Assembly (NCBI GenBank): GCA_017347445.1
Contig: AP021856.1
Location: forward strand, 248,001-312,000
Source: Candidatus Brocadia pituitae
GTDB lineage: Bacteria > Planctomycetota > Brocadiia > Brocadiales > Brocadiaceae
Direction of reading: 5' to 3'
DNA: 64,000 bases
The notes below the pieces were generated by a model, which did not search any database, was not told where the DNA came from, and was given only the letters and a program-made list of their open reading frames with translations. Positions 1 to 64,000 of the stretch are shown here, piece after piece; the first letter of the stretch is position 1; each line of letters starts with the position of its first letter. Both the position numbers and the translations under genes were made by a program.

Positions 1-45
1 TTAAAACCTGCCCATACTTTGAAATTCCTTGTACATTAAATTACG

Positions 46-837
46 CTAGGTACGGCCAGACACGCCATTTTCGAGCAAGCTTGCCGGTAAATGTTTCTGC
101 AGGAACTTCCCCAGTTTTTGATATAGCTCATTTTCACGGGCAATTTCAAACACAGAAGCTCCGCACGCCGCAGTATCGTAAACCTCCTGATCAAAGGGGA
201 ATATCGCAGATACTTCAATCCCCAGGCTGTCCAGCTTTTGCTGAAGATTTTCATGAATACCTTTCTGGGGTACCCGGTTTAGGATACAATACTTTTGCCG
301 GATCGTAACCGAAAGAGATTCAGCTAATGCGATGATCCTTTGTAATGTCAATGCACCAACAATCGTTGGCTCACTTACAATCAACAGGAGATCGACATTA
401 TTCGTCGTTCGTCGCGAGAGATGCTCCATCCCTGCCTCATTGTCGGTAACAATAAACGGGTACGTTGTGCCTACTTTGTCCAGGTATTTACGCAGGAGAT
501 TATTGACATAGCAATAACATTTCGGCCCTTCCGGCCTCCCCATCGTTAAAAGATCAAATTTCTCCTTTTCAATGATAGACTCCTCGATGGCATACTCAAT
601 ATATCTGTCCTTAGACATCCCGGAAAAATCTACTTTTTTCTCCACGATATCTTCACGGATGTCAGCAACGGTGCTTTGCACGTGCAGACCAAGCAATGAA
701 CCGAGAGACGCATTCGGATCGGCATCTACCGCCGATACCGGCTTACCAAGCTCTTCGGTAATATATCGGATAATAAGGGCAGAAAGGGTCGACTTCCCCG
801 TTCCTCCCTTTCCTGCCACTGCAATATTAAAAGCCAT
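46..837 (-). CDS. cooC: CooC/AcsF-type nickel-insertion ATPase (first copy)
   Basis: Cytosolic MinD/ParA-like P-loop ATPase of 263 residues that, by family knowledge, drives nickel insertion into CO dehydrogenase or acetyl-CoA synthase. The sequence shows a deviant Walker A (GKGGTGKST, residues 9-17) and a CxC metal-binding pair at Cys107 and Cys109, the hallmark of CooC dimers. The start is supported by a GGGGAT ribosome site. It is the last gene of the cluster in this window, downstream of the RACo gene and separated from it by a decayed insertion. A second CooC lies at 10.3-11.1 kb; which one serves CODH and which one serves ACS (AcsF role) cannot be decided here. Confidence 0.9.
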   Translation of the reverse strand: MAFNIAVAGKGGTGKSTLSALIIRYITEELGKPVSAVDADPNASLGSLLGLHVQSTVADIREDIVEKKVDFSGMSKDRYIEYAIEESIIEKEKFDLLTMGRPEGPKCYCYVNNLLRKYLDKVGTTYPFIVTDNEAGMEHLSRRTTNNVDLLLIVSEPTIVGALTLQRIIALAESLSVTIRQKYCILNRVPQKGIHENLQQKLDSLGIEVSAIFPFDQEVYDTAACGASVFEIARENELYQKLGKFLQKHLPASLLENGVSGRT

Positions 838-868
838 AGAAAATCCCCATAATTATTCAAATTTATTT

Positions 869-1291
869 TCACCGCAGAGGACGCAAAGTACGCAGAGAAT
901 CGGAAAAATTATTAACAACTCTCTGAATATATCCTTTTAATATCTCAACGTTAAAGTTGATAAACAATCCGACTCTACGGTTTGATAACATCAAACAAGA
1001 GATCAATTGTGCTTTATAAATCGGCAAACTTTTCAACCGATTTTATTTTTACAGCAAACTCATCTTCTACAATTAAATCCAAGCGATAACCCTGATACAA
1101 ATGCTACACCTCGACACACTGCAGGAAAAGGTTTTTCGCTGTTCTACTTTCAAACCTGCCTGAGTAAGACCGTATGCCATACATGCCTCATAAGCAGATT
1201 TAAGTAGTCTTGATCCCAATAAACGATGAACATTGATAACTACACCGATACTTGCTTTTGTTACATTATTACGTCTTGCACCTTCATTCAT
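869..1291 (-). pseudogene. GxxExxY-family protein pseudogene (two frameshifts)
   Basis: Read in three frames, this stretch reconstructs a GxxExxY-family protein of about 130 residues. The N-terminal part (1291 to about 1120) gives the VHRLLGSRLLKSAYEAC segment typical of the family. After a frameshift comes YQGYRLDLIVEDEFAVKIKS and VEKFADL, then a stop; a second shift gives a segment with SNRRVGLFINFNVE and the ending VVNNF. The reading frame is broken twice, so no intact product is expected unless the assembly is wrong here. It sits between the RACo gene and cooC, and is bounded by inverted repeats. The family's function is not established. Confidence 0.75.
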
Positions 1292-1320
1292 CTCCCCCGT
1301 CTCTGCGACCTCTGCGGTGA
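870..1320. mobile_element. Inverted-repeat-bounded unit carrying the GxxExxY pseudogene
   Basis: The left end (870-899) begins CACCGCAGAGGACGCA and the right end (1301-1320), read on the other strand, begins CACCGCAGAGGTCGCA. The two ends therefore form inverted terminal repeats, with 11 identical bases before the first mismatch, exactly enclosing the GxxExxY pseudogene. The unit fills the gap between the RACo stop codon and the cooC start. No transposase is encoded inside, so mobility is inferred only from structure. Confidence 0.5.
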
Positions 1321-1329
1321 GTATTTTTA

Positions 1330-3255
1330 TTAAACCATCAGTTCCTCTGCAACGGATGGAAATTTTTCAATATCGGTATGCGGTAAAAAGTTTGCCGACA
1401 CATACTCTTCCATATATTTATTATTGCTCATAAGATCAAAATATGTCATCTTTGACGCAATAACCCTGGCAACTTCATAGGCATCTTTGGCGAGGAGGAC
1501 CATTTTTGCGCCGAGCACCGAGGTATTTCCTACAAACTGTACCTTTGAAGCAGACATGTCAGGGAGCATCCCAATTGTAATGGCGCTCCGTATGTCGAGA
1601 TAATTGCCAAACCCGCCCGCAAGGTAGAGCTGCTCAATATTATTTGCTTCCATCCCCATGGATTCAAGCAGGGTAGAGATTGCCGAATAGATCGCCGCTT
1701 TTGACCGCATGAGATTCTGAATGTCCGCCTGGGTAATAACGATATCCCGTTTTGTAGCGGTTTCGCTCCTGTCAACCAGAATAAATTCATAGCCGTTGTC
1801 CGTTTTCCTCAAACGGTCTGCGTTTATCCCTTTCTGGAAATTGCCGGTCCTGTCGATGACACCACTTCTGACAAGATTCGCCAGACAGTCTAAAAGTCCG
1901 GAGCCGCAAATACCGTTTGCTGGAGCATCTCCAATGGTTTTATACGTGACATGGTAATTTTTTGTAATCGACACCTTTTCAATTGCACCCTTAGCCGCAC
2001 GGGTACCACAGGAGATACCGCTGCCTTCAAAAGAAGGGCCTGCCGATGCGGAGCAGCACACCATCCAGTCTTTATTGCCCAGCACAATCTCGCCATTCGT
2101 GCCAATATCAACAAGCAGCGACAACATCTCTGCCTTGTCCAGTCTGATTGCCAAAGCACCGGAAGAGATATCCCCTCCCACATAAGCGCCAACGCACGGG
2201 AGGGTATAGAGCAGGCCGTTGTTATTAATTTTCACCCCCACCTCATGTGCCCTCAAAGGAGGCACAAAGCTTGCGGATGGAAGATACGGCTCTTTTCTGA
2301 TATTCGTAGGGTCCAAACCGATGAGAAAATGGGTCATTACCGTATTTCCCGCACAAACCACCGCATGAATATCGTGGATACTAAGATGGTTTCTCTTAAC
2401 AAGGGTAGAAATGAGATGGTTAATATCCTCAACCAGCACCTCCTGCATGAGCTCCATGGCGTTATTTTCAGCGGCATACATAATCCTCTGAATATAATCG
2501 TCCCCATATTTAATCTGAGAATTGTAGGTTGCTTCAACATCGACCGTCTCTCCGCGGGAAAGATTCATAAGGTGCGCAACCACTGTGGTTGTTCCAACAT
2601 CCACGGCAACACCATAATTTCCTTCGCTGGCATTGCCCCCCTGTATTTCCATAATTTCTACCGACGGACCCCTGTATCCCAGCGTCACCGTCACCTTCCA
2701 GTTACTGCCCCTTAGAATACCCGGAAGGCGTTTGAGGACATCGAAATTTGTAGTCAGCTTTTCCAGCGAAACGTGGGTTTTTACCATGATCTCCCTGCAC
2801 AGTCGCTCATAATCAGCCATACTGTCATCCAGAGTAGGTTGCGGCAGTTCAAGATATACTTTATTTACCAAAGGGTCTTGCTGAAAATGTTCCACATTAG
2901 CGGTAGCTGCTGCCAGGGAACCTGAGAATTGAGGAAATTCGCTGACAAGGATTTGGCTTTTATCAAGCTTCGATTCTTCAGGAATGATTACTTCCAGGTT
3001 GCCCATTACCTTTGTACTGCATGCAAGAACATACCCTTTTTGCGCCTCTGATACCGAGATATGAGTCGTGGGCATGCTTTCAATCATACCGGAACCCAGA
3101 ATGACTTTACACTTGCCGCACGTGCCGTCGCCCCCGCACAGGGCGTTTATAAATAAATCCCCTTTATATGCAGCATCGAGGATAGTTTTTCCCTTTTCAA
3201 TCTCTACGGTAACGTCAACAGGAAAGAACTGTACTTTAAATCGTGAGTTTTCCAT
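1330..3255 (-). CDS. acsV: RACo: ATP-dependent reductive activator of the corrinoid iron-sulfur protein
   Basis: 641-residue protein matching the RACo family, which uses ATP to re-reduce the inactivated Co(II) corrinoid of AcsCD to Co(I). The N-terminal [2Fe-2S] ferredoxin-like domain carries Cys40, Cys46, Cys49 and Cys79. The rest is the ASKHA-fold ATPase (DUF4445 type), with phosphate-binding elements such as AVDVGTTTVVAH and the glycine-rich LLVDIGTNGEIVL. It lies directly downstream of acsC, which encodes its substrate, in the same direction; this fits its role well. The symbol acsV follows acetogen usage; many annotations leave this gene unnamed. Confidence 0.88.
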   Translation of the reverse strand: MENSRFKVQFFPVDVTVEIEKGKTILDAAYKGDLFINALCGGDGTCGKCKVILGSGMIESMPTTHISVSEAQKGYVLACSTKVMGNLEVIIPEESKLDKSQILVSEFPQFSGSLAAATANVEHFQQDPLVNKVYLELPQPTLDDSMADYERLCREIMVKTHVSLEKLTTNFDVLKRLPGILRGSNWKVTVTLGYRGPSVEIMEIQGGNASEGNYGVAVDVGTTTVVAHLMNLSRGETVDVEATYNSQIKYGDDYIQRIMYAAENNAMELMQEVLVEDINHLISTLVKRNHLSIHDIHAVVCAGNTVMTHFLIGLDPTNIRKEPYLPSASFVPPLRAHEVGVKINNNGLLYTLPCVGAYVGGDISSGALAIRLDKAEMLSLLVDIGTNGEIVLGNKDWMVCCSASAGPSFEGSGISCGTRAAKGAIEKVSITKNYHVTYKTIGDAPANGICGSGLLDCLANLVRSGVIDRTGNFQKGINADRLRKTDNGYEFILVDRSETATKRDIVITQADIQNLMRSKAAIYSAISTLLESMGMEANNIEQLYLAGGFGNYLDIRSAITIGMLPDMSASKVQFVGNTSVLGAKMVLLAKDAYEVARVIASKMTYFDLMSNNKYMEEYVSANFLPHTDIEKFPSVAEELMV

Positions 3256-3376
3256 ACATTAGACCTGAAGTGAAAATCCTTAAACAGTTTTATCGTATTA
3301 TTGTGTAAGAAATTCTTTCCCCATTTTCATGAGGACATGCTTTTGCAAGTTTTTTACCACGTCCGTAAATCCCTAA

Positions 3377-3434
3377 GGCAGGACAACCGTCCCCGGTTGA
3401 CATCATAATGACAAGCGGGGACGCTTGTCCTACC
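3377..3434. repeat. Large imperfect inverted repeat between acsC and the RACo gene
   Basis: The left arm GGCAGGACAACCGTCCCCGG (from 3377) is nearly the reverse complement of the right arm ending at 3434, which reads GGTAGGACAAGCGTCCCCGC on the other strand. Together they make a stem of roughly 28 pairs with a few mismatches. There is no run of U after it in the minus-strand transcript, so it looks like an intergenic palindromic repeat more than a terminator. It could protect or process the mRNA between the two genes. Confidence 0.55.
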
Positions 3435-3477
3435 AAGAGAGAGGTAATAGAGAGGTATTGGTTGCAGCTTTGTTATG

Positions 3478-4818
3478 TTACGCTTTCCACACCGTTTTCA
3501 GATAGGAAGGGAGTCCCGAAGCCTCTCGTGGACCCACCAGAATTTCCCATCCAAGGGTCTCCTGCAATTTTCCGGACATCACGGCAACAAGACCCGGGAT
3601 GATCATCTTCTTATGCTTTACCTTGGTATCAACCTGTGCGTCTGTCATGGCCTTCGCAACCACCTTGTCGTTTAATTTGTCTCCTGAGTACGCGGTCAGC
3701 ACGGAGGTCCCACCCGTATCCACCGCTAAAATATAGGCAGGCACCCGGCTCGACTCAACCTCTCCCTCAACCGTATAATAGGTAAGTGAGAAGTTTGTGG
3801 TAAACAATATCGGGGAATCATCCTTAACGTCACCAACGGCGTACAATCGCGGCTCCACCTGTATGGGCTTTTGCGGATCCGTAAATATATTTGTCCTGGC
3901 AGTAAGCAGGGGCATAATTGCCCATGGCTCACACGCATTCACCGCAACAATGCCGGCATACTTCAGCAAATAGGTGCTTGCCAGTGCGATTTCCTGGAAC
4001 GGGTCTTCATCACTCACAAAGGTAATCATCGGGAATCCAAGGGTGCGAAAATTTTTCTTTAAGGCAAGGCGACGAACCTTGGTCAGTTTTTGCAGCACCT
4101 CTTTTGGATTGTTCCCTCCCACATCCAGAACAATCTCTTCAACGCCAGCCTTTTTGGCACGTTCTGCCAGATCAGCAAGCTCCTCAAGAGTCTGGGCTGT
4201 TACGGTCATCGGGCACTTCTTTTCCTGTGCAAGAGCTGCCATTGCCTCACAGTTGCTGGCACTGGCGCCATGAAGCAGCGGTCTCTTTTCAGCACAATGT
4301 TGCAAAGCAGCCTTCATATTATCCACAGACGCACTGCTTAAAATCATGTTCAAATGAGACCCGGCACTTACTTTCTTTGCCGCTTCGGCAAATTTTTCTG
4401 CATTATTGCTCTTGTTCATCACGGCAATCAGGTCAATCTCGATTTCCGTACCAACACGGGTAAGTTTCAAACTGTTAACCTTTTTCAACCGGTCGTTGAA
4501 AGCATCTTCACTCAGGTCGTCCGGGATAGTGACGGCGACGCCCGTGGGATGATAAAACTTCTCTTCGTGTCTGAACAGGACATTTTCCTCACCCACCTGA
4601 ACTTGTCTGGCGCCCGCACCAACCGTCACGAGTTTAATGGGAGGGGCTGCTGCCGCACCCAGCACTTTTTTTGCCTCTTCGCTTACATCCGGACAATCCG
4701 ACAGGTTTGCCTTTTTTTGCGCCAATTGCATCGCAAATGCAAGACAGGTAGGCCTTCCGCACTTCTTACAATTTGTTTTGGGAAGGAGTTTATAAATGTC
4801 TAATCCCGTTAGTGCCAT
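3478..4818 (-). CDS. acsC: Corrinoid iron-sulfur protein large (gamma) subunit of CODH/ACS
   Basis: 446-residue AcsC/CdhE. With AcsD it carries the methylated cobamide that delivers the methyl group to acetyl-CoA synthase. The N-terminal [4Fe-4S] domain shows Cys17, Cys20, Cys25 and Cys42, the standard spacing. A TIM-barrel region (about 95-320) follows, then a C-terminal corrinoid-binding domain with VDTGGTSVLTAYSGDKL. Length matches the family. The gene lies between clpP and the RACo gene. Its partner acsD and the methyltransferase acsE are absent from this window. Confidence 0.95.
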   Translation of the reverse strand: MALTGLDIYKLLPKTNCKKCGRPTCLAFAMQLAQKKANLSDCPDVSEEAKKVLGAAAAPPIKLVTVGAGARQVQVGEENVLFRHEEKFYHPTGVAVTIPDDLSEDAFNDRLKKVNSLKLTRVGTEIEIDLIAVMNKSNNAEKFAEAAKKVSAGSHLNMILSSASVDNMKAALQHCAEKRPLLHGASASNCEAMAALAQEKKCPMTVTAQTLEELADLAERAKKAGVEEIVLDVGGNNPKEVLQKLTKVRRLALKKNFRTLGFPMITFVSDEDPFQEIALASTYLLKYAGIVAVNACEPWAIMPLLTARTNIFTDPQKPIQVEPRLYAVGDVKDDSPILFTTNFSLTYYTVEGEVESSRVPAYILAVDTGGTSVLTAYSGDKLNDKVVAKAMTDAQVDTKVKHKKMIIPGLVAVMSGKLQETLGWEILVGPREASGLPSYLKTVWKA

Positions 4819-4959
4819 GCTCTACTATCCTTTCACATAAAGAAATTTGCACATCATCAAACGAATAACCACCCACTCACCCGCATTCATGAAAAGTGGA
4901 TAAAGGGGTGGATATAAAAGGAACATGCGTGCCGTTGATATTGAGCAATTACCATAAAA

Positions 4960-5598
4960 CTATGTCTTTAAATCATCACTCGTCTGTATAATTTTACTGA
5001 CCAATCCGTATTTGAAAGCTTCTTCAGCGGACATCCAGAAATTTCTCTTGGTATCCGTCTCTACCTTTCCCAGGGGTTGTCCCGTCTCAACAGAAATCAA
5101 ACGGTTAATCTTTTCCCGGCACTTAAGGATTTCGCTGGCTTCTATCTGAATATCGGCCGCAGTACCATGGATGCCGGTGGAAGGCTGATGAATGAGCACG
5201 CGGGCATTGGGCAGGCTGAACCGGTTTTCCTTTTTTGCACCAAGCAGGATAATTACCGCAGCGCTGGCGGCAACCCCTGCGCAGACGGCTTTTACCTTTG
5301 GCTTAATAAACCGCATCATATCATAGATTGCAAAACCCGCATCAGCATCACCACCCGGGGAATTAATAAACATCTTAATATCTTCATTGCTCTCCCCTTC
5401 AAGGAGGATAAGCTGAGTCATGACCTGTTGTGCCATCTTTTTACTCACCTCGTCTGAAACCATAACCGTACGCGTCTTTAATAATCGTGCAATCAGATCG
5501 CCTCCGGGTCGTTTTTCCTTCTCTTCACCAGCACCTTCATCCTGTACACGTAAAACCTGACTTTTTCCTAAGAAAGGGATTGGCATATCAACGATCAT
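4960..5598 (-). CDS. clpP: ClpP-family serine protease subunit with altered triad
   Basis: 212-residue ClpP homologue, which normally forms the tetradecameric proteolytic chamber that works with ClpX or ClpA. The nucleophile serine (GVAAS) and the histidine (VLIHQP) are present. At the position aligning with the catalytic aspartate of E. coli ClpP (ERDRFLSA) this protein reads KRNFWMSA, so Asp is replaced by Asn, as known in Listeria ClpP1. The start has a CTGGAG ribosome site. No clpX or tig neighbour is present; instead the gene lies inside the CODH/ACS cluster between acsB and acsC, which is unusual. It is probably a paralogue to a housekeeping ClpP elsewhere. Confidence 0.9.
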   Translation of the reverse strand: MIVDMPIPFLGKSQVLRVQDEGAGEEKEKRPGGDLIARLLKTRTVMVSDEVSKKMAQQVMTQLILLEGESNEDIKMFINSPGGDADAGFAIYDMMRFIKPKVKAVCAGVAASAAVIILLGAKKENRFSLPNARVLIHQPSTGIHGTAADIQIEASEILKCREKINRLISVETGQPLGKVETDTKRNFWMSAEEAFKYGLVSKIIQTSDDLKT

Positions 5599-5640
5599 GT
5601 ATAGACTCCAGAAATTAAAAACAGATAAATATGCATCTTA

Positions 5641-5884
5641 ACACCGCCGCAAACAAATTAACACCTTGCGCTGGTTCAAGTTTGTAGCTTGAACCCAAAA
5701 ATTTATACCTTCAAACGCTTTCTTGATAAGCCTAAGAACCTTGTTTCATCAAATTTAGGGGTTCAGGTTGCAAACCTGAACCCGCTGCAGGAAGAAACTC
5801 CAGAATGAAACAGGCAAATCCGTATCCTAACTCTGCCGTAAACAAATCAACCTCCCCACTCTCCTTCCGGAGAGAGGGGAGGTA
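5641..5884. repeat. Cluster of three hairpins with flanking direct repeats (acsB-clpP gap)
   Basis: This 359-base gap holds no convincing gene. It contains three palindromes: GGTTCAAG/CTTGAACC (5673-5695), GGGTTCAGGTT/AACCTGAACCC (5759-5783, three-base loop), and CCTCCCC-CTCTCC/GGAGAG-GGGGAGG (5851-5882). Two diverged direct repeats of GCCGYAAACAAATYAAC, near 5646 and 5836, precede the first and third hairpins. They look like REP-type elements inserted between operon genes; a role in differential mRNA stability is possible but not shown. Confidence 0.5.
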
Positions 5885-5957
5885 AAAAAACGGCGTAACC
5901 TAAAAATTTCGTTCTTTCTTTTCGCGTATTACCGCGGGAACGAAATATCACATGATA

Positions 5958-8141
5958 CTAAAACATGGGCGCCATAACCAAAGCCGGATGGCTAACTTTC
6001 TGCATATAAGCCACAACTTCGTCCTCAGTCTGAGCAACCGTTTCATCAGCTATTTTATTGAGAAAATCTTCAAGACCAAGCTCCTGTGCCGTATCGGCAA
6101 GCGTTTCCGCCAACTCCTCCTTCAGTGCCTTGGGCATCCACACAACACGGCCCAAACCACCATCGGCTGAAATGAATTTCCTACTGCCTAAATAAAACTT
6201 GCTGTGCCCCATAAACCCGGGGGTTTGCAAACCACCGCCGACCGTTCCGGCAAGCGTGGAAAATTTCATACCACAGGGGGTCATTTCCGTGAAGTCGCGG
6301 TCTACCACCATAATCCCATTCGTCATGGGCAACATCGCCGAGATGCACTCAAAACAGCCGCAACTGGTCATCGGGTCTGTCATAATACTATACAAACTTA
6401 CCTTTTCCAGCGACCGGTTTGACCCATTATAAATAAATGAGTTCGTGCCTTCCCACTGCCCCAGATTTTCATTCACCACCTTGCCCCGCTCAATCGGCTG
6501 ATTTGGTCCCGTAGGGTTTATCTCGTAACCCGCCTTGCCGTCCAGCCAACTGACTGAACCACAAAGGCCGGAACGTTCCGGTGTCACCACGCAAATGTGG
6601 GTAGGCGCAAAACTTTGGCAGAGGGTGCAACTGTAAAACATGTTCACCGAGTCATCGGTCATACCCTCTAATCGCGCATCACGCTCTGCATAAGCGGCGC
6701 GCACGTCTTTTAATATCCGCTCCACATCTTCTCTTTTGGTATAAAAGGTCACCTGTACCTTGTCAACAATAGCCCCGAAATTGCTATGGAACTGTGAGTG
6801 GATGATGCTGCCTATGTGCTTGATCCTGAACCCTGCCTTAAATGCCTCTTTACTGATGCGATGCCGGATGATATCTCTTTGCCCCATGTGGAAGAGTCCC
6901 TGGGCTTCACCCAGAAACCGGTGCATCTGACGTTCGAAGATTGGCTCAAAATCAGGCTGCATCTTTCGGCCTGCCACCTCAACCATGATACCAAGCGACA
7001 CACCTGGGCCCGGCTTAATTTCGTCCAGGTCTGGCCCGATAACCTGTATTTTGCCATCCTCAACCTCGTCAATTTCTTTGGTGCACACATATTCAAATGC
7101 AGGGACGCCGGGGCCGCCAATCTCAATCTGCATATCCTCTTTTCTGATACGCTCACCTTCGAAAGCCGGACCGTACGCCACGGGGATATCCATCTTGTGG
7201 ATAGAAATCTTTAGCCCACGGACTTCAATGCATTTATCAACAATCTTGTCCACCGGCACCCTTGAAACCACGTGCTCATAGGTACATACGCCGGTGGGTA
7301 ATATCTCCGGAATGTCGATATTTGAAATCGTCGGAAAACCATAATTAATGGCACCCGCTGCGTTGGCATACTGTTCATCTGTTACGGCGGTTCCTATTGC
7401 CATGACAAATGCAAAGATGCGGTTTTTGTTATAGAGGAGATTTCTCCTTGCCTCACCGGGTGGCACATTTCCAAATGAAAGGGCTGCCCTGTTGGCAAAG
7501 CCCAGAGAATATACGGCAGCCGAGGTCTCTTTTCCAAAAGGCACCAGCCGGGTATCCCACCCCATCTGGACGCCCTTTTCAGCCAATTGCTCGGCAAACG
7601 ATGTCCCAAAATTATCTGACTGCATAAACACGTACAGATTCTTTTGCTGAAGTTCCCTGGCAATCTTCACGGCCGTATCTGCATCAGGCGCACACCCCAC
7701 AATTGCGGCAAACCCTGGCGCCGTGCCATCGACAAACTCAATGCCGCGTTCGCGCATGATAACGTCATCAGCAGCGCCAAGCCATATTCCGTCTACCGGG
7801 TGAGGCCCGATGAGATATTTACAGGCCTCATACACTTCCTCGGCAAAAAGCGTTGCCATCCCGGCATCAAGGGTATGCCCAAGGTAAGGTACCCAGTGCT
7901 TTTCTGCCGGCAATGGCGGGAGCATGCTCCGCGCCATTCCCAGGATATACTCGCAATCCTCCAGTGTTTTCACAGCAACACCCGTCATGGAATAAATGAT
8001 GGGCAAGTAATACGCCGTGTTCGGAAACTCCACCTTGCAATCGCGTCCCTTTTGCGCTATTGCATCAGCAAGTTTTTTATCAGCCTTATCTACAATTTTA
8101 TATGCGCCGCGAATGGCGGCAGTACAGATAATCTTGGACAT
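5958..8141 (-). CDS. acsB: Acetyl-CoA synthase (CODH/ACS alpha/beta subunit)
   Basis: 727-residue catalytic subunit that condenses CO, a methyl group from the corrinoid protein and CoA into acetyl-CoA. The A-cluster ligands are all visible. The [4Fe-4S] cysteines are Cys505, Cys508, Cys517 and Cys527, and the distal nickel site is the Cys-Gly-Cys motif at 594-596, one residue off Moorella numbering. Length equals the bacterial type (about 729), including the N-terminal CODH-interacting domain. A clear AAAGGGGTG ribosome site precedes the start. It follows cooS by 22 bases, as expected for the bifunctional CODH/ACS complex. Confidence 0.97.
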   Translation of the reverse strand: MSKIICTAAIRGAYKIVDKADKKLADAIAQKGRDCKVEFPNTAYYLPIIYSMTGVAVKTLEDCEYILGMARSMLPPLPAEKHWVPYLGHTLDAGMATLFAEEVYEACKYLIGPHPVDGIWLGAADDVIMRERGIEFVDGTAPGFAAIVGCAPDADTAVKIARELQQKNLYVFMQSDNFGTSFAEQLAEKGVQMGWDTRLVPFGKETSAAVYSLGFANRAALSFGNVPPGEARRNLLYNKNRIFAFVMAIGTAVTDEQYANAAGAINYGFPTISNIDIPEILPTGVCTYEHVVSRVPVDKIVDKCIEVRGLKISIHKMDIPVAYGPAFEGERIRKEDMQIEIGGPGVPAFEYVCTKEIDEVEDGKIQVIGPDLDEIKPGPGVSLGIMVEVAGRKMQPDFEPIFERQMHRFLGEAQGLFHMGQRDIIRHRISKEAFKAGFRIKHIGSIIHSQFHSNFGAIVDKVQVTFYTKREDVERILKDVRAAYAERDARLEGMTDDSVNMFYSCTLCQSFAPTHICVVTPERSGLCGSVSWLDGKAGYEINPTGPNQPIERGKVVNENLGQWEGTNSFIYNGSNRSLEKVSLYSIMTDPMTSCGCFECISAMLPMTNGIMVVDRDFTEMTPCGMKFSTLAGTVGGGLQTPGFMGHSKFYLGSRKFISADGGLGRVVWMPKALKEELAETLADTAQELGLEDFLNKIADETVAQTEDEVVAYMQKVSHPALVMAPMF

Positions 8142-8163
8142 AAAAACACCCCTTTAAATCACT

Positions 8164-10125
8164 TTAATGATGTGCTGCCGGCTTGCACTCCCTTTCGAGC
8201 GCTCTTCTCTCAGCCATATCGTACAGTTTTCTCTCCTTATTCACGTTAATACCAAGTGCATCTCTCTTCTTTTCGATGTGATCCATGAGCATCTTTCCGA
8301 TCTTCTTTAAATCAGCCTCAAAATCCCATCGTGCGCCACACATCTCTTCCATCTCTTTTGTTAGCAACCTTTGCATATCGGGAGCGCCAGCCACCGGCGA
8401 ATTCATACCAAAGACGGTATAAATACCAGAGGCTACCAGAAATTGCCCGATAGCAATTGCCTTTTCACTCATCCATTCCGTGCACGCGCCAGCCACCGGC
8501 AATTCACTGATATCGTTTCCTAAACCGCCCTCCTTCACCATTTCGCTTACGGCAATCAGAATACGGCTGTTATCAACACACGCCCCCGAATGTAATACCG
8601 GCGGTATCCCAACGGCTTCACATACCTCTTTCAGCCCTTGGCCGCAGGCGTCTTTCATTTCAGGAACCATTAACCCGTCTGAAGCGCATTGCCCTGCCGC
8701 GCAACCCGTCGCCACTACCAGGAAATTGTTCGCAATGAGCTCTCGTGCCAAATTGATATAGGAAGGTTCACACGTACCTGCCTTGGGGCTCGTGCAACCG
8801 GCAATACCCACAACACCGCGGATCCTGCCGTTAATAATATTATCATTTAACGGGCGGTAACTTGCCCGGTACTTGCCGCCCAGCATATATTTGATCGTCT
8901 CATGACTAAAACCGGCAACGAGATTCGGCTCTGCGCTGGCTGGGATAAACACCTTTTCTTTGTCACGGTTTTTATAATTATCGACAGCCATCATGACGAT
9001 CTTCTTCGCCGATTCAAGGCCATGCTCTTCCTCGAACTCAACGTGCTCTGCGCCAAAGATCTTTGCCTTTGACAGGGTAGTAATCAGTTTCGTATGAAAA
9101 GACTTTGCCGCTTCAGCAAGTGATTGCATGACACACTGGATATCAACAACCATTGCCTCAACAGCTCCGGTCGCTATAGCAGCCTCCTGAATGGTCATAT
9201 GCCCGGCCATAGGAATTCCGTGCCGGACAAGGAGCTCATTAGCCGTGCAACACAGACCGGAAAGCACAATGCCCTTCGCCCCTGTTGCCTGCGCAGCCTT
9301 GATAACTTCCGGTTCGTTGCAAGCAAGCACAATAGCTTCAGCAAGTTGCGGCTCGTGCCCATGGACAATAATATTCACGTGATCTTTCTTGATCACCCCC
9401 AAGTTGGACCTTCCTGCCGTAGGTTTCGGGGTGCCAAACATAATATCCTGCAGCTCGGTCGCTATCATACAACCGCCCCAACCATCTGCCAAAGCTACCC
9501 GCATGGCCTGCAAGGTAAGGTTCCGGTAATCCTGGTCGCCCCCCATCCCGGTTCGGTGCAGGCTTTCGGTGACCTCGCGATCAATCGCCCGTGGGGCAAT
9601 ACCTAATTTTTCCCATATTTTTTGGCGTGCTTCCGGAGCCCTCTTCAGGAACAACAGAGTACCGTATGGTTTCCCAAATTCCATCAGCGCCATCTCACCG
9701 ACTTCTTCAGCAATTTCATTTATCTTACGATCCTTCGTCTTTACTCCAAAACACCCGGCAACCATCATCAGCTTCTCAACGTCTTTAATCCGATAGCCGG
9801 GGGCCTCACCACGTGCCGTAGCAACCAGCAGATGGGCAGCAGCGCGCGCGTGATCCGAGTGACATGCCGTACCGGCGCCACTCATACGCAGGAAATGCCG
9901 CGCTGCAAAGGTATTTGCGTCAGCGCCGCAAACACCCTTTTTCGGGCCTTTCCCAAAGGGATCGATATTACACGGACCATAATTACAGTGCCGGCAGCAC
10001 AGTGCAAGGCTTCCGTAACCGCATTGAGGAAGCTGCGCCTGATACCGGTCGTACATGGTCTCCACTTTCATTTCTTTCATACGATCCAGCATAATCTCGT
10101 CAGCAGTTTTTTTCTTCTCTTCCAT
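8164..10125 (-). CDS. acsA: Anaerobic Ni-Fe-S carbon monoxide dehydrogenase, catalytic subunit
   Basis: 653-residue CooS/AcsA that interconverts CO2 and CO for acetyl-CoA synthase. The start at 10125 is chosen because AAGGAGGGG lies six bases upstream; an in-frame ATG at 10158 lacks such a site. N-terminal cysteines Cys35 and Cys43 fit the D-cluster and Cys44, Cys47, Cys52 and Cys66 the B-cluster. C-cluster ligands appear in HGHEP, SGLCC, DIQCVMQ, IAGCTSP, ATGCAAGQC and SGACVDN, and the catalytic lysine in MSEKAIA. It sits between cooC and acsB in one transcription unit. Confidence 0.96.
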   Translation of the reverse strand: MEEKKKTADEIMLDRMKEMKVETMYDRYQAQLPQCGYGSLALCCRHCNYGPCNIDPFGKGPKKGVCGADANTFAARHFLRMSGAGTACHSDHARAAAHLLVATARGEAPGYRIKDVEKLMMVAGCFGVKTKDRKINEIAEEVGEMALMEFGKPYGTLLFLKRAPEARQKIWEKLGIAPRAIDREVTESLHRTGMGGDQDYRNLTLQAMRVALADGWGGCMIATELQDIMFGTPKPTAGRSNLGVIKKDHVNIIVHGHEPQLAEAIVLACNEPEVIKAAQATGAKGIVLSGLCCTANELLVRHGIPMAGHMTIQEAAIATGAVEAMVVDIQCVMQSLAEAAKSFHTKLITTLSKAKIFGAEHVEFEEEHGLESAKKIVMMAVDNYKNRDKEKVFIPASAEPNLVAGFSHETIKYMLGGKYRASYRPLNDNIINGRIRGVVGIAGCTSPKAGTCEPSYINLARELIANNFLVVATGCAAGQCASDGLMVPEMKDACGQGLKEVCEAVGIPPVLHSGACVDNSRILIAVSEMVKEGGLGNDISELPVAGACTEWMSEKAIAIGQFLVASGIYTVFGMNSPVAGAPDMQRLLTKEMEEMCGARWDFEADLKKIGKMLMDHIEKKRDALGINVNKERKLYDMAERRALERECKPAAHH

Positions 10126-10279
10126 TTTATTCCCCTCCTTAACAAGGTTCATAAACACCAGACCAACCGGAATGACCTGTGTACACGGCCAGCCTGTCTA
10201 TCTACCACCGCCGTCTGGGGTAAATAGAACAAACTATTATAAATAGAAATAGATTTAAATCAAGGGAAAATGTAAACCG

Positions 10280-11056
10280 CTATTTTCCCCTGGTACAATC
10301 TTCCAAATTGTTCTTTATCTGTCTTACTTCATTCAACAGCTGGTTGTTTTCTGTAAAGACCGCTTTTCCCACAATATCCGACTCAAGCACCTTTTCGTTA
10401 TAGGAAATAAACCCCAGGACCGGAATCCCATTCAACCCCTTTTCGATTAACGCCCTGTGTTCATCCGAAGCCACCTTATTGCCCACGGCATAAATAGCCT
10501 TCAAGCCGATATCGTCTGCAAGTTTTTTAACCTGGAAGGCCGTCTGTATACTCTTGGAACCCGGCTCTACAATCACAATCAGTGCATTTACTGCTTTTAC
10601 CGTGGCACGTCCCAGGTGTTCAACCCCTGCCTCCATATCCACAATAACCACTTCATCCCTTTGTACAATCAGGTGGCTGAGCAACGTCCTCAAAAATGCG
10701 CTCTCCGGGCATGCACAACCGCCCCCGCCGCGTTTCACTGCACCCAACACCATCAGCTTTATCCCTTCTTGTTCCAGGGAAAGTTTATCCGGTAGATCGG
10801 AAACCGTGGGGTTCAACTGAAAAAACTTTCCGTATTCTTCCGATGTAGCGCCCGTACGCTCTTTTATCAAATCTTTCATCTGACTAATCGGAACGATCTC
10901 CGATACATTTTTTATACCCAGAGTTACCGCCAAATTCGCTACCGGGTCTGCATCGATTGCAATAACCTTTTTCCCGTTTTCTGCAAAAACCCTGGCAAGG
11001 GTAGCAACAAAGGTTGTCTTTCCAACGCCGCCTTTCCCTGAAACTGCAATTTTCAT
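10280..11056 (-). CDS. cooC: CooC/AcsF-type nickel-insertion ATPase (second copy)
   Basis: 258-residue MinD-like ATPase with deviant Walker A GKGGVGKTT (residues 7-15) and the nickel-binding CxC pair Cys114/Cys116 within GGGGCACPE. The start at 11056 is preferred because AGAGGTGA lies just upstream and the protein then begins MKIAVSGKGG, as usual; the open frame extends to 11080. It is the first gene of the CODH/ACS cluster, immediately upstream of the CODH gene, so CODH maturation is its likely task. It differs clearly from the copy at 46-837. Confidence 0.92.
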   Translation of the reverse strand: MKIAVSGKGGVGKTTFVATLARVFAENGKKVIAIDADPVANLAVTLGIKNVSEIVPISQMKDLIKERTGATSEEYGKFFQLNPTVSDLPDKLSLEQEGIKLMVLGAVKRGGGGCACPESAFLRTLLSHLIVQRDEVVIVDMEAGVEHLGRATVKAVNALIVIVEPGSKSIQTAFQVKKLADDIGLKAIYAVGNKVASDEHRALIEKGLNGIPVLGFISYNEKVLESDIVGKAVFTENNQLLNEVRQIKNNLEDCTRGK

Positions 11057-11088
11057 GATATCATCACCTCTGCCTCTCACTTGGTTTA

Positions 11089-11118
11089 TGTAATCATTAC
11101 AATTTAATAATTATATCA
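11089..11118 (-). promoter_or_regulatory. Candidate promoter and palindromic operator for the CODH/ACS cluster
   Basis: On the minus strand an extended -10 element (TGATATAAT, 11110-11118) lies about 55 bases upstream of cooC; no good -35 is visible. Just downstream of it, around the expected start site, is a perfect inverted repeat TGTAAT-C-ATTACA (11089-11101). The placement would suit a repressor operator. This is pattern-based only. Confidence 0.4.
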
Positions 11119-11306
11119 TGCTTTACGAAGTATTTGCATAAGAAAATTTCAAATGACGTTACATCTCACCTGTTGTGCCTTTCAGATCTCTGGAAATTAT
11201 TTGATTCTATGGCGGGCATTTTGAATGTCGTTCGGCCTTAGATAAATCATACCACTACAAAGTATTATGAAGTACTTAATGAAATATTTAAATTAATTAT
11301 TAACAA

Positions 11307-11546
11307 GTGGCATATTATCCATTCAATGGTGATGTCAATGCCAAAAGTGGAAATGGGAATCATGGAACTATATCAGAGATTTTAGAGCTTTTTAATGAGG
11401 ATAATAACGTAAATTGTGAAAAAGCCAGTTATGATTCTTCAACAGGCAGGCTTCACATTCCCGGTGTGCTCGTAGACGGAGAGCAAGAGTATGAAGTTGA
11501 TTTATGTCCACCATACAACATTATAGACGCAAATCCAAAAAATTAA
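11307..11546 (+). pseudogene. LamG/concanavalin-like domain remnant
   Basis: A 79-codon open frame that starts in the middle of a recognisable domain. AYYPFNGDVNAKSGNGNHGT is the characteristic opening of LamG (laminin G-like, concanavalin A fold) modules of secreted proteins. A stop codon lies two codons upstream of the GTG, there is no signal peptide, and after about 22 residues the similarity ends. The tail (SYDSSTGRLHIPGVLVDG) resembles a different beta-rich extracellular segment. It is best read as a leftover of a larger secreted protein, possibly rejoined by deletion. It may not be expressed. Confidence 0.5.
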
Positions 11547-11918
11547 CCAATTGGTTACCAGGGTAATTAGGTGAGACTTCTTGATGAAATTGCATTTTAG
11601 ATAAGCTATAACCGTTCACTTTCTGGTGTGCAATGTTATGAAACATGCCGATAAAGGCGAACCCAGAGTGAACAGAGGGCACAAAGGAAAGGGTCTTTCG
11701 GGGATACAAGGAAGTATACGGGGACAACAAAAGCCCTTACTGCCAGGGATGTTTTTATTAACATTTTTGCAGTAAGGCATTTTTTTCCTGGAGTGTAGCC
11801 GCATTCCTTTATGGTGCGCATTTTTGACATGACGTACCACGTATGCATCTGAAACCATCGCCATATTGTACGCATATACACGCAGGCCAAAGCTGTGCGG
11901 CTACAACTTTTTATGGCG
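11547..11918. other. Non-coding stretch with inverted repeats
   Basis: No convincing gene. Beyond the terminator-like hairpin at 11725-11777, it holds a spaced inverted repeat GTAGCCGCA (11795-11803) and TGCGGCTAC (11896-11904) enclosing about 90 bases. Open frames on the minus strand here have no recognisable content. Confidence 0.4.
11725..11777 (-). terminator. Possible terminator after the DUF1015 gene
   Basis: In the minus-strand transcript GCAGTAAGG/CCTTACTGC form a nine-pair stem, with an inner ATGTT/AACAT stem in the loop. A GCTTTTGTTG tract follows. The loop is large, so the call is weak, but it lies about 140 bases downstream of the gene with no other candidate. Confidence 0.35.
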
Positions 11919-13235
11919 TTAAACAGAATTCAGGCTGTTAATTACAATACCTGTAATTAACTTCGGATAAAAATAGGTCGACTTGGGAGGCATGACCTTG
12001 CGCGCCGTTGCAATTTCCCTTACTTGTTCAATACGCGTGGGTTTAAGGAAGAATGCCAGTTGATACTGGCCAGATCGCACAAGAGAGACGGCCTCCGCTT
12101 CGTCCTTTACATATTTTACGTAGTCTTTCACTGTTACGTCATCAGAAGCAATGCCCAGTACCCTGTTTATAATCACGCCATGGAGGATACCCGCATCCAA
12201 ATGACGCCATTCGGGATGATCAGCAGCAAAAACCATATCAGCGAACTTTTCATTGCTGAGATACAGTTTGTAATAGGCATCTTCCTGTCCCGCATACATG
12301 ATGAAGGTGTGGTCTTCAGTTGCAGTACTAAGCTGTGACATCCAATCTTTTACCGCACGCGCCTTACCGAGAGGCTCAACATGAAAAGATTCTTGCAATA
12401 ACGGCAATATCCGGTCAAGACGATAATCCTTTATATTGCGTATCAGCCGATGGGCCGGCAGTATCTTCAATCCGTTATTATTCATCGACACGCACACCAT
12501 CATGACATAATCCGAAGGCAAATCTCCACCTGAACTGCCATGTGCTTTCAGCATCTGGGCTTTATATACCAACGCCGTTTCATACCGGTGATGTCCATCT
12601 GCAATAAACAGAGGTTTTTTCTTCATACGGGCAACTAACCGATCGATCGTCTGTTTTTCCTTTATTACCCAAAGCTTATTTTTTACCCCCGTATCATCCG
12701 CAAACTCCATCTCAGGCTTTGCGGATGTCATGGTTAATAAATCAGCGTTAATCTCGTTGTCCTCATCGGGGAAAAGGGCAAATATGGAGCTGAGGTTTGC
12801 CCGGCATGACTGAGTGAGTTTTAAGCGGTCAGCCTTTGGACCAGGGAGCGTTTGTTCGTGAGGATAGATAGACCCTTTATCAAAGGGCTCTAGTTTTACT
12901 AATGCAATAAAACCTCGTCGGGACAACCACCTGTCCCCGGATAAAAATTCCTGATCGTAAATGTAAATTGCCGGGGCATCTTCCTGTTTGAGGGTGCCAT
13001 TTTTCCACCACGCATCAAGAAACTCTGCAGCGCGGGTATATTTGTTGGCTTCTTCCGTATCGCCGGGAACGTCCTTTCCAAAATCCAAACGAATAATGTT
13101 ATTCGGATGGATCTGATAATACCGCTCTTGCTCCTGTGGTGAAATGACATCATAGGGCGGCGTCATAACAGATGACAGGTCGGCAATAACATCCTGATTA
13201 TACCGTAACCCTTGAAACGGTTTTATAATAGCCAT
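11919..13235 (-). CDS. DUF1015 family protein
   Basis: 438-residue protein of the DUF1015 family, with the family opening (PFQGLRYNQD, then MTPPYDVISPQEQ) and the conserved IADGHHRYETAL segment near residue 215. The family is widespread in bacteria and archaea and has no established biochemical function. Spacing and an AAGGTGAT ribosome site support the start. It sits downstream of ahcY in the same direction, with a 250-base gap, so a shared transcript is possible. No signal peptide or membrane segment is visible. Confidence 0.85.
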   Translation of the reverse strand: MAIIKPFQGLRYNQDVIADLSSVMTPPYDVISPQEQERYYQIHPNNIIRLDFGKDVPGDTEEANKYTRAAEFLDAWWKNGTLKQEDAPAIYIYDQEFLSGDRWLSRRGFIALVKLEPFDKGSIYPHEQTLPGPKADRLKLTQSCRANLSSIFALFPDEDNEINADLLTMTSAKPEMEFADDTGVKNKLWVIKEKQTIDRLVARMKKKPLFIADGHHRYETALVYKAQMLKAHGSSGGDLPSDYVMMVCVSMNNNGLKILPAHRLIRNIKDYRLDRILPLLQESFHVEPLGKARAVKDWMSQLSTATEDHTFIMYAGQEDAYYKLYLSNEKFADMVFAADHPEWRHLDAGILHGVIINRVLGIASDDVTVKDYVKYVKDEAEAVSLVRSGQYQLAFFLKPTRIEQVREIATARKVMPPKSTYFYPKLITGIVINSLNSV

Positions 13236-13335
13236 AGTAAATCTATCACCTTAATATTTAATACTTTACCTGGCTTATCTAAGTCATAAATTAAAGATAA
13301 ATACCAGATAACAATAAACTCCAATACACTAAATT

Positions 13336-13390
13336 CAAAACTCTAAACAAAAATAATTATCGTTTGTTTGTGCCGACGTGACGAGTTTTG
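13336..13390. repeat. Small fold-back repeat upstream of the DUF1015 gene
   Basis: CAAAACTC (13336-13343) pairs with GAGTTTTG (13383-13390), and inside it AAACAAA pairs with TTTGTTT. The surrounding 250 bases between ahcY and the DUF1015 gene are AT-rich and hold no gene. It is probably a small decayed palindromic element; a regulatory role is only possible. Confidence 0.3.
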
Positions 13391-13487
13391 GTTATTCAGT
13401 CATTTTGATTCGGCTTTTCTTTGAGGTTCGCAATTTGAAATTTGTGATTGAAAACGACAAACCACTTGATAGTTCAGACTTATCTTA

Positions 13488-14762
<1,275 letters not shown>

Positions 14763-14813
14763 TTACACAATTTTATTCATTTGATGAGATAAAAAGGCAA
14801 CTTAGAATATTAC

Positions 14814-14831
14814 AAAGGCATCTAAGCCTTT
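14814..14831 (-). promoter_or_regulatory. Hairpin in the ahcY 5' leader
   Basis: AAAGGC (14814-14819) and GCCTTT (14826-14831) form a short perfect stem about 70 bases upstream of ahcY. Related AAAGGC/GCCTTT copies lie on either side (about 14793 and 14850), so alternative pairings are possible. It does not match the SAH or SAM riboswitch consensus as far as can be seen by eye. Confidence 0.25.
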
Positions 14832-14881
14832 CATGATCTTTGCTAAGGAAGCCTTTGTTAGTATCTTTTGCACGATCTTAA

Positions 14882-15027
14882 CTCACTACAGAGAACGCTG
14901 AGGTCTCAAGGAAATCAGGAGAGACTTGGAAGTTAAGATGCAGTCAGATTGAGTTTCCCAACTTCATAACTTCCCAGTCTCTTATCTTCTGGTTTTTCTC
15001 TGCGTTCTTTGCGCTCGCTGCAGTGAA
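14882..15027. mobile_element. MITE-like palindromic element between metK and ahcY
   Basis: A 146-base imperfect palindrome without coding capacity. The inner arms match at 17 of 19 bases: AGAGACTTGGAAGTTAAGA (14920-14938) against TCATAACTTCCCAGTCTCT (14964-14982). The ends read CACTACAGAGAACGC and, on the other strand, CACTGCAGCGAGCGCAAAG, related to the ends of the GxxExxY unit at 870-1320. It stops 13 bases short of the metK stop codon. These are the features of a miniature inverted-repeat element. Confidence 0.6.
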
Positions 15028-15040
15028 CTGCTGCCTAGTT

Positions 15041-16210
15041 TTAAACGCCTGCGGCCTTTCGCAATGCATCGACCATATCAGTCTTTTCCCACGTGAAGGA
15101 ATCTTCTGGACGGCCAAAATGGCCGTGCCGGGCGGTAATCTTATATATCGGCCGCCTGAGTTTTAGCCGTTCGATTATGCCCCTGGGTGTCATATCAAAA
15201 ACCTTTTCGCAAATTTGGGTAAGTTTCTCATCCGGAATCTTCCCGGTGCCTTCCGTAGTAATGTGGACAGCAAGGGGTTTTGCTACACCAATGGCATAGG
15301 CCACCTGTGCCTCACACCGGTCTGCCAGACCAGAAGCCACCACATTCTTCGCAATATGACGGGCAGCATAGCAGGCACTCCGGTCGACTTTCGTCGGGTC
15401 TTTTCCCGAAAAAGCCCCGCCGCCGTGACGTCCCCACCCACCATAAGTGTCCACAATGATCTTCCGCCCAGTCAGGCCACAGTCACCCTGAGGGCCGCCA
15501 ATTACAAAACGCCCTGTTGGGTTTATGTGGTAAATCGTTTTACTATCCAGCAAGTTTGCCGGAATCACTTGTTTTACCACTTTTTCAATCATATCCTCTT
15601 TGATCGTTTCATACTTTACGTCCGGCGCATGCTGGGTGGAAACAACTACGGTATGCACCCGGATAGGTTTATGGTCTTCATATTCTACCGTTACCTGTGA
15701 TTTTGCATCAGGACGGAGATATTTCAATTTCCCGCTCTGTCTCATTTCGGCGTGTTTTATAATAATTCTGTGAGCCAGCATAATAGGAAGCGGCATCAGT
15801 TCCGGTGTATCATTGCAGGCATAACCAAACATCATGCCCTGATCACCAGCGCCCTGGTCCTTATGAAGACCCTCACCTTCAGAAACGCCCTGCGAGATAT
15901 CCGGGGATTGTTTGCCGATACTGGTAATCACTGCACACGTGTTATAATCAAATCCTATCGATGCGTCACCATAACCAATTTCTTTTATGGTGTGCCTTAC
16001 AATATCAGGAATATTCACGTTCGCCTTTGTCGTAAACTCACCCGCTACAAAAGCCACGCCGGTTGTCACCAGCGTCTCGCATGCCACCCGGCTCATCGGG
16101 TCCTGCTCAAGCATTGCATCCAACACGGCATCAGATATCTGATCAGCAACCTTATCCGGATGTCCCATCGATACCGATTCTGAGGTAAATAAATGCCTTC
16201 CTTTCTTCAT
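15041..16210 (-). CDS. metK: S-adenosylmethionine synthetase
   Basis: 389-residue enzyme that makes S-adenosylmethionine from ATP and methionine. Conserved motifs are visible: [20 protein letters not shown] at the N-terminus (His-Pro-Asp-Lys active-site loop), [20 protein letters not shown] in the loop region, and [19 protein letters not shown]-type phosphate binding, here ending SACY. Length is typical. Its ATG overlaps the waaA stop codon by four bases, with GAAGGAGAGG upstream, so the two genes are translationally coupled. With ahcY it forms the SAM cycle. Confidence 0.97.
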
Positions 16211-17523
16211 ACTGATACTGTCCTCTCCTTCAATAAAATTTTTCTTAATACCTTTAAATTACGGTCGGTAGCACCTCTCTGGTTTATCACAACCGATTGC
16301 GCCCTCTTGCCCATTTCCTGAGCTGCATTGGGATGCTCCAACAAATACATCATTTTATTTAAGAGCTCCGATTCATCCTGGACTACTTCTATGGCATTGG
16401 CTTCTTTTAATAACTGGACCTCCTCGCAAAAGTTAAATGTATGCGGTCCTACCATAACAGGCCTAGCCAGTCCTGCCGGTTCCATTATATTCTGCCCGCC
16501 CTGCGGAACAAGGCTCTTCCCAACAAATACACAATCAGCAATGCTATAAGTAGTTTGTAAATCCCCAATGGTATCGATCAGGATAACCGTTTCTTCTTTC
16601 GATTTACCAATCTTTTCCCCCTTATCAAGAGAAGTTTTTCTGACACACCGGAATCTGAAAGATTCAACAAGTTTTACAATTCCCTCCGCCCTTTCGATAT
16701 GCCGTGGCGCTAGAACGAGCCTTACGTTTTTAATCTTTTCCCTTACTCGCCTGAAGGCGTTCAAGAGGAGCATCTCTTCACCATCGTGAGTACTGCCACA
16801 GACAATTACTTTATCTTCCTTGTCAATTCCAAACAAGGATAACAGCAATTTTCTTGTGCCTTCCGGGACATCGGTCACAACATTATCAAATTTCATATTT
16901 CCGGTAATACATACTTGTTGCTCCGGGATACCCAAATTCATAAGACGGGTTGCATCAATCTCTGTTCTGCAGCAAAATACGTTCCCTTTTTTTGTCAAGC
17001 CCTCAAAAAACGCCTTCGAAATCCTTCTGAATCTGCGGTACCATTTCAACGATTTTTCAGATATCCTGGCATTCAGCAACACTACCGGAATATGCATCTT
17101 TGCCGTGTTTATCAAGAAATTTGGCCATATCTCCAGTTCAACCAGTATCACACAACAAGGCCGTATGGCATTCAGCGTCTTCTTGACTACCCGGCTCAAA
17201 TCGAGGGGAAAATAAAAAATTTTTTTGTTATCAAAATATCTTCTTGCGACAGATAGTCCCGTATTAGTGTTGGTAGAAACGACAATATCCAGATCATTAA
17301 ACTCTTTTTCAACATATTTTACAAGGGTTTTTACCATCAAAACCTCGCCTACAGAGGCACAATGAATCCATATACAAGATTTTTCTCCTTTCCTTCTGTC
17401 AATCCAACCCATACGCTGGGAAAAACCAGACCGATACCGTTCGCTCACAACGAATTTCAAAAAAAAATAGGGTGACCCAACGGTAAGTGCCGTTATATAT
17501 ACAGCATCGAAAAGTATTGACAT
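16207..17523 (-). CDS. waaA: 3-deoxy-D-manno-octulosonic acid (Kdo) transferase
   Basis: 438-residue inner-membrane-anchored GT-B glycosyltransferase that adds Kdo to lipid A precursors. Visible features are an N-terminal hydrophobic segment, the early [10 protein letters not shown] motif with the family's acidic/Ser environment, the middle [16 protein letters not shown] block, and the C-terminal donor-site [20 protein letters not shown]. Length suits bacterial WaaA. It lies between secA and metK and overlaps metK by four bases. With lptD at 55-58 kb it indicates a true lipopolysaccharide outer membrane. Confidence 0.92.
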
Positions 17524-17593
17524 GCGGGGAGAATGGACTTTCTGGTTGTTCTCTGTTCGCGTTAATCGTATTCTGTGCGTTAGGACATAAAAA

Positions 17594-20209
17594 CTAATTT
17601 ACCCTGCCACAACACTGCTTAAACTTTTTGCCGCTACCGCACGGGCAAGGCTGATTTCTCCCTGTCTTGATGCCAATCTTGAGAGGTTCTGTCTTACGCT
17701 CAGCCGGTTCTTCTGATTCAGCAGGGGTATGCTGGGGAACGCCTGCTGAAACTGGCGGTTCTTGCATCGTTTTTAGTCCGGAAACTTCCTGATGGACATA
17801 ATGATCGGGATGCCATACGTCTTTCCGTTCTGCTTCCTTGCCCAATTGCAATTTAAAGATAAGATCGGTTACTTCGTCCCGAATTGACAGATTCATATTC
17901 TCAAACATAGCCAAGGCATCCCTTTTATATTCTATTCTCGGGTCAACCTGAGCATATCCGCGAAGACCAATGCCCGATCTCAGATGATCCATAGCATAGA
18001 GATGATCTTTCCATTTCGTGTCGATTTTTTCCAGCAAGAGGATTTGAGCGATCTTTTCCATCTCTTCTTTGCCAATAGTATCTTCCTTTGCCTTGTACGC
18101 CTCTTCGGCCTTCTGTATCAAAAAATCTTCTGTATTTTCGCGCGTCTTTTCTTCAACCTCATTCAGATCAAGGGACAAACCATATTTTTGTCTGAACCAG
18201 TCCGCAAGATCAAAGGGATCCTCTTCCTTTCCGTTCTTTGTGTCGTATGCAAAAGCGGTTATCTCCCTGACACTATCCTCCATCATCCGGAAAATGTAAT
18301 CAGAGATATTTTTGCCTTCCAGGACGTCCTGCCGCAAAGAATAAATCGTTTTTCTCTGCTGGTCCATGACCTCATCATATTCGAGCAGATGTTTCCGTAT
18401 TTCAAAATTATGCTCCTCTACCTTTTTCTGCGCCCTCTCAATCGACCGGGTAACCATCGAGTGCTCAATCGCCATACCTTCTTCCATCCCGAAGGTTTTC
18501 AAGAGTGAACTAACACGTTCAGAGGCAAAAATACGCATCAAATCGTCCTGCAGCGATACATAGAAGCGGGAAGAACCCGGATCTCCCTGACGACCGGCAC
18601 GCCCGCGGAGCTGATTATCAATGCGCCGCGCTTCATGCCTTTCGGAGCCGATAATATGAAGGCCTCCGAGGGCAGCAATGCCCTCACCCAACACAATGTC
18701 AGTGCCTCTTCCGGCCATGTTCGTCGCAATGGTAACATTCCCACGCTGGCCTGCTTTTGCAACAATGTGCGCCTCCCGTTCATGCTGCTTGGCATTCAAT
18801 ACCTCATGCTCAATCCCTTCCCGGATAAGTTTTTCACTCAGCAGTTCTGACTTTTCAATCGAAACCGTTCCAACGAGCGTCGGTCTGCCGGTTTTATGAA
18901 CCTCTACAATCTCCTTAATAATAGCATCGAATTTTTCCTTTTCCGTCCGATAAACCCGGTCCGGAAAATTGGTACGGCTCATGGGCTTGTTTGTGGGAAT
19001 CATTACCACTTCCAGTTTGTAGATTTTATCAAACTCTGCAGCCTCCGTCATTGCTGTTCCTGTCATTCCCGCAAGTTTTTTATACAGCCGAAAGAAATTT
19101 TGAAGCGTAATCGTGGCAAGGGTCTGATTTTCTTCCTTGATGCGCTGATGCTCCTTCGCTTGTACGGCCTGATGCAGACCATCACTCCACACACGGCCTT
19201 CCATCAGTCTCCCGGTAAATTCATCAACAATAATCACCTCACCACCCTTGACAATATAATCTCTATCATTTTTAAACAGATGGTGGGCGCGCAACGACTG
19301 TTCTATGTAATGGGGCCACTCCATATTTCTGTCGGTATAGATACTGTCAACATTCAGCAATTTCTCTACTTCTTCTATGCCCTCCTCGGTAAGATGGGCC
19401 ATCCGTTCCTTTTCTTTTATCTCAAAGTGCTTTCCGGCTTTTAAACGCCTGGAGGCTTTATCGGCTAAATAATATTTTTCGGTAGACTCTTCCGCCGGAC
19501 CAGAGATGATTAGGGGGGTGCGCGCCTCATCAATCAGGATGCTGTCAACCTCATCGACAATGGCATAATTCAGGCCGCGGCTAATCTGTACCTGTTCTTC
19601 CGTCCTTATCCTCATATTGTCACGGAGATAATCAAAACCGAATTCGTTATTCGTTCCATAGGTAATATCGCATAAATAAGCAGACTTCTTATCATCGTAT
19701 GCCTGATTTGATTGAATGGCTCCTGCGCTTAGTCCTAAAAATTCATATAAGGGAGTCATCCAATCCCTGTCTCGTTTTGCCAAATAATCATTGACGGTAA
19801 CCACATGCACACCCTTCCCGGTCAAAGCATTTAAGTAAGCCGGCAGGGTAGCTACCAGGGTTTTCCCCTCGCCCGTTGCCATTTCGGCAATCTTTCCCTG
19901 ATGCAAGACCATGCCACCAATGAGTTGAACATCAAAGTGCCGCATCGTGCGATTGGGACTATCGGGATTGGGGGCAGGAAGCACCCGCCTGCTTGCCTCC
20001 CGCACCGTGGCGAATGCCTCCGGAAGGATATTGTCAATGTCCTCACCGCAGGACAACCGTTCTTTAAACGCATCGGTTTTCTGGCGGAGTTCAGCGTCCG
20101 TTAATGACTTCATTGCAGGCTCAAGAGAATTGATATATTCTACTATGGGTATTATCTTCTTGACTATCCTCTCGTTGGATGTTCCAAATATTTTCGCTAG
20201 AAAGCTCAT
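17594..20209 (-). CDS. secA: Protein translocase ATPase SecA
   Basis: 871-residue motor that pushes preproteins through SecYEG. The Walker A motif is MATGEGKTLVA near residue 100, with the DEVDSILIDEARTPLIISG DEAD-type motif downstream. NMAGRGTDIVLG lies in the second nucleotide-binding fold. The C-terminal SEC-C zinc motif CPCGSGKKFKQCCG is intact, so the gene is full length. A linker region before it is rich in Pro and Glu. It lies between fhs (upstream) and waaA in the same direction, after a terminator, so it probably has its own promoter. Confidence 0.97.
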   Translation of the reverse strand: MSFLAKIFGTSNERIVKKIIPIVEYINSLEPAMKSLTDAELRQKTDAFKERLSCGEDIDNILPEAFATVREASRRVLPAPNPDSPNRTMRHFDVQLIGGMVLHQGKIAEMATGEGKTLVATLPAYLNALTGKGVHVVTVNDYLAKRDRDWMTPLYEFLGLSAGAIQSNQAYDDKKSAYLCDITYGTNNEFGFDYLRDNMRIRTEEQVQISRGLNYAIVDEVDSILIDEARTPLIISGPAEESTEKYYLADKASRRLKAGKHFEIKEKERMAHLTEEGIEEVEKLLNVDSIYTDRNMEWPHYIEQSLRAHHLFKNDRDYIVKGGEVIIVDEFTGRLMEGRVWSDGLHQAVQAKEHQRIKEENQTLATITLQNFFRLYKKLAGMTGTAMTEAAEFDKIYKLEVVMIPTNKPMSRTNFPDRVYRTEKEKFDAIIKEIVEVHKTGRPTLVGTVSIEKSELLSEKLIREGIEHEVLNAKQHEREAHIVAKAGQRGNVTIATNMAGRGTDIVLGEGIAALGGLHIIGSERHEARRIDNQLRGRAGRQGDPGSSRFYVSLQDDLMRIFASERVSSLLKTFGMEEGMAIEHSMVTRSIERAQKKVEEHNFEIRKHLLEYDEVMDQQRKTIYSLRQDVLEGKNISDYIFRMMEDSVREITAFAYDTKNGKEEDPFDLADWFRQKYGLSLDLNEVEEKTRENTEDFLIQKAEEAYKAKEDTIGKEEMEKIAQILLLEKIDTKWKDHLYAMDHLRSGIGLRGYAQVDPRIEYKRDALAMFENMNLSIRDEVTDLIFKLQLGKEAERKDVWHPDHYVHQEVSGLKTMQEPPVSAGVPQHTPAESEEPAERKTEPLKIGIKTGRNQPCPCGSGKKFKQCCGRVN

Positions 20210-20407
20210 AGGTAATTATGCCTTTTGTGCGTCTTTAATTTATAGAAAATGGAGTAATTTTTGTACCCGTTGCGATACACCAAATCACCTCCCAGGGTTT
20301 TTATATAGATATTACAGAAAATTTCCAAAGCCAAAAAATGTGAAAAATACGTTGCTATTTTAAGCAAATAACGACATCCATGTCAAGGTTATGTTTGGGA
20401 ACAAGAT

Positions 20408-20449
20408 GAAAAAAGAAGGCTGTTGAGCTATTTTTTGTTCAACAGCCTT
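20408..20449 (-). terminator. Rho-independent terminator after fhs
   Basis: In the minus-strand transcript AAGGCTGTTGA pairs with TCAACAGCCTT (20416-20449), an 11-pair stem. It is followed by CTTTTTTC (20408-20415). It lies about 50 bases after the fhs stop codon and separates fhs from secA. Confidence 0.85.
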
Positions 20450-20500
20450 CCCTGAACGACAGTTTCTGTGCTTACCGGCTACAAGTGTTTTGATCCTGGA

Positions 20501-22264
20501 CTAGAATACCCCCTTTACCTTTCCCGTATTCACATCAACATCCACACGCCGGAATGCAGGATCAGAGCTTGTTCCCGGCATGAGCTTGATATCTCCTGCC
20601 ATGGGCACAACAAATCCAGCTCCCTTGAAAACAAGGATGTCACGGATACGTAATCTCCACCCCTTCGGTGCACCTTTTAATTGTGGGTTGTCGGTAATGG
20701 AGAGGTGGGTTTTCACCATGCACGTCCCCAGTTTTGATATGTCCGGATCGTTTTCCAATGCCTTAACCTTTGTCAAAGCATCGGGAGTAAAATCAACTCC
20801 ATCCGCTCCATACACCTGCTCCGCAATCATCTCAATACGTGTCCTCAAAGGAACGTTTAATTCATAGAGAAATTTAAAATTATTCGGTTGATTGCAAGCA
20901 TCAACTACCGCATCAGCCAGTTCCAATGCGCCTTCGCCGCCTTTAAGCCAGTGCTGAGACAGGGCGACCCGGGCGCCGGCTTTTTCAGCCAGCTTGCGGA
21001 CTGCTTTCACTTCCGCGTCGGTATCCGTATAGAAGTGATTAATGCAAACGACCGGATTGATGCCAGCCTTCTTTACGGTATTAATATGGTGGATAAGATT
21101 TTCTACCCCTTTTTCTACCCAGCCGACGTTTTCTTCTTTATAGCATGGATCCAAAGGACGCCCTGGCACTGGAACGGGGGCTCCGCCATGGCACTTCAGC
21201 GCGCGGATCGTGGCAACAACTACGGCCGCATTGGCGCGATGCCCTGAGTAACGGCACTTTAAGTTCCAGAACTTTTCAAATCCGATATCTGCCCCGAATC
21301 CTGATTCAGTAACAACATAGTCGCCCAGTTTTAAGGCAATTCTATCTGCAATAATCGATGATTGACCAATAGCAATATTGGCAAAAGGTCCTGCATGAAC
21401 GAATACCGGCTGCCCTTCGATGGTTTGCATCAGGTTCGGATTAATAGCCTCCACCATCCAGGCGGTCATGGCGCCGGCAACTTCAAGGTCGGTCGTTGTT
21501 ATTGGCTTACCTTTTTTATCGTAAGCAACAACCATCCTGCCGATCCGTTCTCTCATATCCTTTAAATCTTTTGCTACCGAGAGGATTGCCATGATCTCAG
21601 AAGATACGGCTATGGCGAAGCCGGACTCCATCATAAAACCATCCATCCTGCCCCCGATGCCGACAATGATTTTTCTGAGCGCCTGGGCACAAAAGTCGAT
21701 AATCCACTTAATTTCTATCCGGTCTGTATCAATGTCGAGACGTTTTAAATTACTTTTTGCAAGCCTTTCATCGTCGTAATTAAATTCATGCTGTATCCTG
21801 GAGGTAAGTGCAACCATGGCAAGATTATGGGCATTCATAATAGCATTGATGTCCCCTGTCAGTCCAAGAGAGAAAGGGGTTAAGGGAATGCACTGGGAAA
21901 GCCCACCGCCCGCAGCAGACCCTTTAATGTTCATCGTTGGCCCCCCTGATGGCTGACGGATCGTACCGATAACCTTTTTCCCCCGTTTCCCCAATCCCTG
22001 AACTAATCCAACGGTTGTCGTTGATTTTCCCTCACCAAGGGGAGTTGGCGTTATCGCAGTCACATCAATAAACTTTCCATCCGACTTCTTCTCTACCCGC
22101 TGTAAAACCTTGCTGAAATCGACCTTTGCCACATAGTGTCCATGGGGCAGGAGTTCTTCTTTCTGGAGTCCTAATTGTTCGGCCAACTGATACACCGTCT
22201 TCATTCTTGATTCAGAATCTTCTGCTATTTCCCAATCTGCATGCTTGGTGGGATCCAATGCCAT
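20501..22264 (-). CDS. fhs: Formate-tetrahydrofolate ligase
   Basis: 587-residue enzyme that makes 10-formyl-tetrahydrofolate from formate and ATP, the entry step of the methyl branch of the Wood-Ljungdahl pathway. The nucleotide-binding loop TPLGEGKST is at residues 74-82, followed by the family blocks [26 protein letters not shown] and [11 protein letters not shown]-like [17 protein letters not shown]. It is somewhat longer than the usual 555-560 residues, mainly at the N-terminus. A GGGAGG ribosome site fixes the start. It has its own promoter and terminator. Confidence 0.97.
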
Positions 22265-22381
22265 ATTTTTGCCTCCCAGAATTAAGATTATTATAAATTA
22301 AGATACAAATTCATCAATATTACCGTTGTCAGATATTAAAAAGCATATATATTAATTAGACCGGCACTAGAGAATTTTGCG

Positions 22382-22409
22382 ATTATACCCGCAAAACTTT
22401 CAAGGTCAA
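22382..22409 (-). promoter_or_regulatory. Promoter of fhs with overlapping palindrome
   Basis: On the minus strand TTGACC (22404-22409) and TATAAT (22382-22387) are 16 bases apart, about 120 bases upstream of fhs. The -10 box is embedded in the inverted repeat TTTTGCG...CGCAAAA, which could be an operator. Pattern-based. Confidence 0.6.
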
Positions 22410-22902
22410 GAAAAATGATTCTGAAATATCAAGATTTTTGCAAATATATTTAAAATTTTTATTGACAAGGGCTTTTAGAAATATACAATGTTCAGTCAAA
22501 TGAGGCGGACAGGCTAGCAAGTGCCTGATAACAGCCATCTTGCTGTTAGATTTCAGACACCATAATGCTGCGATAGTATAGTATTGTGTTTAAATATGTA
22601 AGGTATAATTTTCCACACTTGTATCTTCAACCTTGAGTTTTTTGTCTAGTAACTCATCACAATAGCATTGGTTAGAACTTTTTATATCTTTTCCATTTCA
22701 GTGAGAATAAATATTTCATTTACAGCACACTTATTTTAGGTATTATTTTTGCCTATTTTTATCTCCGTTGCGTGAGAAAGGAGGGCTGAAAAACATCTCT
22801 AAATGATATGGTTTGTTGACGCTGTTCCTTATTATTCCCTGGAAAGCTCGTGAATTTAATTAGGTAGGTCCTTTTATGATTGAGAAAAGGAGGTAGTTTT
22901 TG
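22410..22902. other. Non-coding leader region of the outer-membrane barrel gene
   Basis: No gene is recognisable in this stretch. It begins with the plus-strand promoter at 22462-22489, so the transcript of the downstream gene would carry about 400 untranslated bases. Small hairpins are present (CAGGC/GCCTG near 22513, AACAGC/GCTGTT near 22533). It ends with the AAAAGGAGG ribosome site. No known riboswitch could be matched by eye. Confidence 0.4.
22462..22489 (+). promoter_or_regulatory. Sigma-70 type promoter
   Basis: TTGACA (22462-22467) and TACAAT (22484-22489) are separated by 16 bases on the plus strand. This is the best candidate for the barrel gene at 22903, leaving an unusually long leader. 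Confidence 0.6.
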
Positions 22903-24162
22903 ATGAAAAAGATATACCATTGGGGGTTGGCGGGGATCATATGCAGCGCCATGGCCGGTTTTACTGCGCCGATTTTTGCTGCAGAAGAAACTGTACCACC
23001 TGTATTAACCTCGGAAGACGAAGCAAAGATAGGCGCTTTCTTCGAAAAGGAAGAAGATGTAGGCAAGATGTTCAATTTCTTCAAGAGTGTAGAAGTAAGT
23101 GGATTTATTGATACGTATTATAGTTATAACTTCTCAAAGCCTGATGACCAGCGGGGATCTGCCGGAGGATTTACCCGGGACGCTGCACAGGGAGACTGGA
23201 TAGATGTGAGGGCATTCGACAGGGAAAACAATTCTTTTACCTTAGATAATATTGAAATCTCGGTCTTTAAGCCATCAACAGAAGAGGATCCGATCGGATT
23301 TGGCTTTACGACAAACTATGGTGAGATTGCCCAGCGGATAACTTTCGTACCGAGCGATGGCAGGGTAGACGATGATGATTTTACGGTAAGCCAGGGGTTT
23401 GTAACATACAAAGCACCTGTGGGAAAGGGTCTGGATTTTAAATTCGGCAAATTCGCCACGTGGATCGGCGCAGAACTTTGGGAAAGCGTAGACAATCCCA
23501 ACTTTTCCCGCTCACTCCTCTATCAAAATGCAATCCCATTTACGAACACCGGTCTGGCGGTGAGTTATCCCCTCCTGGATCAGTTAACGACCACCTTTTA
23601 TCTGGTAAACGGATGGGATACCTTTGTAGATAATAATGACAGCAAAACATTAGGATATCAGTTTAACTGGAAGGTAAGCGAAAACACGAGCTTTATTGTA
23701 AATGGCAGTCATGGTGCGGAACAAGATGAAGACATTGTGTCAGACGCCGATGGGAATCTCAGGCATTTCTGGGATCTGATTCTGGCCTTAAAACCCTTCG
23801 AAAAGACGGCATTTAACCTCAACTTTGATTTTGGAACGGAAGAGGATGGCAAAGGGGCAACTGGCGGATTCACACCTGGTTCAGGTAATGGTAAATGGTG
23901 GGGATTCTCCGGTATTGTCAGCCAGGACATCACGGACTATTTTGGATTAGCCTTGAGGGGTGAATATTTCGACGATCATGATGGGGCAAGAATAGGAGTT
24001 TCAGCCCTGCGTCTGTGGGAAATCACCCTTACCGCTAATTTTAAGATCAGGGAAAACCTTCTGGTCAGACCTGAAATCCGTTATGATGAAGGAAGTGAGG
24101 ATATATTCAATGGTCATAATGATCAACTTACTACGGCAATTGACGTAGCGTATCTGTTCTAA
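22903..24162 (+). CDS. Outer-membrane beta-barrel porin-like protein (BBP2 type)
   Basis: 419-residue secreted protein with a clear signal peptide (KK, hydrophobic stretch, cleavage near APIFAAEE). A short acidic, possibly helical segment comes before a long beta-strand-rich region with alternating aromatic residues. It resembles the OmpL-like/BBP2 outer-membrane porin families. The chain ends AYLF; a terminal aromatic residue is the usual barrel-assembly signal. The start at 22903 is chosen by AAAAGGAGG nine bases upstream; a TTG three bases earlier is possible. It is transcribed alone from a promoter with a long leader. The transported substrate is unknown. Confidence 0.8.
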   Translation: MKKIYHWGLAGIICSAMAGFTAPIFAAEETVPPVLTSEDEAKIGAFFEKEEDVGKMFNFFKSVEVSGFIDTYYSYNFSKPDDQRGSAGGFTRDAAQGDWIDVRAFDRENNSFTLDNIEISVFKPSTEEDPIGFGFTTNYGEIAQRITFVPSDGRVDDDDFTVSQGFVTYKAPVGKGLDFKFGKFATWIGAELWESVDNPNFSRSLLYQNAIPFTNTGLAVSYPLLDQLTTTFYLVNGWDTFVDNNDSKTLGYQFNWKVSENTSFIVNGSHGAEQDEDIVSDADGNLRHFWDLILALKPFEKTAFNLNFDFGTEEDGKGATGGFTPGSGNGKWWGFSGIVSQDITDYFGLALRGEYFDDHDGARIGVSALRLWEITLTANFKIRENLLVRPEIRYDEGSEDIFNGHNDQLTTAIDVAYLF

Positions 24163-24220
24163 TTATTGTAATTTCAGCGAAAGTAATTTTGGCATTTTCA
24201 AGGGAAACGCCAAAATGGTA

Positions 24221-24268
24221 TAATCCCCCTATATTGATTACGAAAGTAAGGTATAGGGGGATTTTTAT
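24221..24268 (+). terminator. Terminator hairpin overlapping the next gene's ribosome site
   Basis: AATCCCCCTATA (24223-24234) and TATAGGGGGATT (24252-24263) form a perfect 12-pair stem followed by TTT. It ends the barrel gene transcript. The right arm also contains AGGGGGA, the only ribosome-site candidate for the gene starting at 24273, so the hairpin could hide it in read-through RNA. Confidence 0.65.
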
Positions 24269-24272
24269 TGGT

Positions 24273-26408
24273 ATGAGATTATCGATCAACACCGCCATTC
24301 TCATCTACATATCATTGTTTTCCGCAGTCCTTTCTGTAAATGCCATCAGCGGTAATTTTGTCTATGACGACTTTAAGGTTGTCGTAGAAAATTTCTTTGT
24401 TAAGGAGTGGAGATATCTTCCAAAGGTTTTCACGAAGGATTATTTTTCTCTCTCCGGGGAAATAAGTTACCGCCCCCTCGTTACCCTCTCATACTTTGCT
24501 GATTATGCCATCTGGCATAAAAATCCCCTTGGATTTCACATCACGAACGTCGTTCTGCATACCATGAATAGCGTGTTATTTTATCTTTTCCTCCGTGCCC
24601 TTGTGCCTAACAACAAGATCGTCCTCCTGTCACTTTTGTTTTTTATCACCCACCCTGTTCTCGTAGAGACCGTGAACGCCATTGGCTATCGGGAAGACCT
24701 CCTGTGCGCAACCTTTTTCCTCGTTTCGTTTATTTATTTTATAAAATCTGACACACTTGTTTATCGGAAAAGCAATCAGATAACCCGATTCACCGTTTAT
24801 TACACCATTTCTCTTATCTCTTATCTCTGTGCCCTTTTTTCAAAAGAAATGGCAATAACCCTCCCTCTTCTGTTGATGGTATTTACGGTTTTTTTTCACC
24901 AAAGGCCCTGGTCGTCCCTTACGAAAAGAGGTAAAGGAATTTATACAGGATACCTTGCGATTTCCCTGCTCTACCTCATCATTCGGTTTATAGTATTCAG
25001 CAACCCTGCATTACACTCCGTCTATCAACCAGGCGGCTTTTTGGTCAACATCTTTACGATGATAAAGATTCTGGCATCGTACATCAGACTATCGTTCTTT
25101 CCGCTGCATCTTAATGCAGACTATCTGGTCCCTCTGGTAACACGTCCCTGGGAAGGGTCATTCATTCTTGCCATAACCTTCTTAATCTCAATTTTTATCA
25201 TATTTGCGGTCATATGCAGAACGAGGAATATGCTTGCTGCCTGGATCTCGTGGTTTTTTATCACGCTTTTACCCGTCATGAATATCATTCCGATAGACAA
25301 TATTATGGCAGAGAGGTATCTTTATATCCCAATAATGGGATTTTGTGTGGCAAAAGGAATCCTAATTTACCGGATCACCGACCGCACCCTATCTCCACGC
25401 GCCATCCCGTTTAGACAGATAGTGCAACGGGTCCTGGTTATCCTCATGATTGGGGGATATGGGTTTACGATCATCTGGAAGAATGGGAATTGGAGGGATG
25501 AACTTATGCTGTGGACGAAAACCACCACCGACTCCCCGAACAGCCATCGTGCCCACAGCAATTTAGGAAACGTATACCTGGAAAGAGGCTTTATTGAAAA
25601 CGCTCACAGGGAATACCAGTTTGCAGCAGCGCTCAATCCCAACAATGCATCTATTCACAGCAACCTCGGCAATCTCTATACAAAAGAGGGGCAGATTGAT
25701 AAGGCATTCCAGGAATATCAGACAGCTATTCGCATTAACAGAAATTATGCACAACCTCACAACAATCTCGGAAATATCTATTTCAATCAGGGTGCACCTG
25801 ATAAAGCAAGGATTGAGTATGAAGAGGCCATCAGGATACAGCCTGACTATGCACCGGCCCATAATGGCCTTGGCAATGTTTACAACGACGCTGGTGACCT
25901 CGACCAGGCGATGGAAGAATTTAAACAAGCCCTTGCTTACGACGGCACGTACATTCCTGCCCTGATCAGTTTGGGTGTGAATTATGCAAAAAGAGGACAG
26001 TTAAACGAAGCCGCTGTTGCATTCAAAAAAGCTATAGAATTAGATACCCATCAACCGCAAAGCCATTACAACCTGGGACTTGCCTATGAAAAATTAGGGA
26101 AACATCGTGAGGCAGTTGATGAATATAATGCGGTAATCCGATTAGACCCCAAAAACCTCAATGGCCATTATGCACTTGGAAGTTTGTATCAGAACTTGGG
26201 CTTAACAGATAAAGCTATAGAAGCATTCCGGAAAACGGTTTCCCTGAACCCCAATATGACGCATGGATATAAAAACCTTGTTTTTTTATACCTTAACAAC
26301 AAAAATGACAAGAAAATGGCTAACCATTATCTGAAGAAATTGTTAAAAAAAGACCCTGCACAGGCACAAGAAGAAGATATCAAACAGGCCTTCGAGCGTT
26401 TAAAATGA
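24273..26408 (+). CDS. TMTC-like membrane glycosyltransferase with TPR repeats
   Basis: 711-residue integral membrane protein. The N-terminal 400 residues hold about ten hydrophobic helices with GT-C features, including an early FVYDDFKVV (Asp-Asp pair in the first periplasmic loop) and RPLVTLSYFADYAIWHKNP, as in TMTC/PMT-like O-mannosyltransferases. The C-terminal 300 residues are about eight tetratricopeptide repeats (AHSNLGNVYLERG, PHNNLGNIYFNQG, and so on). This domain order suggests transfer of a lipid-linked sugar to proteins. The start at 24273 is preferred; the frame extends to 24189, inside the upstream terminator. A TATAAT lies at 24220. The sugar and target are unknown. Confidence 0.82.
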   Translation: MRLSINTAILIYISLFSAVLSVNAISGNFVYDDFKVVVENFFVKEWRYLPKVFTKDYFSLSGEISYRPLVTLSYFADYAIWHKNPLGFHITNVVLHTMNSVLFYLFLRALVPNNKIVLLSLLFFITHPVLVETVNAIGYREDLLCATFFLVSFIYFIKSDTLVYRKSNQITRFTVYYTISLISYLCALFSKEMAITLPLLLMVFTVFFHQRPWSSLTKRGKGIYTGYLAISLLYLIIRFIVFSNPALHSVYQPGGFLVNIFTMIKILASYIRLSFFPLHLNADYLVPLVTRPWEGSFILAITFLISIFIIFAVICRTRNMLAAWISWFFITLLPVMNIIPIDNIMAERYLYIPIMGFCVAKGILIYRITDRTLSPRAIPFRQIVQRVLVILMIGGYGFTIIWKNGNWRDELMLWTKTTTDSPNSHRAHSNLGNVYLERGFIENAHREYQFAAALNPNNASIHSNLGNLYTKEGQIDKAFQEYQTAIRINRNYAQPHNNLGNIYFNQGAPDKARIEYEEAIRIQPDYAPAHNGLGNVYNDAGDLDQAMEEFKQALAYDGTYIPALISLGVNYAKRGQLNEAAVAFKKAIELDTHQPQSHYNLGLAYEKLGKHREAVDEYNAVIRLDPKNLNGHYALGSLYQNLGLTDKAIEAFRKTVSLNPNMTHGYKNLVFLYLNNKNDKKMANHYLKKLLKKDPAQAQEEDIKQAFERLK

Positions 26409-26422
26409 AGGGGGAAAGGAAA

Positions 26423-26496
26423 TGGGCCCACAAGGATTCGAACCTTGGACACGCGGATTATGAGTCCGCTGCTCTAACCAGCTGAGCTATGGGCCC
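26423..26496 (-). tRNA. tRNA with CAU anticodon (Met or lysidine-type Ile)
   Basis: 74 bases fold as a cloverleaf: acceptor GGGCCCA/TGGGCCC, anticodon stem GCGGA/TCCGC with loop CTCATAA (anticodon CAU), and T-arm with GGTTCGAATCC. The acceptor stem and anticodon stem resemble tRNA-Ile2, whose C34 is modified to lysidine, more than an elongator tRNA-Met, but identity cannot be settled by eye. CCA is not encoded. Confidence 0.92.
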
Positions 26497-26513
26497 GTGT
26501 GTGATAAGGGCAC

Positions 26514-26541
26514 ATTATAGCAAGACCTTATCCTTTTTCAA
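26514..26541 (-). promoter_or_regulatory. Promoter of the CAU tRNA
   Basis: On the minus strand TTGAAA (26536-26541) and TATAAT (26514-26519) are 16 bases apart, ending 17 bases before the tRNA. Confidence 0.65.
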
Positions 26542-26556
26542 TTTCATTTTTTAAGT

Positions 26557-29500
26557 TCATGGCTTATTGGACTTCTTGCGAACATTCAGATTTCTAATTT
26601 CCCTGTATTTCTTCAGCCGTGCATCCTGTCCCAGCCGGAACCGGAGCGGTTGATTACCCCTTCGGCACGTAGTGGAAAATTCACACCACTCACATTTCTT
26701 GGTATCTTCTGCCGGTGATACTGGGAAAATACCCGCACGAATGATTTTTAGAAATTCCCACAAGGTCTCCCAGTATTGTTCTTTGCAGTTCATCCATTCT
26801 TCACTATTGATGGTCTTTCTTGGTGGAGATCCCTGTCCCGCTTTTTCTTCTGTCTCTGCAACATAGACAAAGGATGCCTCATCCAGCCTGGCTTGACCTT
26901 TGGGAATACGACCTTTCTTCATTTCTTCTGATAGTATCTGCTCTGCCATAATGACATACAAGGGGAGTTGGAATTTTTGCCCACGGATGACTGATCTCAT
27001 GAGGTTTTCTTTCAAGAATCTTCCAGATTTGTAATCAATTACCCGAAAACTCGCTATGTCTCCGGTTTGTTTCATGTCTATGCGGTCGATCTTTCCCTTC
27101 AGCGCCATCTTTAAAGCCTCTCCCTGTAAAGAATTTCCGAAAATTACGTTGTTTTGCGGACTCAACTTTACCGTTTTTTCAAGATAGGCAGGCACATAGC
27201 CAGTCTTCCCGATCTGTTCAAAGTCCCATGTTACGAATCTTGTAAGAAGGGCGGCTATCTCCTCTTTTTCTATTTCCCAGATGATCGGGTATAGAATCGG
27301 CATCTGTTGTTCTATCTCTGTGAAATATTTTTGGGCAACTTCATGGAGAAGTTTGATAGGCGCTTGTTCTCTTGTTTTTGCAGTAAAATATCCTTTCCCT
27401 ATTAAGGCATGATAAAAATCCCTCAATATATTATGATAAAGGATTCCCAGATCCACGGCAGTTACCATCTCAGCCACTTCTGGTTCTGCCAGGGATTCCA
27501 ATTCAAGGATTTTACTCATAAAAAACTTGAAAGGACACATCCCGAATGTCTCTAAGGTAGTAGGACTAAGACCCCGTCTTGTCTGCTTATTCCACCAAGC
27601 GGACACATCACCAACGATCCCGTCGTATGGCGTTAAGTGTGGATTGCAGCTTTCGATAGAACTAAGAGCCGATTGTCGGCGGACAAAGGCATCCCGGTTA
27701 CCTCCGAAGGTCTTCATAAAGCCGATGGGGTCTATCCGATCGAACGCCATCCGGATACTAACCTCTTTCGGTGTAAGCAGCGATATTTCTTGTTTACAGA
27801 GTTTTTCTTTAATACTGCGCGGAACGTAAATTTCGTGCACCAGACTTTCGCCCGGTTCCTTTGTGAACGGAGACATCCCTTTTATCGTTTGAATGATATC
27901 CATAAGGTAATGGGATTGAACCTTCGGTTTTCCCGTTTCGTCTGAACGTTCGTAAAGCAGGTAGAGCCGTTCTCTTGCTGCATTTAACAGGAAGGTGAAG
28001 AGCAATCGCTCTTCATCAAATCCCCGAAGCTTTTCAGGGATAACGTTTCCCAATACCTCGGATAGCCTGCGACGAACGTGGTCCCGTAGGAAGGGTTCTT
28101 CAGAGATGGCACGGGGAAACGCTTTTTCATTAAGACCCAGGACAAACAAGGCACGAAAGGGAATACCACGGGCCGACATGGCATCCAGCACCTTCACACC
28201 TCTGCCATTTTTCAACCCGATGGGCAACGCCTCCTGCCGGCACGCATCTATAAAGATATCAATAAACTGGTCTAAAGTTACCTCTTCTCCCAGACAGTCA
28301 AGGGAGCAGAGGGCGAACAATAATTCCCGTATTTTATCCAGTATCAGGAGATCCCTTTCTGTAACTTCCGGATTCATACCTTCTGAAGGAACCTGAATAT
28401 AATCCTGAAACAAGCGGATTGTCTCTGTACTCATCGTCTTCCATGACGCCTTTTCAGGAAGCAGCGATACGTCATTTGATAAGGAGCACAGGATATTTTC
28501 TAATAATTCGATTTGGTCTCCAGGGATATGAATATGTCTTGCCGTCCCTTCTTCATCTGATAAGAATTCTTCATTGCCCTTATCAGCGAATTCTGGCAAC
28601 ACTGCCTTCGCTTGCTCAAGCCTTGTAAACCAGCAGGCGATACCGCCATGAATGCCCAGTCTTCTGCTCAGGAGGTCCCAGAGATCGGGGCGTGGAATAA
28701 CGCCTTCGGGATCGCATGACGGCATTCTAAAGTAGGGTGATTCAAGCAATTCAATGACCATCGGGCGGTAAAAATCTTCTCTCTTCAGCTGAAGAACTTG
28801 CAGGATAACCTTTACCAGTGGATACTTCCCAATGGGCTCCTGTGCGCTGGTTGCAAATGGGATTGCATTTTCCTGAAATATTTTTTTGATGGTATCGGTG
28901 TAGGGATCAACCGACCGCGCAACCACGCCAATCTCCTCCATCGTATACCCTTCAGCTGTAAGTTTCAGGATCTCCTTAGCAACTGCCCAGACCGCATCTC
29001 TTTTGCCGGAGACGTTGATAATAATGGGTTTCGGGTTTCCGGTTTCGGGTGGTGAGCTGTCAGTTGTACTTTCCGCGTTTAACTTATGCCCTGCAACCCG
29101 CAACCCGCAATCAGAAGCAGAAATATCTTCAGATTTAGGATTCGTTAGGCATGAAAATCCATAATCGCGGTCCGCAGGCAATTCCTCTATATCATGCGCT
29201 ATGCCCAGCACGAACGATTCGTAGAAAGGCTTTACGTAGGCAAAGGCGGGGTGTTTTTTCTGATAAGGTAGAAATAGTGTCGTTGGGTAATGCCTGAATA
29301 TTTCTCCAAAAAAATCCTGTTCAACCCCGGTAAGGTCATAAAATCCGTATGCCAGAATCTGTTGAAAACCCCTCAGAAATGTGGAATCAGGTACGCATGC
29401 CGTAGCCATACGATAAACGTCAGAATAGTGTGATATATGGAGTGCGTTTAATCTCTGCTTGAACGTATCAAAGAGATGCATGATTCCGTAAAGCTTTTGT

Positions 29501-29958
29501 ATCTCCATACCCTCAACAAAACCTTCCCGCACGGCCTCCTGCATGACATCAAGGTGAACATTTGCATCAATAAGATCCTGGATAACCCGGAATAAGGCCT
29601 TGGAGAGGGCAGGCAGAGACTGGACATTTTTAAACCGTGGTTCTTGTGGTGTCTGCTGTTTTAGTAATCCCGCAATGATGCTTTCATAAATAACTGACTG
29701 TTGAATAATCTGGCCTGTGGCAACTCCTGACAGCCTGCATATCTCCTTTGCAAGGGCGGAGAAGTTCAGAAATGAGACATTCATGAATGAGGCATCATTT
29801 CCCTGAACGATTCGTTCCTGGAGCCGGTGTAGCATCCAGTTTGTGGGTGCCACTACGGCAAGGGATGCTAAAGGATCATCCCCTTTTAATGTCTGTATTG
29901 TTTCTGCGAATGAGTCTTCAAGGGATGGATGATAGTGCCCTATCTTAACGGATAACAT
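26557..29958 (-). CDS. AddB-like PD-(D/E)XK nuclease (helicase-nuclease subunit B type)
   Basis: 1133-residue protein of the AddB family, the partner of AddA in double-strand break processing. The N-terminus (VVAPTNWMLHRLQERI) is a degenerate superfamily I helicase fold without a Walker A lysine. The C-terminus is a RecB-type nuclease with LYHNILRDFYHAL, LKGKIDRIDM and VIDYKSGRF. The iron-sulfur staple is complete: Cys808 before the nuclease and Cys1089, Cys1092 and Cys1098 after it. No addA lies alongside, so either the partner is elsewhere or the protein acts differently. An AGGATCC-free gap separates it from the DUF2130 gene upstream. Confidence 0.8.
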   Translation of the reverse strand: MLSVKIGHYHPSLEDSFAETIQTLKGDDPLASLAVVAPTNWMLHRLQERIVQGNDASFMNVSFLNFSALAKEICRLSGVATGQIIQQSVIYESIIAGLLKQQTPQEPRFKNVQSLPALSKALFRVIQDLIDANVHLDVMQEAVREGFVEGMEIQKLYGIMHLFDTFKQRLNALHISHYSDVYRMATACVPDSTFLRGFQQILAYGFYDLTGVEQDFFGEIFRHYPTTLFLPYQKKHPAFAYVKPFYESFVLGIAHDIEELPADRDYGFSCLTNPKSEDISASDCGLRVAGHKLNAESTTDSSPPETGNPKPIIINVSGKRDAVWAVAKEILKLTAEGYTMEEIGVVARSVDPYTDTIKKIFQENAIPFATSAQEPIGKYPLVKVILQVLQLKREDFYRPMVIELLESPYFRMPSCDPEGVIPRPDLWDLLSRRLGIHGGIACWFTRLEQAKAVLPEFADKGNEEFLSDEEGTARHIHIPGDQIELLENILCSLSNDVSLLPEKASWKTMSTETIRLFQDYIQVPSEGMNPEVTERDLLILDKIRELLFALCSLDCLGEEVTLDQFIDIFIDACRQEALPIGLKNGRGVKVLDAMSARGIPFRALFVLGLNEKAFPRAISEEPFLRDHVRRRLSEVLGNVIPEKLRGFDEERLLFTFLLNAARERLYLLYERSDETGKPKVQSHYLMDIIQTIKGMSPFTKEPGESLVHEIYVPRSIKEKLCKQEISLLTPKEVSIRMAFDRIDPIGFMKTFGGNRDAFVRRQSALSSIESCNPHLTPYDGIVGDVSAWWNKQTRRGLSPTTLETFGMCPFKFFMSKILELESLAEPEVAEMVTAVDLGILYHNILRDFYHALIGKGYFTAKTREQAPIKLLHEVAQKYFTEIEQQMPILYPIIWEIEKEEIAALLTRFVTWDFEQIGKTGYVPAYLEKTVKLSPQNNVIFGNSLQGEALKMALKGKIDRIDMKQTGDIASFRVIDYKSGRFLKENLMRSVIRGQKFQLPLYVIMAEQILSEEMKKGRIPKGQARLDEASFVYVAETEEKAGQGSPPRKTINSEEWMNCKEQYWETLWEFLKIIRAGIFPVSPAEDTKKCEWCEFSTTCRRGNQPLRFRLGQDARLKKYREIRNLNVRKKSNKP

Positions 29959-29989
29959 TATTATGTACTGTAAAAGCTTCTTTGTTTTA

Positions 29990-30084
29990 ATGGTATAGGA
30001 TTTTTACCTGAAAATAATAACCCACTGCCATTCTGAGCCCTTCGCTTTTTGTCATTATGAGCGAAGTGAATTCACCCTGTCAGA
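29990..30084. repeat. Short repeat with GCGAAG palindrome
   Basis: Between the DUF2130 and AddB-like genes, the sequence CTTCGCTTTTTGTCATTATGAGCGAAG forms a six-base inverted repeat. It resembles the dispersed CATTCTGAGCGAAG repeats found in many bacterial genomes. No gene is present. Confidence 0.35.
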
Positions 30085-31341
30085 CTAGCTTTCCTCTGTC
30101 TTGAGAGACACCGAACCTTCTGTCAGCTCCAAACTCCTGATGTGTGGTAATGAAGTGCCAATAATACCCTCCATGTCACCATACATGCCTACGGTATTGG
30201 TGACGACCCGTTCAATCTGCTTTTCTCTTTTTGCCCACATTTTTACCATTGCCCTCTTTTCCTGTTCCAGGTCTTCTTTCATAGATTGAAAAGATTCCAC
30301 AATCGCCTCAATTCTTTGTCTGAATTCAGAACCGGATAGATAATTGTAGAGCACCTCCATCTTTTCGCTTTTTCCAACAAGGGATGATTTCAGTTGCGCC
30401 AGATCTATCAGGCTCGTTCGTAAGACCGATGCCAGGGCAATTGACAATACGTAACTGGTAACCCATATCCCGCCTACCTGCGAGAATCTTTCTATTCCCT
30501 TGGGCATGGTTTCTGTCACCAGGACGGCAATTTCTGCTTTTACCTCTCTCTGGTCGTCCTTGAGTTTCGATAACCAGCCGTCATTCCATGCCTTCGTGTG
30601 CTTTGATTCCCAGATAATGGTGCCGCAAAAACGGCCGCTACGGTCATGAACTCGTTGCACAATGTCGGCCCCTTTAATTCCTTTGGGCACGGGTTCGATC
30701 TCGTCAACCGGAAATTGCGATTTCAGGAGAGACTCCAGGTCCAATTCCAACACCTCTCCCTGGGTTTGCATAGAACCCTGATGTGCCTTGCGTTTGGCCT
30801 CATCAAGGGCCTTTTTCGTGTCTTCCAGTTGTTTCTCTTTTTCCAGGAGTTTTAAGCGATTTTCTTCACCGGCTTCTTTTTTTGCCTTTTCAAAGATTAA
30901 CTTTCGTTCTTCATCGAGCCTCCTGGTAATCTCGAGTTCCTGATTCTTTCTCAGTTCTTCCAGCTCGCGTATCTTCCTGCGAAAATCCAGCTCGACCTTT
31001 TGTGCCTCTGCAAGTTTTCGTTCTTTTTCACTATTCTGTTCCTGAAGGTCTTTTAACTCAACCCGAATGGTTTCCTCAACCTCTTTCCTGGTTTCTTGCT
31101 TCAGCTTTTCCCTTTCGGCCTGCAATTTCTGGGAGATCTGCTGATCGATAATCTTTTTTTCGTCTTCTACCTTTTTTATTTCATCTGCAAGTAATTTCTC
31201 GCGCCGGGAAAGTTCCGACTCTTTATCCCTTGATTTCAGCTCGAATTCTTTTTGGAGTTCTTCTTTTATTTGATGGGAGAGCGTTTCAGTTAACGGTATC
31301 TCTTTACCGCAATAGGGGCATGTTATGGTTTGATCTTGCAT
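30085..31341 (-). CDS. DUF2130 coiled-coil protein
   Basis: 418-residue protein of the DUF2130 family. It opens with a zinc-ribbon-like pair, CPYCGKEIP, then a long charged coiled coil (about residues 25-200, many Glu, Lys and Arg). The conserved C-terminal domain follows, with WESKHTKAWNDGWLSKLKDDQR. That domain resembles restriction-endonuclease-like folds, with an Asp/Glu-x-Lys-type core in IIWESKH. No function is established. There is no neighbour in the same direction that would point to a pathway. Confidence 0.8.
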   Translation of the reverse strand: MQDQTITCPYCGKEIPLTETLSHQIKEELQKEFELKSRDKESELSRREKLLADEIKKVEDEKKIIDQQISQKLQAEREKLKQETRKEVEETIRVELKDLQEQNSEKERKLAEAQKVELDFRRKIRELEELRKNQELEITRRLDEERKLIFEKAKKEAGEENRLKLLEKEKQLEDTKKALDEAKRKAHQGSMQTQGEVLELDLESLLKSQFPVDEIEPVPKGIKGADIVQRVHDRSGRFCGTIIWESKHTKAWNDGWLSKLKDDQREVKAEIAVLVTETMPKGIERFSQVGGIWVTSYVLSIALASVLRTSLIDLAQLKSSLVGKSEKMEVLYNYLSGSEFRQRIEAIVESFQSMKEDLEQEKRAMVKMWAKREKQIERVVTNTVGMYGDMEGIIGTSLPHIRSLELTEGSVSLKTEES

Positions 31342-31381
31342 GTCGTTATCCCAACCCGAACAACCGGAAGAGTATTTTTTG

Positions 31382-31472
31382 ATAGGAGATGCTGAATAAA
31401 CTTGTCATAATGAAAATCGGGTTTCATCACAATATTTTGCGCTTTGTCATTCAGAACTTGTTTCGAAACTCC
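31382..31472. repeat. Decayed inverted-repeat element upstream of the DUF2130 gene
   Basis: The sequence GAGATGCTGAATAAACTTGTCA at the left and TGTCATTCAGAACTTGTTTCGA at the right resembles a common dispersed repeat (TCATTCTGAACTTGTTTCAGAAT). The two ends are in opposite orientation with mismatches. Only a weak claim can be made without a genome-wide search. Confidence 0.3.
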
Positions 31473-31639
31473 CTGTATTATAATAGGTTTTCTCCAACTT
31501 TCACTATTTTTCATCTTTTGTTATTATCGGGATATACTATATATTATGCCCGAAGGCAATCCATCTTCCCAGCATAAGTAATCAGGTGTGGTATAAGATG
31601 AAAAAAATTTAACATTAATTTGCTGGAAAGAAGAGGAAA

Positions 31640-31807
31640 AACTGGCTTTTTTAAGATGAGAAACCCGGTATTCAAGCTATGGAGAATACAACTCCCGATC
31701 TACCCCCTGTCCTTAAGAAAGACCTTGTTTTTCCAGAGACCATGAATATGTGCGGCATGGGACAGTCAGAACGTAGTATTGATGTTTCCTGTATAAGGCT
31801 TGCATAA
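31640..31807 (+). pseudogene. IS630-family transposase fragment
   Basis: One frame gives DEKPGIQAMENTTPDLPPV, the signature around the second catalytic aspartate of IS630-type DDE transposases. Then the adjacent frame gives RDHEYVRHGTV, the next family motif, before a stop. A TAA also lies just before DEKPG. The fragment therefore has at least one frameshift and no ends, and is a dead remnant. It lies in the 527-base gap between the DUF2130 and glgC genes, which otherwise holds only the repeat at 31382-31472 and no other gene. Confidence 0.65.
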
Positions 31808-31868
31808 GCAAGATTTTCTGCTACACTACATTGTATCTCAATGGTGATTCAGTTGACAGGATTGGAAA

Positions 31869-33149
31869 ATGGACAACGTAATCTCGGTAATTTTAGGTGG
31901 CGGACGTGGAACAAGGCTCTATCCTTTAACGAAGGAAAGGTCGAAACCCGCCGTACCTCTTGCCGGAAAATACCGACTTATTGACATTCCGATCAGTAAT
32001 TGTCTCAATTCGGGACTCAATAAAATATATGTACTTACGCAATTTAACTCTGCATCCCTTCACAGGCATATTACAAGGGCATATAAATTTGACAACTTTT
32101 CCCGGGGATTTATTGAAATTCTTGCGGCTACTCAAACCATGGAAAGGATGGATTGGTACCAGGGCACTGCAGACGCTGTCCGGCAAAATCTTCGGTTTTT
32201 TAATCAACCCAATATTGAGCATGTCCTGATCCTCTCCGGTGACCAGCTGTATCGGATGGATTATGAGCATCTTATCAGGGAACACATTCAAAACAGAGCA
32301 GAAGTAACTATCTCCGCAATTCCCGTAAAAAGAAACGATGCCCACGGTTTAGGAATCCTCAAGATCGATGAACAGGGCTGTATTACCGGTTTCCATGAGA
32401 AGCCAAAAGACGAGAAGATTATCGATTCCCTTTCACTCAGTGCGTCTATTTTCAATCGGCAGGGCATTAACGCAAACGGCCGTACTCTTCTTGCATCGAT
32501 GGGAATTTATCTGTTTAACCTTGAGGTATTGAACGGAATCCTGAAACAAACCCATACCTCAGATTTTGGCAAAGATATTATCCCGGAAATCATAAAAACA
32601 AGGCGTGTATTCCCGTATTTCTTTGATGGTTATTGGGAGGATATCGGTACCATCAAGTCATTTTATGAGGCAAACCTGAATCTGGCCTCTCTCTCGCCAA
32701 GCTTTACCTTATACAGCGAAAAGGTGCCAATATACACGAATCCACTTTTTTTGCCCGGATCGACCATTCGCAACTGCAGGATTACCCAATCCATTATTTC
32801 AGATGGTTGCAGGGTCGACAACGCTGAAATCCATAATTCTGTTATAGGAATCCGGAGCGTTCTTGGGAAAAGCACCTTGATCCAAAACTCAATTATTATG
32901 GGCGCAGATTATTACGAAACAGAATCCAATATCCAGGCAAATCGCTTAAAAAAAATACCTGACACCGGCATTGGTAACAACTGCCGTATTGTGAATGCCA
33001 TCATTGATAAGAATGTGCATATCGGAGAACAGGTTACTATAGAAAACGTAAAGAAGACAGAACATCTGGATGCGGACAATTACATGATTCGTGATTCTAT
33101 CGTCATTATACCTAAAGGTAGTATTTTGCCGTCGCACACAACAATTTAA
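31869..33149 (+). CDS. glgC: Glucose-1-phosphate adenylyltransferase
   Basis: 426-residue enzyme that makes ADP-glucose for glycogen synthesis. The nucleotide-binding signature GGGRGTRLYPLTKERSKPAVP is at residues 10-30, followed by YRLIDIPISNC and the catalytic LSGDQLYRMDY (near residue 120). FHEKPKD marks the sugar-phosphate site. The C-terminal third is a left-handed beta-helix. Length and motifs fit cyanobacterial/plant-like and bacterial GlgC. It stands alone here; no other glycogen gene is adjacent. Anammox bacteria are known to store glycogen, which agrees with the proposed host. Confidence 0.95.
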   Translation: MDNVISVILGGGRGTRLYPLTKERSKPAVPLAGKYRLIDIPISNCLNSGLNKIYVLTQFNSASLHRHITRAYKFDNFSRGFIEILAATQTMERMDWYQGTADAVRQNLRFFNQPNIEHVLILSGDQLYRMDYEHLIREHIQNRAEVTISAIPVKRNDAHGLGILKIDEQGCITGFHEKPKDEKIIDSLSLSASIFNRQGINANGRTLLASMGIYLFNLEVLNGILKQTHTSDFGKDIIPEIIKTRRVFPYFFDGYWEDIGTIKSFYEANLNLASLSPSFTLYSEKVPIYTNPLFLPGSTIRNCRITQSIISDGCRVDNAEIHNSVIGIRSVLGKSTLIQNSIIMGADYYETESNIQANRLKKIPDTGIGNNCRIVNAIIDKNVHIGEQVTIENVKKTEHLDADNYMIRDSIVIIPKGSILPSHTTI

Positions 33150-33234
33150 CCACCGCTTTTTCCTATGGTTATTTCCAGGCAATTCTGAGTTTTTTCCCTA
33201 CGCAAAATATTCTCAAATTAATAGCAATTCTTAC

Positions 33235-33262
33235 TTGAAAATCTATCCAGGTATTGTATAAT
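33235..33262 (+). promoter_or_regulatory. Sigma-70 type promoter before the DUF2156 gene
   Basis: TTGAAA (33235-33240) and TATAAT (33257-33262) are 16 bases apart. The transcript would begin near 33269, just before the small open frame at 33300. Confidence 0.6.
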
Positions 33263-33299
33263 TCTACACAATAATCTTGGATAGGAGAGGTGGTGTGAT

Positions 33300-33470
33300 A
33301 TGGAAAATTTTGCAAAAAAAGTCAGACCTTTAAAAGCAACGTTTATGTTTATACAAATGAATAACGGTTGGTTCAGGCATCTGCAGGGGATGTCTGCCAC
33401 TATTCTACAATGGTTTGCACTCGACCTCGAACCTCCGTCGTGCGGGCGAGTCTGGTGTATACCACATTAG
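33300..33470 (+). CDS. Small open frame leading into the DUF2156 gene
   Basis: A 56-codon frame with a good AGGAGAGGTGG ribosome site eight bases before its ATG, placed right behind a promoter. It overlaps the beginning of the DUF2156 frame and ends at TAG within TTAGGAGAG. Its sequence (MENFAKKVRPLKATFMFIQ) is not recognised. It could be a coupling leader peptide. Alternatively it could be the true N-terminus of the DUF2156 protein separated by a one-base shift, either real or a sequencing error. Confidence 0.4.
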   Translation: MENFAKKVRPLKATFMFIQMNNGWFRHLQGMSATILQWFALDLEPPSCGRVWCIPH

Positions 33471-34473
33471 GAGAGAAACCATTTTACAACTCATTGAAAC
33501 GAGTCTCCCGGAAGTAGCAGAACGTAGCATTAGTATCGAGGAAAAATGTAAGCTGTATGGTTTAAAACGGTTAAGGATTGAAGATAAAAAGCTTTTTGAC
33601 AACTATGTAAAAGGAGAGGAGGTAAATTTATGTGATTACTCTTTTGCAAACAATTTTATCTGGAAAGGCTCAATTGAATTATTATGGAAGTTGATCCATA
33701 ATAATTTTTGCCTTTTTGGAGTTACTTCCAAAGGCATGTGCATGATGCTCCCCCCATTAGGGAAAAACAACATTCAAAATACCCTCCATGAATGTTTTTC
33801 TTTAATGCGAGAAATGAATGAGTCCCGCGATTTCGAATCTTACATCAATTATGTTTATGAAGATTTCCTTACCCTTTTTGACAAAAGTTCCTTCCGTATT
33901 GCTGAAGGCTATCCCGACTACCTTTACAACACCTCAGACCTCATAAAACTTGCCGGCGGAAAATACGAAAAGAAGAGAAATGAGATAAACTATTTTAAAA
34001 AGCATTACACCGCTTCTTTTGAAAAATTTTACCCCCGCCATATTGCAGACGCACTCCTGATGATTGACCAATGGAAAAGAGAGAAGATTCAGGAGTCAAA
34101 TTTGTCAAACCACAATGAAAACCATTACCAGTATAGTCTTGTTCATGAGGCAGAGGCGGCGAAATGCGCAATCATCTTTTCGGAAGAATTAGGCTTGCAT
34201 GGGGCAATCATTACCATTGATGGCCGCATTGAGGGTATTACGCTGGGTGAACCAATCGCATCCCGTACTGCATCAGTTCTTATCGAAAAAACCAACAACA
34301 AGTTTTATGGTATGCCACAATTTATCTATCAGCAATTTTGCTCCAGCCCCTTTTCTGAAACTGCTTATATTAATGCTGGTGAGGACTGGGGCATTGAAGG
34401 TCTGAGAAGGGCAAAGATGTCATACCACCCCTGTGTTTTGGCAAAAAAATTTCTCATTTACGAAAAACCTTGA
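33415..34473 (+). CDS. DUF2156 (phosphatidylglycerol lysyltransferase C-terminal-like) protein
   Basis: Up to 352 residues, matching the DUF2156 family. This is a tandem GNAT-like fold related to the C-terminal domain of MprF, which moves aminoacyl groups from tRNA to lipids. Recognisable blocks are LCDYSFANNFIWKG, RIAEGYPDYLYNTSDLIKLAGGKY, KRNEINYFKKHY and the C-terminal YINAGEDWGIEGLRRAKMSYHPC. There is no membrane domain, so it is a soluble member; the acceptor is unknown. The start is uncertain: TTG at 33415 lacks a ribosome site, while ATT at 33481 has AGGAGAG upstream. A tRNA-Arg gene follows 47 bases later. Confidence 0.82.
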   Translation: MHSTSNLRRAGESGVYHIRRETILQLIETSLPEVAERSISIEEKCKLYGLKRLRIEDKKLFDNYVKGEEVNLCDYSFANNFIWKGSIELLWKLIHNNFCLFGVTSKGMCMMLPPLGKNNIQNTLHECFSLMREMNESRDFESYINYVYEDFLTLFDKSSFRIAEGYPDYLYNTSDLIKLAGGKYEKKRNEINYFKKHYTASFEKFYPRHIADALLMIDQWKREKIQESNLSNHNENHYQYSLVHEAEAAKCAIIFSEELGLHGAIITIDGRIEGITLGEPIASRTASVLIEKTNNKFYGMPQFIYQQFCSSPFSETAYINAGEDWGIEGLRRAKMSYHPCVLAKKFLIYEKP

Positions 34474-34520
34474 TTTCCATGCTTTCTTTGACGTAGAATC
34501 TGGTTGAAAATCAACACCGA

Positions 34521-34594
34521 GCCCCTATAGCTCAATTGAATAGAGCGTTGGCCTCCGGAGCCAAAGGTTGCAGGTTTGAATCCTGCTGGGGGCG
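34521..34594 (+). tRNA. tRNA-Arg (CCG anticodon)
   Basis: 74 bases fold as a cloverleaf. The acceptor is GCCCCTA/TGGGGGC with one G-U pair, the anticodon stem TTGGC/GCCAA has loop CTCCGGA (anticodon CCG), and the T-arm is GCAGG-TTTGAAT-CCTGC. Discriminator G is at 34594; CCA is not encoded. Confidence 0.93.
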
Positions 34595-34615
34595 TTGATT
34601 TTATAAGACAACTGT

Positions 34616-35269
34616 TTAGGCGGGAGAGGTGCCGTACTTTCCCACGAGCATCATCCCTTGTTTATATTTCGAATCGGCGGCGGGTTGTAAGGAAAAATGA
34701 TTTTGCAGACGTTGTGTTAATGCCTGAAACTGTTCAAATTGCCCATCCAAAAGCTCTATTTCTATCTCCCGATATTTTTTTTGACCCCTGTGCCCGCGAA
34801 AGGTCACATCATCGAGGGATAACTCCACCTTAAATCCATCATTGCTGGTGATTATTCCCGCAGAACGGTTTGTCTCTGCTACTAAAACTTTTCTCAGGGT
34901 TTGTCCCCGGAGATCGAGTTCATTCATAATGGCTGGAGGGATCGTTGGCTTTTTCTCTTCATTCCAGAGCCTTATCTCATCGTGTGAGAGTTTCCATTCA
35001 AACTCCTTTCGCTCAAAGATCGCCCCGTTTTGCTTGCAGGCCACTTTGTAAGCCCCCGTATAGCTTCCTCCTCTTTGTCGGATGCGAAAAGCAGAGCCTG
35101 AATGAAGAAGGGTGTACTGAGGAGTATCGAGGTAAATATCCGCCTGAAGACGAGGCTCTTCCTTAAGAAAGCGAAACCCCAGGATATCAACAACACCAAG
35201 GAGGGCATCAAAATCAAGCGCATCGGCACAAAGAAACTTTGCTTCAATTTCTGTTTTTTTCTCTATCAT
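34616..35269 (-). CDS. CYTH-domain protein (class IV adenylate cyclase / thiamine-triphosphatase type)
   Basis: 217-residue member of the CYTH superfamily, whose eight-stranded tunnel binds triphosphates with metal. The N-terminal ExExK signature is visible as EIEAKF. Conserved basic and acidic pairs follow (AFRIRQRGG, AYKVACKQ, FKVELSLDDV, YREIEIELLDG). Members act as class IV adenylate cyclases (CyaB), thiamine triphosphatases or inorganic triphosphatases, and sequence alone does not decide. The protein starts seven bases after the uracil-DNA glycosylase gene, so they are probably co-transcribed. Confidence 0.85.
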   Translation of the reverse strand: MIEKKTEIEAKFLCADALDFDALLGVVDILGFRFLKEEPRLQADIYLDTPQYTLLHSGSAFRIRQRGGSYTGAYKVACKQNGAIFERKEFEWKLSHDEIRLWNEEKKPTIPPAIMNELDLRGQTLRKVLVAETNRSAGIITSNDGFKVELSLDDVTFRGHRGQKKYREIEIELLDGQFEQFQALTQRLQNHFSLQPAADSKYKQGMMLVGKYGTSPA

Positions 35270-35276
35270 AGCATAA

Positions 35277-36119
35277 TTACTTTAGGTCGTTTCCGGATAA
35301 CTCGGCCAGAAGGTCCCGCACCTTTTTCATGTCCTCCCATACCTTAGCCTTGTCGTTGGGGTTTCTCAGGAGATAGGCGGGGTGGTAGGTAACCATCATA
35401 GGGATACCCTTGTAGTCGTGGAATCTTCCCCGCAAGGTGCCAACGGGGGACTTTGTATTAAGCAGTGTTTGGGCGGCAAAGGTGCCCAGGGCACATAAGA
35501 CCTTGGGTTGGACGATCTCAATCTGCTTCAAAAGATAAGTCACACAGAGGACGATTTCTTCGGGTAGGGGACTCCGGTTTTCGGGAGGACGACACTTCAG
35601 GACGTTGGCAATATAGACGTCGCTGCGTTTCAGACCTATGGCTTCAATAATCTTGGTAAGTAATTGACCAGCGCGGCCGACGAAGGGCTCGCCCTGAAGG
35701 TCTTCATCGCGTCCTGGCGCTTCACCCACAAACATCAGCGACGCCCAAGGATTGCCAACACCAAAAACAAGATTGGTGCGTTTCTTCCCTAGCGGGCATT
35801 TGTGACAGGTCAGCGTTTCGTTCCGCAGCACTTCCAGCATCTGAACCCTTTCTTCTTTTTCGATCATGGAAGTTTGCTCACCGAGAGGCTTTATGGGGCT
35901 CTCCGGCGAACGTTTGTTCGTTTCTTCTTTTGGCATGCGAATTTGCCCGCATCTGTCAGGGGCCTTTGTGGACTGCTTTTCAGGTGCATGTTGTCTACTC
36001 GCCTTGTTCGGCCTGGATAGCGTAATGGTGTCGATTCCAAACTCCTTTTCAATCTCAACCGCGGTCCTAACAGCCTGAAGTATGGATGCCAATTCTTTTT
36101 TTATTTCGTTTGCAGACAT
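35277..36119 (-). CDS. Family 4 uracil-DNA glycosylase
   Basis: 280-residue DNA repair enzyme that removes uracil from DNA. The [4Fe-4S] cysteines begin in TCHKCPLGKKR. Motif A is GEAPGRDEDLQGEPFVGRAG and motif B is VTYHPAYLLRN. The catalytic core starts near residue 95. The first 90 residues are a low-complexity, basic extension rich in Lys, Pro and Ser, common in bacterial family 4 members. NVLKCRPPENR supplies the conserved core arginine region. It is upstream of, and probably co-transcribed with, the CYTH gene. Confidence 0.93.
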   Translation of the reverse strand: MSANEIKKELASILQAVRTAVEIEKEFGIDTITLSRPNKASRQHAPEKQSTKAPDRCGQIRMPKEETNKRSPESPIKPLGEQTSMIEKEERVQMLEVLRNETLTCHKCPLGKKRTNLVFGVGNPWASLMFVGEAPGRDEDLQGEPFVGRAGQLLTKIIEAIGLKRSDVYIANVLKCRPPENRSPLPEEIVLCVTYLLKQIEIVQPKVLCALGTFAAQTLLNTKSPVGTLRGRFHDYKGIPMMVTYHPAYLLRNPNDKAKVWEDMKKVRDLLAELSGNDLK

Positions 36120-36290
36120 GATGCTGGCTCACCGCGGATCCTTACAGAATGTTATCAAATAACAAGAAGAACCTTTATCAGAATCTCAGACAAATACGAC
36201 ACACCGTTCAACTGAGCGTTTAAGACAAAGCCCATACCACACGAAAAACCCTTTTCAGCAACCGATGTCTTTCGGTGGTCTCTGTTGTTG

Positions 36291-37301
36291 TCAATTTGAG
36301 ATACTACTACCCGATTGTAATAAAGCCTTTTCCAGCTCTTCTAGGATAATTTCCTGTACTTCAGCAATGTTGCCCTCTATTTCACAACCGGCAGCATACT
36401 TGTGGCCGCCACCTCCAAACTTCCTGGCAATGATATTTACATCGAATCCATCTCGGCTTCTGAGACTTACCTTTACCCAATGGGGTTTTGTCATGTCACG
36501 AAATAACACCCCCACGGTTACGCCCTCAAGAGAAACAGGAATGTCGGCAAACTCCTGCGTATCAATAGCATCAACATTTGTTTTTTCTAACATTTCCTTG
36601 GCCATCCAGATCGTGGCAATACGATTTCCGGCGTGGAGACTGAGTGTGTTGAGCACCTGGGCACGCAACTGGATCAAATTAAAACTATTCGTATTGTAAA
36701 CGTTTTTGGAAATCTCTTCGTGCCGTGCCCCCTGTTCAATAAGAAACGCAGCCGCCCTGAGGCACTCAGGTGTAGTATTGCTATGGGTAAACCGACCCGT
36801 GTCTGTCACAATTGATACGTAGAGCGCTGTGGCAATATCCGCCGTAATATCGACATTCATCCCCTTCAGGAGCGTCAGGACGATTTCCCCTGTTGCGCAC
36901 ATATCTTCCGCCACCCAATTGACCGTGCCAAAATATTCATTCGAGATGTGGTGGTCGATGTTTATTATTACGGCATCCTCAGGAATAATTTCTTGCGTCC
37001 TTCCCAGGCGTTCACGGTTAGGGCTGTCAAGGGCAAAAACAACCGCTGCACGATCCTTTGGAAATTGGGGATAGATATAGACCCCCCCAGAGGGGGTAAT
37101 GAATTTATACATCTGGGGAGTTGGGGAGTCATTAACAATGCAAACCTTTTTCCCCATGCCCGCGAGTGTATGATAAAGAGCTACTTCCGACCCAATTCCG
37201 TCTCCATCTGCACGAACATGGGTAGTAACGAGGAAGCTTTGATAGTGTTTTACTATGCTATGAATTTCTTCCCTTCGCATCTTTACAACCATATCTTTCA
37301 C
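36291..37301 (-). CDS. DHH-family phosphoesterase, NrnA type (oligoribonuclease / pAp phosphatase)
   Basis: 336-residue DHH/DHHA1 protein like NrnA, which degrades nano-RNA and dephosphorylates pAp, linking RNA decay to sulfur metabolism. Metal-binding motifs are in order: THVRADGDGIGSEVAL, FALDSPNRERLG, NIDHHISNEYFG (the DHH motif) and SIVTDTGRFTHSNT. The C-terminal DHHA1 signature is GGGGHKYAAGCEI. The GTG at 37301 is chosen because GAGGAG lies nine bases upstream; the frame extends to an ATG at 37361, which is only about 14 bases after the predicted start of transcription. Confidence 0.9.
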   Translation of the reverse strand: MKDMVVKMRREEIHSIVKHYQSFLVTTHVRADGDGIGSEVALYHTLAGMGKKVCIVNDSPTPQMYKFITPSGGVYIYPQFPKDRAAVVFALDSPNRERLGRTQEIIPEDAVIINIDHHISNEYFGTVNWVAEDMCATGEIVLTLLKGMNVDITADIATALYVSIVTDTGRFTHSNTTPECLRAAAFLIEQGARHEEISKNVYNTNSFNLIQLRAQVLNTLSLHAGNRIATIWMAKEMLEKTNVDAIDTQEFADIPVSLEGVTVGVLFRDMTKPHWVKVSLRSRDGFDVNIIARKFGGGGHKYAAGCEIEGNIAEVQEIILEELEKALLQSGSSISN

Positions 37302-37381
37302 CGTAATACACTCCTCTGACCCGTACGAAGCAACAAGCGTTCGGCATAGCCTTTTTTTCATTAATTTGCCCAGAAAGGGCG

Positions 37382-37410
37382 ATTATAGGGGAAACAGCAT
37401 CCTTTGTCAA
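37382..37410 (-). promoter_or_regulatory. Consensus promoter of the NrnA-type gene
   Basis: On the minus strand a perfect TTGACA (37405-37410) and a perfect TATAAT (37382-37387) are spaced by the ideal 17 bases. Confidence 0.85.
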
Positions 37411-37539
37411 ACCTTCTTTTCCCTTGCATTTTACTCTTTGATAAGTTAACATAAAAATTTGTAATCAAATCGTTTTTTTTCATAATCTAAATGTATAAAA
37501 TAATCTCAACATAGCATCGTTTGAAAAGGCGGGGGAGAT

Positions 37540-39918
37540 ATGTACAAGATCGTTGAAAAGGCAAAAATCGCAGAGTCTAATTTTATGATGAAGATTGAGG
37601 CGCCTCTGATTGCCAGCAAAAGAAAGCCGGGGCAATTTGTGATGCTTCGTATCGATGAACCTGGAGAGAGAATACCCTTAACTATTGCTGGCTCTGATAC
37701 GGCTCGCGGCACCATCACCATTATCTTTCAGGTTGCCGGCGATACGACCCGGCAGTTGTCCACGTTAAACGTCGATGATTACCTGCTTGATGTCGTAGGT
37801 CCGTTAGGTCATCCCACTCATATTGAAAATTTTGGAACTGTCGTATGTATTGGCGGCGGTCTGGGTATTGCTCTTGTAATGCCAATAGCCGAGGCGCTCC
37901 ATGAGGCTGGCAATACGTTGATATCCATCATTAGCGCAAGGAATAAGGATTTACTGATTTGTGAAAAGGAGATGGAAGCATGCAGCAACGAGTTCATGGT
38001 TGCCACTGATGATGGCTCCAAAGGTATCAAGGGCTTTCCCACGCAAATACTCCAGGATATGATTAATAAAGGAAGAAAGATTGACGTTGTCTTCGCCGTA
38101 GGGCCGGTGCCGCTCATGGCTGCAGTCAGTAAACTTACCAAACCTTATAACATCAAGACGATTGTCAGCCTTAACCCCATCATGGTGGATGGTACCGGGA
38201 TGTGTGGCTGTTGCAGGGTGTTAATCGATAATAAACCCAAGTTTGTTTGTGTGGACGGCCCGGAGTTTGACGGACACCAGGTAGATTATGAAAACTTATC
38301 GCAGCGTTTAAAAACATACGCAAGCAAAGAACCCCGGGTGCCCAGTGTAAGCCATGATAGTTCCTGCTGGAAACCGCCGGAAGACCGTGCAGGCACGGTT
38401 CACAAACCCGCCGTCTCTATGCATGCCTCTGAAGGACATGCCGTAGTTGATCAACTGGCCGCTGGTTTTTCTGGCGCCGAAACCGGTGGAGGAAAGCCGG
38501 CCGTAAAGAAGATGGGCGCCATCCCTCGACAGAAGATGCCGGAACAAGAACCCAAAAACCGGATAAAGAATTTTGAAGAGGTGCCGTATGGATACACGCC
38601 GGAAATGGCCAGACAGGAGGCCTTGCGGTGCCTGCAGTGCAAGAAACCCCTGTGCTGTGATGGGTGCCCGGTAAGTATTGACATTCCCGGATTCATCAAA
38701 CTCATTGCGGAAGGCGATTTTCTTGCCGCGGCAAAGAAGATTAAAGAAACAAACGCCCTGCCTGCCGTTTGCGGCCGGGTGTGTCCACAGGAAGATCAAT
38801 GCGAGAAGGTGTGTATCGTCGGCAAGAAATTCAAACCGGTGGCTATTGGAAATCTGGAACGTTTTGTTGCTGACTATGAGCGAAAACAGGGCGCCGTGGA
38901 AATACCTGCAATACCAGAGAAGACGGGTTATAAAGTAGCGATTGTAGGCGCAGGCCCTGCCGGTCTTGCCTGTGCTGGCGAATTAATCAAAATGGGGCAT
39001 GATGTAACGATATTCGAGGCCTTGCATAAGGCTGGAGGCGTGTTGGTTTATGGAATTCCGGAATTCAGATTACCCAAAACAATTGTAGAATCTGAGGTCG
39101 AGTATCTTCGGAAATTGGGAGTCAGGGTTGAGCTGAACGCCGTTATTGGTAAGGCACAAACCGTAGATGACTTGTTACAGAACGGTTTTGATGCTGTCTT
39201 CGTTGGCACTGGCGCTGGCTTACCTATGTTCATGGGAATTCCGGGAGAGAACCTGAACGGTGTTTATTCCGCTAACGAATACCTCACCAGGGTCAACTTG
39301 ATGAGGGCGTATAATTCGACCTATTCCACTCCTATTGCCATGAGAAAGAATGTGGCAGTGATTGGCGCCGGAAATGTCGCTATGGATGCAGCGCGCACCG
39401 CATTACGCCTGGGTGCTGAGAATGTGTATGTCGTGTACCGGCGTTCGCGGGAAGAGATGCCAGCAAGGATTGAAGAAATTCATCACGGGGAAGAAGAAGG
39501 CCTGGAGTTCAGGTTCCTCACAAATCCCATACGAATTTTAGGGGATGAAAAAGGCTGGGTCAAAGGTCTGGAGTGTGTGCGCATGGAACTGGGTGAGCCT
39601 GACGAATCCGGGAGAAGGCGTCCCATGCCGGTAAAAGGATCGGAATTTGTGATCGATGTCGAGTGTCTGATCATGTCCATCGGCAACGGTCCAAATCCCT
39701 TAGTCCAATCCACTACACCTGAAATACAGGTTAATAAATGGGGGAATATTGTCGCAGATCCGGAGACATGCAAGACGAGCAAAGAAGGGGTTTTTGCAGG
39801 GGGCGACATTGTAACGGGCGCCGCAACGGTTATTCTGGCCATGGGCGCAGGCAAAAAAGCGGCGAAGGCAATTGATGCCTACGTAAGATCAAAAAAGCCA
39901 GCCGCAATGGCGAGCTAG
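37540..39918 (+). CDS. Fused NfnA-NfnB flavoprotein (ferredoxin:NADP+ oxidoreductase / sulfide dehydrogenase type)
   Basis: 792-residue natural fusion. Residues 1-285 match NfnA/SudB: a ferredoxin-reductase-like FAD and NAD domain, with a [2Fe-2S] site at Cys222, Cys224/225 and Cys237 (GTGMCGCCRV). After a Pro/Ala/Gly-rich linker (about 290-340), residues 345-790 match NfnB/SudA and GltD. These have cysteine-rich [4Fe-4S] motifs (CLQCKKPLCCDGCPV; CGRVCPQEDQCEKVC), an FAD site GAGPAGLACAGEL near 472 and a pyridine nucleotide site GAGNVAMDAART near 609. The Nfn complex bifurcates electrons between NAD(H), NADP(H) and ferredoxin. thiS begins five bases downstream. Confidence 0.9.
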   Translation: MYKIVEKAKIAESNFMMKIEAPLIASKRKPGQFVMLRIDEPGERIPLTIAGSDTARGTITIIFQVAGDTTRQLSTLNVDDYLLDVVGPLGHPTHIENFGTVVCIGGGLGIALVMPIAEALHEAGNTLISIISARNKDLLICEKEMEACSNEFMVATDDGSKGIKGFPTQILQDMINKGRKIDVVFAVGPVPLMAAVSKLTKPYNIKTIVSLNPIMVDGTGMCGCCRVLIDNKPKFVCVDGPEFDGHQVDYENLSQRLKTYASKEPRVPSVSHDSSCWKPPEDRAGTVHKPAVSMHASEGHAVVDQLAAGFSGAETGGGKPAVKKMGAIPRQKMPEQEPKNRIKNFEEVPYGYTPEMARQEALRCLQCKKPLCCDGCPVSIDIPGFIKLIAEGDFLAAAKKIKETNALPAVCGRVCPQEDQCEKVCIVGKKFKPVAIGNLERFVADYERKQGAVEIPAIPEKTGYKVAIVGAGPAGLACAGELIKMGHDVTIFEALHKAGGVLVYGIPEFRLPKTIVESEVEYLRKLGVRVELNAVIGKAQTVDDLLQNGFDAVFVGTGAGLPMFMGIPGENLNGVYSANEYLTRVNLMRAYNSTYSTPIAMRKNVAVIGAGNVAMDAARTALRLGAENVYVVYRRSREEMPARIEEIHHGEEEGLEFRFLTNPIRILGDEKGWVKGLECVRMELGEPDESGRRRPMPVKGSEFVIDVECLIMSIGNGPNPLVQSTTPEIQVNKWGNIVADPETCKTSKEGVFAGGDIVTGAATVILAMGAGKKAAKAIDAYVRSKKPAAMAS

Positions 39919-39922
39919 ACTC

Positions 39923-40123
39923 ATGAGGGTTACGGTAAACGGTGAAATAAAGGAATGCCCGGAAGGGACGACGATAGAACACCTGCTCGACTTATGTAAG
40001 ATTGACAAAAACCGTGTTGCTGTAGAATTGAATTTACATATCGTTCCCCGGAAAGAACTTTCTACACGGATGCTGAACGATGCGGATGTTGTGGAGGTGG
40101 TGACCTTTGTTGGCGGCGGATAA
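39923..40123 (+). CDS. thiS: Sulfur carrier protein ThiS
   Basis: 66-residue ubiquitin-like protein ending in the required Gly-Gly (FVGGG), which is adenylated and thiocarboxylated to supply sulfur for the thiazole ring of thiamine. The sequence [18 protein letters not shown] is typical. It starts five bases after the Nfn fusion gene and overlaps thiG by 17 bases, so the three genes form one unit. Confidence 0.93.
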
Positions 40124-40901
40124 GACCGGAAAGACAATAGAGAACATCCCCTTAAAGATCGGGAGGCATGAATTTACTTCCCGGCTTTTTGTTGGCACGG
40201 GTAAATACCCTTCGATGGAGATCATGAAAGACGCCTTGGCTGCCAGCGGAGCAGAGGTCGTTACGGTAGCTATTCGCAGAGTAAAGATCAATGAGACTGC
40301 ATCCCTGTTAGACTATATCGATACCAGGAAATTCAAGATATTACCTAATACAGCGGGATGTTATTCAGCAGAGGAAGCCATCAGAACGGCACGACTTGCT
40401 CGGGAAGCAGGTATGTCCGATCTGATTAAGCTGGAAGTGCTTGGTGACGAAAAAACCCTCCTGCCTGACCCTGTGGAAACTTTAAAGGCGACAGAAGTTC
40501 TGGTGAAAGAGGGTTTTACCGTGCTCGTGTATACCTCTGATGACCCGATTATTGCCAGAAAGCTGGAAGATGCAGGCGCAACCAGCGTTATGCCTGCCGG
40601 TGCGCCGATTGGGTCGGGGCAAGGCATTTTAAACAAAAACAACATACGAATTATCCTTGAATCAGCAAAGGTCCCTGTTATTGTTGATGCAGGCGTTGGT
40701 ACGGCCTCCGACGTATCTATCGCCATGGAACTCGGTTGCGAGGGGGTATTACTAAATACAGGAATTGCCCTTGCAAAAGACCCCGTCTGCATGGCAAAGG
40801 CCATGAAACTCGCATGTGAAGCAGGACGACTTGCATTTCTTTCCGGACGCATACCTAAAAGGCTTTATGCAAAGGCCAGCAGCCCAGAAAAAGATTTCTA
40901 A
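40107..40901 (+). CDS. thiG: Thiazole synthase
   Basis: 264-residue TIM-barrel enzyme that builds the thiamine thiazole phosphate from deoxyxylulose 5-phosphate, dehydroglycine and ThiS thiocarboxylate. Conserved blocks include [42 protein letters not shown] and [10 protein letters not shown]. The start must be a TTG (40107 or 40110), since TGA precedes it and no ATG is near; GGAGGTGG inside thiS serves as ribosome site. This gives a 17-base overlap with thiS. Position 65 reads AIRR, where the schiff-base region is usually VALRR. Confidence 0.93.
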
Positions 40902-40942
40902 CATTGTTCCCCTGTCCCTGGAAATATCACCCTGCAACACCA

Positions 40943-40978
40943 GAGCAAGTTTTTCCATAATCTTGCTCCATTTTTTTT
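40943..40978 (+). terminator. Rho-independent terminator after thiG
   Basis: GAGCAAG (40943-40949) and CTTGCTC (40962-40968) pair, followed by CA and eight T (40971-40978). It ends the nfn-thiS-thiG unit. Confidence 0.85.
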
Positions 40979-41002
40979 AAAGAAAGAATTTTTGAATCTC
41001 TT

Positions 41003-41776
41003 ATGCTTGCGAAAAGAATTATCCCGTGTCTGGATGTCAAGGACGGACGTGTCGTTAAAGGAACCAATTTCCTACATTTGAAGGATGCAGGGGACCCTGT
41101 AGAAATAGCGTCATTGTACGACAAGGAAGGCGCCGACGAATTAACCTTCCTGGACATTACTGCCTCCCATGAAAACAGAAACATCATCCTTGATGTTGTA
41201 AAAAAGACCGCAGAACAGGTATTTATGCCACTAACCGTTGGCGGCGGTATTCGCAGTACCGACGACATCCGTCGACTCCTTATCGCAGGGGCAGATAAGG
41301 TTTCTATCAATACCGCAGCAATTAAAGAGCCAGAGTTTATTGCAAAGGCCGCCAGGCGATTTGGTAGCCAATGTATTGTAATTGCCATCGATGCAAAAAA
41401 GGTACGAAGCAATTTTGATACACCACAATGGGAGGTTTACATAAACGGCGGCAGAACAGCTACCGGTATTGATGCCGTTGCCTGGGCAAGGGCAGCAGAG
41501 AAAAGAGGAGCCGGTGAAATATTATTGACCAGCATGGACTGTGACGGTACAAAAGATGGTTTTGATATTGCATTAAACAGAACAGTATCCGAAGCAGTCA
41601 ACATCCCCATTATTGCATCTGGCGGAGCGGGTACAGTAGAACATTTTTACGATGTTTTCACAAGCGGAAAGGCAGACGCAGCATTGGCTGCATCTGTTTT
41701 TCATTATCGGGAAATTTCTATACAGACGGTGAAGGAGTATCTGATAAAAAATGGTATTAACATGAGAACTTACTAG
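41003..41776 (+). CDS. hisF: Imidazole glycerol phosphate synthase subunit HisF
   Basis: 257-residue TIM-barrel cyclase of histidine synthesis, which works with the HisH glutaminase. The opening [19 protein letters not shown] carries the catalytic first aspartate (Asp11). LTVGGGIRS is the first phosphate site, [15 protein letters not shown] carries the second catalytic aspartate, and IIASGGAG is the second phosphate site. Length is standard. hisH is not adjacent. It lies just after the thiG terminator, so it needs its own promoter or read-through. Confidence 0.96.
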
Positions 41777-41850
41777 TAGTTATGTATCATTGTATGCTCT
41801 ATAAAGTCTTTTTTACGACTTGTTTAAATAAAATAATTATTCTCAATTTA

Positions 41851-41878
41851 TTGACAATATTTAAATTAATGATATAAT
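41851..41878 (+). promoter_or_regulatory. Near-consensus promoter of dnaG-rpoD
   Basis: Perfect TTGACA (41851-41856) and TATAAT (41873-41878) boxes, 16 bases apart in very AT-rich DNA, lie 47 bases before dnaG. Confidence 0.8.
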
Positions 41879-41924
41879 TTTAAGGTTTGTTTATTATTTT
41901 AAATAATTTATTCCCTCCAACTGA

Positions 41925-43721
41925 ATGGCAAATTTGATCCCACAAGAAAAGATTGCAGAGATACAACTTGCCTCAGATATTGTTCAAATCATCTCAGAGT
42001 ACGTCAACTTAAAGCAAAGCGGTAAGAATTTTCTCGGCTTATGCCCTTTTCACTCAGAAAAAACTCCTTCATTTACGGTAAATCCGGAAAAGAAACTTTT
42101 TAAGTGCTTTGGTTGTGGTGAAGGTGGAACGGTATTCAATTTTATCATGAAGCAGGAAAGCATGAATTTTGTGGAGGCGGTAAAATTCATTGCCTCAAAG
42201 TCACACATAGATCTTCCTCTGTTCGACAATGCAAAAAAACCGTCTCTTTCCGTTACAGAGAAGACCCGCCTGTTTAATATAAACAATTTAGCAGCAAGCT
42301 TTTATCACAAAATTTTACTCGATAGTAATCAGGGAAAAGAGTCGAGAGAGTATTTAAAGAAAAGACAAATTAGCGATCGATCGATAAAAAACTTTTGTCT
42401 TGGATATGCGCCCAATAGCTGGGATTCATTCATAAAGGTGTGTAATGGGCGTAATATCTCAACGAACTTATTAGAAAAAACAGGGTTGGCGATACCAAAA
42501 AAAGAGGGGAAAGGTTATTACGATCGTTTTCGAAATCGATTGATATTCCCCATTGCAGACGTCCGGAAGAATCTTGTCGGTTTTGGCGGAAGGGCACTGG
42601 ATGATTCTCTTCCCAAATATCTCAACTCGCCAGAAACCATTCTTTTCAATAAGAGCCATGTCCTATATGGAATCGATATTGCAAAAAATGCCATCTCGAA
42701 ACAGCGTAAAGCGATCCTCATGGAAGGTTACACCGATGTCATCATGGCGCATCAGCATGGCATTGAATGGTCGGTCGCCGTCATGGGAACCGCTATTTCA
42801 AGGCACCATTTGAGACTTTTGCGGCAATATTGCAACCAAGTGATATTACTGTTGGATTCAGACATTGCGGGATGGAAATCTTCTGACAGGAATTTGGACA
42901 TCTTTATTGAAGAAGAATTTGAGGTGAAAATTGCACAACTACCCAAGGGTTATGATCCGTGTGACTTCCTCGTAGCAGAGGGTGCGGACAAATTTTTAAC
43001 GTATGTTCACAATGCAAAGGATTTTTTTAGTTTTAAGATCGAAACGGCAACATCAAAATGGGACACCTCAACGATCCAGGGAAAGGCAAATGCCATAAAC
43101 GACGTCCTATCAACGGCCATGAAAATGCCTGATATCATCAAACGCAACGTACTGATCAAGTGGATTGCCGAACAAATGTCCGTTGACGAGGCAACATTAC
43201 GTATCCAAATAAAAAAAATTACCAAGCACCCTTTTGGTGCGGAAATGAAACAAACTGTTCCGAAACGATTAGACGCTTCTTTCACCGCAGAGCGGGAGCT
43301 TTTGTATCTGATGTTATCTTGTAATGAACTTATCCCCAGAGTTCTTGAAGAGATAGGGCTGGATGAATTTCAGAATAAGGATCTGTTTAAGATTGCGGGA
43401 AAAGTAGTTGAATTATACCGTAAAAAGATGTTGGTAAAAGATGAAGATGTATTGCATATAATAGACGACGCACAACTCAACAAGACGCTGATGGACATTA
43501 TAATAACAAAGGAATTTCAAAATATTACTAATCAGGACAAGAGGTTAGAGGCATGCATACATTTTTTTAAACGGCGGAATAGTAAAAAAGAACGCCACCA
43601 GGCAAAGGAAAAAACGCTCAAGACCATGAAGACCAGCAACAACGAAGAAGATATCCTTGTGTCGCTGGAAGAATTTCATAAAAAAAGCAAAAATATCCAC
43701 ATCCTGAAAAATAAGAGTTGA
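41925..43721 (+). CDS. dnaG: DNA primase
   Basis: 598-residue primase that makes RNA primers at the replication fork. The N-terminal zinc-binding domain shows [11 protein letters not shown] and CFGCGEGG (about residues 41-66). The TOPRIM core follows with [16 protein letters not shown] and [12 protein letters not shown] metal-binding acidic residues. The C-terminal 150 residues are the helicase-interaction region and are diverged. The ribosome site is weak. It overlaps the SD region of rpoD, the classical macromolecular synthesis arrangement, but without rpsU. Confidence 0.96.
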
Positions 43722-43738
43722 GGAGGTCTATCTTTTGT

Positions 43739-45391
43739 ATGGAAAGCTTAAACCAAAAAATCAAGCAGCTTGTGCAAAAAGGCAAAGAGAAGGGTTATTT
43801 AACCTATGAAGAATTGAACGATATCTTGCCTGATGATGCTGACATTTCTCCAGAGAAGATTGATGATATCTTAATGATGCTGGATGAATTAGGCATTGAT
43901 TTGATCGATGAAACAGAAATTGAAAGCCGCGACGTTGTTGAGACAGAGGAAGGAGAGCCGTATCCGGAAATTGACCTGGAATTTGGTGAAGTTCCAACCA
44001 TTACCGAGAAGATAGACGACCCTGTTCGCATGTATCTTACGCAGATGGGTGAAATTCCTTTACTTACCCGTGAAGAAGAGATCATGCTCGCAAAAAAGAT
44101 AGAAATTACCAGAAGAAGATTTTTAAAGAAGGTGCTGCATTCCGATCTTTCCCTGGCGACCTGCTTAAGAATATTAGAGGATGTAAATAACGGAGAATTG
44201 TCGTTCGACCGTACGCTGAAGGTGAACGCAATGGTCGACAATTGCAAGAACGAGATTTTAGAACAGTTCCCGCGAAGCGCAAAAATACTGAGATCCCTCC
44301 TCCAAAAAAACAAAGAAGATTATTTTCGTGCAAAACGGAAGCAGATTTCTAAAAAGGAAAAAATAAAACTCTTCCGGACGATTAGAAACAGAAGGCGAAA
44401 AGGAATTGATTTGCTTGAAGAAATAAACATTCGCACAAAACGAATACAGCCCATGATGAAAAGACTCCAGGAAATCATTCTTGAGATGGAACTTTTAGAA
44501 AACCAGATGGCGGAATCGAAACAGCGTTCCCGATCCAATGGTCATCACAAAGAATTGGGATCGCAATTCGTAAAACTGGAAGAACTGGTTTTGGAATCTT
44601 CTGAGAGCCTAAAACGGCGTGTCGACTCTGTCGAGAGTATTTACAAAGAACACGAAACGGCAAAGAGAAAACTTTCTGGAGCAAACCTCCGGTTAGTCGT
44701 CAGCATTGCAAAAAAATACCGTAACCGTGGACTGAGTTTCCTGGATTTAATTCAGGAAGGAAACACCGGCCTCATGCGGGCAGTGGATAAATATGAATAT
44801 CGGCGTGGATACAAATTCAGCACGTACGCTACGTGGTGGATACGCCAGGCAATTACCCGTTCGATTGCAGACCAGGCAAGAACAATACGTATCCCTGTAC
44901 ACATGATAGAAACCATGAGTAAAATAAGAAATGTTTCCAAGAAGCTGCTGCAGGAAAAAGGCCGTGAGCCCTCTATAGAAGAAATTGCAAGAGAAGTGAA
45001 GATCACGGTTGGAGAAGCGCGGCGTGTTCTGAAAATATCCAGGCATCAGATTTCTCTGGATCGGCCTGTTGGCGAAAGCGAAGATAGCTCCTTTGGCGAT
45101 TTTATTGAAGACGAAAAGGCAGAATCTCCCGTATCTGCGGCAACTCAGGAGATGCTCAAAGACAAGATTGAGAATGTTTTAGAGACGTTAACCTACCGTG
45201 AAAGAGAAATCATCAAACTCCGATACGGTATCGGAGATGGCTATACCTATACCCTTGAAGAAGTTGGCAAAATATTTAAGGTCACCCGTGAAAGGGTAAG
45301 ACAGATTGAGGCAAAAGCCGTACGAAAATTGCAACATCCGATAAGAAGCCGGAAACTGGAAGGATTTTTGGATGGGATCAGTGTGGATTAA
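43739..45391 (+). CDS. rpoD: Primary RNA polymerase sigma factor (RpoD)
   Basis: 550-residue sigma-70. Region 1.1 is present at the N-terminus, with an acidic linker. Regions 2.1-2.4 show [34 protein letters not shown] and [13 protein letters not shown]. Region 3 contains [10 protein letters not shown], and region 4 has [17 protein letters not shown] and [13 protein letters not shown]. The start at 43739 is chosen because GAGGAGG lies upstream, overlapping the dnaG stop; the frame extends to 43718. A lysine-rich insert (about 170-250) separates regions 1.2 and 2. It is co-transcribed with dnaG. Confidence 0.97.
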
Positions 45392-45476
45392 CGGGCACGA
45401 TAGATATACGCAACCCCTTTATAACTCCCGCTTCATCCCGTGCGAGGCGTATAAATTTATCGTTTGAGAGGAATCC

Positions 45477-46211
45477 ATGAATGGAAGGTTAGAGACACTA
45501 CGGAGATTACAATCAATAGATACACAACTGCGAAGATTGGAAGGTGATAAACTCTATCGTGGTTACGATGTTCAAAAGAAACTTGCCCTTATCCAGCAAA
45601 AGAAAACTGAGTTGACAAAACTGAACGAAGAGGCAAAGATCTTTCAAAAAAATGTCGGAATGAAGGAGCTTGATTTGAAAAGTATGGAAACAGAGATTGC
45701 GAAATTGCGTTTACAGATGAATCAAGTCAAAACAAACAAAGAATATAGCGCAATACAAGCAGAAATTGGAGGAAAGGAGGCAAACAAATCAGTTCTGGAG
45801 GACGAAATCCTTGGTATGATAACGAAGTATGAAGAAATGAACCAGAGATGCAAGGCGTTTGAAAAAACGATTGAACATGAGAGCTTGCAATTAAAGGAAC
45901 TCCAAAAACATGTGGAAGCCGACCTGACAACCTTGGATGCGCAAATACAAGAACTGAAAAAAAAGCGTGAGAAATATACGTCCTTGCTTGACTCAGACGC
46001 TTTACAGCAATATAATCGCCTGGTAAGCCATAAAGACGCGGTGGCCGTAGTTCCGGTTGTCAACAAGGTGTGTCAGGGATGTTTTATGTCTGTAACAGCT
46101 CAAACGCTGAATCAACTTTTATCAGGTAAGGACACCACCTTTTGCCATAGTTGCGGACGTATCTTATATCTGCATAATGATAATGAAACGTCCGAGGAAG
46201 AGGAAAAGTAG
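45477..46211 (+). CDS. CdsZ-like coiled-coil protein with C4 zinc ribbon
   Basis: 244-residue protein. Residues 1-180 form a long coiled-coil hairpin rich in Lys, Glu and Gln. The C-terminal zinc ribbon has two CxxC pairs, CQGCFMSV and FCHSCGRIL, as in the zf-RING_7/CT398 (CdsZ) family. Members are proposed to act near RNA polymerase, secretion or RNase P genes; the molecular role is not settled. Its TAG stop codon lies within the P1 helix of the RNase P RNA that follows, so the two are very probably on one transcript with rpoD upstream. Confidence 0.85.
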   Translation: MNGRLETLRRLQSIDTQLRRLEGDKLYRGYDVQKKLALIQQKKTELTKLNEEAKIFQKNVGMKELDLKSMETEIAKLRLQMNQVKTNKEYSAIQAEIGGKEANKSVLEDEILGMITKYEEMNQRCKAFEKTIEHESLQLKELQKHVEADLTTLDAQIQELKKKREKYTSLLDSDALQQYNRLVSHKDAVAVVPVVNKVCQGCFMSVTAQTLNQLLSGKDTTFCHSCGRILYLHNDNETSEEEEK

Positions 46212-46580
46212 ACAAGGCGGTCGCCGGCTCTTGTCTCCTTAGGGAAAGAAGAGCGGGAGGAAAGTCCGAGCTCCACAGGACACGGTGCTCCGTAACGCGG
46301 AGTCCCGGTAACGGGAAGGAAAGTGCAACAGAAAATATACCGTCCCATTTTCCATGGGATAAGGGTGAAATGGCGGGGTCATTGTCGACTTAATGTAAGA
46401 GCCCACCGCTCCGGTGGTGACATCGGAGGCATGGTAAACCCCACCGGGAGAAAGGTTAAATAGGGAGGGATGAAGTGGTCCGCTTCGGTAATACCTCCGG
46501 GTAAACCGTTTGATCTCGCTGGCAACATCGAGACTAGATAAATGACTGTCCACGACAGAACTCGGCTTATGGTCTACTTA
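46207..46580 (+). ncRNA. rnpB: RNase P RNA, bacterial class A
   Basis: The catalytic RNA of RNase P, which trims tRNA 5' ends. P1 is formed by AAGTAGAC (46207-46214) and GTCTACTT (46572-46579). The conserved core GGAGGAAAGTCCGAGCTCC is at 46257-46275, and its P4 partner with ACAGAACTCGGCTTA ends near 46570. Further universal pieces such as GGTAACGGG and GGTAAACCCC are present. Length (about 374) is normal. The 5' boundary is inferred from P1 pairing and overlaps the preceding coding sequence. Confidence 0.95.
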
Positions 46581-46629
46581 AAAGCAAAAACCCCTCCGGG
46601 ATGCTGCTTCTGGAGGGGTTTTGCTTTTA
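46581..46629 (+). terminator. Rho-independent terminator after rnpB
   Basis: AAAGCAAAAACCCCTCC pairs with GGAGGGGTTTTGCTTT apart from one bulged base, around a 14-base loop. The stem ends in a T-rich strand immediately after the RNA. Confidence 0.9.
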
Positions 46630-46636
46630 CGGCGAT

Positions 46637-46729
46637 TTATTTCTTTTTCCCCTTTGATCCGATTTCTTTCTTTCCTGGTTCGTCCTTCTTTTTTCCACCG
46701 GGATTATGTTTCGCACATGTCGTACACAT
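46637..46729 (-). CDS. Putative 30-residue Cys/Lys-rich microprotein
   Basis: A very short frame, with a CTTCAKH segment (CxxC pair) after the start methionine, then a Gly-Lys-rich basic tail (GGKKKDEPGKK, ending SKGKKK). A strong AGGAAGAGGGGGA ribosome site lies at the right distance, which is the main reason for listing it. It faces the rnpB terminator on the opposite strand. The composition suggests a nucleic-acid-binding or metal-binding microprotein, but no family is recognised and expression is unproven. Confidence 0.4.
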   Translation of the reverse strand: MCTTCAKHNPGGKKKDEPGKKEIGSKGKKK

Positions 46730-46799
46730 ATATATCCCCCTCTTCCTGTAAAAAAATGTAATGCCTGAAATAAAATACAATTCTCATAAATTTTTACTG

Positions 46800-47375
46800 T
46801 CAGATTTGATGATGGATCGATTCTACCGCGGACATACCTCTTTCCAGCGCTTGCTTATTGATGGCAAATAAATCTCCTTTTTTTCCTTTCAGCATCTCTT
46901 GTAACTGCTTCAAAATAAGCTCTGAAGGAAATAACTTTTTAATTGCCAGATAAGCGCCCAGCATGACAATATTTGAAACCAACACATTTCCCAACTTGCT
47001 TGCGATCTCTGTTGCCGGTACATTATAGACTTTTGCATCATGACCATTGTTCGGTTTGATCATGGAGGTATTTAAAAGAAGCAAGCCGCCTGGCTTTAAC
47101 ATGCCCTTAAATTTCTGATAAGAAGGTTGATTCATGACTATCAGGGTATCCGCCTCTTCTATGATTGGTGAAAAAATCTCATCATTTGAGATGACGAGGT
47201 GATAGACTGCTGTTCCCCCCCTTACTTCGGTACCATAGGAAGGAAAATACGTCACCTTTTTTCCATCAACCATTGCCGCCTGTGCAAGCAATTTTCCCAG
47301 CAGCATCATGCCCTGTCCGCCAAAACCGGCTAGGACGATTCTTTCCGTTATATTTGTGGCTACATGATTATTCAC
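46800..47375 (-). CDS. korC: 2-oxoacid:ferredoxin oxidoreductase, gamma subunit
   Basis: 191-residue gamma subunit (POR_C domain), with FGGQGMMLLGKLLAQAA at the N-terminus and the family block SYGTEVRGGTAVYHL. It completes the four-gene oxidoreductase with the alpha, beta and ferredoxin subunits just upstream. Its start overlaps the beta-subunit stop by four bases. The complex reversibly links a 2-oxoacid and CoA to an acyl-CoA, CO2 and reduced ferredoxin. Subunit order and sequence suit 2-oxoglutarate or branched-chain 2-oxoacid types (Kor/Vor). Confidence 0.9.
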   Translation of the reverse strand: MNNHVATNITERIVLAGFGGQGMMLLGKLLAQAAMVDGKKVTYFPSYGTEVRGGTAVYHLVISNDEIFSPIIEEADTLIVMNQPSYQKFKGMLKPGGLLLLNTSMIKPNNGHDAKVYNVPATEIASKLGNVLVSNIVMLGAYLAIKKLFPSELILKQLQEMLKGKKGDLFAINKQALERGMSAVESIHHQI

Positions 47376-48112
47376 GGTTTCCAGTCTTTTATTACTCCGA
47401 GCGGAAAGGTTCTGGACATCTCTTCATCAATATGCTTCATTGCTTCGTTGGCATTCATCCTCCAGTAAATGGGACAAGGAGAGAGAATTTCTATAAGGGA
47501 AAATCCTTTTTTCTCCATCTGTGTCTTAAACCCTCTTTCAAGGGCTTTTTTCGTCTTGCGAACATTTTCCGGTGAAGACAGACTCACACGTTCAAGGTAG
47601 CTACTTCCCCCCAGAACAGCCAGGAGTTCGCATACACGAATGGGATATCCATAGTTCACCAGGTCTCTGCCTGATTGAGTCGTTGCTGTTTTTTGTCCCA
47701 CAAGGGTCGTTGGTGCCATCTGGCCGTTTGTCATACCATAAACGGCATTATTAACAAAGATGAAGGTAACATTCTCACCTCTATTAGCGGCATGAATAAT
47801 CTCCGCTGTCCCGATAGCCGCCAGGTCGCCATCACCCTGGTAGGCAAATACGACATGGTCTGGATGCACCCTCTTAATGCCCGTGGCAACTGCAGGAGGA
47901 CGTCCATGTGCAGCTTCACACATATCAATATCAAGATAGTTATACGCAAGCACGGAACATCCTACCGGCGCTAGTCCGATAGTTTTCCCGCGAATTCCCC
48001 AGGCATCAATGATTTCTGCAATAAGCCTCAGAACGATTCCATGTCCACACCCAGGACAGAAATGTGTTGCTGTATCAATAAATGTTTCCGGTCTTTCATA
48101 TAAAGCCTTCAT
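47372..48112 (-). CDS. korB: 2-oxoacid:ferredoxin oxidoreductase, beta (TPP-binding) subunit
   Basis: 246-residue subunit carrying thiamine diphosphate and a [4Fe-4S] cluster. The N-terminal FCPGCGHGIVLRL supplies two cluster cysteines and an active-site His. GRPPAVATGIKR and the TPP motif GDGDLAAIGTAEIIHAANRG...NNAVYGMTNGQ are standard. The start lies two bases after the alpha-subunit stop. In an autotroph with the Wood-Ljungdahl pathway, this enzyme would mainly carboxylate succinyl-CoA for the incomplete reductive TCA route; that role is inferred. Confidence 0.92.
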   Translation of the reverse strand: MKALYERPETFIDTATHFCPGCGHGIVLRLIAEIIDAWGIRGKTIGLAPVGCSVLAYNYLDIDMCEAAHGRPPAVATGIKRVHPDHVVFAYQGDGDLAAIGTAEIIHAANRGENVTFIFVNNAVYGMTNGQMAPTTLVGQKTATTQSGRDLVNYGYPIRVCELLAVLGGSSYLERVSLSSPENVRKTKKALERGFKTQMEKKGFSLIEILSPCPIYWRMNANEAMKHIDEEMSRTFPLGVIKDWKP

Positions 48113-48114
48113 AA

Positions 48115-49209
48115 TTATCTTACCTCAGCTAATTGTAACAAAGCATCGGCCAGGTTATCTGGTACGATTTCCACAATCTTTTTGATTACTTGTGAAGAGG
48201 TTGGAACTCCTCCGCCCGTCCTTCCGTAAAAATGAACCGGACACCTGCCTTCAACGGCAAGCCTTACATCCTCTACCATCTGCCCCGCACTCATCTCGAC
48301 GGTTAAGATACACTGCACCTTTTCAGATATCTTTCGGATAACCTCTTTGGGGAAAGGCCATAGGGTGATAGGACGTATCAAGCCAACTTTGAATTCAAGC
48401 TTCCTGCTCTTCTTGACAACTTCTGTGCACACCCGGGCAGATGTTCCGTAAGCAACTAATACAACATCGGCTTTATGGGTATTCAGCATTTCATAGCGGA
48501 CTTCGTTATCTTCTATCTCCTTATATTTTTGCTGCAAACGGGCGTTGAACTCTTCCAGTTGCCCCTTCACAGGGTAAAAAGACTTTACAATATTTCTCTT
48601 TCTCCCTTCCGCCCCGGTAAGTGACCAGGTTTTCTTCGGAAAATTCTTTCCGGGTCCTTTCTGAAATTCCACCGGTTCCACTAATTGGCCGATTTGAGCG
48701 TCTCCCAAGATCATAACCGGATTGCGGTAGGTATCGGCAAGGTCAAAAGCATCGTAAACAAGATCTGCCATTTCCTGCACAGAACTTGGCGCAAGCACAA
48801 TGAGGCGATAATCACCGTGTCCGCCGCCTTTAACCGCTTGAAAATAGTCTGCCTGTGATGCTGAGATATCACCCAAACCAGGCCCCCCGCGCTGTATGTT
48901 CACAATGACACACGGCAATTCGCTCCCGGCAAGATAGGAAATTCCCTCTTGTTTCAGACTAATGCCAGGACTCGAAGATGATGTCATTGCACGTCCACCT
49001 GCCGCCGCACTTCCATAGACCATGTTGATGGCAGCAATCTCACTCTCTGCCTGAATAAAGACCCCACCAACCTGCGGCATCCTCATTGACATATAATTGA
49101 TCAGTTCATTCTGAGGAGTAATGGGATACCCATAATAGTATCTGCAACCTGCTACTATTGCTGCCTCCGCAGCGGCCTCATTTCCCGTCATTAACTGTTT
49201 CATTGTCAA
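48115..49209 (-). CDS. korA: 2-oxoacid:ferredoxin oxidoreductase, alpha subunit
   Basis: 364-residue alpha subunit, similar to KorA and VorB. It opens MKQLMTGNEAAAEAAIVAGC and has the family blocks YYYGYPITPQNEL, FIQAESEIAAINMVYGSAAAGGRAMTSSSSPG and QRGGPGLGDISASQAD. It contains the transketolase-like PYR domain and a C-terminal domain (VLVAYGTSARV). Automatic pipelines would likely call it VorB; substrate cannot be fixed from sequence. The [4Fe-4S] delta subunit lies 40 bases upstream. Confidence 0.92.
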   Translation of the reverse strand: MTMKQLMTGNEAAAEAAIVAGCRYYYGYPITPQNELINYMSMRMPQVGGVFIQAESEIAAINMVYGSAAAGGRAMTSSSSPGISLKQEGISYLAGSELPCVIVNIQRGGPGLGDISASQADYFQAVKGGGHGDYRLIVLAPSSVQEMADLVYDAFDLADTYRNPVMILGDAQIGQLVEPVEFQKGPGKNFPKKTWSLTGAEGRKRNIVKSFYPVKGQLEEFNARLQQKYKEIEDNEVRYEMLNTHKADVVLVAYGTSARVCTEVVKKSRKLEFKVGLIRPITLWPFPKEVIRKISEKVQCILTVEMSAGQMVEDVRLAVEGRCPVHFYGRTGGGVPTSSQVIKKIVEIVPDNLADALLQLAEVR

Positions 49210-49249
49210 TATGCCCCTTGTATATAGTCCTTAGAAATAATCTTACCCG

Positions 49250-49453
49250 TTAATGATAAATCTCTATCGCTACATCAGGACACATTATTGCACATTTTTT
49301 ACAGCCGTCACATTCTGCGTCTTCTCTGAATTTAACCGGATGCAAGCCTTGTTCATTTATGGTATCTGATATTACAAACGAGTTGTTATGACATACCGGC
49401 ACACAGAGAAGACACCCCTTACAATAATTCTCTTTTATTTTAATTACGGCCAT
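49250..49453 (-). CDS. korD: 2-oxoacid:ferredoxin oxidoreductase, ferredoxin (delta) subunit
   Basis: 67-residue two-[4Fe-4S] ferredoxin. Both cluster motifs are present: CKGCLLCVPVCH near residue 11 and CDGCKKCAIMCPDVAI near residue 49. It overlaps the nadK 3' end by 14 bases and precedes the alpha-subunit gene, so it is the electron-transfer subunit of the same complex. It is a bacterial-type short delta subunit. Confidence 0.9.
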   Translation of the reverse strand: MAVIKIKENYCKGCLLCVPVCHNNSFVISDTINEQGLHPVKFREDAECDGCKKCAIMCPDVAIEIYH

Positions 49454-50282
49454 AATTCGGTTGCCCTCCCCAATTTAACTTCTCTCGCAACACGCCATAA
49501 AATGTCCTTTCTCCCGTGTCTATCATCTGAACCTCAATGTCTGATCTTTCCACTTTTATCTTATCGCCCATCTCCAGTTCTGTAAAGACCTGACCGTCAA
49601 CCGTAAAACCGGTGCCGGCTAATTGAGATAAAATTTCCATCTCAATCTTCACATTCGCAGAAACTACCAATGGCCGATTGGTAAGTGTATGAGGGCATAT
49701 GGGCACAATAATAAAAGCATGTAAATCAGGTGTTAAAAGCGGCCCCCCAGCAGACAGCGAGTGAGCCGTTGAACCTAATGGAGTTGATATGATCAGTCCA
49801 TCTGACCGGTATGTTGCAACATCCTCCCCGTTAATATTTAATTTTATGGACATCAACCGTGAGAAAGAAGAACGTGAGATCACCGCATCATTAATGCCCA
49901 TGGATTCGTTTATCATAGTTCCTGCACGCTCAACACGGGATAACAGGAGCATCCTTTTACGCACCTGATATTTTCCCGTAAATATTTTTTCTAAAGCGGC
50001 ACACACATTCTTTTCCATAAGCTCTGCCAGGAAACCAAATCTTCCCATATGTACACCTATAATCGGTATTTGATTTTTTCCAAGTCCCCGGCAGGTCGCA
50101 AGAATTGCCCCATCGCCTCCAAACACCACAGCAATTTCCGCTCCCATTTTTTCAATTTTCTTCCCTTTCGACACATCAAGAATTTCAGCAGTTACATGTT
50201 TGTCCAGCCATGGTTTTAAGCCAAAGATCGTATCATGAATCTTTTTTCTACTTAAGTCGCCAAGAACCAGAATTTTTTTCAT
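49440..50282 (-). CDS. nadK: NAD kinase
   Basis: 280-residue enzyme that phosphorylates NAD to NADP. The diacylglycerol-kinase-like fold shows FGGDGAILATCRG (GGDG catalytic motif), GRFGFLAEL, the NDAVISR segment (family NE/D site), and YRSDGLIISTPLGSTAHSLSAGGPL. Length is standard. It starts four bases after the dxs stop and overlaps korD, so it is embedded in a large operon. NADP supply would support the Nfn-type enzyme encoded at 37.5 kb. Confidence 0.95.
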   Translation of the reverse strand: MKKILVLGDLSRKKIHDTIFGLKPWLDKHVTAEILDVSKGKKIEKMGAEIAVVFGGDGAILATCRGLGKNQIPIIGVHMGRFGFLAELMEKNVCAALEKIFTGKYQVRKRMLLLSRVERAGTMINESMGINDAVISRSSFSRLMSIKLNINGEDVATYRSDGLIISTPLGSTAHSLSAGGPLLTPDLHAFIIVPICPHTLTNRPLVVSANVKIEMEILSQLAGTGFTVDGQVFTELEMGDKIKVERSDIEVQMIDTGERTFYGVLREKLNWGGQPNYGRN

Positions 50283-50286
50283 TTGT

Positions 50287-52221
50287 TTAAACGGTCAAAC
50301 GTTGCTTCCCTGATTTGGTAAAAGAACCACGCATATCCATCAAATCAAGCATTGCGATAAATTTCTCAGCAATCCCATTTTCATCTAAGCCAATATTTTT
50401 TAATATCAGATTTCGCGGCCCATGCTCCATAAAACGATCGGGAATGCCTGCGCGTACAATTTTATTAACATTTTCCCCTTCATCCGAAACGAATTCAAGT
50501 ACCGCAGATCCAAAACCACCCATTAGCGCATGGTCTTCTACCGTAAGAATCAATTTGTTATTCCTGACCAACCTTAAAATAAGTTCTTTGTCAAGAGGTT
50601 TCGCAAACCTTGCATTTACCACCGTAACCTCAACTCCTTTTTCACTCAATCTTTCTGCTGCTTGCATGCATCGGTACACCATAGCGCCATAGGCCAGAAG
50701 TACACCATCAGTTCCTTCCCTTAAAATCTCCGCCTTTCCAATTTCAAATTTTTTATACTGCGGGCTGACTTTTTCTTCGGGGATGTCTTCTTTCGGATAT
50801 CGAATCGCCGTGGGCCTACCGGATTCTAAAGCAATCTTCATCATAGACTTTAACTCATTCCCATCCTTTGGCGCCATTAAGACAATCTCAGGCAGATTAC
50901 GAAGATAGGCAATGTCAAATATTCCATTATGCGTCGGGCCGTCATTTCCTACAATTCCTGCCCGATCGAGTGCGAATACAACACCATGCTTTTGTAAACA
51001 AATGTCGTGAAACACCTGATCATAAGCCCTTTGTAAGAATGTCGAATAAATAGCTACCACGGGCTTGAGACCCCCCGCTGATAGTCCATTAGCCAAACCA
51101 ACAGCATGCTGTTCACAAATTCCAACGTCATAGAATCTATCCGGAAATTTTTTACCAAAAGAAACTATGCCAGTTCCATCAGGCATGGCGGCAGTAATGC
51201 CGACCACCTTCGGGTCTATTTTTGCCAGTTCTACAAGGGTATTTCCAAAAACCTTGGTATAAGCAACCTTTTGGGAATCGGGGGATGACGTTTTAATCTT
51301 TCCGTTACACATCTCAAAGTTGCCGGCACTGTGGTATTGTGCCGGATTTTGGTATGCCGGTTCAAAACCCCTACCTTTTTCCGTTATCACATGGAGCAGC
51401 ACGGGCCCATTCAGGTGCTTGACATCATTCAAAGTTTCAGTAAGTATCCGGAAATCATGCCCATCAATTGGCCCGAAATAATTTAAGCCAAGATCTTTAA
51501 ATATTTGACCCGGAACCGTACCTCCCTTTATTAACTCAACAACATGTTCCATTGTCTTCTCAACTGACTTGCCAAGGACAGGAACTACTTTCAATAAATT
51601 ATGGACCTCTTTTCTCATATCCACATAGATTGGGGCTGTCCGGATTTTGTTTAAATATTTCGAGAAAGCGCCAACGGTATTTGAAATAGACATCTCATTG
51701 TCGTTTAATACCACCAGCAATTTTTTTTTCAGATCACCCGCATGGTTCAATGCCTCCAAAGACATTCCCGCCCCGATCGCACCGTCACCTACAACTGCCA
51801 CGACCGATCGCTTTTCCCCAAGAATTGCATCAGCACAAGACATGCCCAGGGCAGACGATATGGCGTCTCCGCTGTGGCCGCAGGTAAATGGATCATACTC
51901 ACTCTCGTTTTTATCAGGGAAACCACTGAGTCCCTTATATTGTCTTAGGGTTGGAAACTTCGATTTTCTACCCGTCAGAATCTTGTGAACATACGCCTGA
52001 TGTCCCACGTCCCACACGATTCTATCTTTCTTAAAATCGAAGCAGTAATGGAGTGCGATGGTTAACTCGACGACACCAAGATTTGATGAAAGGTGTCCGG
52101 GATTTTTCGAAACGACATCCACTATCAATTCGCGGATTTCCGCAGCAAGCTTTGGTAAGTCTTCCAGTCTCAACTTCTTTAAATCTTCCGGATATTCAAT
52201 AGAATCCAATAGTTTACTCAT
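50287..52221 (-). CDS. dxs: 1-deoxy-D-xylulose-5-phosphate synthase
   Basis: 644-residue thiamine-diphosphate enzyme, first step of the non-mevalonate isoprenoid pathway; it also supplies thiazole and pyridoxal precursors. The TPP motif GDGAIGAGMSLEALNHAG...NDNEMSIS is present. Other landmarks are HLSSNLGVVELTIALHY, DVGHQAYVHKILTGR, AMPDGTGIVSFGKKFPDRFYDVGICEQHAVG and the DRAGIVGNDGPTHNG signature. Length is slightly above the 620-residue norm, with a variable C-terminus. It follows xseB in the same operon, a common bacterial arrangement. Confidence 0.97.
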   Translation of the reverse strand: MSKLLDSIEYPEDLKKLRLEDLPKLAAEIRELIVDVVSKNPGHLSSNLGVVELTIALHYCFDFKKDRIVWDVGHQAYVHKILTGRKSKFPTLRQYKGLSGFPDKNESEYDPFTCGHSGDAISSALGMSCADAILGEKRSVVAVVGDGAIGAGMSLEALNHAGDLKKKLLVVLNDNEMSISNTVGAFSKYLNKIRTAPIYVDMRKEVHNLLKVVPVLGKSVEKTMEHVVELIKGGTVPGQIFKDLGLNYFGPIDGHDFRILTETLNDVKHLNGPVLLHVITEKGRGFEPAYQNPAQYHSAGNFEMCNGKIKTSSPDSQKVAYTKVFGNTLVELAKIDPKVVGITAAMPDGTGIVSFGKKFPDRFYDVGICEQHAVGLANGLSAGGLKPVVAIYSTFLQRAYDQVFHDICLQKHGVVFALDRAGIVGNDGPTHNGIFDIAYLRNLPEIVLMAPKDGNELKSMMKIALESGRPTAIRYPKEDIPEEKVSPQYKKFEIGKAEILREGTDGVLLAYGAMVYRCMQAAERLSEKGVEVTVVNARFAKPLDKELILRLVRNNKLILTVEDHALMGGFGSAVLEFVSDEGENVNKIVRAGIPDRFMEHGPRNLILKNIGLDENGIAEKFIAMLDLMDMRGSFTKSGKQRLTV

Positions 52222-52272
52222 GTTTCATCGCATTGTGATACACTGAAAAAGGTTGTAAGGATAAACAACTAG

Positions 52273-52521
52273 CTATTTTGAATTATTATTTTGAGTAGTT
52301 TCTATCTCATAATCTCTCGTACGGAAAACGCCATTTTCATCCTTCACGAGAATTTGAATCTTTTTTTCTGCATCTTCCAACAAGGCAATACACTGCTTAT
52401 AGAGTTTAATACCCTGCTCATATTTTGACAAGGTCTCATCGAGCGGCAAATCTCCTTTTTCAAGACGTTCTACAATATCCTCTAATCCTTTTGCAGCATC
52501 CTCAAATTTTATCTTTGCCAT
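52273..52521 (-). CDS. xseB: Exodeoxyribonuclease VII small subunit
   Basis: 82-residue alpha-helical subunit. The sequence FEDAAKGLEDIVERLEKGDLPLDE and the following EQGIKLYKQC match the family. It associates in several copies with the XseA large subunit to degrade single-stranded DNA. It lies between xseA and dxs, as in many bacteria. Confidence 0.93.
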   Translation of the reverse strand: MAKIKFEDAAKGLEDIVERLEKGDLPLDETLSKYEQGIKLYKQCIALLEDAEKKIQILVKDENGVFRTRDYEIETTQNNNSK

Positions 52522-52649
52522 AAACTATAACAATCCAGAGAAAATACTCCCGTACTATTCTGATGTCCATATTCTTGCAATCTTCCATCGGCATACGGGC
52601 TGTATGCTTTTGCAGTCTGCAATGATGGTAGCGATTTCTTCATACTCGT

Positions 52650-53894
52650 TTACTTTAATACCTCAATGACTGACGACACTACGCTGCCATGGAAAAGGCG
52701 AGTCTTTAATATTTGTCCAGCAGTTAATCCTTCTGTCGACTTGATCAGTTTATCATCCCCTGCTGTGGTAGTAAGTGAATAGCCCCTGCTGAGTACTCGC
52801 AATGGGCTGGTACTATCCAATCGGTTCGCAATGCCAACGAGCCGTTCGCGTTCCAATTGTACTATGTGTTTTCCTGCGGTAACAAGTCGTTGGATCATTT
52901 CATCCAAATTCTGTTGTAAGCGGTATACTTTATCGAATGGTCTTTTCAACGAAAAACTATGCTCAATCCTCAGCAACTTGCTTCTCATTAGCAATATTTT
53001 ATTATACAATGCTTGTGCAAGTCTAGTTTTAATTTTCTCGCATGCATCCTTTATCTGATCGTACCTGGGGACGACCAGCTCACCAGCCTCAGTAGGTGTA
53101 AGCGCTCTCTTGTCTGCAACCAGGTCTGAAATCGTCACATCAATTTCGTGACCCACCGCTGAAACCACAGGAATTCTGGAGGCGAAAATACTGCGTGCGA
53201 CCACTTCTTCGTTAAATGCCCACAAATCCTCCAAGCTGCCGCCCCCTCTTCCCACAATCATTACATCAATGCCTGGGATAGTGTTCAAATCACTGATCGC
53301 CCGCGCAATCTCTTGTGCTGCACCTTCACCCTGCACCTTTACAGGGCAAATGAGGATTTCCACCCTGGCAAAGCGCCTGTTGATTACGTTTATAATGTCT
53401 CTGATTGCAGCGCCCGTTAACGATGTCACCACAGCAATCTTCCGAGGAAGAACAGGAAGTGGCTTTTTATGTGCCGGATCAAATAAGCCTTCCTTTTCGA
53501 GTCGCTCCTTTAATTGCAAAAAAGCCAGTTGTAACGCCCCGATTCCTTTGGGCTCCATGCGTTCAACAACCAGCTGATACTGCCCGCGAGCCTCATAAAC
53601 CGTGACAGAACCAAAGGCCAAGACCTCTAAACCGTCTCGCACCTCGAACTTCAGGCCATTTGCAACAGATTTAAATATGACGGCCTGAAGCTGCGCATGG
53701 GTGTCTTTCAGAGTCAGATACACATGTCCGGATGATGGCCTCTTCACATTCGACAACTCTCCTACGACCCATACATTAAAGAACTCCTGTTCCATTGAAC
53801 CCCGTATCCTTCGGGTAAGTTCAGAAATCGTAAGTATCGTATTTCGGCTTTTTGCCGTATCCAAAAATAAGGGCAGGGGACTGGCGAGATTCAT
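52650..53894 (-). CDS. xseA: Exodeoxyribonuclease VII large subunit
   Basis: 414-residue catalytic subunit. The N-terminal OB fold shows VVGELSNVKRPSSGHVYLTLKD. The catalytic domain carries KIAVVTSLTGAAIRDIINVI, VMIVGRGGGSLEDLWAFNEE and VVSAVGHEIDVTISDLVADKRALTPTEA pieces. A coiled-coil helix and a C-terminal SRGYSLT barrel follow. Its ATG directly abuts the stop of the upstream phosphodiesterase gene. There is a 128-base gap before xseB in which no gene is visible. Confidence 0.96.
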   Translation of the reverse strand: MNLASPLPLFLDTAKSRNTILTISELTRRIRGSMEQEFFNVWVVGELSNVKRPSSGHVYLTLKDTHAQLQAVIFKSVANGLKFEVRDGLEVLAFGSVTVYEARGQYQLVVERMEPKGIGALQLAFLQLKERLEKEGLFDPAHKKPLPVLPRKIAVVTSLTGAAIRDIINVINRRFARVEILICPVKVQGEGAAQEIARAISDLNTIPGIDVMIVGRGGGSLEDLWAFNEEVVARSIFASRIPVVSAVGHEIDVTISDLVADKRALTPTEAGELVVPRYDQIKDACEKIKTRLAQALYNKILLMRSKLLRIEHSFSLKRPFDKVYRLQQNLDEMIQRLVTAGKHIVQLERERLVGIANRLDSTSPLRVLSRGYSLTTTAGDDKLIKSTEGLTAGQILKTRLFHGSVVSSVIEVLK

Positions 53895-54686
53895 TTAATC
53901 GCCCTCTTTAATTTCAATTCTTTTAATGCTCTCTGCATTTCCCGTTTTGCTGTTTACAACGATCTTTACGCCGTTTATCCGCATATCCTTTTCCGCCACA
54001 TCAAATCGCGTAGGCATCTGTGTCACAATTGCCTTTAACACGCACTCAATCTTTCTGCCTAAAACAGACTCATGGGGACCCGTCATCCCTAAATCACTGA
54101 TAAAGGCCGTTCCCTTCGGGAGTATTTTTTCGTCCGCAGTGGACACGTGGGTATGCGTCCCCAGAACGGCGCTTACTTTACCATCCAAATACCACCCCAT
54201 AGCAATCTTTTCTGAGGTCGCTTCCGCATGCATATCGACAAAGATTATCTTCGTTTCCCTTGAAATATTCTTAACAATCTCATCAGACACCCGAAAAGGG
54301 CAATCTATGGGTTTCATAAATACCCGGCCCAACAAATTAATTACTCCAATCGGATTTCCCAATTTGGAATTCTTTACCACATAGCCTTTTCCCATTGCCA
54401 GCGGGGAATAATTCGCCGGCCTGAGCACATCGGTACTGGTTTCCAGCATGGGCAGGATTTCCTTTTTGTCCCATACATGGTCACCGGTAGTTATGACGTC
54501 GATTCCGTAAGAAAGTAATTCTGTGGCTATTTCAGCGGTAATACCTGCTCCGGCTGCAGCATTTTCCCCATTTGCAATACAAAAGTGTATTTCTTCCTTA
54601 TCAATGAATGATTTTAGCTTGTCTTTTAAGATCACACGGCCTGGCTTCCCTACGATATCTCCAATAACGAAGACGTTCGTTTTCAT
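53895..54686 (-). CDS. YmdB-like metallophosphoesterase (TIGR00282 family)
   Basis: 263-residue binuclear metal phosphodiesterase. Metal-binding residues are visible in FVIGDIVGKPGR, ANGENAAAGAGIT, TTGDHVWDKKEI, VDMHAEATSEKIAMGWYLDG and VLGTHTHVSTAD. Bacillus YmdB hydrolyses 2',3'-cyclic nucleotides and affects sporulation and biofilm; here the role is unknown. It overlaps the coaD stop by four bases (ATGA), so it is translationally coupled to coaD. Confidence 0.92.
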   Translation of the reverse strand: MKTNVFVIGDIVGKPGRVILKDKLKSFIDKEEIHFCIANGENAAAGAGITAEIATELLSYGIDVITTGDHVWDKKEILPMLETSTDVLRPANYSPLAMGKGYVVKNSKLGNPIGVINLLGRVFMKPIDCPFRVSDEIVKNISRETKIIFVDMHAEATSEKIAMGWYLDGKVSAVLGTHTHVSTADEKILPKGTAFISDLGMTGPHESVLGRKIECVLKAIVTQMPTRFDVAEKDMRINGVKIVVNSKTGNAESIKRIEIKEGD

Positions 54687-55186
54687 GAAAAATTCTTTCT
54701 ATATGCATGTTTAAATTTCTGCATCAAACGCCTCTCAACACCGGGCGGAACAAATTGGCTCACGCTCCCTCCCAGACTAACGGCTTCCTTAATGAGCGTG
54801 GAATTGAGAAACGAATATTGTTCACTAGTCATTACAAATACAGTCTCCACTTCCCTGTCAAGCACCCGATTCGCCAGCGCCCTCTGAAATTCATATTCAA
54901 AATCAGATACCGTACGTATACCACGTAATATGATATTCGTTTGTTGTTTTTTGAGATAATCTACTAACATTCCGGTAAAACTATCGACCTCAACATTTTG
55001 TAAACCCGCGACCTGCTCCCGAATCATCTCCATGCGTTCCTCTACAGAGAAGAGGGCATCTTTAAACGGATTGCATCCTACCGACACAACTAAGGCATCG
55101 AAAATCATGCTCCCTCTCTGCATCACATCAAGATGCCCGTTGGTAACAGGATCAAACGTTCCGGGATATACTGCCTTTCTCATCAT
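54683..55186 (-). CDS. coaD: Phosphopantetheine adenylyltransferase
   Basis: 167-residue enzyme of coenzyme A synthesis, making dephospho-CoA from 4'-phosphopantetheine and ATP. AVYPGTFDPVTNGHLDVMQRG contains the (T/H)xGH nucleotidyltransferase motif, and the C-terminal STLIKEAVSLGGSVSQFVPPGV is typical. The start at 55186 avoids overlap with lptD; the frame extends to 55201. It lies in the long minus-strand operon between lptD and the YmdB-like gene. CoA demand links it functionally to acetyl-CoA production. Confidence 0.94.
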   Translation of the reverse strand: MMRKAVYPGTFDPVTNGHLDVMQRGSMIFDALVVSVGCNPFKDALFSVEERMEMIREQVAGLQNVEVDSFTGMLVDYLKKQQTNIILRGIRTVSDFEYEFQRALANRVLDREVETVFVMTSEQYSFLNSTLIKEAVSLGGSVSQFVPPGVERRLMQKFKHAYRKNFS

Positions 55187-55191
55187 TCGAT

Positions 55192-57999
55192 CTAAAACCA
55201 AAAACGTTTCGTTCTTCTCTCCAGCCCTTTTGGTGTAATGTCAAATCTATAGGAACGATCATCCGTTACCGGATTCAGTTCGAGGGTAAGGCTTCCTACC
55301 CAATCATGAAAATAACGGGATAAGACAAGATTTGTCTTAAGGTTTTGGGATTTATTTTCCCTGTCTATATCATCATCCTTGCCTTCAACTAATTCAATAG
55401 ACTTGAAATCGTACTTTTCCCCACCCATCACCTTCCACTTTTCACTAATCGTGTATTCAGCCGCCAGGATCACGGTAGAACTGATATCCCTGATAAAGCG
55501 ATGGCCAACAAAAAATTGCCAGTCGGGTGAATTATAGATTTCAACGCCTGAGGAAAAAACATCAAACTGGAACTTTTCTGTGTTAAACTCATTCCGTTCG
55601 GAAACAAACGCAACAATGTCCGTTAGCTGGGATCGGAAATCGATATTGATGAAGTTGTCTTTTCTTATGATAATACCATTTATCCCGTCATTATAAATAC
55701 CTGCCCTTGACGGAAACAGATAATAGTCCACATTAAAATCGATAAAATCCACTGTTTTCTCAAGGCCTGGTTCTCCACGTTTTGTTTGCAATTTATTTTT
55801 TATCCCTATAACGGCAACTTGGGATGCGTCCAGGGCATCAACTGCATCATATTGATAGAAATTATTCGGGTCTTCCGTAACGATGGGACTATACGTGTAC
55901 CGGAGTTCAGGAACAAAGATATGTCTTAAACGGTTAATCCTAAAAAAATCATTATACATACTATAGCTTCTCCAGTGAGTCGAGCTCCAATCAAAACCAA
56001 AGGAACCAATAAAACGCCCGGTAGCGGGGCCATTTGGCTCGTTAACCACCTCTGAGGTGTCAATGCTTTCTGTGTACGCCGTGACCCGGCCTTCCACAAA
56101 GGGATTTATGTTAAAAAACCCAGGTTTAAACGGCATACTTATACGATTTACACTGTCAACCCGTGCAACGGGTGCAGATTCAACTTCCGGATCAACCCGT
56201 TCAAAAGAGCCGTTAAAATAGGTAGCTGCTGATTCTGACGTAAATATCAGCAGGTTATCTCCGATCGGCTCTCCTATCATCCGGTACGAAAGCTCAGGCA
56301 GGCGTTCTGCATATTGTCTTTCCCGTAACGAATCAACGGTTGTGTCAAATCCGTTAAACTGTTCATTAATCAGAAAGGTTTCTGCCGTGGTGTCGTGCAT
56401 TCTGCGGAAGTACAATGCTGTTTCGTGGTCTTTTTCCTGTTTAAATTCCTGCCGGAAATATTCTCTGAGAAACCGCGGATCACTCAAATAGGAATACTCC
56501 ATCTCCAAGCGCCAATCATATGGCAATTCCTGCCGATGTCTCCAAAGAATGGTGCCGCGGTCTTCGTTTTCGATTGGAACTTTATTAATATCGAATTCTC
56601 CCTGGTCCTTTATATAATAGGTATCGATATAACCAAATATATCCTGCCGGTTATATTCAAAATCAAGCCCGGCACCAACCCCTCTCTCCTCTAAATAATC
56701 GAGGTTTAAAATAAGATCACTCCAGTCTTTTTGCATTCCGCCGAGAGCAGCAAATAAATCCCAGTCTGTCTTGAAAAACGAGCCAAAACGTGATGAGCTC
56801 CCGAATTGCCAATCTCGTAAAAGTCGCTCTTTCCTTCGCACGTCGAGGGACAAATAGGGCAAATACGCAATCGGATATCTCTCCAGGTAAAAAGTATTAT
56901 TTGTAGATGAGACGATATTATGCACCCCCCTCTGAACCAACCGGATCTTTTTTCCTTTAAAATGGTAATGAGGATGTCCGTATCCACAGGCGGTTATCGC
57001 ACCATTTTTAATTTCGTACTGCCCTTTGCCCAAACGTTTTATCTCTTCTCCTTGAACGTAAGCTGGTAATCCTTCAAAAGAAAACGCCTTTCTTTTTCGT
57101 GAAGGTGTTCTCATTTCAGAGACAGCATCGGCATTTTCTTGTTGATCTTGCTTTTTCTGAATCACTGTCTTGATCTTGCTGTTGATAAGAATCCCTTTTT
57201 CTTCCTTTACATTCTCAAAGATCCTGTCAGCAATTTGTATATCATCTTTGCGGCGCATCGTCACATTTCCCTCTGCATAAATTTCACTCAAAGGCATCTT
57301 TATATGCTTCTGGCTATCGGATCCCGCTGTGTCAAACCACAAGATGACACTATCTGCATCGACCGTTAAGTCTTCTTTTTTAATTTTCACATTTCCAAGG
57401 GCAACAACAATTCGTTTATCTCCCTCTTCCCACGAATCGATACTATCAGCCATAATATCGACCATCTCCTCTTTTTGAGAAGCGCCTGAAGGAGAAACTT
57501 CTTTGGAAAGTTCTGTGGACAGATATTCTTCTTTTTCCATCGAACGAATTTCTTCACCCCGGCGAACAACCTCTGTCTCCTGGGCAACTTCGTATGTTTC
57601 GATTGGCTGTACATCAGGATTGACGACTATGCCCGTCAGGGTCTCAAATCTTAAGTAGACTTGCTCATAATGCTCGTAGTTTTCTTCTTCCAGAATGGTC
57701 ACCTTTCCCTCACAATAGACTTCCACGACAGCTTCTTTCTGCTGAACCGCCTCTTCCTCATGAAACCAGCAAACCACGGTATCTGCGGTAATCTGAAATG
57801 GTCCCTGTAATATTCTTGCATCTTTATTGACAACAAACACGCGAATCCCGTCTTTTTCCCACGTAACAATACGGTTTCCTGACAAGGAAAAGGGTCGTTG
57901 TTCAATCCCTTTTACCTTAGAAAGCAAACTCTCCGCGCAGCTATATCCAGAGATGAAAAACGAGACAGTCAGCACGAAAAAAAAAGACGGTATTCGCAT
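55192..57999 (-). CDS. lptD: LPS-assembly protein LptD (OstA)
   Basis: 935-residue outer-membrane protein that inserts lipopolysaccharide into the outer leaflet. It has a signal peptide (cleaved after about residue 22). Two OstA/LptA-like beta-jellyroll segments with ADTVVCWF and ADSVILWFDT repeats follow (about 40-290), then a long beta-strand barrel (about 330-935) ending in the terminal aromatic RFWF. Length suits LptD. It is 16 bases downstream of a DegT-family sugar aminotransferase gene, which fits an envelope-sugar context. Confidence 0.85.
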   Translation of the reverse strand: MRIPSFFFVLTVSFFISGYSCAESLLSKVKGIEQRPFSLSGNRIVTWEKDGIRVFVVNKDARILQGPFQITADTVVCWFHEEEAVQQKEAVVEVYCEGKVTILEEENYEHYEQVYLRFETLTGIVVNPDVQPIETYEVAQETEVVRRGEEIRSMEKEEYLSTELSKEVSPSGASQKEEMVDIMADSIDSWEEGDKRIVVALGNVKIKKEDLTVDADSVILWFDTAGSDSQKHIKMPLSEIYAEGNVTMRRKDDIQIADRIFENVKEEKGILINSKIKTVIQKKQDQQENADAVSEMRTPSRKRKAFSFEGLPAYVQGEEIKRLGKGQYEIKNGAITACGYGHPHYHFKGKKIRLVQRGVHNIVSSTNNTFYLERYPIAYLPYLSLDVRRKERLLRDWQFGSSSRFGSFFKTDWDLFAALGGMQKDWSDLILNLDYLEERGVGAGLDFEYNRQDIFGYIDTYYIKDQGEFDINKVPIENEDRGTILWRHRQELPYDWRLEMEYSYLSDPRFLREYFRQEFKQEKDHETALYFRRMHDTTAETFLINEQFNGFDTTVDSLRERQYAERLPELSYRMIGEPIGDNLLIFTSESAATYFNGSFERVDPEVESAPVARVDSVNRISMPFKPGFFNINPFVEGRVTAYTESIDTSEVVNEPNGPATGRFIGSFGFDWSSTHWRSYSMYNDFFRINRLRHIFVPELRYTYSPIVTEDPNNFYQYDAVDALDASQVAVIGIKNKLQTKRGEPGLEKTVDFIDFNVDYYLFPSRAGIYNDGINGIIIRKDNFINIDFRSQLTDIVAFVSERNEFNTEKFQFDVFSSGVEIYNSPDWQFFVGHRFIRDISSTVILAAEYTISEKWKVMGGEKYDFKSIELVEGKDDDIDRENKSQNLKTNLVLSRYFHDWVGSLTLELNPVTDDRSYRFDITPKGLERRTKRFWF

Positions 58000-58015
58000 G
58001 GAAAAATGTCAGAAT

Positions 58016-59122
58016 TTATTGTTGTGAAATGAATTTTTTTATGTGGCCAATTACCTGATCTTGTTCTTTCCCGGTAATCTCAGGAAAGATAGGCAAGGCC
58101 AAGGTCTCATGTGAAGCTCTTTCAGACTCAGGCAAGCCGCCTCTTTCATACCCCAGGAAATCAAAACACTCTTGCAGGTGAAGTGGAACAGGATAATAAA
58201 TAGCAGTTTCAATCCCTTGAAGGTCGAGGTATTTTGCCAGGGCATCCCGATCCGGTGTTGCTATGACATACTGGTGAAAAATATGGATGTTATGAGAATC
58301 TATTTGGGGTAGCCGGATGGGCAGATCCTTTAAATGCTCCTGATAATAAGCCGCAACCCCCCTGCGTTTCTTCGACCAGCCGCTTAGATAGTTAAGTTTT
58401 ACTGACAGGACGGCAGCCTGGATCGCATCCAACCTTCCATTGATGCCAATATGCGAGTGATAATACTTCGATTTTGATCCATGCACCCTTAATATTCTAA
58501 TAAACTCCGCCAGTTTGTCATCGTTGGTTGTTATGAGTCCCCCGTCACCATAACCACCAAGATTTTTTGTGGGATAAAATGAGAAACAACCAACATCTCC
58601 AAAAGAGCCGGCATTTCTCCCTTTATACGTCGCTCCTATCGCCTGCGCAGCATCCTCAACAACCCGCAATCCGTGGATGCGCGCAATATCAAGGATTGCA
58701 TCCATATTTGCACACTGGCCATAAAGGTGCACAGGCAGGATCGCCTTTGTCTTTTTCGTTACGGCAGCAGGGATCTTCGTAACGTCAATGTTGTACGTAA
58801 TGGGGTCTATATCCACAAAAACTGGCACAGCTCCCAACCGCGCAATTGAACTTGCCGTTGCAAAAAAAGTAAAAGGCGTCGTAATAACCTCATCGCCATT
58901 TTTTATACCACATGCCATCAAGGCCAACAAGAGGGCATCCGTGCCTGAAGATACCCCGATGGCGTGTTTTACACAACAAAATTGTGCAATTTTACCTTCA
59001 AACGATTCAACATATCCCCCCAGGATAAAGGATTGGCTCCTTATTACTTCCAAAACCGCTTTGTCTATTTCTTCCCGGATGGTTTCATACTGTCGTTTTA
59101 AATCCAGAGAGTTTACTTTCAT
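58016..59122 (-). CDS. DegT/DnrJ/EryC1/StrS-family sugar aminotransferase
   Basis: 368-residue PLP enzyme that transfers an amino group to a nucleotide-linked keto-sugar. The PLP lysine is Lys186 in SFYPTKNLGGYGDGG. VSSGTDALLLAL, TTPFTFFATASSI and VEDAAQAIGA are the other family landmarks. Members modify sugars for LPS, glycoproteins or secondary metabolites; the substrate is not predictable here. It is the first gene of the long operon that continues with lptD. Confidence 0.92.
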   Translation of the reverse strand: MKVNSLDLKRQYETIREEIDKAVLEVIRSQSFILGGYVESFEGKIAQFCCVKHAIGVSSGTDALLLALMACGIKNGDEVITTPFTFFATASSIARLGAVPVFVDIDPITYNIDVTKIPAAVTKKTKAILPVHLYGQCANMDAILDIARIHGLRVVEDAAQAIGATYKGRNAGSFGDVGCFSFYPTKNLGGYGDGGLITTNDDKLAEFIRILRVHGSKSKYYHSHIGINGRLDAIQAAVLSVKLNYLSGWSKKRRGVAAYYQEHLKDLPIRLPQIDSHNIHIFHQYVIATPDRDALAKYLDLQGIETAIYYPVPLHLQECFDFLGYERGGLPESERASHETLALPIFPEITGKEQDQVIGHIKKFISQQ

Positions 59123-59312
59123 TAACGAAACGGTAGCTTTCGTGAGTTGATTAAAATTTAGTTCGTAAGTTTACTAATCCACAATATTTGCATCATTAAT
59201 GGCCTCCATTGTATTGTGAGAAAATAGATTTGTCAATAAAAAAGACTGTCCAGGGCATTTCCCCGATTCTCCCTTATCTAACGAATTGGGGACAGTGTGC
59301 TAATAATTAGGC

Positions 59313-59340
59313 TTGACACCACTAGATATATTTGTACTAT
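59313..59340 (+). promoter_or_regulatory. Sigma-70 type promoter
   Basis: TTGACA (59313-59318) and TACTAT (59335-59340) are 16 bases apart and drive the small plus-strand genes that follow. Between 59123 and 59312 no gene is seen, only an ACTGTCC/GGACAGT inverted repeat (59247-59296). Confidence 0.6.
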
Positions 59341-59407
59341 AGGGAAAACATCTGCTGTAAAAAGTAAGACAAAATACCAACTGGAATATCAGGGGAGTGA
59401 GATACGA

Positions 59408-59545
59408 ATGGGAGAAATTCATCCATCAATACCTCCACCAAGGATTCAGAAAATGTATCCGTATGTTTGGAATCAATTGATAGTTTTTTTATTTATGAAT
59501 CTATCCACCGGTAAAATACGGATTAGCACGAAAGAATGCAACTAA
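59408..59545 (+). CDS. Putative 45-residue protein before the DUF3147 gene
   Basis: A short frame just behind the promoter, with GGGGAGTGAG as ribosome site. It begins MGEIHPSIPPPRIQKM and has a possible membrane helix (WNQLIVFLFMNL) in the middle. Its last codons overlap the start of the next gene (ATGCAACTAA), which itself lacks a ribosome site. Translation of this frame would explain how the next gene is started. No family is recognised. Confidence 0.4.
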   Translation: MGEIHPSIPPPRIQKMYPYVWNQLIVFLFMNLSTGKIRISTKECN

Positions 59546-59880
59546 AAAACTTCGTGGTTTATTTTATGCTTGGCGGTAGCATTGTAAGTGCCGTAACTTT
59601 TATGGGTTCGCAAGGCAAGGGACTTCTGGCTGCCTTTGTGGCTACATTTCCCACCATGACCGTACTCACCTTTGCCTTGATTCACAGTAAGGCGGGACAA
59701 GCTGCCACCGTAGATTATGCCAAGGGATTGCTCTTCATGACTCCTCCATGGATTATTTACGTAGTATGCCTTATCATATTATTGCCAAGGTGGGGCTTTC
59801 TGAAATCCCTTATTGTTGGCGTACTAACTTACATGGTCCTCGCTGGCCTTGTGAGTATTGTGATACGACATCTTAAATAA
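59536..59880 (+). CDS. DUF3147/GlpM-like membrane protein
   Basis: 114-residue protein with four hydrophobic helices. It resembles the DUF3147 and GlpM families of small inner-membrane proteins, with the GSIVSAVTFMGSQGKGLLAAFVATFP opening and a TPPWIIYV segment near residue 73. These families have no established biochemical role; GlpM was linked to alginate production in Pseudomonas. The start is probably coupled to the preceding short frame. Confidence 0.65.
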   Translation: MQLKNFVVYFMLGGSIVSAVTFMGSQGKGLLAAFVATFPTMTVLTFALIHSKAGQAATVDYAKGLLFMTPPWIIYVVCLIILLPRWGFLKSLIVGVLTYMVLAGLVSIVIRHLK

Positions 59881-59954
59881 CCGGGGCAGGACAAAACGGC
59901 AAAGGGTTATCGTTGGATTGTTGTTATTGATGACACATAAGTATTCACCATTCC

Positions 59955-60761
59955 ATGTACAGAATTAACAAATATCAATTTAACGAATTCAAATGCCAGG
60001 CAAGTTTACATAAGTCCAATTACGCCGTTTTAGTCAATATACCAGATACAGGAATAAAATACTCGCCAGATTTTGATTTTTCTGAAGAATATTATATACT
60101 CAAGGAGTTCAGTCACCCGCAAATACCAACCACAACTGATTTTGGAGAAGGAGAATTATTCAGAGATGACAAATTTTTAATCAAACAACAATTTATTATA
60201 TTACAACATGTCCATGGATATGACCTTGTAGACTATTTCGCTGAAAAGGATATGGAAAATGAGGAAACAATTGATGAAGTTATCAAATCATTTATAACCG
60301 TCTGTGACCCCCTGCAACATGTTCACAACAAACATTACATTCATTGCGATTTAAAACCAGGACACCTGATTCTCAATCAAAAAACCGGTCTCGTGCATCT
60401 TATCGACTTTGAATTGGCTATTAAACGGGGAGGCATCATTAAGGGAATTAGCAAAGAATATGCATCACCGGAACAGTTACAGATGCTCAACTACCTGAAA
60501 GATCTGCCGAGAAAAGTCCATTATGAGACTATTTCCTCTACCATCCGGCTGGACGGCAGAACAGACCTTTATTCTTTGGGTCTCATATTCTATCAAATAG
60601 TAACAAAAAAATTATGGCAGACAGAAAAAATTTTACCCGGTAAAATAAACAGCCACATCCCCCGGAAACTCGAAGAGATCCTGCATGGTCTCCTGGAAGC
60701 AAATCCCGCTCAGAGAATTGCGTCTGCGGAGGAAGTAAAAAAGACATTGATGGGCATGTAA
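59955..60761 (+). CDS. Serine/threonine kinase-like protein with degenerate active site
   Basis: 268-residue protein kinase fold without membrane segment. The catalytic loop is IHCDLKPGHLIL (129-140): Asp132 and Lys134 are kept, but the metal-binding Asn is His137. The DFG motif reads DFE (151-153). The APE region is YASPEQ (169-174), and GRTDLYSLGLIFYQIV is kept. No glycine-rich loop or beta-3 VAIK lysine is found; the expected place reads YAVLVNI. It may be a pseudokinase or an atypical kinase. It lies 34 bases before a metallophosphoesterase gene, suggesting a paired signalling role. Confidence 0.75.
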   Translation: MYRINKYQFNEFKCQASLHKSNYAVLVNIPDTGIKYSPDFDFSEEYYILKEFSHPQIPTTTDFGEGELFRDDKFLIKQQFIILQHVHGYDLVDYFAEKDMENEETIDEVIKSFITVCDPLQHVHNKHYIHCDLKPGHLILNQKTGLVHLIDFELAIKRGGIIKGISKEYASPEQLQMLNYLKDLPRKVHYETISSTIRLDGRTDLYSLGLIFYQIVTKKLWQTEKILPGKINSHIPRKLEEILHGLLEANPAQRIASAEEVKKTLMGM

Positions 60762-60795
60762 CGTTTGCAAACTTTTTATGCTTTACTGATAACCG

Positions 60796-61719
60796 ATGAA
60801 GAATATTATCATATCAGACATCCATAGCAACGCCGACGCCTTGCTGGCGGTAGTCAAAGAAATCGCCGAAAAGGAACATCCCGTCTCCCGGCTTCTGATC
60901 GCCGGCGATATCGTTGGCTACGGCGCATCGCCTAATGAATGCTGCGGTGTTGCGCGTTTCTTGATCTATGGCAGAAAGGCGGTAGATATAAAGAAGATCG
61001 GAGAAATTGTTGCACAGCCATATCTTGATTCCCATCAGCAACAAGATCTGTACAATGCCCTTCTTGCATTAGAAAAGAAAGGGCTCGCAATCGGAGGAAA
61101 TCACGACAGGGAAACAGCCGGAGAACCATCCCTTACGAGTGAAATGAACCCTGTAGCATCAGCTGCTGTCGAATGGACAAGGGGGGTGTTGACAAAAGAA
61201 AATCTCAAATTTTTAAAAGGTCTTTCACTAAGAATGAAATTTGGCAAAGAGGGATTCGAGATCGTACACAGCACACCTTCTTATCCGCGGGGCTACGAAT
61301 ATGTCAAAAATGCTGGCGTGCTGAAGTATACAACGCTATGGTCACAGGTAACCTTTGGAGGCCATACACATCGTCCGTCAGCGTATATCTATACTAAAGA
61401 AACCAGGACCGTGAATGCCTCTGTTCTTGTTCCGGCAGACAACTACGATATGAGGCTTATGCTTATTGAAAAGCAATCAACGAACAAGGTAGAATCTTTC
61501 GATGTCGATTCTGACAAGGACTGGAAGTATTATGTCAACGTGGGGTCGGTAGGCCAGCCGAGGGATGGAAATCCACAGTCAAGTTATGTTGTATTCGATT
61601 CAGCAACAAAACATATCGATTTTAAACGGGTGCCTTATAATACCGAAGCAGCATCAAAAAGAATAACCGAGGCAAAACTGCCGAAAGAATTGTCGGAAAG
61701 GGTATTAAAGGGTGTTTAA
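60796..61719 (+). CDS. Calcineurin-like metallophosphoesterase
   Basis: 307-residue enzyme with a complete binuclear metal site: Asp8 and His10 (SDIHSN), Asp38 (GDIVGYG), Asn102 and His103 (GNHD), His158, and His190/His192 (GGHTH). The order and spacing suit the YfcE/MJ0936-like phosphodiesterase group and PPP-type protein phosphatases; substrate is open. VNVGSVGQPRDGNPQSSYV near the C-terminus is typical of the former. An insert at about 45-90 is larger than usual. It is co-directional with, and close to, the kinase-like gene. Confidence 0.88.
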   Translation: MKNIIISDIHSNADALLAVVKEIAEKEHPVSRLLIAGDIVGYGASPNECCGVARFLIYGRKAVDIKKIGEIVAQPYLDSHQQQDLYNALLALEKKGLAIGGNHDRETAGEPSLTSEMNPVASAAVEWTRGVLTKENLKFLKGLSLRMKFGKEGFEIVHSTPSYPRGYEYVKNAGVLKYTTLWSQVTFGGHTHRPSAYIYTKETRTVNASVLVPADNYDMRLMLIEKQSTNKVESFDVDSDKDWKYYVNVGSVGQPRDGNPQSSYVVFDSATKHIDFKRVPYNTEAASKRITEAKLPKELSERVLKGV

Positions 61720-61735
61720 GCTTATAAGACATATT

Positions 61736-61759
61736 TTACCATTTTTGCAAAAATGGTAA
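61736..61759. terminator. Perfect 24-base palindrome between convergent genes
   Basis: TTACCATTTTT-GC-AAAAATGGTAA lies between the 3' ends of the phosphoesterase gene and moaC. It could serve as a bidirectional terminator, though long U runs are lacking. Confidence 0.4.
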
Positions 61760-61837
61760 CGCCAATTTCTTATCGTCAGCATTTTTACGGGGATATCCAC
61801 ATCATTAACCCTCACTCTGCATTCCAATTCGTTCTGA

Positions 61838-62320
61838 TTAAGCATCCTTATCAAAAATAAAAGTCCCGCTCTTCCCGCCTGTTTTTTTTACCAGATGAAT
61901 GTCACTAATTACCATCCCCTTATCTGCAGCCTTGCACATATCATATATCGTTATGGCACAGACCGCAGCAGCAGTAATCGCCTCCATCTCTACCCCGGTT
62001 TTCCCTGTCACTCTCACCTCTGAAAGCACATCAATTTCATTGACAGCATTGTTAGTAAAGTCAATCTTTACACTCGTTAAATTGAGTGGATGACACATCG
62101 GAACCAGGGTACAGGTCTGTTTTGAGGCCATAATCCCTGCAACCCTGGCAACCTCCAGCACGTCTCCCTTTTGTATTTTTTTGTCCATAATAAGCTGGAA
62201 GGTCTCAGGTTTCATAATAATCTTTGCATGGGCGATGGCAACCCTATCTGTGTCCTCTTTCTTGCTGACATCCACCATGCGGGATGCACCCTGTTCGTTA
62301 AAATGGGTCAACTGTGTCAT
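61838..62320 (-). CDS. moaC: Cyclic pyranopterin monophosphate synthase
   Basis: 160-residue enzyme that converts the MoaA product to cyclic pyranopterin monophosphate in molybdenum cofactor synthesis. MVDVSKKEDTDRVAIA, the active-site MCHPL motif and TGVEMEAITAAAVCAITIYDM are typical, with the final KTGGKSGTF. The start at 62320 gives the family length; the frame extends to 62389. Molybdenum cofactor is used by nitrate/nitrite oxidoreductase and formate dehydrogenase, neither of which lies in the window. No other moa gene is adjacent. Confidence 0.94.
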   Translation of the reverse strand: MTQLTHFNEQGASRMVDVSKKEDTDRVAIAHAKIIMKPETFQLIMDKKIQKGDVLEVARVAGIMASKQTCTLVPMCHPLNLTSVKIDFTNNAVNEIDVLSEVRVTGKTGVEMEAITAAAVCAITIYDMCKAADKGMVISDIHLVKKTGGKSGTFIFDKDA

Positions 62321-62413
62321 GGCCTGGTATTCACCCCCCCCTTTATTTTCCTCATAATAAAACAAACTAACTGGCTCGCAGCATTTCATCCAATGCTGAT
62401 AAATAATCGTTTC

Positions 62414-63271
62414 CTATTTATCTTTCATCTTCCATATTCCATTCCAATCCGGGCTTGGGGGGCTCTTTGACAGGATTTCACATCGCTTTGCCATTACCGA
62501 CCCTATCCCTAAGCCATATTCCTGGTAAATCTTTTGAAAGAGTTCCGCTGCTGTTGCCCATTCTTTTCTGCAATACCTCGAATATGCCTCAGAATATTCT
62601 TTCTGGGAGTTTTTTTTTGTCTCAAATCTGGGGTCATTGTCAATAAGGATTTCAAATAGGGTGATAGGCTCCCGAAAACCCTTCAATATAATCCGGTCAA
62701 TAAAACGATACGAAAACCTTTGGTCCGTGGATATGTAGCCTTCGGCAAATTTAAAAAAACGGTCAGAAACCAAGGCCCTGGCGTCATACAATCTGGATAA
62801 TCCTTCAATCCTTGCCGCCTCATGGACACACCGGCCTACGGGATGATCGCGTTTGTCCAGCGGATAATAGATAAACGAAACTTCTCCTACCGTAATACCA
62901 AAGCCGATATCAATTCTGGGTTTCAGGACACCCGCACCCTGGGAATCATTATAGATGCGCATGCGTTTTGTCAACCGGTAGATGTTTTCTAAAATGTACT
63001 TTGCATTATCCTCGGGAAATATTCCCATCACACCATCACCATATATTTCCGCATAGGTGTTTTCATGCCCTAAATAGAGTTCTTTATAGGACGTATCATG
63101 GACATCCATAATAAAATCTGCATAGGTAAAGGCTTTTTCTCCTGAACTTTCAATACCACGGTAGACACCTTGTTCAAAATCCATCAAGATATCTGTTGAA
63201 TTCCGAAGATCACAAAACATAACAATCCGTTTCGCATTTTCCGTTGGATATTTAATAGTACCATCCTCCAT
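62414..63271 (-). CDS. Class III nucleotidyl cyclase with C-terminal helical region
   Basis: 285-residue protein. The cyclase domain has both metal aspartates, Asp21 (MFCDLRNST) and Asp79 (EIYGDGVMGIF). In the transition-state region, GRCVHEAARIEG, the usual VNxAAR asparagine is replaced by His while the arginine is kept. Residues 220-270 form a TPR-like pair (YSRYCRKEWATAAELFQKIY). There is no sensor domain or membrane segment. It is followed upstream by a cyclic-nucleotide-binding protein gene in the same direction, so the pair may make and sense cAMP or cGMP. Activity is uncertain because of the altered residue. Confidence 0.82.
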   Translation of the reverse strand: MEDGTIKYPTENAKRIVMFCDLRNSTDILMDFEQGVYRGIESSGEKAFTYADFIMDVHDTSYKELYLGHENTYAEIYGDGVMGIFPEDNAKYILENIYRLTKRMRIYNDSQGAGVLKPRIDIGFGITVGEVSFIYYPLDKRDHPVGRCVHEAARIEGLSRLYDARALVSDRFFKFAEGYISTDQRFSYRFIDRIILKGFREPITLFEILIDNDPRFETKKNSQKEYSEAYSRYCRKEWATAAELFQKIYQEYGLGIGSVMAKRCEILSKSPPSPDWNGIWKMKDK

Positions 63272-63428
63272 TCCCCCTGTTTATGGCGTGAAAAAAACAG
63301 GCCATCCAAGAATGCATGTTGTATTGAAATTCTCAGACAGCCTGTATTACTTACTTCTTCAAGTTTTTGAGGTTTAAGTGTGTCTCTTTAATAATATCAT
63401 CTTTAACCTGCTTTTACTTCCTGTATGC

Positions 63429-64000
63429 TCATTTGCATTTTTGAATCAATGTTGTAGATAATGAATCAATCGGTTTGGCCGCTTCTTCCAGTTGGGACAC
63501 AAGTTTTATACTTCCGTCCATGGCAGAAACAAAACGTTCAATCATCAGGCCAACGACCTTGCGTAAGATATCAGGCATTTTTTCAACCTCTTTTTCAAAA
63601 AGCCTGGGATCAATCATCCGCCCTTTGATAGTTAATATCTCATGCAAACAATTCGTCAAACGGCTATAGACATCACTAAGGTAAAAGAAGTCCTGAGTCA
63701 TTTTGTCGAGTTTGACGCGTACTTCGGGAGAGAGTTTGTTGATAGCTTCCATAAAGGTGTCTTTGGTAATCATCCCTACGAGCACATCGCCATCTGCTGT
63801 CACAGAAGCGGTTCTCTTTGCCATACCGAAAAAACTCATTTCCCCAAAAATATCGCCTTCCTTTAGGGTGCCAACAAGCACCTGTTTATTGTTGATATTT
63901 TTCCAGACCTTGGCCCTGCCGGACTGTAAAACATAGGCATAATATGCCCAACTCCCCTCTTCTAAAATAATACTGCCATCCTTTATCTTCTCCGTCCTGC
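63429..64000 (-). CDS. Cyclic-nucleotide-binding domain protein (cut by the window end)
   Basis: 190 residues are visible; the N-terminus lies beyond position 64000. The cNMP-binding beta-roll shows ILEEGSWAYYAYVLQSGRAKVW and the phosphate-binding cassette GDIFGEMSFFGMAKRTASVTA. The canonical arginine is at the RT pair. The C-terminal 100 residues are helical without a helix-turn-helix, so it is not a CRP-type DNA-binding protein. The 146-base gap after it, up to the cyclase gene, holds no gene. Confidence 0.82.
   Translation of the reverse strand, partial: RTEKIKDGSIILEEGSWAYYAYVLQSGRAKVWKNINNKQVLVGTLKEGDIFGEMSFFGMAKRTASVTADGDVLVGMITKDTFMEAINKLSPEVRVKLDKMTQDFFYLSDVYSRLTNCLHEILTIKGRMIDPRLFEKEVEKMPDILRKVVGLMIERFVSAMDGSIKLVSQLEEAAKPIDSLSTTLIQKCK

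Follow-up and report, generated by a model that had tools for sequence, protein, structure and literature searches.

The stretch of DNA analysed here, referred to as the window, is 64,000 nucleotides long and covers positions 248001-312000 of the source genome (G000; 4.08 Mb, one contig). Positions 869-1320 of the window form a 452-bp unit bounded by inverted repeats, inside which lies a minus-strand GxxExxY gene that is no longer open. The features of the locus, and one further unit of the window, are as follows.

46-837, minus strand: CbiA/MinD-type ATPase (cooC-like), the downstream operon gene.
869-897, plus strand: 3'-side arm of the gene, TCACCGCAGAGGACGCAAAGTACGCAGAG, made of three 9-10-bp units; it also encodes the final codons of the minus-strand GxxExxY frame together with its TGA stop.
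869-1291, minus strand: broken GxxExxY gene (TIGR04256 / PDDEXK_3), with homology over 914-1264.
869-1320, minus strand: the whole 452-bp unit, with a predicted RNA fold in which the arms pair as the closing stem (z -8.6).
1292-1300: degenerate third unit of the 5'-side arm, with the start codon (1289-1291) directly after it.
1301-1320, minus strand: arm on the gene's 5' side, TCACCGCAGAGGTCGCAGAG as read on the minus strand.
1330-3255, minus strand: RACo/AcsV-like corrinoid activation protein, the upstream operon gene, ending with its stop about 10 nt ahead of the unit.
14883-15026, no strand assigned: gene-less unit of 144 bp between two genes, with degenerate CRCNRAG inverted arms TCACTACAGAGAACGCTGAG / CTCTGCGTTCTTTGCGCTCGCTGCAGTGA.

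The acetyl-CoA decarbonylase/synthase gamma and alpha/beta genes adjoin the RACo-cooC pair. The original prediction had placed the unit between genes of a Wood-Ljungdahl cluster, and the RACo-like and cooC-like neighbours agree with this. A small correction is that the CODH/ACS cluster also contains a ClpP protease gene (4960-5598), which lies between those for the gamma and alpha/beta subunits.

The two arms (869-888 and 1301-1320; TCACCGCAGAGGACGCAAAG and CTCTGCGACCTCTGCGGTGA) are 20 nt long and 90% complementary, and no inverted pair in the first 3 kb of the window is longer. A GxxExxY gene does lie between inverted repeats as predicted, and its C-terminal codons are indeed made of the repeat, with the TGA stop being the end of GCGGTGA in the arm. 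The N-terminal fragment of the reading frame matches TIGR04256 below the cut-off of 35 (1.3e-07; 31.9 bits). When the copy is read through its stops, the match passes that cut-off with 52.9 bits over profile positions 2-116 and contains one TAG and three TAA stops in frame. The source genome holds two intact GxxExxY copies, the window relic, and two fragments. The intact copy at 2,005,494 belongs to a unit that is also exactly 452 bp long, and the window unit is identical to it in 328 of 454 aligned columns, arms included. Relative to this intact unit the window copy has one extra base near 1137, another near 1094, and two bases missing near 1028, so the frame is broken as had been claimed, by three indels rather than two frameshifts. 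Lysine replaces both the GxxExxY glutamate and the ExK glutamate. Because of the two +1 and one -2 indels and the loss of catalytic residues, the window copy is, as judged from its sequence, dead and a relic only. No known RNA family was found at the window unit, and there was no rRNA match there or in the 11 GxxExxY loci searched. The arm pattern has 18 matches in the source genome and none in a reversed control, and is therefore more than a chance occurrence.

The original prediction had called for an insert-free form of the RACo-cooC junction and had counted the same insert in all relatives against itself. The junction is empty in nine relatives, where it measures 94-102 bp in the extracted fragments. 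A genome of the same genus (G006) carries a shortened derivative with flanks as in the window, three genomes of other genera (G013, G015, and G019) carry shorter or decayed derivatives, and five more have other inserts at this position. Nine relatives lack the insert and its derivatives extend to further species and genera; the insert is thus not universal, nor is it a recent arrival, and the window copy is an old relic. A target-site duplication could not be defined, the empty sites joining uncleanly and being too diverged for the ends to be placed to the base.

Nearly all GxxExxY genes examined, from more than 10 phyla, are flanked by inverted arms of 9-10-bp units. The recommended check of GxxExxY loci for flanking inverted repeats covered 80 GTDB loci from many phyla, picked by likeness to one GxxExxY clade: at least 71 have CRCNRAG tandems no more than 200 bp from the gene. 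The tandems are mostly forward upstream and reverse downstream of the gene, and fall to the background level beyond 300 bp. Other clades, seen in Brocadiales, have other arms, for example ACAGGATAAACAGGATAAACAAGAT, CCACGAAATACGCGAAATTACGCGAAA, and CCACGAATGAACACGAATG. Across 191 loci, the inverted match between the two flanks of the same locus has a median of 17, compared with 9 between loci and 8 after shuffling, and exceeds the shuffled 95th percentile in 87% of loci versus 18% for the between-locus comparison. The unit types of the left and right arms agree in 138 of 201 loci (35 expected), and the arms have a periodicity of 9-10 bp (z 20, 14).

The arm type is tied to the protein. Mapped on the protein tree, it requires 38 changes versus 82 for shuffled labels (minimum 72), while the host genome label requires 69 changes versus 72 expected. 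The gene tree consequently carries no host signal, and the arm type tracks the protein phylogeny and not the host. Within single genomes, arm similarity also increases with protein similarity (rho 0.32). At one orthologous site (L350, L352, and L026) the arms differ by the loss of a whole 9-10-nt unit, as is likewise the case for the heptamers of the Coxiella intervening sequence (IVS). Nine orthologous copies inspected by eye for compensatory changes in the arms show whole-unit losses and no clear pair-by-pair compensation.

The GxxExxY protein is about 120 residues long. An intact copy (L001) matches PDDEXK_3 (PF13366) with 143 bits against a cut-off of 22. The AlphaFold model of the protein has a pLDDT of 94.8. 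The nearest solved fold is that of the Cas4 protein SSO0001 (4ic1; Z 10.1, rmsd 3.7 over 98 residues). The Cas4 profile match, at 16.9 bits, is below the Pfam cut-off of 22.7, and membership in Cas4 was rejected in favor of a resemblance in fold only. No PDB relatives were found by sequence, and a defence-family search returned weak Cas4 matches and nothing else. The PD-(D/E)XK superfamily is defined by E, D, ExK, and QxxxY active-site residues; intact GxxExxY copies have them, with the E, D, E, and K retained in 202-205 of 205. The dN/dS ratio is 0.05-0.15 for orthologues at one conserved site and mostly 0.1-0.3 in the mobile group of the type found in genome G003. These residues and ratios indicate a predicted nuclease family that is conserved and under purifying selection.

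GxxExxY units are placed in operons in a characteristic way. Among the 162 loci where both neighbours could be read, both are co-directional with the GxxExxY gene in 135 and both are opposed in 6. The arm begins a median of 6.5 nt from the upstream stop codon, with 86 of 124 distances between -5 and 25 nt. Plasmid units likewise lie between genes (radA and the next gene; fabD and fabG). The stop/start junction of an RND-efflux operon holds GCAGAG-type units in the source genome and five others. In other relatives the same junction holds ACAGAT-type units, several of them with a GxxExxY gene of another clade (G006 and G008), and in G005 the two operon genes overlap with no unit between them. 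For an intact unit (z -3.1) as well as for the window relic, the RNA is predicted to fold so that the arms pair into a closing stem. At three loci (L196, L200, and L220), a GxxExxY unit lies directly upstream of a Cas2-like reading frame. This arrangement possibly accounts for the GxxExxY neighbour of a CRISPR reverse transcriptase that a published tool reported (PMC8934634).

Movement is evident from near-identical units. Two units of G003 (L030 and L178) are 99.8% identical and occupy different sites on one 1.6-Mb contig. Two other genera have units (L168 in g8 and L170 in g10) with 97-98% identity to this pair, again at different sites; these come from draft genomes, in which mis-binning is possible, a problem from which the G003 pair is free. 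Homology among copies of this type ends near the arms. A further same-genome pair (L020 and L164, in G041) is 94.7% identical, with a hairpin-like sequence downstream of L164, and two units from different genera (L199 and L203) are 90% identical, with no such hairpin seen. Both marks of a mobile element were found: empty sites, and near-identical copies in non-homologous positions. What moves is the entire unit, gene and cognate arm type together. Phages and plasmids were rejected as the means of spread, GxxExxY being present in 0 of 50,697 phage records and 8 of 72,556 plasmid records; among five plasmid loci inspected, a clear inverted pair is present at three, repeats in both orientations at one, and no such repeats at the fifth.

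Copies without a complete gene are also dispersed. A loose arm pattern has 46 matches in the source genome versus 3 in the control, most of them far from GxxExxY genes. Gene-less arm pairs about 90-180 bp apart occur there, for example at 898520-898612, a site that is empty in G003, G004, and G005. G003 has internally deleted copies at further sites; three of them share one junction, a deletion at a 4-bp microhomology that could recur. Since arms-only and internally deleted copies have spread, something acts in trans on them. In a census of 138 Planctomycetota genomes, GxxExxY is present in 46 of 50 repeat-rich genomes versus 25 of 88 others (Spearman 0.61). The four repeat-rich genomes in which GxxExxY was not detected, all drafts, count against the nuclease as that trans factor. 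Two repeat-rich genomes without a detected gene, G065 and G125, have 135 and 42 matches, for which missing contigs, loss of the gene, or another trans-acting factor are possible reasons. Taken together, the loci show a mobile nuclease gene with cognate arms, inserted in the sense orientation at operon junctions and accompanied by gene-less derivatives.

The best explanation, and in our judgement a probable one, is that the window copy is a dead member of a widespread group of guest elements whose nuclease acts on its cognate arms. Each unit consists of one reading frame for a minimal Cas4-like PD-(D/E)XK nuclease between inverted arms of about three imperfect 9-10-bp units, and settles in the sense direction between operon genes, usually just past a stop codon. 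The unit would have no promoter of its own and would be read from the host operon, and the RNA stem may limit damage to the operon or isolate the guest reading frame from the message, comparable to the RNase III excision of rRNA IVSs. The nuclease would recognise its cognate arms by their units, or else the target junction, and cut there, after which host repair or replication would complete the transfer. Gene-less copies would thereby be movable in trans; arms-only or internally deleted copies do accumulate. Recognition of the arm units by the nuclease, as the first step of movement, is in our view somewhat more likely than not. The original prediction had described GxxExxY as cargo of a repeat-bounded unit mobilised in trans. 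A repeat-bounded travelling unit is strongly supported, and far more generally than the single locus could reveal, by the arms at the GTDB loci, the near-identical units at unrelated sites, and the empty junctions, and action in trans by the spread of gene-less and deleted copies. The notion of mere cargo fits less well: because the nuclease is conserved, is under selection, and has a phylogeny that tracks the arm type, GxxExxY looks like part of the engine.

The observations from G003 bear on a different reading, in which GxxExxY is a passenger and the arms, or a larger hairpin-ended carrier, depend for their movement on an unrelated enzyme acting in trans (IS200/IS605-like, RAYT, or other). 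The mobile unit common to this subfamily continues outside the arms as far as two further ends, a hairpin CATAACCCGAACGAGTCGG and an AT-rich sequence ...ATAAGATACTA, and several internally deleted copies retain both of these. Movement in G003 may therefore depend on other machinery, and this extension is the main reason why the arms are not claimed to be the true ends in every case. A separate hairpin repeat CCCGAACGAGTCGG(AA) and its partner end ATAAGATACTA enclose several Brocadiales GxxExxY units (L287-L297, L164, L170, and L182). The existence of gene-less copies would also suit a passenger. On the other hand, the hairpin end was observed at some Brocadiales loci and nowhere else, whereas the link between arms and gene extends across phyla. 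The conserved, selected active site and the agreement of arm type with nuclease phylogeny also count against a passenger. Neither the hairpin nor the arms were found near the 12 Y1-transposase loci of G000 and G003, and a Y1 transposase (REP-RAYT / IS200-IS605) was rejected as the carrier. The passenger reading is judged unlikely.

A homing-like process would have the nuclease cut a particular operon junction, with the unit then copied by recombination from a related genome, so that spread is allelic. The RND-efflux junction, with GCAGAG- or ACAGAT-type units depending on the relative and an empty site in G005, fits such a process, and the RACo-cooC junction too holds several insert types. Near-identical units at unrelated sites of one genome, however, argue that movement is not only allelic, and we regard homing as improbable. 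It is very hard to sustain that the units do not move at all and are ordinary operon genes with flanking regulatory or processing hairpins. The predicted closing stem, the co-directional neighbours, and the purifying selection on orthologues at one site would fit such genes, but this reading is contradicted by the near-identical units at unrelated sites and by the lack of host signal in the gene tree, and the gene-less copies and empty sites also argue against it.

The guest-element reading points to a widespread kind of mobile element, of which the relatives lie between operon genes in many bacterial phyla. In the literature searched, with subscription journals outside the scope, no description of GxxExxY units or of the repeat sequences was found, and the name is mentioned without a function or repeats. 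GxxExxY is annotated in many bacterial genomes without a known function, and the link to the arms offers a testable role. It would explain common intergenic repeats such as CACAGAG, CGCAAAG, CACGGAT, and similar sequences, and would place a PD-(D/E)XK nuclease among the few enzymes that underlie dispersed repeats in bacteria. The result also bears on the old question of the origin of the S23p intervening sequence, since the S23-type genes described below have the same architecture around an unrelated reading frame family.

TIGR02436 (S23/four-helix-bundle) genes outside rRNA in Brocadiales (L317-L345) were meant as a negative control. They came out positive for inverted arms, with a median inverted match of 16.5 versus 8 shuffled, and negative for CRCNRAG arms, which occur at 1 of 23 loci. 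The arms consist of 7-bp tandem units, for example AGTGGTTAGTGGCGAGTGG (lag-7 z 17), and 15 of 16 genes are co-directional with their neighbours. The inverted-arm test therefore does not single out GxxExxY; the 9-10-bp CRCNRAG arms do. In inverted tandem-unit arms and co-directionality the TIGR02436 genes are like GxxExxY units, and they differ in their 7-bp units and unrelated protein. These loci look like S23p IVS elements living between protein genes. We tentatively suggest, at somewhat less than even odds, that GxxExxY units are undescribed autonomous mobile elements in which a minimal Cas4-like nuclease reads its own periodic arms, and that with the S23-type elements they form one wider class of IVS-like operon guests, of which the sole constant is a small reading frame between cognate, fast-changing, periodic inverted arms.

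Among known systems, the S23p IVS is the closest analogue. The IVS in the 23S rRNA of Coxiella burnetii is a 428-nt selfish element in which an S23p reading frame lies within terminal inverted repeats forming a 28-bp stem, with tandem heptamers near the end (PMC4990558). It is excised by RNase III, its reading frame is prone to decay, and transposition has been proposed as its origin (PMC4990558). One small reading frame in terminal inverted repeats, a closing stem, short tandem units, and a decaying reading frame are common to both. The S23p IVS differs in lying within 23S rRNA, in its RNase III excision, and in its four-helix-bundle reading frame and heptamers, whereas GxxExxY units lie between protein genes and have a nuclease reading frame and 9-10-bp units. 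The window unit has the closing stem, but its identity as an S23p IVS was rejected on account of its PDDEXK_3 reading frame and its site between protein genes.

By analogy, the GxxExxY unit may be viewed as a guest of the IVS or REP/RAYT kind that carries another enzyme. In REP/RAYT systems, a gene is flanked by cognate short inverted repeats, gene-less copies are numerous and dispersed, and the repeat type is linked to the protein. RAYT is an HUH/Y1 enzyme, unlike the PD-(D/E)XK protein of GxxExxY units. The internally deleted and arms-only derivatives dispersed in the genome resemble the MITEs of insertion sequences, from which GxxExxY units differ in that the unit holds no DDE, HUH, or tyrosine transposase and has no definable target-site duplication. 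Cas4 SSO0001 provides the nearest solved fold, for a GxxExxY protein that is small and scores below the cut-off of the Cas4 profile.
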